A DNA stretch of 51,120 nt from a bacterium. GTDB lineage: Bacteria > Patescibacteriota > Patescibacteriia > UBA9934 > GWF2-40-263. Where the stretch lies: the NCBI GenBank assembly GCA_020057555.1, contig JAGVFR010000015.1, forward strand, positions 1 through 51,120. Reading direction: 5' to 3'. The translations under genes and the position numbers were made by a program. The notes below the pieces were generated by a model that was given only the letters and a program-made list of their open reading frames with translations, ran no database searches and had not been told where the DNA came from. Of the stretch, positions 1 to 51,120 are shown piece after piece; position 1 is the first letter of the stretch; every line of letters begins with the position of its first letter.

Positions 1-225
1 GACTACCTCATCGCTCACCCCGAGATCATCCCCGAAGACTGGAAGGTCGACGAGAACGGGAATACCCACTACATCTACTTCTGGGGTACGGTTTATCGCG
101 ACCCGGATGGCTGCCTGTGCGTTCGCTACCTGTGCTGGCGCGGCGGTGGTGCGTGGCGCTGGCGCTACTGCTGGCTCATCCGTGGCTGGAGTGGCCAGAG
201 TCCCGCGGCGATGCTCGCAAGCTAG
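1..225 (+). CDS. C-terminal part of a W/Y/G-rich orphan protein (5' truncated by window)
   Basis: Frame 1 is open from base 1 to TAG at 223-225: DYLIAHPEIIPEDWKVDENGNTHYIYFWGTVYRDPDGCLCVRYLCWRGGGAWRWRYCWLIRGWSGQSPAAMLAS. GC-richer than neighbours and followed by an intrinsic terminator. Confidence 0.75.
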   Translation, partial: DYLIAHPEIIPEDWKVDENGNTHYIYFWGTVYRDPDGCLCVRYLCWRGGGAWRWRYCWLIRGWSGQSPAAMLAS

Positions 226-275
226 TACTTGGTTTCTTGTTCACTTAGTTATTTTCTCTGTCTCTTTGACTCCTT

Positions 276-312
276 GCCCCTGTCTGTATCTTCAGACAGG
301 GCTTTTCTTTTA
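276..312 (+). terminator. Intrinsic terminator after the orphan ORF
   Basis: gCCCTGTCTGtatctTCAGACAGGGC followed by ttttcttt. Confidence 0.85.
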
Positions 313-324
313 CTCCACCTCTTC

Positions 325-353
325 TTGACGCTTTTTTCAACCAATGTTACTCT
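325..353 (+). promoter_or_regulatory. Candidate sigma70-type promoter for rpsL
   Basis: TTGACG - 17 nt - TACTCT. Confidence 0.45.
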
Positions 354-390
354 TCTGGCGTTCTATTTTGCATGGGCTAATTGTTTCTTT

Positions 391-430
391 CCTCTGCTAC
401 TTTGCTACTTCTTACTTCTTGCTTCTAACT
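391..430 (+). repeat. Degenerate 7/8-nt pyrimidine-rich tandem array abutting rpsL ATG
   Basis: CCTCTGCTA CTTTGCTA CTTCTTA CTTCTTG CTTCTAA CTT-ATG. Confidence 0.6.
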
Positions 431-431
431 T

Positions 432-854
432 ATGCCAACAGTTAACCAACTTATTCGTACAGGACGTAAATCAAAAGCGACAAAGTCAAAGTCGCCAGCT
501 CTGCAATTTACTTACGATTCGCTCCACCGAAAACGTACGGATTATAAGAGTGGGAGTTCGTTTAAGCGCGGTGTGTGCGTGAAGGTGACAACAATGACAC
601 CAAAAAAACCGAACTCTGCTATTCGAAAAATCGCGCGCGTTCGTCTTTCAAATGGAATGGAAGTCAATGCTTACATTCCTGGAGAAGGGCATAATCTTCA
701 AGAACACTCGATTGTGATGATCAGAGGTGGACGCGTGAAGGACTTGCCTGGTGTTCGATACCACATTGTTCGCGGAGTATACGACACACAAGGAGTAGAC
801 GGTCGTAAACAAGGTCGTTCAAAGTACGGAGCAAAACGCGGAAAGAAGAAATAA
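432..854 (+). CDS. rpsL: 30S ribosomal protein S12
   Basis: [13 protein letters not shown]... [20 protein letters not shown] ... canonical uS12. Confidence 0.98.
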
Positions 855-927
855 ATTATTTCGAATTAAATAAACGACGGAGTACTCCGAACGCACGGAG
901 GAATATAACGTCAAACTTTATAAACAT

Positions 928-1395
928 ATGCGCGGAAAACAAGCACCAAAACGCAAACTCGATCCAGATCCAAAATTTGGAAATGTCCAAGTAACCAAAC
1001 TCGTTAACTATGTTATGCACGGCGGTAAAAAAACCGTTGCGCAACAAGTGGTTTACGATTGTTTTGATATTGTCAGCGCAAAAACAAAACAGAGTCCGAT
1101 TGATATTTTTGAAACAGCGCTAAAGAACGTGATGCCTTCACTTGAAGTGAAGAGCCGTCGTGTTGGAGGAGCAAACTATCAGATTCCAATGCCAGTTCGC
1201 GGCGATCGCCGTTATGTCTTGGCTTTTCGTTGGATTTTGATCGCGGCGCGCGCGAAAAAAGGCCGACGTATGGCAGACAAGTTGGCTGATGAAATTATTG
1301 CGGCTTCAAATAACGAAGGCGATGCAGTAAAGAAACGTCAAGATGTTCAGAGAATGGCTGAAGCCAACCGCGCGTTTGCTCATTTTGCAAAATAA
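928..1395 (+). CDS. rpsG: 30S ribosomal protein S7
   Basis: Canonical uS7 sequence; sits between rpsL and fusA. Confidence 0.97.
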   Translation: MRGKQAPKRKLDPDPKFGNVQVTKLVNYVMHGGKKTVAQQVVYDCFDIVSAKTKQSPIDIFETALKNVMPSLEVKSRRVGGANYQIPMPVRGDRRYVLAFRWILIAARAKKGRRMADKLADEIIAASNNEGDAVKKRQDVQRMAEANRAFAHFAK

Positions 1396-1398
1396 AAT

Positions 1399-3492
1399 AT
1401 GCCTAGAGAATATTCACTTGAAAAAACCCGCAACTTTGGAATCTTCGCGCACATTGATGCTGGGAAGACCACTGTTTCAGAGCGTGTTCTTTTTTACACA
1501 GGTCGTAAGCATAAGATTGGAGAGGTTCATGAAGGTGATACAACAATGGACTGGATGGAGCAGGAACGAGAGCGTGGAATTACGATCACGGCTGCGGCGA
1601 CTACTTGTTTTTGGAAAGATCATTGTTTGAACTTGATCGACACACCAGGGCACATTGATTTTACTGTTGAGGTTAAACGATCAATGCGTGTGCTTGACGG
1701 AGGTGTTGCAGTATTTGATGGAGTTGCTGGAGTTGAGCCACAATCTGAAACCAACTGGCGTTATGCTGATGAATATAATGTTCCTCGTATTTGTTTTATC
1801 AACAAACTCGACAGAACAGGTGCTGATTTTTATAAAGATCTAAAATCTGTTCACGATCGTTTGACCAAACACGCGTACCCGATTCAACTTCCAATCGGAA
1901 CTGAATCTAACTTTGTTGGAATTATTGATCTTCTTAAAATGCGCGCGTTTATTTACAAAGACGATCTTGGAAAAGAAATTGAAGAATCAGAAATTCCTGC
2001 TGAATATGCTGAAAAAGCAAAAGAGTGGCGCGGAAAACTCATGGAAGCAGTTTCTGAAAACGATGAAATCTTGATGAATAAATATCTTGCTGGTGAGGAA
2101 ATTACTGAATCTGAAATCAACGTAGTTATTCGTCGAGCAACAATCGCGAATGAGTTTGTTCCAGTCATGTGCGGTTCTGCATTAAAAAACAAAGGCGTTC
2201 AACCTTTGCTTGATGCTGTTGTTGCGTATCTTCCAAGTCCGCTCGATGTTCCACCTGTTAAAGGAACAGATCCTGATGATAATGACAAAGAAATTTTCCG
2301 TCATGCAAGCGATGAAGAACCATTTTCAGCTCTTGCGTTTAAAATCGCTGCTGATCCATACGTTGGTAAGCTGGCTTTTTTCCGAGTTTATTCCGGTATT
2401 GTGAAATCCGGAACATATATTTTGAATTCCTCAACCGGAAACAAAGAACGTGTTAGCCGAATTGTTCGTTTGCACGCTAACACTCGTGTAGATGTTTCAG
2501 AAGTTTACGCGGGAGATATCGCGGCAATGGTTGGTCTTAAAGAAACGTTTACTGGCCACACGCTTTGTGACATTGATCATCCAATTTTGCTTGAGTCAAT
2601 TGTGTTTCCAGAGCCAGTTATCTCAATTGCGATTGAACCTAAAACAAAAGTTGATCAAGAGAAAATGGGAGTCGCTCTTCAAAAACTTGCTGAAGAAGAT
2701 CCAACTTTCCGCGTGAGAACAGATGAAGAAACAAACCAAGTGATTATTTCTGGAATGGGTGAACTTCATCTTGATATTATTGTTGATCGTATGAAACGCG
2801 AGTTTAATGTTGAGTGTAATGTTGGTCAGCCGCAAGTTTCGTATCGTGAAACAATCAAAGGCGATGCTGAAGGAGAAGGGAAATATATTCGACAAACTGG
2901 AGGTCGTGGTCAGTATGGACATTGTTTGATTCGTGTCGAAAAATTACCGCCAGGATCAGGAGTTGAATTTGAAGAAGAGGTTAAAGGAGGAACAATTCCA
3001 AAAGAATATTTTAATGCGATTGAAAAAGGCGCGCGCGAAGCAACAGATCGTGGTGTGTTGGCTGGCTATCCATTGCTTGATGTGAAGATTGTTTTGTACG
3101 ATGGCTCATATCACGAAGTTGACTCTTCAGAAGCCGCGTTTAAGATCGCAGGTTCAATGGCGTTTCAGGCCGCTGCAAGAAAAGCGGGTTTGGAACTTCT
3201 TGAACCAATGATGAAAGTTGAAGTTGTAACTCCAGAAGATTTCATGGGAACAGTTGTTGGAGATCTAAACTCAAAACGTGGACAGATTCAACAAATGAAC
3301 GACCGTCCTGGAGTGAAAGTTATTGAGGCGTTTGTCCCACTTGCGGAAATGTTTGGATACGCGACTTCACTTCGTTCGTTTACGCAAGGTCGTGCGAGTT
3401 ATTCAATGGAATTTGATCACTATGAAGCAGTTCCATCAAACGTTGCAAAAGAAATTATTGAAAAGCGCGGCGGCACAGGACGAGTACAATAA
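1399..3492 (+). CDS. fusA: Elongation factor G
   Basis: [23 protein letters not shown] GTPase motifs; full length 697 aa. Confidence 0.98.
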
Positions 3493-3502
3493 AATAAAAA
3501 AC

Positions 3503-3545
3503 AAAAGGAACGGTTGTGTACTATCGTTCCTTTTTAGTTTGTTCG
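3503..3545. terminator. Bidirectional terminator between fusA and the convergent methyltransferase gene
   Basis: AAAAGGAACG ... CGTTCCTTTTT. Confidence 0.75.
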
Positions 3546-4084
3546 TACACGTAAGTTTTTTCTTCTTGTTTAATAGGCAGCCAAGTTGGAAATGAAAATG
3601 TATTTGAAATTACTCGAGCGCCGATTGGCAACTCTTTTTCAAGTTTGTCTTGAAGTTTTTGCATGTGATCTGGAAGTTGATATAGGAATACGATTGTCGC
3701 GTTTGAAACATCAGCCTTCCAAAACGATCGTTGATGAATCTTAATTTTGTTTTGCATTTTATTTAACTTTGCTCTTAGTCTTGAATATACAACAAGGCCA
3801 GGATGAATTTCATATCCTTCAGCAGATTGTGCTCCAGCGCGGATTGCTTCCACCAAGAATTTTCCTTCACCAGAACCAAGATCAACAACACGATCTGTTG
3901 GTTTAATATTTGCAAGTCTAATCATGGTTTGCGTTCGTTTATTTGAGCTTGGAACGAATGGTCCGCCTTTGAAAAATAATGGAAGTAACAATCCTCCAAA
4001 CCAAAACATTGATGCAAAACACAGCAAGATGACAACGATACTTCCAAAGAGTAAGATTGCAATTACTGATCCCATATGAATCAA
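3521..4084 (-). CDS. Membrane-anchored class I SAM-dependent methyltransferase-like protein
   Basis: N-terminal hydrophobic segment, then VVDLGSGEGKFLVEAIRAGAQSAEGYEI (SAM-binding motif I). Confidence 0.7.
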   Translation of the reverse strand: MIHMGSVIAILLFGSIVVILLCFASMFWFGGLLLPLFFKGGPFVPSSNKRTQTMIRLANIKPTDRVVDLGSGEGKFLVEAIRAGAQSAEGYEIHPGLVVYSRLRAKLNKMQNKIKIHQRSFWKADVSNATIVFLYQLPDHMQKLQDKLEKELPIGARVISNTFSFPTWLPIKQEEKTYVYEQTKKER

Positions 4085-5092
4085 AAAGATATTCGTTCAA
4101 TTCTGCGTCAGTATGATATTGGAACGATTTTGAAAATCAAACCTGTTAGTGTTGGATTGATTCATAAAACGTTTTCAATCAGAACTAACAGAGGCCAGTA
4201 TATCATACAGTGTTTGCATCCGATTCTCTCGTCACTTGGAACAGCGAAGGATTTTTTTAACGTTACTCAATTGCTAAATGAACAAGGATTCAAATCACCT
4301 CATTGTGTGAAGACAAAGACAGGGAAGATTCTTGCAAACGACCAAGGAACGAAATGGCGCTTACAGACAAAACTTTCTGGAAAAACTTTTGATCGTCTAA
4401 CGAGTGCGATAATGGCAAAAGAAGCAGGGAATATTTATGGAATGTTTCACCGTACGATCGATCAAGCTCAATTTGAATTTCATTCTCCAATAGTTTTGCA
4501 TGAGTCAAAAAAAGTTTACAAACATTTTTATAATGTTCTGAAGAGATTCAAGTCATCACCACTGTTAAAAGATGTGAATGTGGAAGTTGAGACAATCAAA
4601 AAAGAATTTCCGTGTTATTTTTTATCAGACAATCTTCCACAACACGTAATTCATGGTGATCCAAAAATTTCAAACATACTTTTTTCTGGATTAAAAGCAA
4701 CGGCCGTGATTGATCTTGATACATGCCAGCGTCAAAATTTACTTGTTGAACTTGGGGATGCGTTTCGTTCATGGTGTGGAAAGCGCGAAGATGATTCGCA
4801 CAACACATTTTCGATCCCACTTTTCCAAGCGAGTTGGAAAGGGTATATAGCCGGTTCAAAAGGGTTGTTGAAAAAAAGCGAAATCAATCTTGTGCCAAAA
4901 GCAATCGGGCTAATTACACTTGAACTTGCTTGTCGTTTTTTATCCGATTATTTTGAAGATAATTATTTTGGATGGAATGAAAAACAGTATCCATCTCGTC
5001 GAGCGCACAATATTGCTCGTTGCCGCGGCCAGCTCGCTGAATTTCGTGATTTCAAACGAAAGATCAAAAAGATTAAAAACGTCATAAAATAA
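4076..5092 (+). CDS. Aminoglycoside phosphotransferase / homoserine-kinase-type II family protein
   Basis: VIHGDPKISNILF and AVIDLDTC motifs of the APH-like kinase fold. Confidence 0.75.
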   Translation: MNQKDIRSILRQYDIGTILKIKPVSVGLIHKTFSIRTNRGQYIIQCLHPILSSLGTAKDFFNVTQLLNEQGFKSPHCVKTKTGKILANDQGTKWRLQTKLSGKTFDRLTSAIMAKEAGNIYGMFHRTIDQAQFEFHSPIVLHESKKVYKHFYNVLKRFKSSPLLKDVNVEVETIKKEFPCYFLSDNLPQHVIHGDPKISNILFSGLKATAVIDLDTCQRQNLLVELGDAFRSWCGKREDDSHNTFSIPLFQASWKGYIAGSKGLLKKSEINLVPKAIGLITLELACRFLSDYFEDNYFGWNEKQYPSRRAHNIARCRGQLAEFRDFKRKIKKIKNVIK

Positions 5093-5094
5093 AA

Positions 5095-5125
5095 ACACCT
5101 CCAGATAATTCCAGAGGTGTTCTAT
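5095..5125 (-). terminator. Intrinsic terminator read on the minus strand
   Basis: On minus strand: AACACCTCtggaattatctgGAGGTGTTTTTATTTTAT. Confidence 0.7.
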
Positions 5126-5264
5126 TGCATCATTTTTTGGGTTCTGTTTCAGGCGTAACATGTTGTTTCTTCCTGTTCATCAACCTCGTCCTTGTGCTGT
5201 GTTTCAGATGCTTTCGTTCAAATTTGTCGATAAAGACGCTTATCACGATATTGCACAAGAAAAC

Positions 5265-5293
5265 ATACTACCATATTTGCGTATTTTTGTCAA
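5265..5293 (-). promoter_or_regulatory. Consensus sigma70-type promoter on the minus strand
   Basis: Minus strand TTGACA - 17 nt - TAGTAT. Confidence 0.6.
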
Positions 5294-5335
5294 GTTTGCT
5301 AACTTTGAAACACTTCAAAAACAAACTTTTGGCTT

Positions 5336-5704
5336 ATGACTTCCCAATTCCGTCACATTTTGAATCTTGTCCGCAAAACAGGTGATACGATGATTGTTAC
5401 AGATCCTAATGGAGATGATGTTTTTGTTGTGATGGATTTGGACAAATATGAAGCACTTTTGGGCGCGGAAACAAAGGAAAAAGATCTTTGGGATGTGATG
5501 AAACCAGCCAATTCTGATTCAAAAACATGGGACATGGAGGAGATGAATGAACAAGAACTTGCAGAACTTGAAAAACAGTACAACGAATTCGCAAATAAGA
5601 ACGTTGAAAAAGCTATTGAGGAAAATATGTCAAAAATCGAGGAAAAACCAAAAGAAGACGACAATTTTGGCGAAGAAGAATTTTATCTTGAACCTGTGGA
5701 ATAG
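5336..5704 (+). CDS. Hypothetical protein with Phd-like N-terminus and acidic tail
   Basis: 122 aa ORF immediately upstream of tuf: ...MIVTDPNGDDVFVVMDLDKYEALLG... Confidence 0.6.
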   Translation: MTSQFRHILNLVRKTGDTMIVTDPNGDDVFVVMDLDKYEALLGAETKEKDLWDVMKPANSDSKTWDMEEMNEQELAELEKQYNEFANKNVEKAIEENMSKIEEKPKEDDNFGEEEFYLEPVE

Positions 5705-5709
5705 GAGAC

Positions 5710-5738
5710 TTGCGTATTTTTTGGGCTTCTGCTACACT
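5710..5738 (+). promoter_or_regulatory. Candidate tuf promoter
   Basis: TTGCGT - 17 nt - TACACT. Confidence 0.5.
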
Positions 5739-5760
5739 TTCGCACGTCTCTAGTTTGTCT

Positions 5761-5800
5761 TTCTCTTAACTATTTACTTCTAACTTTCAACATTTAATTA
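5761..5800 (+). repeat. Degenerate 7-nt tandem array in tuf leader
   Basis: TAACTAT TTACTTC TAACTTT CAACATT TAATTAC. Confidence 0.45.
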
Positions 5801-5807
5801 CAATTTT

Positions 5808-7001
5808 ATGGCAGAAGTGTTTCAACGAACAAAGCCGCATGTGAACGTCGGTACCATTGGCCACGTTGACCATGGAAAAACCACTGTTACAGCGGCAATT
5901 TTGGCGGTTTTGAACGCCAAGGGAATGACCGCGCAGAAAAAGGGCGTGGATGATCTTGATAAGGCTCCAGAGTCTAAGGCGCGCGGTATCACAATCGCGA
6001 CAGCTCACTGTGAGTACGAATCAGACAAACGCCACTATGCTCACGTCGACTGTCCAGGACACGCCGACTATATTAAGAACATGATCACCGGAGCCGCACA
6101 GATGGACGGTGCAATTTTGGTTGTTTCAGCGGCTGATGGTCCAATGCCACAAACACGCGAGCACATTCTTCTTGCGCGACAAGTTGGTGTGCCAGCGATC
6201 GTTGTGTTTTTGAATAAAGTTGATCAAGTTGATGATCCTGAACTTATTGATTTGGTTGAGGAAGAAGTTCGAGATCTTTTGAAGAAATATGAATTCCCTG
6301 GTGATCAGGTTCCTGTAATCCGAGGATCAGCACTCAAAGCGCTTCAAAATCCAACTGACGATACAGCAACAAAACCAATCATGGATCTTATCAATGCTTT
6401 GGATACATATATTCCAGAGCCTGTTCGTGACACTGAAAAGCCATATCTCATGCCTGTTGAAGATGTGTTTTCAATTGAAGGTCGTGGAACTGTTGTCACT
6501 GGCCGCATTGAGCGTGGACTTGTGAAGATTAACGATGAAGTTGAAATTGTTGGACTTCGCGAAGAGCCAATGAAAACAGTTGTTACGGGAATTGAAATGT
6601 TCAACAAACAGCTTGCAGAAGGTCGCGCAGGCGACAATGCTGGCGTGCTTTTACGTGGTGTGAAAAAAGAAGACGTTGAGCGTGGAATGGTGCTTGCAAA
6701 ACCTGGATCGATTACTCCACACACAGAATTTGAAGCAAAGATCTATGCTCTTACAAAAGAGGAAGGCGGACGTCACAAACCATTCTTCAAAGGGTACAAA
6801 CCACAGTTCTATATCAGAACAACAGATGTAACAGGCGAAGTAACACTCCCAGAAGGAACAGAAATGGTTATGCCAGGTGACACAACCAATCTAGTTATTA
6901 AGCTCATCCAACCAGTTGCTCTTGAGGAAAAAATGTCATTTGCGATCCGCGAAGGAGGACATACGGTAGGAGCTGGTGTGGTAGGGAAAATTATTAAATA
7001 A
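5808..7001 (+). CDS. tuf: Elongation factor Tu
   Basis: [26 protein letters not shown]; 397 aa. Confidence 0.99.
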
Positions 7002-7011
7002 AGTAAAAAGA

Positions 7012-7050
7012 TTGCCTCGCTCAAAGCCTTAAAAATTTTGGGCGAGGCAA
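7012..7050. promoter_or_regulatory. Hairpin in the tuf-rpsJ spacer
   Basis: TTGCCTCGC ... GCGAGGCAA, 9-bp perfect stem. T-rich tract lies on the minus-strand side, so function on plus is uncertain. Confidence 0.5.
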
Positions 7051-7079
7051 AATAATTCCATCGTTCTTTCTTCAATCTT

Positions 7080-7412
7080 GTGACAGACATCAAAAAAACA
7101 GAAGAAGAAAAATCACGCATTCGCATCAAGATCAAAGCGTACGATAGCAAGATCATAGATCAAGCAACGCAAACGATCATGAAAACAGTTGAGCGATCCG
7201 GTGCAAAAGTGGTTGGACCTGTTCCGCTTCCAACAGAGAAGCGTAAGTATACGGTTAACAAATCAACTTTTGTTCACAAGGATTCTCGCGAACAGTATGA
7301 GTTGCGTGTTCACAAGCGCCTGATTGACATTACAGATCCAACAGACAAAACTGTTGATGCGCTTATGAGTCTGAACTTGCCAGCAGGTGTTGATGTGGAA
7401 ATTAAAACGTAA
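7080..7412 (+). CDS. rpsJ: 30S ribosomal protein S10 (GTG start)
   Basis: [47 protein letters not shown]. Confidence 0.97.
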
Positions 7413-7422
7413 AATTAGTATC

Positions 7423-7500
7423 TTGATCCAACAAACAGGGAAGAAAGATCCGTATAGACATCAGTCTATGTGAAAACCTTCCCGGGCTTTGAAAGATCAA
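7423..7500 (+). promoter_or_regulatory. Nested stem structure in rpsJ-rplC spacer
   Basis: TTGATC(7423)...GGGAAG(7438)...ATAGAC-atca-GTCTAT...CTTCCC(7478)...GATCAA(7495): three nested perfect 6-bp helices. Confidence 0.5.
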
Positions 7501-7538
7501 TTAATAAGGAGTTCTCGATCCATCTAATTTAAACAATT

Positions 7539-7616
7539 CTCAAAACTTTTTAGTATAGTTTTGAGCTAGAAGCTAGTCGTGGAGAATTTTTCTACGCTTG
7601 GCTTCTAGCTTTTATA
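7539..7616 (+). terminator. Two hairpins, the second terminator/attenuator-like, upstream of rplC
   Basis: CTCAAAAC...GTTTTGAG overlaps AGCTAGAAGC...GCTTCTAGCT (10-bp perfect stem) followed by tttatata. Confidence 0.55.
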
Positions 7617-7626
7617 TAAGTAATAA

Positions 7627-7710
7627 CAGCATTAGCTTTAGCCATTAGCCTTTAGGAAAAAGACAGGCAATCGAGCTAACAGCTAACAGCTAAAAGCTAG
7701 AGGCTAACGG
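7627..7710 (+). repeat. Degenerate 7-nt tandem array with complementary halves, upstream of rplC
   Basis: GCATTAG CTTTAGC CATTAGC CTTTAGG ... AGCTAAC AGCTAAC AGCTAAA AGCTAGA GGCTAAC. Confidence 0.65.
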
Positions 7711-7718
7711 TTTTTCTT

Positions 7719-8345
7719 ATGCCATTCATCATTGGTCGAAAACTTGAAATGACCCAAGAATTCAAACCAGACGGAACAGTCATTCCAGTGACTTTGGTTC
7801 AGGCTGAACCAAATATTGTCACGCAGATCCGTACACAAGACAAAGATGGCTATACAGCCGTTCAGCTTGGCACAGAGGTTGTAAAGATGTTGAAGAAACC
7901 AGCTTGTGGTCATTTGAAAGATTTACCACTCATGAACACACTTCGCGAATTTCGAGTGAACGAGACAACACTTGAACGTGGAACCGAAGTTCGTGTTGAT
8001 GCATTTGAACCAGGCGTGAAAGTTGATGTGATTGGATTTTCAAAGGGTCGTGGTTTTGCTGGAGTTATGAAACGCCATCACTTTAAGTGCGGCCACATGA
8101 CACACGGAAACAAAGACCAGCAACGCATGCCAGGATCCAATGCTTCACAACGTCAAGGAAAAGTTATCAAAGGTCAACGCATGGGAGGACATATGGGCGA
8201 TATACGAGTAACTGTAAAAAATCTTGAAGTTGTTTCAGTTGATCCACAAAAGAATTTGATTGCGCTTAAGGGAGCTGTTCCTGGTGCTCGTGGTGGTTTG
8301 ATTCTTATCAAAACAACAAGCGCGAAAACGATATGGCAAGTATAA
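7719..8345 (+). CDS. rplC: 50S ribosomal protein L3
   Basis: IGRKLEMTQEF ... FAGVMKRHHFKCG ... canonical uL3. Confidence 0.97.
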   Translation: MPFIIGRKLEMTQEFKPDGTVIPVTLVQAEPNIVTQIRTQDKDGYTAVQLGTEVVKMLKKPACGHLKDLPLMNTLREFRVNETTLERGTEVRVDAFEPGVKVDVIGFSKGRGFAGVMKRHHFKCGHMTHGNKDQQRMPGSNASQRQGKVIKGQRMGGHMGDIRVTVKNLEVVSVDPQKNLIALKGAVPGARGGLILIKTTSAKTIWQV

Positions 8346-8968
8346 AGCTATACAATCAAGACGGAAAAGAAACAGGGAGTGTTGAACTAGACTCGTCCTT
8401 GTTTGCTGTTCCTATTCAACAAGAGATTGTCCATGAAGCTGTGCTTGCGCAAATGGCAAACAGTCGTGTTGCGATTGCTCACACAAAAGATCGTGGGGAA
8501 GTTGCAGGAACTGGAAAAAAGCCATGGAAGCAAAAGGGAACAGGACGAGCTCGTCATGGCTCACGTCGTTCACCTATTTGGGTTGGTGGTGGAATTACGT
8601 TTGGACCTCGCAGCGATCGAAATTTTTCTGTGAAGATAAATAAGAAAACTCGTAGAAAAGCTCTTGCAATGGTTTTGACTGACAAAGTAAACGAAGGAAA
8701 ATTCGTTGCTATTGAGCAACTTATAGTTCCTGAAGGAAAGTCAAAAATTCTTGCGCAGATTCTTTCTAAATTGCCAATTGCTGGAAAGAAAACTCTCATT
8801 TTGGTTGAACCGGAAAATCGAGATGTTTCAAAAGCGGCAAGTAATATCCCAAATGTTGAAACTCTGCCAATTAACGCATTGAATGTTGTTGATTTGTTAA
8901 AGAAACCAAACGTGTTGATTTCAAAAGAAGGAATCGAAATGCTAACACGTCTTTACAAGCGGGTATAA
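8333..8968 (+). CDS. rplD: 50S ribosomal protein L4
   Basis: TKDRGEVAGTGKKPWKQKGTGRARHGSRRSPIWVGGG. Confidence 0.97.
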   Translation: MASIKLYNQDGKETGSVELDSSLFAVPIQQEIVHEAVLAQMANSRVAIAHTKDRGEVAGTGKKPWKQKGTGRARHGSRRSPIWVGGGITFGPRSDRNFSVKINKKTRRKALAMVLTDKVNEGKFVAIEQLIVPEGKSKILAQILSKLPIAGKKTLILVEPENRDVSKAASNIPNVETLPINALNVVDLLKKPNVLISKEGIEMLTRLYKRV

Positions 8969-8972
8969 AAAT

Positions 8973-9335
8973 ATGGCATGGTTTAAGAAAGACAAAAAGG
9001 AAGAAGAGAACATTGAGCCGAAAAAAATCGCGCCAGTTTTGAAAACCGGCAAGGTTGTATCGGATGTCATTTTGCGACCGATGGTCACAGAAAAAGCCGC
9101 GCACTTGGCTGCAAAAGGACAATATGTTTTTGTTGTTTCTCAAAATGCCACAAAAATTCAAGTTCGCAATGCTGTTCGAACGATGTATGGAATGACTCCA
9201 ACCTCTGTCAACATTCAACGAGTTGAAGGAAAGATAGTCAGATTTGGACGCGCTAAAGGAAAACGAAAGAATTGGAAGAAGGCGATTGTTACTTTGCCTA
9301 AAGGTAAAAAAATTGAAGTTTACGAAGGTGTATAA
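8973..9335 (+). CDS. rplW: 50S ribosomal protein L23
   Basis: [36 protein letters not shown]-terminal lysine/glutamate-rich extension. Confidence 0.95.
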
Positions 9336-9340
9336 ATGCT

Positions 9341-10192
9341 ATGCCAGTAAGACGATATAAACCAACAACTGCCGGACGTCGTATCTCAAGTGTAGATACG
9401 TTCGAAGATATTACACGCTCGAAACCCGAGCGTTCCTTAACGATCAAAAGAAAAAAGTTTTCTGGAAGAACAAATGGAAAGATAACAGTTCGTCATCGTG
9501 GAGGTGGAGAGGATCGACGAATTCGACTCATTGATTTCAAGCGTGACAAGTTCGAAATTATTGCGAAGGTTGCAACCATTGAATACGATCCAAACCGTGG
9601 AGCAAGAATCGCGCTTCTTCATTATTCCGACGGAGAAAAAAGATACATGATTGCTGCTATTGGAATGAAGGTTGGTGATCAGATTGTTTGTTCAAAACAA
9701 AAAGGCGAAATCCATACTGGAAATCGTTTTCAACTTCAGCATATCCCAGTTGGAATTGAAGTTTTTGACATTGAGTTAAGACCGGGAAAGGGAGCACAAA
9801 TGGTGCGAGGCGCAGGAACATTGGCGCAACTTATGGCTGTTGAAGGTGCATTTGCAACAATCAAACTTCCTTCTGGTGAAATGCGCATGGTGCCAAAAGA
9901 ATGTATGGCAACAGTTGGCCAAGTCTCAAACCCAGATCGACGCCTCATCCGTTGGGGAAAAGCTGGAAGAATGCGTCATCGTGGAATTAGACCATCAGTT
10001 CGAGGAAAAGCTATGAATCCTGTTGATCACCCACATGGCGGAGGAGAAGGAAAACATCCAATTGGTTTGAAACGTCCAAAAACACCATCTGGAAAACCAG
10101 CGCTTGGTGTTAAAACACGACGCAAGAAAGCGTCAGATCAATGGATTATTAAACGTCGTAAGTTGGGAAGATTTGTCGGTGGAGCAGCTTAA
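9341..10192 (+). CDS. rplB: 50S ribosomal protein L2
   Basis: [15 protein letters not shown] ... [13 protein letters not shown]. Confidence 0.98.
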
Positions 10193-10210
10193 ACCTGTTT
10201 AAAAGTATCT

Positions 10211-10561
10211 ATGTCACGAAGTCTTAAAAAAGGACCTTTTGTCCATCCAAGCATTATCAAAAAACTTGCCAAAGTCAGGCAAGGTGATCAAACACCCATC
10301 AAAACATGGGCGCGGTCTTCGACTATTACTCCTGAAATGGTTGGATTTACATTTGCCGTGCATAATGGAAAAGATTTCGTGAAGGTTCGCATTGTTGAAA
10401 ACATGGTCGGTTATAAACTTGGTGAGTTTTCACCAACACGAAAGTTTGTCCGCCATGGTGGAAAGGTCCAGAAGGAAGAAACAACAGGAGTAGGACTTTC
10501 AATGGGAGCACCAATAGCGCCAGCTTCTACACCAGCTGCTAAAGCAGCGCCAAAAAAATAA
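10211..10561 (+). CDS. rpsS: 30S ribosomal protein S19
   Basis: [19 protein letters not shown]; Ala/Pro-rich C-terminal extension. Confidence 0.97.
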
Positions 10562-10574
10562 ATAGCATTACATT

Positions 10575-10967
10575 ATGGAAGTAAAGGCAAGCGCGCGTTC
10601 AGTACGCATCTCACCACGAAAAATTCGATTAGTCATTGACGTAATCCGTGGTAAGAAAGTAGCTGAAGCGCAAGCACAACTGAAATTCATGAAAAAGGCG
10701 GCGGCATTGCCAGTTCTTAAACTTTTGAATTCAGCAATTGCAAACGCAAAGAATAATTTCAAACTGGATGAAACGACTTTGTATGTGAAAGAGATTGTTG
10801 GAAATGATGGTCAAACATTGCACCGATGGACATCCAAAGCAATGGGTCGTTCTTCACCGATTCGAAAGAGATCAACGCATATAATGATTGTGTTGGATGA
10901 AGGTGAAGGAAAAAAGAAGCTGAAAAAGCTTAGAAAGCTAAAGAAGCTGGAGAGTTTCGAAAAATAA
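10575..10967 (+). CDS. rplV: 50S ribosomal protein L22
   Basis: VRISPRKIRLVIDVIRGKKVAEAQAQL; Lys-rich C-terminal extension. Confidence 0.95.
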   Translation: MEVKASARSVRISPRKIRLVIDVIRGKKVAEAQAQLKFMKKAAALPVLKLLNSAIANAKNNFKLDETTLYVKEIVGNDGQTLHRWTSKAMGRSSPIRKRSTHIMIVLDEGEGKKKLKKLRKLKKLESFEK

Positions 10968-10968
10968 T

Positions 10969-11631
10969 ATGGGACACAAAGTTCATCCACGAGTATTCAG
11001 ATTAGGTGTCACCCGCGGCTGGGACGCGGTTTGGTTTGCTAATCGAAAACAATTCAAACAGAATCTTTCTGAAGATGTTAACATTCGCGCGTTTTTGAAA
11101 AAAGAACTCAAAGAAGCGCTTATGGATCGAATCGAAATGGAACGGTCAATGCAGAATTTGAAGATTTCAATCTTTGCGGCAAAACCGGGTCTTATTATCG
11201 GACGGGCTGGCTCTGGAATCGACGAATTGACAAAAAAGATTAAAGACAAGTTTTATCCAGGTAAACGCATTGGACTCAGTATCAACGTGAAAGAATTGAG
11301 ACAATCCTCGCTTTGTGCGAACGTGGTTGCTCAACAGATGGCGTTCGAAATTGAAAAGCGTATGCCATTTCGTCGTGTAATGAAGTCTGCTGTTGAACGT
11401 GTGATAAAAGCAGGCGCGCAAGGAGCAAAGGTAATTATTAGTGGAAGATTGAACGGCGCTGAAATTGCTCGCACAGAAATGATTGCTCAAGGAAAAACAC
11501 CACTTCATAACCTTCGTTCAGATATAGACTTTGCTTCAGTAAGAGCTCAAACTATCTGGGGAGCAATTGGAGTGAAAGTTTGGATAAACAGAGGTGAGGT
11601 TTTTGGAAGGGGAGAAGAGGAAAAAAGTTAA
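10969..11631 (+). CDS. rpsC: 30S ribosomal protein S3
   Basis: MGHKVHPRVFRLGVTRGWDAVWFANRK. Confidence 0.97.
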   Translation: MGHKVHPRVFRLGVTRGWDAVWFANRKQFKQNLSEDVNIRAFLKKELKEALMDRIEMERSMQNLKISIFAAKPGLIIGRAGSGIDELTKKIKDKFYPGKRIGLSINVKELRQSSLCANVVAQQMAFEIEKRMPFRRVMKSAVERVIKAGAQGAKVIISGRLNGAEIARTEMIAQGKTPLHNLRSDIDFASVRAQTIWGAIGVKVWINRGEVFGRGEEEKS

Positions 11632-11652
11632 AAGTGAGATGAAAAGATTAGT

Positions 11653-12072
11653 ATGCTTATTCCGAAAAAAGTCAAACATCGTAAATGGCACAAGGGCCGA
11701 GGTCGTAATAAACGTATTGCAACAACAAAAACTGCAATCGCGTTTGGGACATTCGGCATCAAAGCCACAACAGGCGCATGGGTAACCTCGCGTCAGATTG
11801 AGGCTGCCAGACGTGCAATGACACGCGCCATCAAACGCGGCGGAAAAATTTGGATTCGTATTTTCCCAGATAAGCCTGTTACTGCTAAAGGATCGGAAAT
11901 GCCTATGGGAAAAGGGAAAGGCGCGGTAGATCATTATGTTGCAATTGTGAGACCAGGAACAGTAATGTTTGAAATGGGTGGAATTGATGAAAAGTTAGCA
12001 AGACTTGCCCTTACACTTGCTGGACACAAGCTTCCAGTTAGAACAAGGATAATTTCTCGAGAAATGGAATAA
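11653..12072 (+). CDS. rplP: 50S ribosomal protein L16
   Basis: [38 protein letters not shown]. Confidence 0.97.
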
Positions 12073-12073
12073 T

Positions 12074-12256
12074 ATGGAAATGAAAACCTTACGCGAAAAA
12101 ACCAAAGAAGGACTTGCTCACGAGCTTGAACTTGCACGAACACATCTTAAAGAGCTTGAATTCAAGCGTGCGGCGAATCAATTAAAAAATGTCCGCGATA
12201 TAAGAAAGACAAAACAAACAATCGCGCGCATTCAGTCTCTTCTTTCTTCTAAATAA
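12074..12256 (+). CDS. rpmC: 50S ribosomal protein L29
   Basis: 60 aa helical protein in canonical position between L16 and S17. Confidence 0.92.
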
Positions 12257-12258
12257 AT

Positions 12259-12507
12259 ATGTCAACACAAAATCACAACTGTCGATCTCTTAAAGGAATC
12301 GTTGTTTCTGACAAAATGGAAAAGACGATCGTTGTTCGTGTTGATCGAACAGTTGTTCATCCGAAATATGGCAAGCGTTATGTAAGAAGCAAGAAGTATC
12401 ACGTACATGACGAAAAAAAGGCATTCAAAGTTGGAGACACAGTTACGTTTCAAGAATGCCGTCCATATTCTAAAACAAAAAGATGGATTGTTGTTCGTTC
12501 AGCATAA
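12259..12507 (+). CDS. rpsQ: 30S ribosomal protein S17
   Basis: [29 protein letters not shown]. Confidence 0.96.
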
Positions 12508-12513
12508 ACTTAT

Positions 12514-12885
12514 ATGGTACAGCTACGATCAATGTTAAAAGTTGCCGATAACACAGGCGCGAAAAAGCTTGGAGTCATTCGCGTACTTGGCGGTTACCAA
12601 AAACGATATGCAACTATTGGTGATCTTGTTGTTGCGTCTGTTAAAGAGGCTGTGCCACATGCAAGCGTAAAAAAGAGTGATGTCGTTACAGCGGTAATTG
12701 TGCGAACATGTAAAGAAATTCGACGAAAGGATGGAACGTATATTCGTTTCAGCGAAAACGCCGCTGTTATAATTGATAAAAAAACAAAAGAACCAAAAGG
12801 CACACGCATCTTTGGGCCAATTGCTCGCGAGTTGCGTGCTGGTGGATATACAAAAATAATCTCACTAGCACCTGAAGTTTTGTAA
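12514..12885 (+). CDS. rplN: 50S ribosomal protein L14
   Basis: [27 protein letters not shown]. Confidence 0.98.
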
Positions 12886-12889
12886 AAGT

Positions 12890-13213
12890 ATGAAAATCAA
12901 AACAGGAGACAAAGTGAAGATACTAACTGGAAAAGACCGTGGAAAAGAAGGGGTCATTATTCAGGTTTTTCCAAAGGTTGAACGAGTGGTGGTTGAAGGG
13001 ATCAACATGATGACGCGACACTTGCGAAAACGCGCGAATCATCCAGGACAAAAAATTCAATTTGCTTCACCTCTTCACATCTCAAACGTGAAACTCATTT
13101 CACCAAAAAGTGGAAATAGTGGAAGAGTAGGATATAAAAAAATTGAAGCTGATGGAAAAATGCGAAAAATTCGCGTGATCAAATCAAAAGGTATAAAAGA
13201 GGACGTAGAATAA
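12890..13213 (+). CDS. rplX: 50S ribosomal protein L24
   Basis: KIKTGDKVKILTGKDRGKEGVIIQVFP (KOW). Confidence 0.96.
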   Translation: MKIKTGDKVKILTGKDRGKEGVIIQVFPKVERVVVEGINMMTRHLRKRANHPGQKIQFASPLHISNVKLISPKSGNSGRVGYKKIEADGKMRKIRVIKSKGIKEDVE

Positions 13214-13220
13214 AGTAAAT

Positions 13221-13302
13221 TCGTTACGGAATTACGGAAAGTACCGATATACAGATAAGACAACATTCCGTATATCAGTAATATCCGTACATCCGTAACA
13301 AC
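13221..13302 (+). repeat. Fold-back degenerate 8-nt tandem array upstream of rplE
   Basis: TTACGGAA TTACGGAA ... GATATAC ... GTATATC ... ATCCGTAC ATCCGTAAC; outer GTTACGGA/TCCGTAAC perfectly complementary. Confidence 0.65.
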
Positions 13303-13307
13303 CATTT

Positions 13308-13844
13308 ATGGCTTTGAAAGAGACTTACAAAAAAGAAATTATTCCTAAACTCATGAAAGAGTTTGGGTATAAAAATGTAAACGCTGTTCCAAGTGTAAAA
13401 GCGGTCACTCTTAATATTGGAATTGGTCCTGGACTTAAGGATGCGAAATACACGGAAACAGCAGAGCAAACGCTAATTCGCATTACTGGCCAGAAGCCAA
13501 TTAAAACCCTTGCTCGAAAATCAATTTCAGCTTTCAAAATCCGAGAAGGAATGGTTGTTGGAATGAAAGTAACAATGCGAGGAAAAAGAATGTGGACGTT
13601 TTTAGACAAGCTCCTCCATGTGTCACTTCCGCGCGTAAGAGATTTTCGAGGGCTTTCACCAAAAGCTTTTGACGGAAACGGAAATTATTCAATCGGGTTC
13701 AAAGAACATACTGCCTTTCCAGAAATTCGAAGCGACGAAATTGAAACGATTCACGGCTTGCAAGTGACGATTGGAACAACAGCAAAGTCTAATAAAGAAG
13801 CAGAAGCTCTACTTAAACACCTCGGTCTACCTCTTACGAAATAA
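13308..13844 (+). CDS. rplE: 50S ribosomal protein L5
   Basis: Canonical uL5: [35 protein letters not shown]. Confidence 0.97.
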
Positions 13845-13846
13845 TT

Positions 13847-14032
13847 ATGGCAACGGAAAATCAAATTGCTAAATCCAGACAAAAGCCGAAATTCTCCACA
13901 CGTGCGGTGAATCGCTGTTGGCGATGCGGTAGACATCGTGGATATATTCGTGTGTTTGGACTTTGCCGTATTTGTTTCCGAGAACTTGCGAATCGAGGTG
14001 AAATTCCAGGTATAAGAAAATCGAGCTGGTAA
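13847..14032 (+). CDS. rpsZ: 30S ribosomal protein S14, zinc (type Z) form
   Basis: [25 protein letters not shown] four-cysteine zinc site; 61 aa. Confidence 0.96.
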
Positions 14033-14041
14033 ACTTTATCT

Positions 14042-14165
14042 GATCTTTGCAAAACTTGATGAGATTTCGACGCGCGGGGGAAACAAATGTCGAGGCGTAA
14101 TGAAAATTACAGTGAGACATTTGTGGGGCCCCGTAAGTCGAAATAACGCGAGTTTTGCGAAGATC
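14042..14165 (+). promoter_or_regulatory. Large coaxial RNA hairpin in the rpsZ-rpsH spacer
   Basis: GATCTTTGCAAAACT(14042)/AGTTTTGCGAAGATC(14151); ATTTCGAC(14064)/GTCGAAAT(14137); ACAAATGTC(14083)/GACATTTGT(14116); GTAAT-gaaa-ATTAC(14097-14110). Confidence 0.75.
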
Positions 14166-14170
14166 CCAAT

Positions 14171-14563
14171 ATGATTACAGACCCAATTTCCGATATGCTT
14201 ACGCGCATTCGTAATGCGCAGCAAGTAAAAAAAGAAGTCATAACCCTTCCTTCCTCGAAGATCAAATTTCATATTGCAAAAATATTAGAGGCCGAAGGGT
14301 ATGTAGGAAAAGTTGAAGAAATAAAAGGTGAAAAATTTCCAGAACTTCGCCTTGTTTTGAAGTACGATAACAAACAACCATACATTCGAATGATCAAGCG
14401 AATCAGCAAACCTGGAAATCGAGTGTACGCGAAATCGACTGAATTGCCACGAGTGTTGTCTGATATTGGAATTGCAATCATTTCTACACCAAATGGACTC
14501 ATGACTAACAAAGAAGCGCGAGCACGCAGACTTGGTGGAGAAATAATCTGCGAGATTTCATAA
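14171..14563 (+). CDS. rpsH: 30S ribosomal protein S8
   Basis: MITDPISDMLTRIRNAQQVKKEVITLPSSKIK. Confidence 0.97.
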   Translation: MITDPISDMLTRIRNAQQVKKEVITLPSSKIKFHIAKILEAEGYVGKVEEIKGEKFPELRLVLKYDNKQPYIRMIKRISKPGNRVYAKSTELPRVLSDIGIAIISTPNGLMTNKEARARRLGGEIICEIS

Positions 14564-14579
14564 TTCTTTCTTCCAACAT

Positions 14580-15140
14580 ATGTCACGCATTGGAAAACAA
14601 CCAGTAATAATTCCAGACGGAGTTACAGTGTCTGTTCAAGGACAGACAGTTACCGTCAAAGGACCAAAAGGAGAACTTGTTCAAAAGTTCAACTCTGCTG
14701 TTAATATTGCTCTGAAAGAAGAGGATGGAATCAAAACAATTGTTGTGACTGTTGCTGATGAAACAGACAAATTTTTGCGTGCACAATGGGGAACAGTGCG
14801 AGCAATCATACAAAACATGGTAAAAGGTGTTGTTGAATTTTTTTCAAGTCAACTCGAAGTAAACGGAGTTGGTTATCGTGTAAACATGAAAGGAAAGGAT
14901 ATTGTTTTGAACATTGGATTTTCGCATGAAGTTCCTTTCATTATTCCAAAAGGAATTGAAGCATCTGTTGAAGGAAATTTAATAACGATAAAAGGCGCTA
15001 ACAAGCATTTGGTAGGAGAAATTGCGGCTAACATTCGTCGAATTAGAAAACCAGAACCATATAAAGGAAAAGGAATTAAATACATTGGAGAAGTGGTTCG
15101 TCGTAAATCAGGTAAAGCGCAAAAAGCTGCGGCAGCATAA
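14580..15140 (+). CDS. rplF: 50S ribosomal protein L6
   Basis: MSRIGKQPVIIPDGVTV ... KPEPYKGKGIKYIGE. Confidence 0.97.
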   Translation: MSRIGKQPVIIPDGVTVSVQGQTVTVKGPKGELVQKFNSAVNIALKEEDGIKTIVVTVADETDKFLRAQWGTVRAIIQNMVKGVVEFFSSQLEVNGVGYRVNMKGKDIVLNIGFSHEVPFIIPKGIEASVEGNLITIKGANKHLVGEIAANIRRIRKPEPYKGKGIKYIGEVVRRKSGKAQKAAAA

Positions 15141-15169
15141 GAAGTTATTCGTGACGACAATCAAAAGGT

Positions 15170-15526
15170 ATGTCCAAAAATATCAAACTCAAACAGGTTC
15201 ACGCTTTACGACGCGCACATAGAACACGCGCTCGGATTTCAGGCACTTCTGATTGTCCTCGTTTGAGTGTTAAGCGAAGTTTGAAGCACATCTACGCACA
15301 GCTAATTGATGACACATCAGGCAAAACACTTGCTTCGTCTTCAGACAAAGATATAGAAGTCAAAGCAAAACCTGTTGAAATTGCAAAAGCTGTTGGGAAG
15401 AAACTTGCTGAAAAAGCTGTTGAAAAAGGTTTGAAGAAAGCTGTGTTTGACAGAGGTTCTTATCGTTATCATGGACGCGTGGCGGCCATTGCAGAGGGCG
15501 CGCGTGAAGGTGGGCTCAAGATATAA
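15170..15526 (+). CDS. rplR: 50S ribosomal protein L18
   Basis: [34 protein letters not shown]. Confidence 0.96.
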
Positions 15527-15527
15527 T

Positions 15528-16193
15528 ATGACCGAACAGCAACCAACAACTCAAGCTCAAACTACTGAACCAGCAAAACAAGTTGCGCCTCGTTCAGGTA
15601 ATCGAAATTCAAGAGGTGGTGGAGATCAAAGAAATCGAGGTGGAAATCGTCGTGGTGGTGAAGGTGGAGGAGGTCGTGGTAGGGCGCGAGGAAAAACTCA
15701 ACAAGTTCGAGAATACGAACAAAAGATTTTGGATTTAGCGCGAGTCACTCGTGTGACTGCTGGAGGAAAACGAATGTCTTTCCGCGCCGCACTTGTGATT
15801 GGTGATAAAAAAGGAAAAGTTGGACTTGGAGTTGCAAAGGGCGCAGACGTTCAAATTGCTGTTGAAAAAGCTTATCGTCAAGCAAAGAAAAACATCATTA
15901 CAGTTCCGATTGAAAACGAAACCATTCCACACGCGGTTTTGGTAAAAGAGGGTTCAGCAATTGTTTTGCTTAAACCAGCACCAAAAGGAACTGGACTTAA
16001 AACTGGTGGAGCTGTACGAACAGTGCTCGAGTACGCAGGTGTGCCAAACGTTGTATCGCGCGTTCTCAATTCTTCAAATAAAATCAACATTGCACGAGCA
16101 GCGCTTTCTGCTCTTCAGCAATTTGGAAGTAAAGGAAAGAGAATGAATAAAAATATTGAAATTGAAGAAATCAAATCAACTTCGAATGAATAA
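15528..16193 (+). CDS. rpsE: 30S ribosomal protein S5 with RGG-rich N-terminal extension
   Basis: Core VTRVTAGGKRMSFRAALVIGDKKGKVGLGVAKG; start ATG 15528 just after rplR stop. Confidence 0.96.
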   Translation: MTEQQPTTQAQTTEPAKQVAPRSGNRNSRGGGDQRNRGGNRRGGEGGGGRGRARGKTQQVREYEQKILDLARVTRVTAGGKRMSFRAALVIGDKKGKVGLGVAKGADVQIAVEKAYRQAKKNIITVPIENETIPHAVLVKEGSAIVLLKPAPKGTGLKTGGAVRTVLEYAGVPNVVSRVLNSSNKINIARAALSALQQFGSKGKRMNKNIEIEEIKSTSNE

Positions 16194-16196
16194 CAT

Positions 16197-16640
16197 ATGT
16201 TGACACTTCAGTCGCTAAAACCAAAAAAAGGATCAAGAAAAACCAAGAAACGAGTTGGTCGTGGTTTGGGATCAACAGGTTCGTACTCAGGTCGTGGTGT
16301 AAAAGGTCAGCGTGCGCGCTCTGGAGGTCGTTCAGGCCTTAAATTGAGAGGCTTGCGGGGTATCATGCTATCGACACCAAAACATCGAGGGTTTCAAAGT
16401 ATAAAAACAAAACTCAGTGTTGTGAATGTGTTAGAGCTTGCAAAACATTTTGTAAACGGCGCGAAAGTTACAAAAAAATTATTACAGCAAAAAGGTTTAG
16501 TGACTGAAATTGATTCTGGTGTTAAAATTTTAGGGTCAGGAGAAATCGGAATTGCACTCACAATTGAAGGGTGCGAAGTTTCTCAAGTTGCAAAACAAAA
16601 AATTGAAAAAGCTGGTGGTGTGGTAATTGGAATCAAATAA
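16197..16640 (+). CDS. rplO: 50S ribosomal protein L15
   Basis: LKPKKGSRKTKKRVGRGLGSTGSYSGRGVKGQRARSG. Confidence 0.97.
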   Translation: MLTLQSLKPKKGSRKTKKRVGRGLGSTGSYSGRGVKGQRARSGGRSGLKLRGLRGIMLSTPKHRGFQSIKTKLSVVNVLELAKHFVNGAKVTKKLLQQKGLVTEIDSGVKILGSGEIGIALTIEGCEVSQVAKQKIEKAGGVVIGIK

Positions 16641-16642
16641 TT

Positions 16643-17905
16643 ATGAACACAATCATTCGCATTTGGAAAACACGCGAAGTGCGCAAAAGCATTTTGTTCG
16701 TTATTCTCATGCTGGTTGTGTTTAGAATTGCCGCGCATATTCCAGTTCCGGGCGTTGACGCTTCAGCGCTGAAAGATATTTTTTCAGGAAACCAATTGTT
16801 TGGTCTTTTGAATATTTTTTCTGGTGGAACTTTAGAGAATTTTTCAATTGTCGCAATGGGAGTTGCGCCATATATCACAGCATCAATTATTTTTCAGTTG
16901 CTTGCGATGATCATTCCTTCTCTTGAGGAAATGAATAAGGAAGAACAAGGCCGTCAAAAAATGAATCAGTGGACACGGCTTGCAACAGTCCCGCTTGGAA
17001 TTATTCAAGGCTATGGTCTTATTATTTTGATGTCGCAGAATGGTTCGTTTTTTCAGGATAAAGATGCGCTTACAATGTTTTTTGCGATTCTCACAATGAC
17101 TGCCGGAACAATTTTTCTTATGTGGATTGGAGAGTTGATTTCAGAGAAGAATGTTGGAAACGGAATTTCAATTTTAATTTTGGCTGGAATTATTGCAGGA
17201 CTTCCAACGCTTTTGAGTCAGACATTGTCAGTTTATGATCGCTCGCAACTCATCACACTAATTTTGTTTGTCGTGGTCGCTGTTGTGACAATCATTGGAA
17301 TTGTGATCATGAATGAAGCACAGAGAAACATTCCTGTTCAATACGCGCGTCATATTCAGGGTGCTCGGTTGTCAGGTGCTGTGACTTCGCACATTCCGCT
17401 TAGACTTAACATGAGCGGTGTTATCCCGATTATTTTCGCGATCTCGATTATTTTATTTCCAACGGTTATCGCGCAATTTTTCTTGAGCGCAAAAACAGAA
17501 CTATTACAAAATATAGCAGAGCAAACAGTTCAATTATTCCAAAACCAACTTTTTTACGGCATCACTTATTTCGTGTTGGTATTTTTATTTGCGTATTTTT
17601 ATACAGCAGTTGTTTTTCATCCTGATCAAGTTGCGGAAAATATTCAGAAACAGGGCGGGTTCATTCCAGGCATTCGTCCTGGGAAAAATACTTCTGAATA
17701 TCTTGGATTGGTTTCAAGTCGCATATTGTTGCTCGGCGCAACTTTTCTTTCTGTGATCGCTGTTTTACCTCTTGTTGTCCAACAGGTTACAGGAAATCCA
17801 AACTTGGTGATTGGCGGAACGTCTATTTTGATTATTGTTTCGGTTGTTATTGATGCTATGAAGCAGATAGAGTCGCAGTTGTCCATGCGTGAATACGACG
17901 CGTAA
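16643..17905 (+). CDS. secY: Preprotein translocase subunit SecY
   Basis: Multi-TM; HIPVPGVD, MSGVIPIIFA, QGGFIPGIRPG. Confidence 0.98.
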   Translation: MNTIIRIWKTREVRKSILFVILMLVVFRIAAHIPVPGVDASALKDIFSGNQLFGLLNIFSGGTLENFSIVAMGVAPYITASIIFQLLAMIIPSLEEMNKEEQGRQKMNQWTRLATVPLGIIQGYGLIILMSQNGSFFQDKDALTMFFAILTMTAGTIFLMWIGELISEKNVGNGISILILAGIIAGLPTLLSQTLSVYDRSQLITLILFVVVAVVTIIGIVIMNEAQRNIPVQYARHIQGARLSGAVTSHIPLRLNMSGVIPIIFAISIILFPTVIAQFFLSAKTELLQNIAEQTVQLFQNQLFYGITYFVLVFLFAYFYTAVVFHPDQVAENIQKQGGFIPGIRPGKNTSEYLGLVSSRILLLGATFLSVIAVLPLVVQQVTGNPNLVIGGTSILIIVSVVIDAMKQIESQLSMREYDA

Positions 17906-17912
17906 AGGTTTT

Positions 17913-17949
17913 TTCTGTCATCTCGAGCCTGTCGAGAGATCTAACAGAA
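17913..17949 (+). repeat. Palindromic intergenic element after secY
   Basis: TTCTGTcaTCTCGAgcctgTCGAGAgatctaACAGAA. Confidence 0.6.
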
Positions 17950-17973
17950 ACTTGATATCGTGATTTTCAAAAC

Positions 17974-17996
17974 AAGGCCATCATGGCCTTTTTTTG
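17974..17996 (+). terminator. Intrinsic terminator after secY
   Basis: AAGGCCAtcaTGGCCTTttttt. Confidence 0.8.
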
Positions 17997-18020
17997 TTGC
18001 TTTGCTATACTACAAGCCGT

Positions 18021-18647
18021 ATGAATCTATCCAAAATCCTCCTCATGGGTCCACAGGGAAGCGGTAAAGGGACACAGGCTGAAAAATTGTCAGCGAAATT
18101 AAATATCCCGTCGTTTGCAATGGGTCAACTGATCCGAGACGAAGTAGCAACAGGATCAGAAAACGGAAAAAAATTAGAAGCGATCATTAACCAAGGTATT
18201 TTGGTTTCTGATGAAGACGCGGCCCATCTTTTGAAACTGCGCTTACAAAAACCAGATACTCAAAACGGATATATTCTCGACGGCTATCCTCGCAATCTTT
18301 TGCAGCTTGCCGCGTTTGATTTTGATACTCCAACTCACGTTATTGTGATTGATATTCCGCGCGAAGAATCACTCAAACGTTTGGGTGGACGACTAACATG
18401 CAGTGTGTGTGGAAAAGTTGGGAGCGTGAACAATGGAATCAGGATTGGTGATTTTTGTTCATGTGGAGGAAAATGGATACAGCGCGAAGATGATAAACCA
18501 GAGGCAATCAATCGCCGGCTTGAGATTTATGAAAACGACACTGCTCCTGTCATAGCGGAATACGAGAAGAAAGGAATTGTTCATCACGTTGATGGCATTG
18601 GAAATCAAGATGAAGTATTTGATCGAATAAAAAAAGTTTTGAATTGA
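18021..18647 (+). CDS. adk: Adenylate kinase with zinc-binding LID
   Basis: ILLMGPQGSGKGTQ; LID CSVCGKVG...CSCGG. ATG 18021 chosen over the 17994 ORF start. Confidence 0.96.
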   Translation: MNLSKILLMGPQGSGKGTQAEKLSAKLNIPSFAMGQLIRDEVATGSENGKKLEAIINQGILVSDEDAAHLLKLRLQKPDTQNGYILDGYPRNLLQLAAFDFDTPTHVIVIDIPREESLKRLGGRLTCSVCGKVGSVNNGIRIGDFCSCGGKWIQREDDKPEAINRRLEIYENDTAPVIAEYEKKGIVHHVDGIGNQDEVFDRIKKVLN

Positions 18648-18650
18648 CTT

Positions 18651-19430
18651 ATGTCACTCGTTAAAACATCTGAAGAAATTGAAAAGATGCGTTTAGGAGG
18701 ACAACTGCTTTCTCGCGCGCTCAAAGCTGTTATTGATGTTATTGTTCCAGGAGTGAATTTGAAAGATTTAGATGTGATTGCGGAAAGAGTTATTCGCGAT
18801 GGTGGAGGGGAACCGTCATTCAAAGGATACAAATCACATAAAGATGAAACGCCGTTTCCAAGCACACTTTGTCTTTCTGTGAATGAAGAAGTTGTGCATG
18901 GATGTGGAAATCGTGATCGCATTTTGAAAGAAGGCGATATTGTTGGAATTGATGTTGGATGTTGGTTTCAGGGATTGTGTACTGACATGGCCGTGACAGT
19001 TCCAGTCGGCAAAGTTTTACCAGAAGCAACCAAACTTATGGAAGTTACAAAAGGCGCGCTTTTTGCAGGTGTTTGCGCCGCTCGTGTTGGCGGATCAATT
19101 AAAGACATCAGCGCCGCTATTGAAAACTTTGTAAAGCCTCATGGATACGGAATTGTTCGAGCGCTTGTTGGACACGGAGTTGGACATGCAATTCACGAAG
19201 CGCCTCATGTTCCGAATTTTGCTTCAGCGCAGTATCCTGATGTTAAAATTGTAGATGGAATGTGTATCGCGCTTGAACCAATGTTTGGGCTTGGTGGAAG
19301 TTCGGAAGTCGAAACAGCTAAAGACGGTTTTAGCATTGTCATGAAAGACAAATCGCTTGGGAGTCATTTTGAAGTGACAATCGCTGTAACAAGAAACGGA
19401 GTAGAAGTTTTAACTCCACTGCCTGTATGA
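18651..19430 (+). CDS. map: Methionine aminopeptidase type I
   Basis: STLCLSVNEEVVHGCG, GHGVGHAIHEAPHVPN. Confidence 0.97.
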   Translation: MSLVKTSEEIEKMRLGGQLLSRALKAVIDVIVPGVNLKDLDVIAERVIRDGGGEPSFKGYKSHKDETPFPSTLCLSVNEEVVHGCGNRDRILKEGDIVGIDVGCWFQGLCTDMAVTVPVGKVLPEATKLMEVTKGALFAGVCAARVGGSIKDISAAIENFVKPHGYGIVRALVGHGVGHAIHEAPHVPNFASAQYPDVKIVDGMCIALEPMFGLGGSSEVETAKDGFSIVMKDKSLGSHFEVTIAVTRNGVEVLTPLPV

Positions 19431-19819
19431 GAATTTTAGGCATTGATTACGGTGATAAAAAAATAGGCCTGGCTTTTGGAGACAGTGACGCGCGCGTTGC
19501 TGTTCCTCTTGATGTTGTTCCAAACGTAGGTACAGAGACGATCCGAATTTTTGCACAGCGAGTGAACACGGAAGATATTGATGTGATAGTTGTCGGAGTT
19601 CCGCTTTCAACAGGCAGTCATCATAGTGAAGAACAACTCAAAAAAACTCGTAAGTTTATTCGCGCGCTCGAGGACGCGGTTTCAATTCCTGTTGTTGAAG
19701 AAGACGAGTCGTATACAACATCAGAAAGTATTCGTTTACAAAAAGAAGAAGGGTCAAAAGCGCAAGAAGACGCTCTTTCGGCAATGCTGATTGTGCAGAG
19801 CTATTTTGAAAAAATATAA
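19427..19819 (+). CDS. ruvX: Putative Holliday junction resolvase (YqgF/RuvX)
   Basis: MRILGIDYGDKKIGLAFGDSDARVAVPLDVV. Confidence 0.93.
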   Translation: MRILGIDYGDKKIGLAFGDSDARVAVPLDVVPNVGTETIRIFAQRVNTEDIDVIVVGVPLSTGSHHSEEQLKKTRKFIRALEDAVSIPVVEEDESYTTSESIRLQKEEGSKAQEDALSAMLIVQSYFEKI

Positions 19820-19851
19820 ACAATCACATTCACCTGTAGTTTGTTACAGTA

Positions 19852-19924
19852 GAGACAGACGGGACTCCTTTTTCTTGGCCTTTATACAGAACCAACGGCA
19901 GAAAAAGTGTCCCGTAACTGTCTC
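19852..19924 (+). ncRNA. Candidate structured RNA upstream of recO
   Basis: GAGACAGACGGGAC pairs with GTCCCGT(aa)CTGTCTC (14 bp, 2-nt bulge), then CTTTTTCT/AGAAAAAG (8 bp). Confidence 0.5.
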
Positions 19925-20087
19925 TTGTGGACCTAAAGTAGTTAGCTGATTGGCTTGAGGCTAAAGAGAGAGGCTTAAATGAATGTCAAATGTTTTATCG
20001 TCAAATTAGATCGTTTGTCTCCTTGTAGTAGCAGTTGTGCTATGTCGTAGGGAGTCGATGAGGAGTATTGGTAACGATAAAGATTTT

Positions 20088-20861
20088 ATGAGCACACTTT
20101 ATTCAACAACCGCCATTATTCTCTCGCGACGTGACTTCAGAGAAAGTGACAGATGGTATACGGCATTGACTCCGGAATACGGTAAGATCGAATTTGTCGC
20201 GCGAGGCGGGCATAAGTCGCTCGCGAAATTAACTCCACATCTTGAGATGATCGCTGAAGTTGAACTTTTGCTTGTGCATGGGCGGCAATATCAGATCATA
20301 GCTGGAGTTGAACGCCATCACTCGTTTTTTGGTTTACACGAACATCTAAACCAGCTCACACTTGCTCACAACGCGCTTCATCTTGTTGATGTTGCGACAA
20401 AACCAATGGAGCGCGATCCTGTTTTGTATGAACTCTTGCAAGATTGGCTAGAATTTCTTTGCGCAACAGAATCCATTAGCAATGAACGCGCTGGTTTTTT
20501 GCTTGGTTCTTTCATGCTCAAACTTATGGATGTTTGTGGTTATCGTCCGGAACTTAAACTATGTTTGTCGTGTCACAAATTGATAGAACCGCAGAATTAT
20601 CATTGGCACGCATTGCGAGGCGGAGTTGTTTGTCATTCGTGTTCACTCGCAAATCAACAAGCTTGGTTTTCCGCCCGATCGATTTCAGACGATACACTAA
20701 AGCTTATTCGATTCGCGCTTCGCGAGCCGTTTTCGTCTCAAACTCGGCCACATTTGAAAGGGGAACACATTGAAAGTTTTCATGAAGTATTGGAATCATT
20801 TATAATCTCTCATTTTCCAATAATTCCATCAGTTTCTTTAAGAACAGCTTGCGCGGTATAG
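20088..20861 (+). CDS. recO: DNA repair protein RecO
   Basis: MSTLYSTTAIILSRRDFRESDRWYTALTPEYGKIEFVARGGHK; CLSCH...CHSC zinc site. Start at 20088 preferred over the 20037 ORF start. Confidence 0.9.
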   Translation: MSTLYSTTAIILSRRDFRESDRWYTALTPEYGKIEFVARGGHKSLAKLTPHLEMIAEVELLLVHGRQYQIIAGVERHHSFFGLHEHLNQLTLAHNALHLVDVATKPMERDPVLYELLQDWLEFLCATESISNERAGFLLGSFMLKLMDVCGYRPELKLCLSCHKLIEPQNYHWHALRGGVVCHSCSLANQQAWFSARSISDDTLKLIRFALREPFSSQTRPHLKGEHIESFHEVLESFIISHFPIIPSVSLRTACAV

Positions 20862-20903
20862 AACTTGCGCTTGAGGCTCTTTTTAGGCTAAACTTTGGTG
20901 TAC

Positions 20904-22199
20904 ATGGCATTTATCAAAGACATTGGTGTGTATCTTGGGGAAGAGGTTGAACTCAAGGGTTGGGCATATAATTTCCGTTCAAGCGGAAAAATTTTCTTTT
21001 TGCAGTTGCGCGACGGTTCTGGCCGCGTTCAAGTTGTTTATTCAAACGCAAGCATACCGGAAGATCAGTGGAATGCTTTACAAACACTCCGTATTGAGTC
21101 TTCCGTTGTTGTTCATGGAAAAGTAAAAGAAGATTCTCGTTCACCGAGTGGATTTGAACTTGATGGTGTTTCGTTTGAGATCGTTCAGTTGGCAGGGGAA
21201 GAGTATCCAATCAGCAAAAAAGAACATGGTCCGGATTTTTTGTTAGACGAGAGACACTTGTGGTTGCGAAGTGAGCGACAATGGGCGATTTTGCGAGTGC
21301 GCGATCGCATTATCACTTCAACTTATGAATGGATGCATGAAAATGGATTTGTAAAATTTGATACTCCAATTTTGACGCCAACTTCGTGTGAAGGAACAAC
21401 AGAACTTTTTGAAATGGATTATTTTGATGATGGAGTCAAAGCTTATCTTGCTCAATCGGGTCAGCTTTATTTGGAGGCTGGAATTATGTCGCTTGGACGA
21501 GCTTTTGATTTTGGTCCTGTGTTTCGAGCTGAAAAATCAAAGACACGACGACATCTAACAGAATTTTGGATGATGGATGCTGAGGCCGCGTTTGTTGAAC
21601 ATGATGAGAATATGAAAATTCAGGAAGAACTTATTGTCCGAATTGTAAAAGATGTTTTGGAAAAAAATTCATCTGAATTAAAAGTTCTAGAACGCGACAT
21701 TGAACCACTTAAAAAAGTTTTAGCACCATTTGTTCGTCTTACACATGTTCAAGCTATTGAAAAGTTGCGTGGACTTGGTTCTGATATTGGAGATCGAGCG
21801 GATTTAGGAGCGGATGACGAAACACTTCTCACTCAACAATTTGATCGTCCGATTTTTATTGAAAAATATCCTGCTGAAGTAAAAGCGTTTTACATGAAGC
21901 GCGATCCAAACGCTCCAAACCTCGTGCTTAATAATGACTTGCTGGCGCCAGAGGGATATGGAGAAATAATCGGAGGCTCGCAACGCGAAGATGATTTGGA
22001 TACATTGCTCCAGCGAATGAAGGAGCATAATCTTCCGCTGGAGCCGTTTGAGTGGTATGTAGACTTGCGCCGTTTTGGCTCGGTCCCACATTCTGGATTT
22101 GGATTTGGACTCGAACGTATTGTGGGATGGATTTGCGGATTACATCACGTTCGTGAGACGATTCCTTTCCCAAGAATGATAAATAGGTTAAAACCGTAA
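20904..22199 (+). CDS. asnS: Asparaginyl-tRNA synthetase
   Basis: Class II motifs; PTSCEGTTELFEMDYF, C-terminus GFGLERIVGWICGLHHVRETIPFPRMINRLKP. Confidence 0.92.
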   Translation: MAFIKDIGVYLGEEVELKGWAYNFRSSGKIFFLQLRDGSGRVQVVYSNASIPEDQWNALQTLRIESSVVVHGKVKEDSRSPSGFELDGVSFEIVQLAGEEYPISKKEHGPDFLLDERHLWLRSERQWAILRVRDRIITSTYEWMHENGFVKFDTPILTPTSCEGTTELFEMDYFDDGVKAYLAQSGQLYLEAGIMSLGRAFDFGPVFRAEKSKTRRHLTEFWMMDAEAAFVEHDENMKIQEELIVRIVKDVLEKNSSELKVLERDIEPLKKVLAPFVRLTHVQAIEKLRGLGSDIGDRADLGADDETLLTQQFDRPIFIEKYPAEVKAFYMKRDPNAPNLVLNNDLLAPEGYGEIIGGSQREDDLDTLLQRMKEHNLPLEPFEWYVDLRRFGSVPHSGFGFGLERIVGWICGLHHVRETIPFPRMINRLKP

Positions 22200-22201
22200 A
22201 T

Positions 22202-23608
22202 ATGCCCCGCATTACAATTTCCCAAACACCAACTCTTCTTAAACAGACCGTTTTGTTAAACGGTTGGGTTCATCGAATTCGTCGAATGGGAGACAAGCTT
22301 GTTTTCATTGATTTACGCGACGAAAGCGGACTTGTACAACTTGTCTGTTATAAACCAGACTTGGACGAAGTAACAATGCAAAAGGTTGATGAATTAAAAC
22401 CTGAATATGTAATTTCGGTAGAAGGCATTGTAAACGCGCGAAGTGAAAAGCAAAGCAATCCTGAAATGCTCACTGGACGAATTGAAATTGGAATTAAAAA
22501 TGTTTCGATTCTCAATCGCGCGAACACATCTCCATTTCCGATCGATCAAGATTCAATCAAAGTTGATGAGCAACTGCGTTTGAAATATCGTTATCTTGAT
22601 TTGCGAACTGAACGATTACAGAAAAACATTCGTCTGCGAAGCGCGTGGGTTCAGGCTTGTAGAGAATTTTTATTTGATCAAAAGTTTGTTGAAATTGAAA
22701 CGCCGCTTCTTACAAAAGCCACACCTGAAGGATCGCGAGATTTTGTTGTTCCGTCGCGTTTGCAACCGGGGAATTTTTTCGCGCTTCCACAAAGTCCGCA
22801 ACAATACAAACAACTTTTGATGACTGCTGGTTTTGAAAGATATTTTCAAACTGCCCGAGCTTTACGTGATGAAGATCCTCGCGCGGATCGCGGATTTGAA
22901 CACACACAAGTTGATATTGAAATGAGTTTTGTTGAAAGAGAAGATGTTATGCAGACGGTTGAAGCAATGGTAATTCAGTCTGCGGAAAAATTAGGATTTA
23001 CAATTAAAGAGAAACCCTTTCCACGAATTAGTTATCGCGACGCAATGCAAAAGTATGGTGCTGATAAATTTGATTTGCGAACGCAGGAAGAAAAAGATAC
23101 CGGCGTTCTTGCGTACGCATGGGTGATTGATTTTCCATTTTTCGAAATGGATGTGAAAACAGGACATTGGACATTCACTCACAATCCGTTCTCACAACCA
23201 TTGCCTGAATTTCGAGAGGATCACCTTGCCGGAAAAAATATTGGCAACATTTTAACTTCGCAATATGATCTTGTGTGCAACGGATATGAGTCTGGCGGTG
23301 GAAGTATCCGCGCGCACGAGTCAGAAGTTTTGTCAGCAACATATAAAATCATGGGATATTCTGAAGAAGAAATAAAAGATTCTGTTGGACACATGCTCGA
23401 GGCGTTTCGATTTGGTGCGCCTCCGCATGGTGGAATCGCGCTTGGAGTTGAACGTAATCTTATGAATTTAACAGGGGAAACTGCTTTGCGAGAAGTTGTT
23501 GCATTCCCAATGACAAGTTCTGGAAACACATCTGTTATGGACGCACCATCGCCTTTAGACGCGCAAACACTTCAGGAATTAAGGATCTCGATAAAAAAAT
23601 CAAAATGA
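22202..23608 (+). CDS. aspS: Aspartyl-tRNA synthetase, bacterial-type but short (GAD insertion not seen)
   Basis: LLNGWVHRIRRMGDKLVFIDLRD, RDEDPRADRGFEHTQVDIEMSF, GGIALGVERNLMNLTG; 468 aa. Confidence 0.93.
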   Translation: MPRITISQTPTLLKQTVLLNGWVHRIRRMGDKLVFIDLRDESGLVQLVCYKPDLDEVTMQKVDELKPEYVISVEGIVNARSEKQSNPEMLTGRIEIGIKNVSILNRANTSPFPIDQDSIKVDEQLRLKYRYLDLRTERLQKNIRLRSAWVQACREFLFDQKFVEIETPLLTKATPEGSRDFVVPSRLQPGNFFALPQSPQQYKQLLMTAGFERYFQTARALRDEDPRADRGFEHTQVDIEMSFVEREDVMQTVEAMVIQSAEKLGFTIKEKPFPRISYRDAMQKYGADKFDLRTQEEKDTGVLAYAWVIDFPFFEMDVKTGHWTFTHNPFSQPLPEFREDHLAGKNIGNILTSQYDLVCNGYESGGGSIRAHESEVLSATYKIMGYSEEEIKDSVGHMLEAFRFGAPPHGGIALGVERNLMNLTGETALREVVAFPMTSSGNTSVMDAPSPLDAQTLQELRISIKKSK

Positions 23609-24303
23609 GTTTTCAAGTTGAACTCGACAAATACAAAGGCCCGCTTCAGCTTTTACTTGAACTTATTGAAAAGCAGGAGCTTCCAATAACTGACGTTTCA
23701 CTTGCAAAAGTTACAGACGATTATTTGGTTTATGTTAATGAAAATGAGCCTTCTATTGGGGAATTGGCAGATTTTCTCGTGATTGCAACGCGCCTTCTTT
23801 TGATAAAATCTCGGGAGTTGTTGCCAGATGAACAAATTGATGAAGAAGAAACAAAAACATCTTTGGCCGCGCAACTTCAACTTTACAAACTATTTGCAGA
23901 AGCCGCAGAGCTCATTGATGCTCAACATCAAAATATAAAAAAATCATTTTCGCGTGCACAAGCGAACGTTGTAAAGCTTGATCAGTTTGTTTTGCCAGAA
24001 GGAATGACAGTATCGAATTTGGAAACAGCTTTTTCTTCTTTAATGAAGCGTCTTGAACCATTTTTTAGAATCAAACAGGCGACTCTTGAGCGAGTGGCAT
24101 CTGTGAAAGAACGTTTGAAAGAAATTCATCACGCGCTTTTGTCTCGCGGCCGTATGACATTTCGAGATTTGATTTCTGGTGGGCGTTCAAAAATAGATAT
24201 TGTAGTCAGTTTTTTAGCTTTACTTGAATTGGTTAAACAACAAAGCATTCATGCGATTCAATCAAGTCCATTTGAGGATATTGAAGTAAAAAGAATAGAT
24301 TAG
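23605..24303 (+). CDS. scpA: Segregation and condensation protein A
   Basis: YKGPLQLLLELIEKQELPITDVSLAKVTDDYL. Confidence 0.93.
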   Translation: MSFQVELDKYKGPLQLLLELIEKQELPITDVSLAKVTDDYLVYVNENEPSIGELADFLVIATRLLLIKSRELLPDEQIDEEETKTSLAAQLQLYKLFAEAAELIDAQHQNIKKSFSRAQANVVKLDQFVLPEGMTVSNLETAFSSLMKRLEPFFRIKQATLERVASVKERLKEIHHALLSRGRMTFRDLISGGRSKIDIVVSFLALLELVKQQSIHAIQSSPFEDIEVKRID

Positions 24304-24308
24304 ACATT

Positions 24309-24860
24309 ATGCTAACGACAAAACTCGAAGCGATTTTATTCGCAATAGCAAAACCAATCGCTATCACACAACTTGCTAAACAACTTAATGTTTCGCTTGA
24401 AGTTGTTCGTGAAGCAATTGATGAAATTAAAAATCGTTTTGATAAACCAGAATCTGGGATTCATTTGATTGAACTTGATGGAAAGATTCAATTTGTTTCA
24501 AATCCTGATTTTGGAGAAGACGTTTCTGCTTTTTTAAAAAAGGAAGCAAGCGGTCCGCTCACTCGTCCTTCATTAGAGACTCTCGCTGTTATCGCGTATC
24601 GTGGTCCAGTTACAAAACCTGAAATTGAACAAATCCGCGGAGTGAATTGCGCTATTATTTTGCGAAATCTTTTGATTCGCGGACTGGTTGAAGAAAGGGA
24701 AGACACAACTCGTTTGCAAAACGTTTACGCAGTGTCAGTGGATTTTTTAAGAGAACTCGGACTTCACAATTTAGATGAGTTACCAAAGTATCCTGATTTT
24801 CACGATAATGAAAAAATTCAACAATTACTTTCAGAAGTTGGGAACGAACCTCAAGTATGA
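24309..24860 (+). CDS. scpB: Segregation and condensation protein B
   Basis: LTRPSLETLAVIAYRGPVTKPEIEQIRGV. Confidence 0.95.
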   Translation: MLTTKLEAILFAIAKPIAITQLAKQLNVSLEVVREAIDEIKNRFDKPESGIHLIELDGKIQFVSNPDFGEDVSAFLKKEASGPLTRPSLETLAVIAYRGPVTKPEIEQIRGVNCAIILRNLLIRGLVEEREDTTRLQNVYAVSVDFLRELGLHNLDELPKYPDFHDNEKIQQLLSEVGNEPQV

Positions 24861-25795
24861 TATTCAAATTGTTCACACAGATATTTCTAGCCTCAACTCT
24901 TTTACAATTGTTTCCTGTTGACGCGCGAGATCTTGAACAAGCCACAACTCTTTCGACTTATTCCGTCTTTGACATTCCAATTTCACAAAATAGTTCTGTA
25001 CTTGAAAACATGCCAGTAAAAAAAGATCCTTCGCGTCTTGGAATTATAACAACAGCAGTGAGCGCTTTGGTGATGGATCGAAAATCCGGCGCGATTTTGT
25101 TTGAAAAAAATCGGCAAACTCCTCGAGCGATTGGAAGTATCACGAAACTCATGACGGCTTATGTTTTTTTACAGACAAATCCTGATTTGAACGAAAAAGT
25201 TTCTTTACTTCAAACCGATGTGCGTTTAGGGGGCATCCAACACATTCCAATTACTGAAGAAATTACAATTCAAGATTTACTTTATGCAAGTTTAGTCAGT
25301 TCAGACAATTCAGCAACTTCTTCTCTTGTTCGGCTTTCTGGAATGTCAGAAGGAGATTTTGTCGCAAAGATGAATGAAACAGCGGCCGCAATCGGAATGC
25401 AACAAACACAATTTGTTGATCCAGCAGGCTTGTCATCAAAAAATACTTCCATTGTCACGGACATTGCTCGTTTGCTTGATGAGGCCGCGAAAATAGAAAC
25501 AATTCGCAACGCGACACAGCAATCAACGCATGTTGTCAGTAGTTTGTCCGGTAAGATGTTTTTACTCGAATCAACAGACGATCTACTCGCGAGTTTTATG
25601 AATAAGGATCCTTATAAGATTGTTACCGCCAAAACAGGATTCTTGCCAGAAGCAGGATATTGTCTTGCAACATTATTTTCTCGAAACGACAAAGATGAAA
25701 TCCTAGTTGTTGTTCTTGGATCAGATTCAGACACAGGACGTTTTCAAGACGTTAAATCTTTAGCAGCTTGGGTTTACGATGCTTATGAGTGGTGA
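24857..25795 (+). CDS. D-alanyl-D-alanine carboxypeptidase (PBP5-like)
   Basis: Signal peptide; SxxK (SITK), SDN, KTG motifs. Confidence 0.9.
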   Translation: MIFKLFTQIFLASTLLQLFPVDARDLEQATTLSTYSVFDIPISQNSSVLENMPVKKDPSRLGIITTAVSALVMDRKSGAILFEKNRQTPRAIGSITKLMTAYVFLQTNPDLNEKVSLLQTDVRLGGIQHIPITEEITIQDLLYASLVSSDNSATSSLVRLSGMSEGDFVAKMNETAAAIGMQQTQFVDPAGLSSKNTSIVTDIARLLDEAAKIETIRNATQQSTHVVSSLSGKMFLLESTDDLLASFMNKDPYKIVTAKTGFLPEAGYCLATLFSRNDKDEILVVVLGSDSDTGRFQDVKSLAAWVYDAYEW

Positions 25796-26243
25796 ATGGC
25801 AAATTGTTTTGATGTCAGCACTTCCTGTGAGTGAATTGCGCGTCGCGCTTCCGGTCGCGATCTTGCAATATAATTTCGCTCCTCTTTATGCACTTTTTTT
25901 ATCAGTAATCGGCAACCTTCTTCCTATTGCCATAATCTTTTTTTTCTTTCCTCCGCTTTTGCGTTTCGCTGAAAAACATATTCCAGCTTTGCATCGCGTA
26001 ATGGATAATTATCTTCGTTCACTTGAACGTAAACATCAAAGTAAATATCACAAATACGGCGCGTTTTTCCTTTTTTTATTTGTTGCTGTACCGTTTCCTG
26101 GTACTGGCGCGTGGACTGGGAGCGTTCTTGCTGTGTTGTTTGGAGTTAAACCAAAAGCGAGCATCCCAGCAATCGCAGGCGGAGTAATTGCCGCTGGTTT
26201 AATTGTTTTGATTTTAACGCTTGGCTATGCGAATCTTTATTGA
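25779..26243 (+). CDS. Small multidrug export family membrane protein
   Basis: ALPVSELRVALPVAI ... VPFPGTGAWTGSVLAVLFG. Confidence 0.7.
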   Translation: MLMSGEWQIVLMSALPVSELRVALPVAILQYNFAPLYALFLSVIGNLLPIAIIFFFFPPLLRFAEKHIPALHRVMDNYLRSLERKHQSKYHKYGAFFLFLFVAVPFPGTGAWTGSVLAVLFGVKPKASIPAIAGGVIAAGLIVLILTLGYANLY

Positions 26244-27360
26244 TGGTACAACTCTTTGCGGAGCAGATGGTTCAACAGGAGCCGGAATTGAACATTACAC
26301 ATGGGCGCTTGTTCATGAACTTTTGCGTCAAAATGAACTTGAAGATCAGATAACTTTGTTTGTTCCTTCTCAAATATCAAAACACAAACAAGCGGAACTT
26401 CTTCGCGGTGCAAAAAATGTTCGAATTATTAAAGCTTTGTTACCGCGCATTCCTTTTATTGGCCGTCATATTTTTTTACCTCTTCGCGCGCTTCTATTGC
26501 GAACTGATGTTTTCTTTTCTCCTTTTGGTCAGCTTCCATTTTTGTGGCGAGGAAAAAGCGTTATCACAATTCATGATGTTTTAATTTATGATCATCCAGA
26601 ATGGTTTTCGGATGAGATGACAGATTCAATTTCAACACGCTTCATTGTTCCTTGGTCAATAGCAAAAGCAAGTTTGATAATTTGTGTTTCAAAATGGACG
26701 GAACAACGATTGCATGCGAATTTTCCAGACGCGAGAAATAAAACATGTGTAATCCCAGAGGGAGTTGAACTTGGATCGCATAAAGAAGTTGAGCATGAAG
26801 GTCGGTTTCCTTTTGATCGCGATTATGTGTTAATGCTTGGCACGATCGAACCGCGAAAAAATTTACAAAATGCGTTTACGGCTTTTGAACATTTTCTCGC
26901 AACACATCCTGAACAACAACACAGTGTACGCTTAATTGTTGCTGGAAAATTTGGTTGGAAAGCGCAAGAGATCATTCAGTATGTTCAATCTCAAGACTCG
27001 ATTCATTTTTTAGGTCCTGTTACTGAAGAAGAGAAATGGTATTTATTGAGTCGCGCAACATGTCTTTTATTTCCATCGCTTGAGGAAGGTTTTGGATTGC
27101 CAATTCTTGAGGCAATGAGTGTTGGAACACCTGTAATTACGACGCGTCAAGGCGCACTCGAAGAAGTCGGCGGGGACGTGGTAATCTATTGTGATCCTGA
27201 AGATACTGACGAAATGTCGTTTGCCATCGCACAATGCGTTTTGGTTCCGGAGGGTGTACAGTATTTGCGTGAAGAAGGTTATCGCAGAGCTGTTCAGTTT
27301 TCCTGGGGAAGAGCGGCATCAGCAACGCTGGAACTGTTTCATTCCATTACTCATACCTAA
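26227..27360 (+). CDS. Glycosyltransferase (GT4-type)
   Basis: GTIEPRKN, FPSLEEGFGLPILEAMSVGTPVITT. Confidence 0.88.
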   Translation: MRIFIDGTTLCGADGSTGAGIEHYTWALVHELLRQNELEDQITLFVPSQISKHKQAELLRGAKNVRIIKALLPRIPFIGRHIFLPLRALLLRTDVFFSPFGQLPFLWRGKSVITIHDVLIYDHPEWFSDEMTDSISTRFIVPWSIAKASLIICVSKWTEQRLHANFPDARNKTCVIPEGVELGSHKEVEHEGRFPFDRDYVLMLGTIEPRKNLQNAFTAFEHFLATHPEQQHSVRLIVAGKFGWKAQEIIQYVQSQDSIHFLGPVTEEEKWYLLSRATCLLFPSLEEGFGLPILEAMSVGTPVITTRQGALEEVGGDVVIYCDPEDTDEMSFAIAQCVLVPEGVQYLREEGYRRAVQFSWGRAASATLELFHSITHT

Positions 27361-27378
27361 CATCAAACACCTAAAACT

Positions 27379-28020
27379 ATGTTTTCAAATACAATTTGGC
27401 GTTCTGTATTACAGTATAATGTGAATTGGGTTGTGAAAATATTGATCATTTCTGATTTAATTATTTGGTCAGCAGGGCAACTGTTCACTCCAGTGTTTGC
27501 GCTTTTTATTGAAGATCATCTTTCAAACGACCCTATACAGGTAGTAGGAACTGCAGTAGCTATTTATCTCATTACTCGTTCTATTTGTGAAATTCCTGTC
27601 GGTATTTTTGTTGATCGAACACACTCTGAAAAAGACGACCTTGTCACTGCTGTGATAGGCACTGTAATCATGGCGATCGCATATTTTTTGTACACAACCA
27701 TTGGAGAAGTCTGGCAACTTTATCTTTTACAAGTATTGCTAGGATTTGGAACAGCCGTTGCTTTTCCTGGATGGTATTCCATGTTTACGCGACACATTGA
27801 TAAAACAAAAGAGGCTTTTTCATGGAGCCTCTATGACGTTTCGCTTGGTGCTGGAATGGCAGTTGCGGCTGCTCTTGGAAGTATAATCGCAAGTCAATTT
27901 GGATTTCAAATTTTGTTTTACATCGCTTCAGCAATGACACTTTTAGGTGCAATTACTTTGTGTACTGTAAAAGGACAAATTTTTAGATCGCACCACCATC
28001 ACTCTCCAAAGGTATTATAA
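27379..28020 (+). CDS. Half-size MFS-type transporter
   Basis: About 6 TM segments; EIPVGIFVDRTHSEKDDLV MFS signature-like loop; 213 aa. Confidence 0.65.
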   Translation: MFSNTIWRSVLQYNVNWVVKILIISDLIIWSAGQLFTPVFALFIEDHLSNDPIQVVGTAVAIYLITRSICEIPVGIFVDRTHSEKDDLVTAVIGTVIMAIAYFLYTTIGEVWQLYLLQVLLGFGTAVAFPGWYSMFTRHIDKTKEAFSWSLYDVSLGAGMAVAAALGSIIASQFGFQILFYIASAMTLLGAITLCTVKGQIFRSHHHHSPKVL

Positions 28021-28557
28021 TTTTGTTTGAAGATAAGCGATAAGAACAATTTGTGCCATGATCGCGTAGTAAAGTGGCACATCGCCTTTTCGTTGAACAA
28101 AAAAGTCATGAAAGAAAAAATGAAAGCGAATAAACCATCGAAGGAATGGAGCTTTTGTAACTTCAAATAAACCAACAATGAGGTCTGGAAGAACTCCCCC
28201 GACAATACCCCAACTGAAAGTTCTGACTGATTCAATGTCGCGTGTGTTTGCAATGATGAGTACAAAGAAAAGCGCGACGATCGCATCAATCACAACATAA
28301 GCTACTGCTCGCTTTCTTTTGCGTTTGTGAATACGAAAATTATCAGATAGGCCAGTGTCGCCGTGCGGGATCATGTCAACGATGAAATGAGAGATGAAAC
28401 CAAAAATAAATGCCCAAAGAGGATTCCCGACCGCATGACCTATAACTGCACCAATTGTCGCATGAGTTGTTAGTGTCACAATGACAAGTAAGATACCACA
28501 TTTGTTCAATTTTGTGAAACGTGTTAAAAGGAAAAAGGTCAAGTTCCTTCCAACCAA
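28015..28557 (-). CDS. Hypothetical integral membrane protein (metal-dependent hydrolase-like)
   Basis: THATIGAVIGHAVGNPLWAFIFGFISHFIVDMIPHGD. Confidence 0.55.
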   Translation of the reverse strand: MVGRNLTFFLLTRFTKLNKCGILLVIVTLTTHATIGAVIGHAVGNPLWAFIFGFISHFIVDMIPHGDTGLSDNFRIHKRKRKRAVAYVVIDAIVALFFVLIIANTRDIESVRTFSWGIVGGVLPDLIVGLFEVTKAPFLRWFIRFHFFFHDFFVQRKGDVPLYYAIMAQIVLIAYLQTKL

Positions 28558-28572
28558 AGATTGAGGTGAAAT

Positions 28573-30324
28573 ATGGGAACGAACCCTAATCTAATAGTTC
28601 CTGCTTCGGCTTTGATTGAAGCTCATTTGTCAGAGCTTGTATCACCAGAACAGTGTAGGGAAGCTAGAGCGTCGCTTTCAGACGGAGAGAGTTTGGGTCA
28701 GGCGCTTGTTCGCTTGGGCCATCTTCCAGAGGCTCGGCTTGTAGAGTTTCTATGCGCGCAATACAGGGTGCAAGCGGTTGATCTTGACACAAGTGAGATT
28801 CCTTCGGAAGTGATCAAACTTGTGCCAAGAGAAATGGCAGAGCGACTGGTTGCAATTCCTATCAGGAAGCAAGGCAAAAGACTTGCTGTCGCAATGGCCG
28901 ATCCAGGAGATGTGTCAGCAATCAAAGATATTCGGTTTCGCACTGATTGTGAGATTGATGTTTTTGTTGCGTCAGACACAGCGATTTACAGAGCAATCTC
29001 AGGTCACTACAACGAAACCAATCTGAAAGAGATTTGGGGAGGACGAGAGCCAGGAGATTTGGCGGTTACGATCGGAGATGCAGGACAAGATCTCGGTCAA
29101 AGTGTTGATGTTGCGGAATTGGAGAAACAGTCTCGAGAAGCGCCGATCGTCAAACTCGCGAACTTGATTCTTGTTCGCGCAGTGCAGTCTAGGGCTTCGG
29201 ATATTCACCTCGAGCCGTTTGAAAAAGAGTGCTTGGTGCGTTTGCGAGTGGACGGCAGTATGAAGCTTGTCGGAACATTGAAGCCTGTACAGTTTCGCTG
29301 GCTCACAAGCAGAATCAAGGTGATGTCAGACATGAACCTCGCAGAATCTCGTCAGCCTCAAGACGGCCGAATTCGGATCAAGTTTCCTGGCGATTCAGGA
29401 CAAGAACGCGAAGTGGATTTTCGAGTTTCAACTCTCCCGACACAATTTGGAGAGAAAGTCGTTTTACGGGTTTTGGACAAAACTGCGCAAAAACTTCAAC
29501 TCGATGCTCTCGGCTTCGAGCCGGACAAGCTGGTGATCGTCCGGAAGGCGATCCACAGGCCGCACGGCATCGTACTTGTGACTGGTCCGACAGGTTCAGG
29601 CAAGACTACAACTCTTTACTCGGCCTTAAAAGAGCTCAATACAGGAGCCAAGACAATATTCACTGTTGAAGATCCGATTGAGATACAAGTGGAGCGAGTT
29701 AATCAAGCGGAAGTGAATCATACGATTGGTTTCACTTTCGCCAAGATTCTCCGCGCGCTTTTGCGTCAGGATCCTGACATCATCATGGTTGGTGAGATTC
29801 GCGACTACGAGACAGCCGAGATTGCGATTCAAGCCGCTTTGGTTGGTCGCTTGGTTCTATCAACCATTCACGCAAACAGCGCGGTTGATACAATCGTCAG
29901 ATTGACAAGTCTCGGTGTTGAACCGTCTCTTATCAGTCGAACCATCAAACTTACTCTTGCTCAACGTTTGTTGCGCAGATTGTGTTCAAGATGCAAGCGC
30001 GTTGAGCCGACTCCGCTCGCTGAACTTCTCGCACTCGGTTTCACTGAACAAGAAGCAGGTCAAGTCAAAACCTATGTCGCTGTTGGTTGCCCGCATTGCG
30101 AACAGACTGGCTATTCCGGACGAATCGGAATATATGAAGTTATGCCGATCGGGTCAGAGTTGCGTCGCATGATATCTGAACATGAAACTGCTGATCAATT
30201 ACTGCGAGAAGCAAGCAGACTCGGAATGCGAACACTTCGCGACGAAGGCCTGAAAATAATCCAAAAGGGGCAGACCTCTGTTGAAGAAGTTCTGCACGTC
30301 ACGTCATCTGATAGTGACAACTAG
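28573..30324 (+). CDS. pilB: Type IV pilus assembly / type II secretion ATPase PilB/GspE
   Basis: Walker A GPTGSGKTTTLYSAL, RDPDIIMVGEIRDYETAEIAIQAALVGRLVLSTIHANSA, CSRCK...CPHC zinc site. Confidence 0.93.
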   Translation: MGTNPNLIVPASALIEAHLSELVSPEQCREARASLSDGESLGQALVRLGHLPEARLVEFLCAQYRVQAVDLDTSEIPSEVIKLVPREMAERLVAIPIRKQGKRLAVAMADPGDVSAIKDIRFRTDCEIDVFVASDTAIYRAISGHYNETNLKEIWGGREPGDLAVTIGDAGQDLGQSVDVAELEKQSREAPIVKLANLILVRAVQSRASDIHLEPFEKECLVRLRVDGSMKLVGTLKPVQFRWLTSRIKVMSDMNLAESRQPQDGRIRIKFPGDSGQEREVDFRVSTLPTQFGEKVVLRVLDKTAQKLQLDALGFEPDKLVIVRKAIHRPHGIVLVTGPTGSGKTTTLYSALKELNTGAKTIFTVEDPIEIQVERVNQAEVNHTIGFTFAKILRALLRQDPDIIMVGEIRDYETAEIAIQAALVGRLVLSTIHANSAVDTIVRLTSLGVEPSLISRTIKLTLAQRLLRRLCSRCKRVEPTPLAELLALGFTEQEAGQVKTYVAVGCPHCEQTGYSGRIGIYEVMPIGSELRRMISEHETADQLLREASRLGMRTLRDEGLKIIQKGQTSVEEVLHVTSSDSDN

Positions 30325-30342
30325 TTGCTTTTAAGTTCTCTG

Positions 30343-30369
30343 CCTTCGGTTCAAACCGAGGGTTTTTTG
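30343..30369 (+). terminator. Terminator after pilB
   Basis: CCTTCGGTTtcaAACCGAGGgttttttgtat. Confidence 0.85.
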
Positions 30370-30379
30370 TATACCAACA

Positions 30380-30408
30380 TTGACATTTCGGCCTTTATTT
30401 GATAGTAT
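30380..30408 (+). promoter_or_regulatory. Consensus promoter for orphan gene 30453
   Basis: TTGACA - 17 nt - TAGTAT. Confidence 0.75.
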
Positions 30409-30452
30409 TTTAGCGTCGCAATTGTGCGGCCATTTGCTTAGGAGGAACACCC

Positions 30453-31034
30453 ATGTCGAAAGATCATGGAACACCCTCGGGCGCGTTCGTCAATTTTCTA
30501 GCCGCTCTTGTCAAAGCGGCACCACGAGATCTCTCGGACGAGGTAATGCAAGAGTGGGCAGAGCGTCAAGGTGGGGAGTTGGCGCGAAGACTTCGTTTTA
30601 TTCTCGAGGCTAGTCCGCGCATTCCATTGCTGCTACTGAATCGTGTGGATCCACAACCTGTCGTCCCTTTGCACAGCAATATAAGGATCCCGTTCAAAGC
30701 AGGTCGTCACTGGTACGTTGCAGTAGGTTTTCTTGGTCCAGATGAACATTCGCTTGATTGCGACGCGATTCTTCAACGGACAGCCAGTGCTGGGTTCGGA
30801 GTTTATGCAGAACACTGTACAGAGATCTGTGAAGATCTTTTCATTCCGAGAGAACTTTGGGGAAAAGATCTCCTATCGCAATGGACTATTCCAGGTCCGC
30901 CTACTAGCATGGTGTGCTTTCTGTCAACAGATGCGGAAAATAGACGTATCTTTAAGCAGGGTTGGATGAACCTCGACTCTCAATGTAGATCCAACACTCT
31001 TGTTCTATATCGTCTGCTAGACTCCACAGACTGA
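30453..31034 (+). CDS. Orphan hypothetical protein
   Basis: RBS AGGAGG upstream; FVNFLAALVKAAPRDLSDEVMQEWAERQGGELARRLRFIL N-terminus; own promoter and terminator. Confidence 0.8.
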   Translation: MSKDHGTPSGAFVNFLAALVKAAPRDLSDEVMQEWAERQGGELARRLRFILEASPRIPLLLLNRVDPQPVVPLHSNIRIPFKAGRHWYVAVGFLGPDEHSLDCDAILQRTASAGFGVYAEHCTEICEDLFIPRELWGKDLLSQWTIPGPPTSMVCFLSTDAENRRIFKQGWMNLDSQCRSNTLVLYRLLDSTD

Positions 31035-31052
31035 CGATCACTCTCGTTCTTG

Positions 31053-31086
31053 CTCCAGTTTGGTTTCACTCCAACTGGAGTTTTTT
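31053..31086 (+). terminator. Terminator after orphan gene
   Basis: CTCCAGTTtggtttcactccAACTGGAGtttttt. Confidence 0.85.
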
Positions 31087-31094
31087 GTATCATC

Positions 31095-31119
31095 AAAACC
31101 GCAGGTGATCTGCGGTTTT
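31095..31119 (-). terminator. Hairpin between convergent genes
   Basis: AAAACCGCAGgtgatCTGCGGTTTT, 10-bp perfect stem. Confidence 0.7.
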
Positions 31120-31135
31120 GATTTTTTCATTACGT

Positions 31136-32119
31136 TTATTTTGACAGAAGTTGTTCAATTTTTGGTTCTATTTCTTTTTTGACATTTGCATCACCTTGTT
31201 TCCATTGATCTGTAAGTTCGAAATAACCAGGTGTTCTTCCGATAGACTCGAGAGCTTTTTGAATGTTTCTACTTTCATCTATTCTTGTTTGATTAAATTG
31301 CATGTGACCATTGTCTGCTGGGCCTCTTTCATTTTCAGGTTTAGAGTTAAGTTTCGCTTTTCTTTGCTCCAGAACTCGTATTTCCTGTTTAATTTCGTCA
31401 ATTTCAGCATGTAGTTGTTCTCCTCCAATTGTAAGTAAATGTGTTGCCGTGTCTCTGGCTGTGGGTATCTCACTTTTCATGACTAATTGAAACTCTGGTT
31501 TTAATTTTTCAACACGTTTGTCCCAAAGTTTGTCTTGTATTTTGCTGGCGATATCAGTAACTACAGGATCGGAGTCAGCATAGTTTTGTGCTCTTGCGAT
31601 TTCTCGTAGCGACCCATGTTTGAATAAGTCTAAATTTATAAGTCCTTTGATTCTATCTTCTTTACCATTTGCTTGAACAGGTAAATCGACAAGCAGAGAA
31701 TCCATATCTATTTCAGGGAGATAATTTGTTTTTTCTGGTTTTGTTTCATCAATTTCTCCAGAGTTTTCAGTAGCACCCTCGGGTTCTGTTTGTTTACCAC
31801 TTTTCTCGGCATCAAGTTTTTGTTTTCGTTCATTCAAACTAGTCACACTCTCTTTAAGAGCGGCGGCTTCAGAACGAAGAGCTGTAAGTTCGCTGTTAAA
31901 ACCATCGCTTACATTTTCAGGAAGTTCTGCTGTTTGATCTGCTGATGATTCTGCCTCTGATAGCTGTGCCTCAAGTCCAGCTAGCCCTTGTGAAGCAGAA
32001 GCAAATCCTTGTTCTGTTTCATCTTGTATTTCTTTGGTATCGGGAATCGCTTCAGCATTTTTTTCAACCTGTGCTTGAGGTGTTTGTTCTTCCATTGGAT
32101 TAATTTTATTTTCATCCAT
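31136..32119 (-). CDS. Hypothetical coiled-coil protein
   Basis: 327 aa, Glu/Lys/Gln-rich heptad-like segments. Confidence 0.75.
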   Translation of the reverse strand: MDENKINPMEEQTPQAQVEKNAEAIPDTKEIQDETEQGFASASQGLAGLEAQLSEAESSADQTAELPENVSDGFNSELTALRSEAAALKESVTSLNERKQKLDAEKSGKQTEPEGATENSGEIDETKPEKTNYLPEIDMDSLLVDLPVQANGKEDRIKGLINLDLFKHGSLREIARAQNYADSDPVVTDIASKIQDKLWDKRVEKLKPEFQLVMKSEIPTARDTATHLLTIGGEQLHAEIDEIKQEIRVLEQRKAKLNSKPENERGPADNGHMQFNQTRIDESRNIQKALESIGRTPGYFELTDQWKQGDANVKKEIEPKIEQLLSK

Positions 32120-32178
32120 ATTGTTGGAATATAGAATTATTTATGGTAATATTTTGATATTAGAAACACATTGAATTT

Positions 32179-32337
32179 ATGCCAAAAGACACATACGCAC
32201 TAATAATCGCAGAAATAACTAATATCGTCAATCAAGTTAAAGATCTTCGTCAACGAACAATGGATGTACGCAAACGAATTGGGGAAGAACAAGATAAGAT
32301 AAAAATTCAAAAGGTAAAAAATAAACTCGGGATTTGA
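32179..32337 (+). CDS. Small coiled-coil protein (52 aa)
   Basis: MPKDTYALIIAEITNIVNQVKDLRQRTMDVRKRIGEEQDKIKIQKVKNKLGI*; not in ORF track (too short). Confidence 0.5.
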   Translation: MPKDTYALIIAEITNIVNQVKDLRQRTMDVRKRIGEEQDKIKIQKVKNKLGI

Positions 32338-32356
32338 ATAAATCCAACAAAATAAA

Positions 32357-32386
32357 ATATCCCCTCACCAATGTGAGGGGATATTT
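32357..32386. terminator. Terminator between the small ORF and tRNA-fMet
   Basis: ATATCCCCTCACcaatGTGAGGGGATATtttgg. Confidence 0.8.
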
Positions 32387-32463
32387 TGGTTGCGGGGGTT
32401 GGATTTGAACCAACGACCTCAAGGTTATGAGCCTCGCGAGCTGCCAGGCTGCTCTACCCCGCG
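32387..32463 (-). tRNA. Initiator tRNA-fMet (CAT)
   Basis: CGCGGGGTAGAGCAGCCTGGCAGCTCGCGAGGCTCATAACCTTGAGGTCGTTGGTTCAAATCCAACCCCCGCAACCA; C1:A72 mismatch, A11:U24; encoded CCA. Confidence 0.95.
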
Positions 32464-32543
32464 CGTGCAGTTTAAGGAAAAGACTGAACATTGTCAAGAA
32501 ATCAAAGATTTGTTATTCTACAAATCGCCGTTGACGTTTACGT

Positions 32544-32628
<85 letters not shown>

Positions 32629-32658
32629 TGTCGACGTTCAATTTTGGAAGTTTTATAT

Positions 32659-32735
32659 GGCTGGGTAGCTCAGTTGGTTAGAGCGAGGGACTCATAAGCC
32701 CTAGGTCGTGGGTTCGATTCCCACCCCAGCTACCA
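32659..32735 (+). tRNA. tRNA-Met (CAT), elongator type
   Basis: GGCTGGGTAGCTCAGTTGGTTAGAGCGAGGGACTCATAAGCCCTAGGTCGTGGGTTCGATTCCCACCCCAGCTACCA. Confidence 0.92.
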
Positions 32736-32915
32736 TCATAAAAACCACAGACGTGCTGTGGTTTTTATGATAGTGATGGGTGGGAATCGAAGGGTACGCC
32801 AAAAAGGCAAACTGCTTTGCGTTTTTGGCGACCCCGGCCGCGGAGGAAGAGCGGAACATGTGCTCGAAGAGCACAGTGAAGCTCTGGGGGAGCGGGATTC
32901 CCACCCCAGCTACCA
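32736..32915 (+). mobile_element. Structured element with duplicated tRNA-Met 3' end
   Basis: GATTCCCACCCCAGCTACCA (20 nt) at 32716-32735 and 32896-32915; inverted GGGTGGGAATCGAA at 32778-32791; internal 14-bp hairpin 32797-32830 and TGTGCTCgaaGAGCACA 32859-32875. Confidence 0.5.
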
Positions 32916-32976
32916 AAGTTAAAACATCAGCTTGTCTTGTGTTTTTATTTTGGTTGTTCATGTTATACTTACTTAT

Positions 32977-33207
32977 ATGCTCAACAATACGAGTCTATTT
33001 ATTCGCATGGCTGTCAATGCCATTGCGGGCGCTCTTTTGGGTCTTTTTGCAGGATTGGTTTTGGGGATAATTATTTATTTTATTCTTGATTTCGTACCAA
33101 CACTTAAAGATACTGGTGAGTTTCGAAATGTCGCTGTGTTTTTCGGTATGGGATTTGGCAGTTTGATAGGTGCCATTCTTGGAGGGTTCGTTGGTCTCAA
33201 AAAATAA
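32977..33207 (+). CDS. Small two-TM membrane protein
   Basis: MLNNTSLFIRMAVNAIAGALLGLFAGLVLGIIIYFILDF...; TATACT 7 nt upstream of ATG. Confidence 0.65.
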   Translation: MLNNTSLFIRMAVNAIAGALLGLFAGLVLGIIIYFILDFVPTLKDTGEFRNVAVFFGMGFGSLIGAILGGFVGLKK

Positions 33208-33282
33208 TTATAAAAACATCCGTGCATTACTCGGATGTTTTTGTTATACTGTCTGCGAACGTTTGAAAGAGGTTGAAGGGTT

Positions 33283-34056
33283 ATGGCTCACATAATATCA
33301 GTTGTTAATCAAAAAGGTGGGGTTGGAAAGACAACAACAACCGTGAATCTTGCGGCTTATTTGGCTGAACACGGCAAGTTTGTTTTACTTGTCGATCTTG
33401 ATCCTCAAGCAAACGCGACTTCTGGTCTTGGTGTTGATCACACAACTTTGCAAGCTGGAATTTACGAAGGCTTGATAGGTTCTCATCCTGTTCGAAATTT
33501 GATTCACAAAACAGCTCACGCAGGTCTTAAACTTCTTCCAGCAACTCAAGCGCTTGCTGGCGCGACTGTTGAACTTGTCAACGCGCAAGAGCGCGAACAT
33601 TTTTTGCGAAAAGCTTTGCTCGAAGTTCGAAATGATTACGATTATATTTTAATTGACAATCCTCCTTCGCTTGGAATGCTCACAATCAACGGTCTTGTTG
33701 CGGCTGATTCTGTTTTGATTCCAGTGCAAGCTGAATACTACGCGCTTGAAGGACTCACACAACTTCTCAACACAATCAATCTTGTGAAAGAAAATTTGCG
33801 TCCTGACTTGGAATTGATGGGAGCAGTTATCACGATGTACGATTCCCGAACAAGACTTTCGAATGAAGTTTTGCAAGAGTTATATCGTTATTTTCCAGAT
33901 AAAATTTTTCGATCGGTTATTCCGCGCAGTGTGCGTTTGGCCGAAGCTCCGTCATTTGGAAAATCAATTTTAGGTTACGATCCATCATCGCGCGCCGCAA
34001 AAGCGTACGAGCGACTTGCTAAAGAATTTATTTTACGTGAAGAAGGAATTTTATGA
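33283..34056 (+). CDS. parA: Chromosome partitioning ATPase ParA/Soj
   Basis: VVNQKGGVGKTTTTVNLAAYLA, LVDLDPQANATSGLG. Confidence 0.97.
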   Translation: MAHIISVVNQKGGVGKTTTTVNLAAYLAEHGKFVLLVDLDPQANATSGLGVDHTTLQAGIYEGLIGSHPVRNLIHKTAHAGLKLLPATQALAGATVELVNAQEREHFLRKALLEVRNDYDYILIDNPPSLGMLTINGLVAADSVLIPVQAEYYALEGLTQLLNTINLVKENLRPDLELMGAVITMYDSRTRLSNEVLQELYRYFPDKIFRSVIPRSVRLAEAPSFGKSILGYDPSSRAAKAYERLAKEFILREEGIL

Positions 34057-34904
34057 TAAGACCAGCACTAGGGAGGGGGCTTGGTTCACTCATCCCACAA
34101 AGACAATCAATAACAGAACAAATTCTTCCAGAAGCTCATCAAGAAGTGTTTGAGATTTCAGTTAAAGAAATTCGAGAAAATCCTCGACAGCCGCGTACGT
34201 ATTTTTCACCAAGCGAACTTGAGGATTTGATCAATTCGATTCAAGAGTATGGAATTATTCAGCCGCTCATTGTCACTCGTTCAAACGGTGACTATGAACT
34301 TATCGCTGGAGAACGGCGTTTGCGCGCGGCACGAACGCTCGGACTTAAAACCGTTCCTGCAATTGTTCGCGATGCAACTGAACAACAAAAACTCGAGCTT
34401 GCTCTTATTGAAAACATTCAGCGCCAGGATTTGAATGCTGTTGAAGAAGCGATCGCATATAAGGCTTTGATTGAAGAATTTAATTTAACACAAGAACAAG
34501 TTTCAAAAAGAGTAGGGAAGAGTCGTTCAAACATCGCAAACATTTTGCGTTTGTTGGAATTACCTGAAGAAATTCTTTTTGCAATTAAAGATGGAAAAAT
34601 TTCCAAATCACACGCTCGAACTTTGCTTGCAGAACCGAACTTAGACAAACGGCTTGAGTTGTTTAAAAAAATGCTCGATGGTTCAGTGTCAGTGAGAGAA
34701 GCAGAAGCGCGAGTTGGTGGAAAAAATATTTCAAAACGCTTGACTTCAAAAAAAGATTCAAACATTCTCGCGCACGAAAAGAAACTGCGTGAAGTTCTAG
34801 GGACAAAAGTTGAGATCACAGACTCGTCAGGCAAAGGAAAAATTTCAATCTCGTATTATTCACGCGAAGAATTTTTAGATTTACTCGACCGATTGATTGG
34901 ATAA
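34053..34904 (+). CDS. parB: Chromosome partitioning protein ParB/Spo0J
   Basis: ENPRQPRTYF, LIAGERRLRAA, ALIENIQRQDLNAVEEA. Confidence 0.97.
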   Translation: MIRPALGRGLGSLIPQRQSITEQILPEAHQEVFEISVKEIRENPRQPRTYFSPSELEDLINSIQEYGIIQPLIVTRSNGDYELIAGERRLRAARTLGLKTVPAIVRDATEQQKLELALIENIQRQDLNAVEEAIAYKALIEEFNLTQEQVSKRVGKSRSNIANILRLLELPEEILFAIKDGKISKSHARTLLAEPNLDKRLELFKKMLDGSVSVREAEARVGGKNISKRLTSKKDSNILAHEKKLREVLGTKVEITDSSGKGKISISYYSREEFLDLLDRLIG

Positions 34905-34910
34905 GACAAA

Positions 34911-34937
34911 CCTCTTGGTCCTCTTGGTCATCTTGGA
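34911..34937. repeat. 9-nt tandem repeat x3 between parB and rsh
   Basis: CCTCTTGGT CCTCTTGGT CATCTTGGA. Confidence 0.65.
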
Positions 34938-34941
34938 CCTT

Positions 34942-36444
34942 TCAGCCCTTCTTTGCCCGTTCTCTTCCGTGCAAGACGTCAGCGAACCATCCTTTAATAG
35001 TATTTCGTGTTGCGTCTTTTATTTTTTTTCTAGCATGACGTGTTCGCGCGAATTTCAACCAATCAGGATTTGGCGCTTTTCGATTTTTATCAGTCACAAT
35101 TTCAACAATGTCTCCAGATGTAAGTTTTGTATCAAGGTTTCGCATTACATCATTCACGCGACACGCAACGCATTTATCTCCAACCTTTGAGTGAATCGCG
35201 TAAGCGAAATCAACTGGTGTTGCTCCTTCTGGCAAATCAATAACATCGCCTTGCGGAGTAAATACAAAAATTCGATCATTGAACACGTCAATTTTCATGT
35301 ACTCAAGTTGTTCAAGGAAATCTTTTTTACTTGCGAGTTCTTTTTGAATTTGCGCGAGTTCTTCCATCCAACGCATGTTTCGTTCTTGCTCTCCACTTCC
35401 TTCTTTATAACGCCAGTGCGCCGCCACACCGTATTCTGAAAGTTCGTGCATTTCTTGTGTGCGGATTTGAAATTCGACAACCTCTCCTTCGCTCGTAAAC
35501 ATTGTTGTGTGCAAAGATTGATACCCGTTTGGTTTTGGTTGAGCTATATAATCTTTGATGCGTCCAGGAACAGGTCGCCATTTTTGGTGAAGAACACCGA
35601 GCGCTGCATAACAATCCTCAACATCGCTCACAACAATTCGGACCGCGATCAGATCGTAAATTTTATCCAGATCATCCGAATACTTTTTCATTTTTTTGAA
35701 AAGACTATACAAACGCTTCACACGTCCATACACTTGTGAGTTTTCAATTTCAGCTTCTGCTAACATTTTTTCTACCAAATCAATCGTTCTACTTACATAC
35801 GCTCCTTTTTCTCTAACTTTGATGTCCATGATACTTTTCATTCGCTCGTATTCTTTTGGTTGTAAATACGCGAACGCGTAATCCTCGAGCTCACCCTTGA
35901 TTTCACTCATTCCAAGTCTGCCAGCGATCGGCGCGTAAATTTCAAGTGACTCTCTCGCGATACGTTCTTGTTTGTGTTTTGGTTGCGCGTAAAGAGTTTG
36001 AAGGTTATGCAGACGATCAGCAAATTTCATAAACACAACTCGAACATCGCTTGCCATTGCCAAAAACATTTTGCGCAAGTTTTCCGCGTATCTTTCAACT
36101 CCGCGATAATTCACATTGCGTTTCAATTTTGTAACACTATCAACAAGCGACGCGATGTCATCACCAAAAATTTCGCGAACATTTTCAATTCCAAATTCAC
36201 TATCTTCTACAACATCATGCAATAAACCAGCAACAACAACGTTGATGTGAAGACCCATTTCAGCAAGTCTGTGCGCGACTGCTAATGGATGGTTTATGAA
36301 CGGCTCGCCAGTAAGTCTGATTTTTCCTTGATGCGCGCCAAGAGCTACTTGATATGCTCGGCGCAATAAATCCAAATCAGGGTTTGTGTAGTTTTTTTTG
36401 ACGAGATTTTCGAGTTGTTTGAATGAATATGTTGATTCCGGCAT
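34942..36444 (-). CDS. RelA/SpoT homolog (HD + synthetase + TGS), short form
   Basis: VAGLLHDVVEDSEF (HD), KPNGYQSLHTTMF (synthetase), TGS; stops soon after TGS at 500 aa. Confidence 0.93.
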   Translation of the reverse strand: MPESTYSFKQLENLVKKNYTNPDLDLLRRAYQVALGAHQGKIRLTGEPFINHPLAVAHRLAEMGLHINVVVAGLLHDVVEDSEFGIENVREIFGDDIASLVDSVTKLKRNVNYRGVERYAENLRKMFLAMASDVRVVFMKFADRLHNLQTLYAQPKHKQERIARESLEIYAPIAGRLGMSEIKGELEDYAFAYLQPKEYERMKSIMDIKVREKGAYVSRTIDLVEKMLAEAEIENSQVYGRVKRLYSLFKKMKKYSDDLDKIYDLIAVRIVVSDVEDCYAALGVLHQKWRPVPGRIKDYIAQPKPNGYQSLHTTMFTSEGEVVEFQIRTQEMHELSEYGVAAHWRYKEGSGEQERNMRWMEELAQIQKELASKKDFLEQLEYMKIDVFNDRIFVFTPQGDVIDLPEGATPVDFAYAIHSKVGDKCVACRVNDVMRNLDTKLTSGDIVEIVTDKNRKAPNPDWLKFARTRHARKKIKDATRNTIKGWFADVLHGRERAKKG

Positions 36445-36549
36445 ATCTCAAGAAGTTTCAGCTTCAAACATACCGCTCAATTGGGTCTATGTAAAGACTC
36501 GTCGCTTTGACTGAAATTAAGTTTTGCGCTAGGATCAAAGAAGAAAAAT

Positions 36550-37266
36550 ATGACAAATCCTGAAACAAGAAATCCTATGGATACAAGAATTGAGTCAGAA
36601 GGCGAGTCTATTAGAATTGAAGATTCGGAACCGACTCTATCCGAAGAAGAAGTGGCAATGCGATGCGCGGAAAGACAAGAGGCTATGGCCGAGGATCAAG
36701 CTCACTCACAGGAAGAGGCGGCTGAATTGTCAGCTGATTTGAGATCATCGAAAGAGTCAGATGATATTAAGATTGTCGAACGTCCTAAAGGTTCTGCTGG
36801 CACATTTGTTGGTGGATATACAAAACTTGGTGCAACATGGCCGTTTGGACAAGGACCAAAAAAACTTTTAAAAGCAGCTGGAATGTGGTGGGATGATTTC
36901 TTTTCCGCGATTGAGAAGTCAGGACAAGCGGAAATTAAAAAGCATTGGAAAGCCGCTAATCCAGCTTCGCTTGAGTTGTCGATATTAAGTCCAATTGTCG
37001 GGCTTGGAGTTTTCTTGGCAGGAAAAGTTGGATTGTCAAATCCTGAAAAGAGTTTGAGAGAGCAAGAGGCAGAAGCAGAAAAGAAAAAGAAAGCTGAAGC
37101 GGCAAAGAAAAAGAAAGAAGATGACAAATTTGGAAGATTAAGAGAAGAAGGAGTTTCAGAAAAAACAGCAAAAGCAATTATAATAGCCGAGAAGGGTGAA
37201 GAAGAAGATGATAAAAAAGATGAAGCAAAACCAGCTGAATCAGTTGAAGAAAAAAAGGCCGCATAG
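36550..37266 (+). CDS. Hypothetical protein with charged C-terminal tail
   Basis: 238 aa; hydrophobic middle segment, K/E-rich tail. Confidence 0.7.
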   Translation: MTNPETRNPMDTRIESEGESIRIEDSEPTLSEEEVAMRCAERQEAMAEDQAHSQEEAAELSADLRSSKESDDIKIVERPKGSAGTFVGGYTKLGATWPFGQGPKKLLKAAGMWWDDFFSAIEKSGQAEIKKHWKAANPASLELSILSPIVGLGVFLAGKVGLSNPEKSLREQEAEAEKKKKAEAAKKKKEDDKFGRLREEGVSEKTAKAIIIAEKGEEEDDKKDEAKPAESVEEKKAA

Positions 37267-37272
37267 GCCTTT

Positions 37273-39528
37273 TTATTTTCTCTTTGCTCTTTTTTTGGCA
37301 AGGAGTTCGATTGCTTTTTCTTGAGTTACATCAGCTGGATCTAATTTTTTTCCGAGCGAAACATTTGTTTTGCCATCTGTCACATAAGGACCAAACCGTC
37401 CGAGTTTTACAAAAATTGTTTTTCCACTTTCTGGATCAGTTCCAAGTTCCGCGATCGGTTCTTTCATTTTTTTCTTCAACTCTGTTGACTGTTCAAGTAG
37501 TTCAATCGCTTGTTCTTTTGTAATTGTTAGTGGATCAAAAGGTTCTTTTAATGATGCGGTTTTTTCTCCTGCTTTTATGTATGGTCCAAAACGACCATTG
37601 AGAACTGTTATTGTTTCTCCATCCGCCATTGTTCCAATCGTTTTCGGAAGTGACAAGCATGCAAGAGCTTGTTCCAGAGTTACAGATTCCGCGTTCATTC
37701 CTTTTAACAAAGACGAACTTTTTGGTTTTTGTTTTTCATTTTTCTTATCGTCTTCCGAATATTCACCAATTTGAACATAAGCTCCAAAACGTCCGGTTCG
37801 TAAAATCACAGGAAGTCCAGTTTGAGGGTCTGTTCCAAGTGTGCGATCCGGCATTATATCTTGTCGAGTGAGCTCCTTTGTTTTTGCTTCAAGGTTGGAA
37901 TGGAATGGACCATAAAACTGCGCGAGCATTGGAATCCATTCCATTGTTCCTTCAGACACATCATCAAGATTTTTTTCCATTTTTGCAGTGAACTCATAAT
38001 CAACAATTTGTGGAAAATGTTCCACGAGCAAATCTGTAACAATCATTGCGATATCCGTTGGAAAAAGTTTTTTGTTCTCATCGCGTTCAACATATCCACG
38101 TTCAATAATTGTACTGATCGTTGGAGCATAAGTTGAAGGACGACCAATTCCGTGCTCTTCAAGCACCTTAACAAGCGCCGCGTCAGAATAACGCGCGGGT
38201 GGTTCTGTGAAATGTTGTGTTGGTTTAATCTCTTTTGTTTCAACTTTGTCGCCTTGTGAAAGTGAAGGCAACATTGTTTCTTTAGCGGCTTGATAAACTT
38301 TCATGAAACCATCAAACACAACACTGTTTCCATTTGCGCGGAATGTGTAAGTCTTAGCAAATAGATCAACTGAAGTTCTTTCCAATTTTGCGCTTGGAAG
38401 CTGTGAAGCAAGTGTTCTTCGCCAGATCAAATCATAAAGACGCCATTCTCTTGGATCAAGTGTCGCTTTGAGAGATTCTGGAGTTGTGTTTATGTCAGTT
38501 GGACGAATTGCTTCGTGGGCCTCTTGCGCGCCTTTCTTGTTTGTTTTGTAATGTTTTGTTCCGGTTGCGTAACGGTCGCCAAATTGTTTTGAAACAAACG
38601 TTTGAGTTTCTTGAAGAAATTTTTCATCCAAATTCATCGAGTCAGTACGCATGTATGTGATTCGTCCTGTTTCGTACAGTTTTTGCGCGAGCATCATTGT
38701 TTGCTTTGCGCTAAATCCAAGTTTGTTGTTTGAATCAATTTGTAAAGCCGAAGTTGTAAAAGGTGTTGGCGGTGCTTTGGAAACCTCTTTTTTTTCAACC
38801 GAGTTCACAACGAATTGTCCGCCACTACAATCTGAAACAATTTTTTCCGCGTTTTCTTTTGTTTTGATGTCGAGCTTGTCTAATTTTTTTTCACCAATCT
38901 GAACCAACTTTGCAGGAAACTGTGTTTGTGATTTTTCAAACAACGCGTCGATTGTCCAGAACTCATCAATCTTAAATGCCAAGCGCTCTCGTTCACGTTC
39001 AACAACAAGTCTCATTGCGACAGATTGAACACGTCCGGCCGAAAGTCCTCGTCGAACTTTTTGCCATAAAAATGGTGACAGCTCATATCCGACCAAACGG
39101 TCGAGAATGCGACGAGCTTGTTGCGCGTTTACTAAATTCAAATCAAGAGGACGTGGTTTTTCTACAGCTTTTTCTATTGCCGAACGAGTAATTTCATGAA
39201 ATGTAATTCGTCGCGCGTCAGGCGCGTCAATTCCAAGCACGCTTGCCACATGCCAAGCAATCGCTTCTCCTTCACGGTCCGCGTCAGTTGCAAGCAAAAT
39301 TTCATCGGCTATCTTTGCTGCTTTTTTTAGTTCCGCGACATTCTTTTTTTTATCAGCTGGAACCGCGTATGTTGGAGTAAAATTATTTACCACATCAACA
39401 CCTATTTTGCTTTTTGGAAGATCGCGAATATGTCCAAATGAAGAAAGGACTTTGTAATCCTTTCCTAAGAATTTTGAAATTGTTTTTGCTTTCGTCGGAG
39501 ACTCGACGATTAGAAGTTTTGTAGACAT
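37273..39528 (-). CDS. topA: DNA topoisomerase I
   Basis: MSTKLLIVESPTKAKTISKFLG; LSAGRVQSVAMRLVVERE; ITYMRTDS. Start placed at the internal Met of the 39567 ORF. Confidence 0.96.
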   Translation of the reverse strand: MSTKLLIVESPTKAKTISKFLGKDYKVLSSFGHIRDLPKSKIGVDVVNNFTPTYAVPADKKKNVAELKKAAKIADEILLATDADREGEAIAWHVASVLGIDAPDARRITFHEITRSAIEKAVEKPRPLDLNLVNAQQARRILDRLVGYELSPFLWQKVRRGLSAGRVQSVAMRLVVERERERLAFKIDEFWTIDALFEKSQTQFPAKLVQIGEKKLDKLDIKTKENAEKIVSDCSGGQFVVNSVEKKEVSKAPPTPFTTSALQIDSNNKLGFSAKQTMMLAQKLYETGRITYMRTDSMNLDEKFLQETQTFVSKQFGDRYATGTKHYKTNKKGAQEAHEAIRPTDINTTPESLKATLDPREWRLYDLIWRRTLASQLPSAKLERTSVDLFAKTYTFRANGNSVVFDGFMKVYQAAKETMLPSLSQGDKVETKEIKPTQHFTEPPARYSDAALVKVLEEHGIGRPSTYAPTISTIIERGYVERDENKKLFPTDIAMIVTDLLVEHFPQIVDYEFTAKMEKNLDDVSEGTMEWIPMLAQFYGPFHSNLEAKTKELTRQDIMPDRTLGTDPQTGLPVILRTGRFGAYVQIGEYSEDDKKNEKQKPKSSSLLKGMNAESVTLEQALACLSLPKTIGTMADGETITVLNGRFGPYIKAGEKTASLKEPFDPLTITKEQAIELLEQSTELKKKMKEPIAELGTDPESGKTIFVKLGRFGPYVTDGKTNVSLGKKLDPADVTQEKAIELLAKKRAKRK

Positions 39529-39576
39529 GTTGCAGACATTGATAATATAGAAATCAACTAACGTCAAGTTTTGAAA

Positions 39577-40674
39577 TTAAGTCGCGCGAGAATAATACTG
39601 CCCACCATCATGTTTAATCGCGCCTTTCATTTCAAGAATTGTTAGAATGTGATTTACAGTTGAAGGTGAAAGTTTTGTTAGATTTATCAGTTCATCTACA
39701 TGTCGTGGAATAATTTCGATCACATCAAATAGCGTTTTTTCGTCTTCGTTAATTGGTTGATAAGTAATTGCGTTTTCATCAGTTGCAACTGGATGAATGT
39801 CTGACGCATGTGTTACAGGGATCGCTCCCATTTTTATCAAATTGTTTGGCCCTTCTGAAAGCGGTGAGTGAATTGGTCCTGGAACAGCATATACATCACG
39901 ACCTTGTTCAAGAGCCGCGCGAGCTGTGATAAGCGAACCAGATTTGATTGCGGCTTCAATAACAAGTGTTCCATGAGAAATTCCTGCTATGATTCGATTT
40001 CGAATTGGGAAATATGTTTTGAGCGGAAGAGTTCCAATCGGATATTCACTTACGATCGCGCCATTATGCGCGAGAATTTGAGAGGCGAGCGATCGATTTG
40101 AAGATGGATAAATACTTTGTGTGTCAACTCCGGATCCAAGAACAGCTATCGTGATACCTCCAACATCGAGTGCTGATTGGTGTGCAAGCGCGTCGATTCC
40201 ATAAGCAAGCCCACTCACAATAACAACTCTTGCACGCGCAAGCGGTTCAACAATCATACGAGTTACTTCTCTTCCATATCCACTTGCTTTTCGCGATCCA
40301 ACAACTGCCAAATGTTTTAATTCAGTATTCGGAAGTTTTCCTCGAACAAATAAAACAGCAGGCGGGTCATACAAAGTTTTAAGAAGGGAAGGATATGTTT
40401 CATCAGCAAGCGTGATTGCTTCGATTCCTTCTTCGTTTAATTTTGAAAGTTCTTGTTCAGGATTTAGATGAATTCTTTCTTGCAAAAATCTGCTGATAAT
40501 TTGTGGTTCAATTCCAGCTTCCAAAAGCGATGATGCGCTTGCAGAAAAAACATCTTTCATGTTTTGAAAGCGACGCATGAGTTTTTGCATCCGAACCGAA
40601 CCAAAAGGTTGAAATCGGACAAGCGCTAGCCAATATGGAAGATCAGAATTATTGCCTGAGCTTGTCGAAGGCAT
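39577..40674 (-). CDS. dprA: DNA processing protein DprA
   Basis: AVVGSRKASGYGREVTRMI, VSGLAYGIDALAHQSAL, VLGSGVDTQSIYP. Confidence 0.92.
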   Translation of the reverse strand: MPSTSSGNNSDLPYWLALVRFQPFGSVRMQKLMRRFQNMKDVFSASASSLLEAGIEPQIISRFLQERIHLNPEQELSKLNEEGIEAITLADETYPSLLKTLYDPPAVLFVRGKLPNTELKHLAVVGSRKASGYGREVTRMIVEPLARARVVIVSGLAYGIDALAHQSALDVGGITIAVLGSGVDTQSIYPSSNRSLASQILAHNGAIVSEYPIGTLPLKTYFPIRNRIIAGISHGTLVIEAAIKSGSLITARAALEQGRDVYAVPGPIHSPLSEGPNNLIKMGAIPVTHASDIHPVATDENAITYQPINEDEKTLFDVIEIIPRHVDELINLTKLSPSTVNHILTILEMKGAIKHDGGQYYSRAT

Positions 40675-41188
40675 AAATATCTTGGATGGCTTTTTCAATA
40701 ACATCAGGCAGTTGTTTATTTTCTGCCGGAGTCCATTTTTGTAAAACAAATTCATCAAGAGGCACATCTTGACTTGGTCTGCCGATCCCAACGCGAAAGC
40801 GCGCGACATTGATTCCAGATGGAAACAAATCGATAATTGATTGTATTCCTTTATGTCCAGCTGACGATCCGCCGGGTTTCATTCTAACATCTCCAAAAGC
40901 CAGATCAGCATCATCGTAGATCACAAGAAGATTTTCCGGTTTTGCAGAATATTTTTTTATTATTTTTTGCACGGACCTGCCGCTTGTATTCATGAATGTC
41001 TGCGGTTTACACAAAATGACTTTTTTCCCATTGACTTCACCTTCTCCAATCTCTGCTTCAAGGGTTTGCTTTGGCCGCAGTGAAATTTCAAGTCGTTTTG
41101 AAAGTTCATCAATTACAAGAAATCCTACGTTGTGTCGCGTATTCGTATATTGCGCTCCAGGATTTCCAAGACCAATGAGGAGAATCAT
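40649..41188 (-). CDS. pth: Peptidyl-tRNA hydrolase
   Basis: MILLIGLGNPGAQYTNTRHNVGFLVID. Confidence 0.97.
   Translation of the reverse strand: MILLIGLGNPGAQYTNTRHNVGFLVIDELSKRLEISLRPKQTLEAEIGEGEVNGKKVILCKPQTFMNTSGRSVQKIIKKYSAKPENLLVIYDDADLAFGDVRMKPGGSSAGHKGIQSIIDLFPSGINVARFRVGIGRPSQDVPLDEFVLQKWTPAENKQLPDVIEKAIQDIYAFDKLRQ
40654..40672. repeat. Quasi-palindromic dispersed repeat in the pth/dprA overlap
   Basis: GCCTGAGCTTGTCGAAGGC. Confidence 0.65.
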
Positions 41189-42552
41189 ACTGCAGTTGAC
41201 TTCGCAACCCTTATATTCATTCTAATAGGCGTTCCACGAAGATTAAATGCCTTATGCATACGATTGATAAGGAAACGAACATAACCTGTACTTAACATGT
41301 CAGTGCGTTTTGCTTTGATGATAAGATCAAAAGTCGGTGGTTCAATCGAAACTTGTTTCATTCCCAAAACTTTTGGCGCGAAAGTTCCTATTCCTTTTAT
41401 TGGTTTGTGTTCCGCAATAGCTTGACGAAGAAATTCATCAATTTCTTTTTCCGTTAGCCATCGTTCTCTGTTGTTTTGAACAGTATCAATTTCATCGTAA
41501 ATTGTTTTAACTCGTTGACTTGTAACCGCAGAAGTAAATATCACAGGAGCCCATTCAACAAAAGGAAGGGAAGCGGAAATATATTCTCGATAACGATTCA
41601 TTGTGGTTGTTGTTTTGTCTGGAATCAAATCCCATTTGTTTATAATGATAATTACACCTGATCCCGAATCCTTCAATACACCAGCAAGAGTTTTTTCTTG
41701 AGTTCCAATTGGTTCAGTTGCGTCAACAACAAGCAATGTTACGTCAGCATATCTAATTGTGTTTTCGTTTCGTTTTACAGCCGCGGATTCAAGCCCGCCA
41801 GCTTTTTTTACTTTCGCGCTTTTTCTCATTCCAGCTGTATCAATGAAAATATAATTTTTATCACCTTTGCGAATTAGTGTGTCATTTGGCTCGCGTGTTG
41901 TATGCGCGATAGAGCTTGTAATGAAACGTTCTTCACCAAGCAATGAATTGAGAAGAGTTGATTTTCCAACGTTTGGTTTTCCAATGACAGCAATGTGTGT
42001 TGCTTCAATTTGCTGTGTTTCAATTGGTGGTTTTCCAACACGTTTGAGTTCATCAAAAATTAGATCAAGCAAATCTCCGACACCTGATCCGCGTTTTGCA
42101 GAAACAGCGATAGGAGCATCAAGTCCGTGTAAAAACCATTGAGGACTTTGAATACCAGAGCGTTCAGCAGAAGTTTCTGCTTTGTTTGCGACAACTATTA
42201 CTGGGGCTTGAGACTTGTTGAGTTGAATGGCCATTGTGTGTTCTTGAGGAAGCGGGCCGATTTTTGCATCAAGAATAAAAAGGATAAGATCAGCCTGTTT
42301 CATTGCGCGTTGAGCTTGAATGATTGTGTTGCGTTCGATTTCATCTTTTTTATCAACATCAAGTCCGCCAGTGTCAACAATTCTTATTGTTTTTCCTCGC
42401 CAAACACATTCACCCTCGTTTCGATCGCGTGTTGTGCCTGGGATATCAGAAACAAGCGCTTTTGGTTGTTCTAACATGCGATTGAAAAGAGTAGATTTTC
42501 CAACGTTCGTGCGTCCGATAAGCACAACCGTTGGGATTTTGTATTCTGACAT
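41185..42552 (-). CDS. der: GTPase Der (EngA)
   Basis: Two GTPase domains: LIGRTNVGKSTLFN and VIGKPNVGKSTLLN. Confidence 0.97.
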   Translation of the reverse strand: MSEYKIPTVVLIGRTNVGKSTLFNRMLEQPKALVSDIPGTTRDRNEGECVWRGKTIRIVDTGGLDVDKKDEIERNTIIQAQRAMKQADLILFILDAKIGPLPQEHTMAIQLNKSQAPVIVVANKAETSAERSGIQSPQWFLHGLDAPIAVSAKRGSGVGDLLDLIFDELKRVGKPPIETQQIEATHIAVIGKPNVGKSTLLNSLLGEERFITSSIAHTTREPNDTLIRKGDKNYIFIDTAGMRKSAKVKKAGGLESAAVKRNENTIRYADVTLLVVDATEPIGTQEKTLAGVLKDSGSGVIIIINKWDLIPDKTTTTMNRYREYISASLPFVEWAPVIFTSAVTSQRVKTIYDEIDTVQNNRERWLTEKEIDEFLRQAIAEHKPIKGIGTFAPKVLGMKQVSIEPPTFDLIIKAKRTDMLSTGYVRFLINRMHKAFNLRGTPIRMNIRVAKSTAV

Positions 42553-42555
42553 AAA

Positions 42556-44112
42556 TTACTGCCTAACCAAACTCGATGAATTTTCTCCAAGAATGATCAG
42601 GAAATCAATGTTTCCTTCAGTTGCAAGTTTTTTATACTCTTCACTTGTGACCGAAATTTCCTTAGGCACAACCTCTCCGCTCACCATCCAGCCAGTTGCG
42701 GAAAGTGTTACATCTGCTTTTAGAAAATCGCTTAAGGCCTTGAGTTCACTCGATCTGGCCCCGTTTGTCAAGTCGTAGATGACCGTATGTTCGTATCCAC
42801 GAGACATTGCATTTCCAACTTTTATCACGTCAAAACCTTGTCCATCGAGCAGTTGTGAAGCACGAAACGCAAGACCTGTGATGTTTGTTCCATTTTGAAT
42901 TTCAACTTTTACAAATTTTGGTTTTTCATCCGGTGTTGATGTGAAACGTTCGTAGCCAGACTCTGTTGTAAAAATATATTCAGCCATTTTCTGGAGCGGC
43001 CGCCAGTCATCGTTTTTTGGAAGAAGAACAAACGACCCGTTTAGTGTTGTTGCATAAAGCGGTGAATTGTCAGAAGCGTCAATCACTTTGTGCGTTAGTT
43101 GGTTTGTATCAAGATTTTGGATCGCGCGAGCAAGACGCAAAATTTCAGATACGTCTAGATTTGTAGCGATGTTTTGTTTAAGTGTGTCAAAAATTCGATT
43201 CATGCGAACAGGATTCAAAAAAGTTGAAGCTGAAAAAACTTTATCTTTCATCGCGAGCAAAACTTTTTGTTGACGAGCAGAACGTGCAAAGTCAGAGCCT
43301 TCGCCATTTGTTCCGTGTCGCGAACGAACAAATTTGAGAGCCGTATCTCCATTCATGTGAGTCCAGCCTTCTTGAAAAGTTAGAGATTCAAACCGACATG
43401 AATAATTTGGAGTGATATTGCCTTCGACAGGCTCAGGCAATAAAACTTCTCCAGCTTCTTGAGTTTCTCCTCCACACTCATCATATTCTTTTCCTAACAC
43501 TGGATATTGCGAATCTGTAAATCCGCGCTCAACATAAACATCAATTCCTCCAACTTGATCAATAAGCTGTGCGAAGCCATTAAAATCAACCCGGAAATAG
43601 TATTGGATATCTTCGTCTAAAACTTGTCCGATTACTTGAGACGCGAGTTTCGGTCCTGATCCTGCTTTATCCATTTCTCCAAGCGCGTTTGCGTGATTAA
43701 CTTTTCGATATCCATATCCCGGAATTGGCACTGTCATGTCGCGTGGTAGGGACATTAGTCCGATTTTTCCAGTAGATGGTTGGAAACTCGCGAATATGAT
43801 TGTGTCTGTGAGTTGTGGGCCTTCGTGGCCTTCGCCGCCAATTCCCATAAGAAGCAAATTTACTCGATCGTTCTCTTCTCCTTTTAATTTGTCTCCATCA
43901 ACAAAATTTCTAATCGTTGAAAGAAGTGAAATTTTCGGAAAATCGTTTGAGCTTGTTGTGGTTGAACTTATGCGATATGAAAATGAAACTCCGAGCACAG
44001 CGCCGATCGCAAGCACGATAATCATGACACGACCAAAAACAAGAAGGTTGTTCTTCTTGTGAGCGTCGAGTTGGTACTTCTGTTTTAGGAAATCAATTTT
44101 CGGCTTCTCCAT
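42556..44112 (-). CDS. LytR-CpsA-Psr family protein with LytR C-terminal domain
   Basis: LLMGIGGEG, SLPRDMTVPIPGYGYRKVNHANALG, VRSRHGTNGEGSDFARSARQQ. Confidence 0.92.
   Translation of the reverse strand: MEKPKIDFLKQKYQLDAHKKNNLLVFGRVMIIVLAIGAVLGVSFSYRISSTTTSSNDFPKISLLSTIRNFVDGDKLKGEENDRVNLLLMGIGGEGHEGPQLTDTIIFASFQPSTGKIGLMSLPRDMTVPIPGYGYRKVNHANALGEMDKAGSGPKLASQVIGQVLDEDIQYYFRVDFNGFAQLIDQVGGIDVYVERGFTDSQYPVLGKEYDECGGETQEAGEVLLPEPVEGNITPNYSCRFESLTFQEGWTHMNGDTALKFVRSRHGTNGEGSDFARSARQQKVLLAMKDKVFSASTFLNPVRMNRIFDTLKQNIATNLDVSEILRLARAIQNLDTNQLTHKVIDASDNSPLYATTLNGSFVLLPKNDDWRPLQKMAEYIFTTESGYERFTSTPDEKPKFVKVEIQNGTNITGLAFRASQLLDGQGFDVIKVGNAMSRGYEHTVIYDLTNGARSSELKALSDFLKADVTLSATGWMVSGEVVPKEISVTSEEYKKLATEGNIDFLIILGENSSSLVRQ
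43418..43440. repeat. Palindromic dispersed repeat inserted in the LCP CDS
   Basis: TTGCCTTCGACAGGCTCAGGCAA; translated in-frame as LPEPVEG. Confidence 0.7.
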
Positions 44113-44203
44113 AATTTGTGTTCGTGTGTATTTTATCGGTCTGATGACGAAAAGGCAAGTGCTTGAAAAGGATCAATAACAATGATAGGATTTGATTTAT
44201 TAT

Positions 44204-44280
44204 GGACGTTTAGCTCAGCTGGTTAGAGCGTCGCATTCACATTGCGAAGGTCGGAGGTTCAATTCCTCCAACGTCCACCA
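44204..44280 (+). tRNA. tRNA-Val (CAC)
   Basis: GGACGTTTAGCTCAGCTGGTTAGAGCGTCGCATTCACATTGCGAAGGTCGGAGGTTCAATTCCTCCAACGTCCACCA. Confidence 0.95.
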
Positions 44281-44394
44281 TTTTGGGTAACTTGCGAGAA
44301 ACGGGTTATTTTTTTATTGCCAAACTCTTGACTTTTCATCCAAATAATGCAAACATAAAATCGTTGAGAGAGTTTGCTCAACATGGAGAAGATC

Positions 44395-44814
44395 ATGAAA
44401 AAGGAAACCGAGAAAGAACAAAGACTTTTGATTTGGTTGGCTGTCATTGTTACTTCAGCGATCGTTAGTGCCACGGGCGTATTCGTAATTGAGCGTGTGC
44501 TTGATTCACAATTAGACACACTAGGACAAGAGACGAAGGTTCTTGGCGAGCAGGTCGAACTTTTGGATTACGAAACATTGGGACTACAAGCCAAACTTCT
44601 TACTTTCATGCAAGAGCAGATCACCGAGTTTGAATCGGAACATTCGGTTCAAAAACTGGCAGAAGTCAAAAAAGTCAAGAAGATTTACAATCCACTTGCT
44701 GGCCGATACAACAGCTCGATGGTCGAGTCCAACTATCGTTTCGCAAATACAGACTCGCTTCCTCATGGTGTGACTTGTGTTCTGCCTCGTGAGTTTGCCC
44801 TCTATTCGTTCTAG
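44395..44814 (+). CDS. Hypothetical single-TM coiled-coil protein
   Basis: One TM (LLIWLAVIVTSAIVSATGVFVI) then heptad-like region; GGAGA upstream of ATG 44395. Confidence 0.7.
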   Translation: MKKETEKEQRLLIWLAVIVTSAIVSATGVFVIERVLDSQLDTLGQETKVLGEQVELLDYETLGLQAKLLTFMQEQITEFESEHSVQKLAEVKKVKKIYNPLAGRYNSSMVESNYRFANTDSLPHGVTCVLPREFALYSF

Positions 44815-44819
44815 CTCAT

Positions 44820-44842
44820 GCGCCTCTCTGGCGCTTTTTTTG
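44820..44842 (+). terminator. Terminator GCGCC-N5-GGCGC-T7
   Basis: GCGCCtctctGGCGCttttttt. Confidence 0.9.
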
Positions 44843-44852
44843 TTTCATCTCC

Positions 44853-45012
44853 GTCATTGCGCGAGGAGTCAGACCACAGTCCATTCTGCTCTGCAGGGAA
44901 GTAATTTCAGGCGATCCTTCACTTCGTTCCCGCTGTCGTTAAAGCTTTGACAGGCAGGCAGGATGACATAGTGTATTAGATTACTTCGCTTTCGTTGGCC
45001 ACTCGCAATGAC
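44853..45012. repeat. REP/MITE-like fold-back intergenic element
   Basis: Outer arms GTCATTGCG(44853)/CGCAATGAC(45004); inner GAAGTAAT / ATTACTTC. Confidence 0.65.
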
Positions 45013-45121
45013 ATATTCTCCCTCATTTCATCACTTACCCTCAACTCTTCTCTTGACCATCAACTCAACTTGTGTTAATTAAATTGTGTCGATCGTACAT
45101 TAACGCTTTGGAGGAATAGGC

Positions 45122-45811
45122 ATGAAGCTAGGCAGAACAAAACTTGGCAGATTGATCCGCTCACGCCGAATTGAGCTTGGGATGAGTTGCCAAGAGTTAG
45201 CTAACGAGCTCGGCATCAGTCGTCACAGTATTTATGATGTCGAATCCGGAAAGAGCAGTTTGATACTCAGGAGTCGAAGAATAATACAACTCGCGCGTGT
45301 TTTAAAGCTTGACGTGTCTCAATTGGTGTCTGCACGGCAAAAAATAAGAAAAGGTAAAAGGATCACTGCTTCAACTTTTGGTGGGTTTCTGACTTTGAAG
45401 CGACTCGAACTCGCGATGGATCGACAAGAAGTGTGCAGTGACGCGATGATCACATCACAGTTGCTTTGCGACATAGAATGCGGACGATATTTTCCAAGCC
45501 GTGATTTGCTCAACAGACTCACGAAGGCTTTGGGCAACTGCGTTATACCGCCTGAACTGATTCCTCCTGCGTCACACCAAATAGGAAAACTAAAAAAAGT
45601 GACAAAACGCAGACCAACAGCTTTGTGCAGATTTGTGACAGCACGCAGGCTCGAGCTTCGTCTAACACAACAACAACTTGCAGAACGGCTCAAGGTCAAC
45701 CGAGTTGTTGTGACAAGGATGGAAACTGGAACTTACCATTTTGGCAGCAAGTTTTTGGAGAAACTCTCAAAAGCTCTTGAGTGCGAAATATCGCCTGATC
45801 TCATCACATAG
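45122..45811 (+). CDS. Triple XRE-family HTH protein
   Basis: Three HTH_XRE-like segments: LGRLIRSRRIELGMSCQELANELGISRHSIYDVESGKS; FGGFLTLKRLELAMDRQEVCS..LLCDIECGRYFPS; LCRFVTARRLELRLTQQQLAERLKVNRVVVTRMETGTY. Confidence 0.88.
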   Translation: MKLGRTKLGRLIRSRRIELGMSCQELANELGISRHSIYDVESGKSSLILRSRRIIQLARVLKLDVSQLVSARQKIRKGKRITASTFGGFLTLKRLELAMDRQEVCSDAMITSQLLCDIECGRYFPSRDLLNRLTKALGNCVIPPELIPPASHQIGKLKKVTKRRPTALCRFVTARRLELRLTQQQLAERLKVNRVVVTRMETGTYHFGSKFLEKLSKALECEISPDLIT

Positions 45812-45823
45812 ATCAGCTCTCAT

Positions 45824-45848
45824 AGCGCCACACTGGCGTTTTTTTTTA
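45824..45848 (+). terminator. Terminator after triple-XRE gene
   Basis: AGCGCCAcacTGGCGTTtttttt. Confidence 0.88.
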
Positions 45849-45859
45849 TATCTGTACAG

Positions 45860-45877
45860 CCACGGCTAAAGCCGTGG
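45860..45877. repeat. Short palindrome
   Basis: CCACGGCTaaAGCCGTGG, 8-bp perfect stem. Confidence 0.6.
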
Positions 45878-45973
45878 GCTACCATTCGCTCTTCTTGACT
45901 TTTCAAGTTAATCCTGCCAATATATCCCGTTGTTACTGTAACAACCCTGTTGGAAACCGAAGAGGGGGAATCA

Positions 45974-47152
45974 GTGCGTGATTACAATGTGGGACGTCGT
46001 GAACGTGAGCCGCTCATTCGTGAGCTCTACAATCTCGGACTTTCCGTTCATGAGATTTCCAAGATCGTCACAAAATGGAGTGAGGCAACTCTTTCCAAAG
46101 ATGTCGCGCGGGTTGGGGGTGTAAAAGGTTTTCCGGATCGTCCAAAGAAACAAGGTGATGTGTTTGCCACAGTGATCCGGCGATATGCCAAGATCGAAGC
46201 TTTGGACAATCAATTTGCTGAAGACGAATTGCGCGATGCACTCGCGACATGGCTTCGAGTGGACCTGATTCTCGCAATGATCTATTGCATTGAGTCAACG
46301 CTTTATCAACTCGTGCATCCATGCTTTCCTTCAAATCGAGAGCGACATGCGCGTTTGCTCGGCGCGATCTTCAAAGTCGAGATCAGTGATGAGTCTAGCG
46401 ATGCAGATTTTTCGCACAAAGATCTCGTAAAGCTGTGGTGGCAAAATTTGCTTGCTGTGATCAATTCGGGTGAAGAGCCGGTTCCGCAATCGCGCGAACA
46501 GCTTTGCAAGATGGAAATCAGTCGTGCACTTTTCAGAGAGCGAGCTGACATCATGCCAATCTGGGACGAGAATGTGTTTTTGCTCTTGGATGAAATGATA
46601 CTGACGCTCACAGAGCAAGAGCGATCTGTGATCATTAAAAGATACGGTCTTGGAGTCGAGAAGAGAACGCTTGAGCAGATTTCGCAAGACATGCTTTGCT
46701 CGCGAGGATATGTCCATCAGGTCGAGATAAGGGCGGTTCGCAAGTTACGAAAAGAAGCTTGCAAGTGTAAGATCGAGGTGATTGGTCGTTCTGTTGGTAA
46801 CGCGCTCCAACGTGAATTCAAAAAACGCGAAGCTGAACAAGAGGTCGCGAGTCTCAACGTCAAAGGCGCACCAGTCATCAATGCGAATCTCTTTTGCAGA
46901 GTTGATGATCTTGAGCTTTCAGTGCGCGCAACTAACTGCATGTCCAACGGAAACATTATGCTCGTCGGTGAGCTTGTGCAAAAGACAGAAGCCGACTGTC
47001 TCAAGATAAAAAACTTCGGCAGAACTATGTTGAGTGAGATCAAAGCTAAACTCGCTCGACTCGGTCTTGAACTCAACATGCAGGCCAGTGACGAACTCAA
47101 CGCGCTTCTTGCTCGATGCAGGCAAAATCAAAATACACCACGTTATCTCTAG
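45974..47152 (+). CDS. Predicted transcription regulator: HTH + sigma70 region 4-like + RNAP alpha-CTD-like
   Basis: LTEQERSVIIKRYGLGVEKRTLEQISQDMLCSRGYVHQVEIRAVRKLR and LELSVRATNCMSNGNIMLVGELVQKTEADCLKIKNFGRTMLSEIKAKLARLGLEL; GTG start after AGGGGGAA. Confidence 0.88.
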   Translation: MRDYNVGRREREPLIRELYNLGLSVHEISKIVTKWSEATLSKDVARVGGVKGFPDRPKKQGDVFATVIRRYAKIEALDNQFAEDELRDALATWLRVDLILAMIYCIESTLYQLVHPCFPSNRERHARLLGAIFKVEISDESSDADFSHKDLVKLWWQNLLAVINSGEEPVPQSREQLCKMEISRALFRERADIMPIWDENVFLLLDEMILTLTEQERSVIIKRYGLGVEKRTLEQISQDMLCSRGYVHQVEIRAVRKLRKEACKCKIEVIGRSVGNALQREFKKREAEQEVASLNVKGAPVINANLFCRVDDLELSVRATNCMSNGNIMLVGELVQKTEADCLKIKNFGRTMLSEIKAKLARLGLELNMQASDELNALLARCRQNQNTPRYL

Positions 47153-47172
47153 CGCCATTCTGGCGCTTTTTT
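47151..47172 (+). terminator. Terminator after the sigma4/alpha-CTD gene
   Basis: AGCGCCAttcTGGCGCTttttt. Confidence 0.9.
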
Positions 47173-47198
47173 AAATTGCTTGGTATTTTGTGATTATT

Positions 47199-47309
47199 AT
47201 GATAGCAATCCATCAATACAATGAATTAGCGCAAGCGATCGGAACTAACATAGCAAGTGAAGTCTACAAAGTTGCAGAAAAGATTTTGAATCCAAAACCT
47301 AAAACCTAA
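47199..47309 (+). CDS. Possible small ORF (36 aa)
   Basis: MIAIHQYNELAQAIGTNIASEVYKVAEKILNPKPKT*; its end lies inside the AAAACCT repeat. Confidence 0.3.
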   Translation: MIAIHQYNELAQAIGTNIASEVYKVAEKILNPKPKT

Positions 47310-47328
47310 AACCTAAAACCTAAAACCT
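47294..47328 (+). repeat. AAAACCT heptanucleotide tandem repeat x5 upstream of lepB
   Basis: AAAACCT AAAACCT AAAACCT AAAACCT AAAACCT tgaacc. Confidence 0.9.
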
Positions 47329-47393
47329 TGAACCATTGCCGTTTTTGCGTTTCCATGATAGGCTGGAAACAGTTTTAGCGTTTAACTTTAACT

Positions 47394-47993
47394 ATGACAC
47401 CGGCATTTGAACAACGTCTTCAAGAACGTTTTGGTTTAGTCGCAGGTTCAATCGTTTTTTTTATTTTGGAAGTCGTGCAAATCGTGGCAATTTCGGCCGC
47501 CATAATTGTTCCCATCCGATATTTCTTGATTCAGCCGTTTTACGTCAAAGGCGCTTCGATGGAACCAAATTTTTACGATCACGAGTACCTTATTATAGAT
47601 GAGCTATCGTACCGTTTTCGCGAGCCAGAGCGAGGAGAGATTGTCGTGTTTCGCTACCCGCGTGATCCGAGCCAGTTTTTTATCAAGCGAGTAATCGGTT
47701 TACCAGGTGAAACGATCGAAATATCAAACGGAAAAATAATTCTTTACACAAAAGAACATCCAAACGGAGAAGTGCTAGACGAATCATATATTATCGAAGA
47801 TCGTACTGATGGAAAAACGCGAGTGACATTAGGAGAGAAAGAATATTTTCTGCTTGGAGATAATCGTGATGAAAGTTTAGACTCTCGCGCGTTTGGAACT
47901 GTGAAGCGAGCTGGAATTATCGGTCGCGTATGGATTCGCGGTCTTCCACTCTCACGACTCGGAACATTTGATTCACCAGTTTATAACTTATAA
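47394..47993 (+). CDS. lepB: Signal peptidase I
   Basis: VKGASMEPNFYDHEYLIIDE, IKRVIGLPGETIEI, LLGDNRDESLDSRAFG. Confidence 0.96.
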   Translation: MTPAFEQRLQERFGLVAGSIVFFILEVVQIVAISAAIIVPIRYFLIQPFYVKGASMEPNFYDHEYLIIDELSYRFREPERGEIVVFRYPRDPSQFFIKRVIGLPGETIEISNGKIILYTKEHPNGEVLDESYIIEDRTDGKTRVTLGEKEYFLLGDNRDESLDSRAFGTVKRAGIIGRVWIRGLPLSRLGTFDSPVYNL

Positions 47994-47994
47994 A

Positions 47995-48106
47995 AAGTAG
48001 CAAAGTAGTAGAGTAGTAAAGTAGCAAGGGGTTGGGAAATAGATTTTTTACTTTACTTTCCCTCTGCTACTCTGCTACTTTTCTACTCTTCTACTAATTT
48101 TTCTAC
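47995..48106 (+). repeat. Fold-back degenerate 8-nt tandem arrays upstream of hisS
   Basis: AGTAGCAA AGTAGTAG AGTAGTAA AGTAGCAA GG ... CTCTGCTA CTCTGCTA CTTTTCTA CTCTTCTA CTA. Confidence 0.8.
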
Positions 48107-48107
48107 T

Positions 48108-49523
48108 ATGCCATTTAGAAGAAACATAGCAAAACCAGTGCCTGTTGTGCCTGTCAAAAAAACTGAAACAGAGGAGGGTGATGAAGATGAATCGAAGAAA
48201 TCCTCAAAAGGACCGGAACTTTTGCGCGGATTCCGCGACATAATGCCGGAAGAGCAGGGAAGATGGAATTTTGTTCGCGACGCAATGCGCTCACTTGCGG
48301 AATCTTACACTTTTGATCGAATTGATCTTCCGATTTTGGAACGATCGGATTTATTTTTGCGAACGCTTGGAAAAGGAACAGACGTTATTGAAAAAGAAAT
48401 GTACGTTTTCACAGATCCGTCGAATCGTTCAGTCGCGCTTCGTCCAGAAGCAACTGCTTCGGCCGCTCGCGCTTACATCGAACATGGAATGATTGAACGT
48501 CCACAGCCAGTGAAATTATGGTATGAAGGACCAATGTTTCGACATGATCGTCCTCAAGCTGGACGTTTCCGTCAGTTTAATCAAGTCGGTTTCGAAGTTT
48601 TCGGAAGTAGTGAGCCAATCATTGATGCACAGCTAATTTTGATTGGAAAGAAAATTTTTGAAACTCTTGGGCTTGATGTTTCTGTTCAGATCAACTCAAT
48701 TGGAACACCAGAATGTCGTCAGGCTTATCTTGCTGAACTTGTTTCATATTTCCGTCAATTTAGAAGTCGTCTTCCAGAAGATGATAAACGTCGTTTTCAA
48801 AAAAATCCTTTGCGTTTGCTTGATAGCAAAGAGCCGGAAACGATTGAACTTCTTAAAGACGCGCCACAGATTCTTGATTGGCTTGATGAAAAATCAAAAG
48901 AACATTTCATGAAAGTTTTGGAGTTTTTGGATGAAGTTGAGATGCCGTACATTTTGAATTCGCACTTAGTTCGTGGTTTGGACTACTACACGCACACAGT
49001 GTTTGAGTTTGTACTTGCTGATGATGAAGGAGAAAAAGCGCAAAACGCGCTCGGTGGCGGAGGGCGATATGACGGACTTGTCGAATTGCTTGGAGGGCGC
49101 CCAACGCCAGCGTGTGGATTTGCGCTTGGGCTTGAACGAATCGTTCGCGCGCTTTCTGATAAAGGAATTGATCCTCCGCAATATCCAAAAGCGCATGTAT
49201 TTTTTGCGCAACTCGGCGATGCGGCGCGACGCGTTGGTTTGAGACTGTTTGAAGAATTTCGAAAATCCGGAATTATAGTTTCAGAGGCGGTTGGAAAAAA
49301 CGCGCTCAAAGCTCAACTTGAAGTCGCAAATAAACTCGGGGTTCAGTTCACTCTCATTCTTGGGCAAAAAGAGGTTCTTGATGGGACGATCATTATTCGC
49401 GACATGGAATCCGGCGCTCAAGAAACAATTGATGTTAAGAAAATAGTTTCTGTTGTTGAACGAAAGCTTCAAAAAGACCCAGGAGTGAAACCAGAAGGAT
49501 ATTCACCAGTCGCGGATAGTTAA
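48108..49523 (+). CDS. hisS: Histidyl-tRNA synthetase
   Basis: LLRGFRDIMPEEQGRW, LRPEATASAARAYIEHGM, VRGLDYYTHTVFEF. Confidence 0.96.
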   Translation: MPFRRNIAKPVPVVPVKKTETEEGDEDESKKSSKGPELLRGFRDIMPEEQGRWNFVRDAMRSLAESYTFDRIDLPILERSDLFLRTLGKGTDVIEKEMYVFTDPSNRSVALRPEATASAARAYIEHGMIERPQPVKLWYEGPMFRHDRPQAGRFRQFNQVGFEVFGSSEPIIDAQLILIGKKIFETLGLDVSVQINSIGTPECRQAYLAELVSYFRQFRSRLPEDDKRRFQKNPLRLLDSKEPETIELLKDAPQILDWLDEKSKEHFMKVLEFLDEVEMPYILNSHLVRGLDYYTHTVFEFVLADDEGEKAQNALGGGGRYDGLVELLGGRPTPACGFALGLERIVRALSDKGIDPPQYPKAHVFFAQLGDAARRVGLRLFEEFRKSGIIVSEAVGKNALKAQLEVANKLGVQFTLILGQKEVLDGTIIIRDMESGAQETIDVKKIVSVVERKLQKDPGVKPEGYSPVADS

Positions 49524-49526
49524 ACT

Positions 49527-49556
49527 TGACAAAAATGGGCCAAATCATGCATAATC
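49527..49556 (+). promoter_or_regulatory. Candidate rpsU promoter
   Basis: TTGACA - 18 nt - CATAAT. Confidence 0.55.
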
Positions 49557-49565
49557 TTGCCGTAA

Positions 49566-49614
49566 AGTATTTATTTTCTAACTTCTAACTTCTTGCTTCC
49601 AGCTTCTAAATACT
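49566..49614 (+). repeat. Heptad array enclosed by an 8-bp stem, abutting rpsU ATG
   Basis: AGTATTTA ttttc TAACTTC TAACTTC TTGCTTC CAGCTTC TAAATACT ATG. Confidence 0.7.
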
Positions 49615-49863
49615 ATGGTCGACGTGAAACGAAAAAAAGGTGAAAGTTTTGAAAGCCTATTGCGTAGGTTTAGTCGTCGTTTGCAACAAAGTGGCAAACA
49701 GCTTGAAGTGCGCAAACTTCGCTATCATGCTTCAGAACCAAACAAGAATAAACAGCGTGAAAGCGCTTTGCGACGTTTGGAGATTCGAGAAAAACGCGAA
49801 TACCTTGCGCGTATTGGACAACTTAAGGAAGAAGTACGTCAGCCCTCAAGAGGTGGCAGGTAG
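49615..49863 (+). CDS. rpsU: 30S ribosomal protein S21
   Basis: VKRKKGESFESLLRRFSRRLQQSGKQLEVRKLRYHASEPNKNKQRESALRRLEIREKREYL. Confidence 0.92.
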   Translation: MVDVKRKKGESFESLLRRFSRRLQQSGKQLEVRKLRYHASEPNKNKQRESALRRLEIREKREYLARIGQLKEEVRQPSRGGR

Positions 49864-49877
49864 CTACTTTTTTGCCT

Positions 49878-50627
49878 ATGTCTTTATCCGAGAACATCAC
49901 AAACGCGATGAAAGACGCAATGAAAAGCAAAAACAACGCAACGCTTTCAACGTTGCGTTTATTGCGTTCTGCAACGAAAAATAAACAGATTGATGTTCAG
50001 CATGAATTATCTGATGAAGAAATTTTGGGCGTGATTCGATCGCAAGTTAAACAGTTGCGTGACGGACTTGAATCGTATGAAAGCGCAAAACGAGATGATT
50101 TAGCTTCTCAAGCTCGAACAGAGATTGCTGTTCTTGAAGCATATCTACCTCAACAAATGTCTGATAACGAACTCACATCAATCGTAATAAAAACTATTGA
50201 AGAATCAGGCGTTACAAGCAAACAAGACATGGGAAAGGTAATGGGAATGGCTATGAAGGCTGTACAAGGTCGCGCTGATGGAACACGAGTAAAACAAATC
50301 GTTGAATCTTTGCTCGCGGTGTTTGCTTTGATGATTGTTGGAATTGGAATTGCTTTTCCTGCGTTTGCCGCGATTGAAATTGTTCCAGTTTCACTTCAAG
50401 CATACTCATTTATGGAAACTGGAGTTCGTATTTTTAGAGTCTTGCTTCTTTTTTTTGGAATTTTGGCAGTCAATATGATTTTACATGGGGGGTTTCATTA
50501 TATGGTTTCTTCTATGCGTGATGAAGAGCATGTAAAAGCTTGGCAAAAAATTATGACCGGGTTTATAGGATCAATAGCAGTTGTGCTGTTATATGGTGTT
50601 TCAACGGTTGTTATTCAAGTGATGTAA
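49878..50627 (+). CDS. YqeY/GatB-like domain fused to a pilin-like (VirB2/TrbC-like) membrane domain
   Basis: N-term TLRLLRSATKNKQID...EAYLPQQMSDNELTSIV...GRADGTRVKQIVESLL then AVFALMIVGIGIAFPAFA...GILAVNMILHGGFHYMVSSMRDEEHVKAWQKIMTGFIGSIAVVLLYGVSTVVI. Confidence 0.82.
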   Translation: MSLSENITNAMKDAMKSKNNATLSTLRLLRSATKNKQIDVQHELSDEEILGVIRSQVKQLRDGLESYESAKRDDLASQARTEIAVLEAYLPQQMSDNELTSIVIKTIEESGVTSKQDMGKVMGMAMKAVQGRADGTRVKQIVESLLAVFALMIVGIGIAFPAFAAIEIVPVSLQAYSFMETGVRIFRVLLLFFGILAVNMILHGGFHYMVSSMRDEEHVKAWQKIMTGFIGSIAVVLLYGVSTVVIQVM

Positions 50628-50705
50628 AGGAGGAGGAAGCAGTGGAAGAAGTGAAGAAACAGGGGAAGGCAGAAGGAAGCAGGATAACACAGTAATAATA
50701 GTCGT

Positions 50706-50734
50706 TTGACAAAGCGGCTATTTTGTTTTACAGT
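50706..50734 (+). promoter_or_regulatory. Consensus promoter for the right-edge orphan gene
   Basis: TTGACA - 17 nt - TACAGT. Confidence 0.75.
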
Positions 50735-50768
50735 ACAAAACTTAGTTCTTTGAAAATGACTTGCAAAT

Positions 50769-50899
50769 GGTCATGGCCAAAAGCCCTTCAATTTTATTAA
50801 GGGTTTCTGGCTGTGACCACTCAGGCCATGGTTCCTCCTCGGATTAGAGGATCCTTACTCTATGCCTATCAGGCCTAGGGTATTGCGGCTATCAGCCGC
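50769..50899 (+). promoter_or_regulatory. Four-hairpin structured 5' leader
   Basis: 50769-50818 ~20-bp stem with G-U pairs; 50830-50854; 50864-50874 (GCCTatcAGGC); 50885-50899 (GCGGCTatcAGCCGC); then RBS-like AGGGAG before ATG. Confidence 0.7.
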
Positions 50900-50912
50900 A
50901 GGGAGAATTCAG

Positions 50913-51120
50913 ATGTCAAAGTATGGGCACCGTCCAATCGATTGGTTCGAAGCACTCGTCAATAAACTCGGTGGCGAAAAAGCAGCCGAAAGGTTTCTCC
51001 GCGGCGAGCTGGTAGTCTACAAGGTCAAGCGCTGGCGCGAAGTTGATGGCGTCATCTACCTCACCGTCACGCTCGACAAGCCGACTGCTGGCGACAAGTG
51101 GATTCCGCGGACGGAAACGA
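50913..51120 (+). CDS. Orphan-family protein, N-terminal part (3' truncated by window)
   Basis: MSKYGHRPIDWFEALVNKLGGEKAAERFLRGELVVYKVKRWREVDGVIYLTVTLDKPTAGDKWIPRTET...; GGGAG upstream. Confidence 0.8.
   Translation, partial: MSKYGHRPIDWFEALVNKLGGEKAAERFLRGELVVYKVKRWREVDGVIYLTVTLDKPTAGDKWIPRTET

Follow-up and report, generated by a model that had tools for sequence, protein, structure and literature searches.

The window, the 51,120-nucleotide stretch of DNA analyzed here, comes from an 849-kb Candidatus Uhrbacteria-like genome (G000) and includes the spc/S10 region. In this region, rpsZ (S14) and rpsH (S8) are separated by a gap of 138 nt, and one near-continuous hairpin is located in the gap at positions 14042–14165. 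The first-pass annotation had described a 124-nt, nearly continuous hairpin here with four helices of 15 (one G-U), 8, 9, and 5 bp and a GAAA loop. Folding of this segment recovered all of these parts, with an MFE of −65.3 kcal/mol. The mean of 200 dinucleotide shuffles was −28.0 ± 3.7 kcal/mol (z −10.06), and 0 of the 200 were as good. The fold also contained a 6-bp helix that the annotation had overlooked, and the coordinates agreed with its placing of the hairpin end 5 nt upstream of the rpsH ATG (14171). The features are listed in Table 1.

Table 1. Features of the rpsZ–rpsH hairpin and related sites
Feature	Position	Strand	Basis or remark
rpsZ (S14), gene upstream of hairpin	13847–14032	+	ORF and product
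rpsH (S8), gene downstream of hairpin	14171–14563	+	ORF; homologs in 42 of 43 family genomes
Whole element, very probably a mobile hairpin	14041–14166	+	Model positions 1–126; covariance model R1, 114.4 bits; covariance model R2, 80.9 bits; fold z −10
Element termini, equivalent to GAGACC...GGTCTC of other copies	14040–14167		
Outer 15-bp helix, left arm	14042–14056	+	Pairs with 14151–14165, one G-U; fold
Outer helix, right arm	14151–14165	+	Stops 5 nt short of rpsH ATG; fold
Internal-loop side TGATGAG	14057–14063	+	Conserved; near-invariant columns of alignment A1
8-bp helix (14064–14071/14137–14144) and 6-bp helix (14074–14079/14129–14134)	14064–14144	+	Fold; compensatory pairs in A1
Inner region: 9-bp helix (14083–14091/14116–14124), GA...GA mismatch loop, apical GTAAT-GAAA-ATTAC hairpin (5-bp helix, 14097–14101/14106–14110)	14083–14124	+	Fold and cross-class comparison
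Empty rplW–rplB site	9336–9340	+	5-nt gap in G000; G001 and G002 carry a copy there
tRNA-abutting copies: L138, L146, L159–L161, L164, L167, L168, L170, L171, L009			

The annotation had put most other spc gaps at 1–30 nt. Most of them were −2 to 29 nt, but the rplX–rplE gap was 94 nt. It had also reported no clear Shine-Dalgarno (SD) sequence at rpsH. This was correct and nothing special, since a simple motif test on 18 genes around rpsH found none with one; the missing SD is thus not informative about rpsH. These were 18 consecutive genes of the spc/S10 region (9341–17905), and their starts were preceded by short A/T-rich stretches, e.g., AATATG. Elsewhere in the window, three tRNA genes, one of them on the other strand, were located within less than 350 bp (32390–32732). 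In two other genomes, G001 (L233) and G036 (L252), a short similar sequence (TTCGACAAGCTCACT and TTCGACTACGCTCACT, respectively) was found immediately upstream of the rpsH ATG. It looks like another small repeat.

Sequence and covariance-model searches, of the kind the annotation had proposed, were run, and the many copies found backed its mobile palindrome. Blastn over the relatives detected copies in 14 of 97 genomes. With covariance model R1, for which 28 copies were used, they were detected in 63 of the 97, with at least 36 copies in the richest genome and seven in G000. The named R1 matches were almost all Candidatus Uhrbacteria. The element length was nearly constant, being 123–130 nt in most copies. 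Covariance model R2 was built from 13 sequences, all of other Patescibacteria classes. It recovered the window copy on the + strand, and the opposite strand gave no match. R2 matched 65 of 384 Patescibacteria genomes; within the order of G246, it matched 22 of 50. No Rfam family matched the element at the gathering score, and none was convincing below it.

The flanks of 96 copies were aligned. The element ended at GAGACC...GGTCTC. Exact 4-bp target duplications were observed in 14 of the 96 copies (0.9 expected), and exact 5-bp duplications in nine (0.28 expected). An example is L136, [ACTA]GAGACC..GGTCCC[ACTA]. The flanks of the window copy contained no recognizable target duplication. For the distant-class copies, whose ends were heterogeneous, no consistent target duplication was readable.

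Filled and empty sites were also compared. G000 and G002 carried a copy at the rpsZ–rpsH site, which was empty in their congener G001 (gap ~16 nt); G027 also carried one there, and its congener G015 did not (gap 7 nt). At the rplW–rplB site, G000 was the empty one (Table 1). A site 3′ of a holin-like gene was filled in G000 and G015 and empty in their nearest relatives, G002 and G027. This pattern at three sites indicates repeated insertion or repeated loss at given sites. Insertion into pre-existing palindromes was rejected, as only L190 and L127 fit and there was no overall excess. The L190 copy (1504–1630) interrupts the loop of a hairpin resembling a terminator (AAGCACCC..GGGTGCTT), and the sequence around CGTGT is duplicated there.

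The ~18-bp end of the element recurred in IS5/IS1182-type insertion sequences (ISs; DUF772 + DDE_Tnp_1) of the same family of bacteria. L283 had both ends: GAGACCACTGCAAAACTC and, 1.34 kb away, its imperfect inverted copy, with a transposase between them. L286 and L281 had one end each (GAGACCTCTGCAAAACTC and GAGACCGTTGAAAAACTC, respectively), ~75–90 bp upstream of a DUF772 transposase. The L286 transposase matched NCBIfam IS5_4 at 185 bits, and L281 was placed in the window's own genus. Given the ends at these three loci, the left arm of the outer helix is the counterpart of the ~18-bp terminal inverted repeat. The shared end was present at three of the five DUF772 loci examined. The match stopped after ~18 terminal bp, and the interiors of element and IS were unrelated. 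We infer the dependence on this transposase from the end similarity over these ~18 bp. Other DDE_Tnp_1 transposases were rejected as partners because, the DUF772 type excepted, their loci had no matching ends. A pair of ends 1.3 kb apart in G013:C4 (L285) was rejected as an IS; it enclosed an ordinary gene that lay between two other small repeats. G000 encoded neither the DUF772 nor the DDE_Tnp_1 Pfam family, which probably leaves its copies immobile at present and the window copy fixed in place.

Other small palindromic repeats, which shared the GAGACCTCTGCAAAA ends and had unrelated interiors (e.g., ATCCCGAGCGCAGCGAGGGATC), were observed at L285:391–542, L291:216–377, and L297:151–311, indicating that several MITE families use one IS end. 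In other classes (L406, L409, L419, L434, and others), many copies carried a different end, TAGGACTTACGC, suggesting that those copies may be partnered with a different IS.

The element was ~125 nt, non-coding, and multi-copy, and it had terminal inverted repeats, target duplications, IS-shared ends, and occupied and empty sites, all of which are features of a MITE. The suggestion of a small palindromic mobile element was borne out by the copy number, the target duplications, presence or absence in sister species, and the IS-shared ends. It is very probable, and well supported, that the element is MITE-like and mobile.

The interior was atypical of a MITE, with a constant length and conserved internal loops. 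In alignment A1, the internal-loop family consensus was CGATGAGAT opposite AAGATCGCG; the right side of this loop was degenerate in the window copy (14143–14150). A compensatory change was observed in 33 of 51 pairs of A1, and 93% of the cells were paired. Covariation in A1 was 0.413, above both the shuffled (0.174) and the slid (at most 0.10) controls, as in a structured RNA. In matches from other classes, the stems were almost wholly different and the layout was unchanged, with a conserved GA-nCGUA...UACGn-GA core. The CGUA...UACG part was the best conserved of the element across classes. Alignment A3, of the distant classes, had compensatory changes in 41 of 51 pairs and a covariation of 0.749 versus 0.203 shuffled; such covariance alignments are biased towards their own model. 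The annotation had treated covariation and multiple copies as alternatives. Each was observed, and both are true at once. It had also named sequence-identical multi-copy repeats as evidence against its reading, but the copies were non-identical and their stems differed by compensatory changes.

G.U and A.C pairs were counted in the stems of 97 copies. The ratio was 300:37, and it was 104:32 once pairs with at least 20% G.U were dropped. Twenty-eight pair columns favored G.U and six favored A.C. The ratio was 106:12 when the neighboring gene ran with the element and 102:12 when it ran against it; this equality indicates that current transcription-linked mutation is not the cause. The distant classes showed the same direction (165:60). 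G.U and A.C are equivalent under strand exchange in double-stranded DNA, so the excess points to selection on a single strand. A single-stranded DNA stage would fit equally, and RNA is the simpler inference.

These data bear on two other readings. An ordinary MITE, with no RNA function, could keep its palindrome because transposon ends must match and because quasi-palindromes are corrected by template switching. The target duplications and IS-like ends agree with it, as do outer stems that vary together within each copy and the lack of orientation bias among co-directional genes. However, the mismatched internal loops were conserved rather than corrected, the inner stems far from the ends covaried, also in classes with other ends, and G.U exceeded A.C on one strand whatever the gene orientation. 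We consider this reading unlikely. A REPIN- or attC-like hairpin of single-stranded DNA, recognized by either a Y1 transposase or an integron integrase, would explain why the fold was kept rather than the sequence, and G.T pairs would likewise be kept in single-stranded DNA. The target duplications and DDE-type IS ends argue against it; Y1 transposase and integron integrase systems are not known to make target duplications. This reading is very improbable.

Conservation in place was then compared with neighboring genes. Four orthologous insertions in the genus diverged by 5.5–9.4%, versus 32–47% at four-fold sites of the neighboring genes. For the window copy, the divergence between G000 and G002 was 7.8%, versus 32% at four-fold sites. 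The changes in the orthologous insertions comprised 12 one-sided pair-keeping changes, four compensatory changes, three A.C breaks, and five other breaks. Thus, 16 changes kept pairs versus eight that broke them. The family structure was used for these counts, since no broken pairs at all were counted with a pairwise consensus fold, which is biased to kept pairs. In G001, some paralogs were closer (3–5%) than orthologs (9%), so gene conversion could account for part of this conservation. The ortholog of the window copy was closer (7%) than its nearest G000 paralog (18%). Taken together, selection seems likely to act on the folded hairpin in single-stranded form, probably as RNA.

The position of the copies relative to genes was analyzed. 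Between co-directional genes, orientation was even (33 vs 34). Placement was nonetheless polar: of 96 copies, 50 had their 3′ end against a gene edge (a start, a tRNA 5′ end, or an antisense stop), and 15 had their 5′ end there (p about 1e-7); gene edges came from a simple coding score, and single cases may be wrong. Eleven copies ended 1–7 nt before a tRNA gene, all 11 in sense (Table 1). Copies also ended 3–6 nt before other gene starts, including that of rplB. Overall, the copies lay, in either orientation, before tRNAs and a wide range of unrelated genes.

The annotation had also proposed autoregulation by S8 or another r-protein. In the S8 case, the mRNA would mimic 16S helix 21 and be bound by S8, and the hairpin does lie directly 5′ of rpsH. 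However, copies also preceded tRNAs, rplB, and many unrelated genes in both orientations, the rpsH site was empty in most relatives, and Rfam gave no ribosomal-protein leader matches. An S8 or r-protein leader was ruled out by the copy distribution and the empty sites, as the element is not restricted to cognate operons; S8 autoregulation is extremely improbable.

The third reading in the annotation, an RNase processing site, may apply, and the genome encodes RNase III. A tentative possibility is that the window copy was co-opted as a leader or operon-internal control of rpsH, acting through start occlusion or RNase III processing. The distance of 5 nt to the ATG, the low in-place divergence between G000 and G002, the similar spacing of copies before rplB and other starts and before the sense tRNAs, and an RNase III gene in the genome are consistent with this. 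On the other hand, G001, G015, and most relatives lacked a copy at the site and have a working operon all the same, the window insertion was common to two genomes only, and gene conversion was not fully excluded at other sites.

Our preferred reading, which we hold to be distinctly probable, is a non-autonomous transposon of ~125 bp whose hairpin is selected as a single strand, probably RNA, and not a switch dedicated to rpsH. An IS5/IS1182-type (DUF772 + DDE) transposase would have moved the element. Selection on a single-stranded, most likely transcribed, molecule would keep the interior fold. At rpsZ–rpsH, the hairpin must be co-transcribed, and it lies against the rpsH start. The simplest way to a tolerable or even useful hairpin there may be an RNase III-like dsRNA nuclease or a loop-binding protein, which is conjecture; G000 encodes RNase III. 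Several points run counter to this reading. The IS match covers only ~18 terminal bp, at three of five DUF772 loci; if a particular RNA strand were important everywhere, the even split of orientations between co-directional genes would be odd; and gene conversion could contribute, given the close G001 paralogs. A wider reading, which we regard as doubtful, is a phylum-wide mobile family with the folded RNA as its conserved unit, in which stems and transposon ends turn over and architecture and loops persist. Each copy would then supply a host transcript with a recognized structure, e.g., a structure that fixes the 5′ end of whichever gene or tRNA follows.

ERIC (IRU, RU-1) is a 127-bp enterobacterial MITE, intergenic, multi-copy, non-autonomous, and nearly completely palindromic, whose transcripts are predicted to form one long stem-loop (PMC2229807, PMC10969869). 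Correia elements (NEMIS) of Neisseria are small palindromic mobile elements beside genes, and their transcript is cleaved by RNase III (PMC2229807, PMC2649163). The present element resembles ERIC in its size (~127 bp), intergenic location, near-complete palindrome, copy number, and non-autonomy. By description, it differs from ERIC in its ends, its host phylum, and its target, which is 4(–5) bp, whereas that of ERIC is TA-type. Cross-class covariation and a strand-specific G.U excess were measured for the present element. It resembles NEMIS as a small palindromic mobile element adjoining genes and is set apart by description through its host phylum; for RNase III cleavage of a transcript, NEMIS offers a precedent. 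Similar to IS5/IS1182-type ISs, it has the terminal inverted repeat GAGACCTCTGCAAAACTC over ~18 bp and short target duplications; unlike them, it has no transposase and an unrelated interior. Like Rfam structured RNAs, it has covarying stems and conserved internal loops, but it matches no family. The literature search, with subscription papers and ISfinder outside its scope, returned ERIC and NEMIS as analogues and no description of this element family.

If our reading is right, Rfam lacks a large family of structured elements from a phylum whose mobile DNA and RNA processing are little known. The family would combine transposon-like ends with an interior that evolves like an RNA gene. With it, one could test directly whether selection on bacterial MITEs concerns the RNA that they add to host transcripts, and the element loops could be used to look for the protein involved. 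Longer members of the family were also observed: L298:243–482 (240 nt) and L299:209–374 (166 nt) contained extra hairpins nested within the family architecture.
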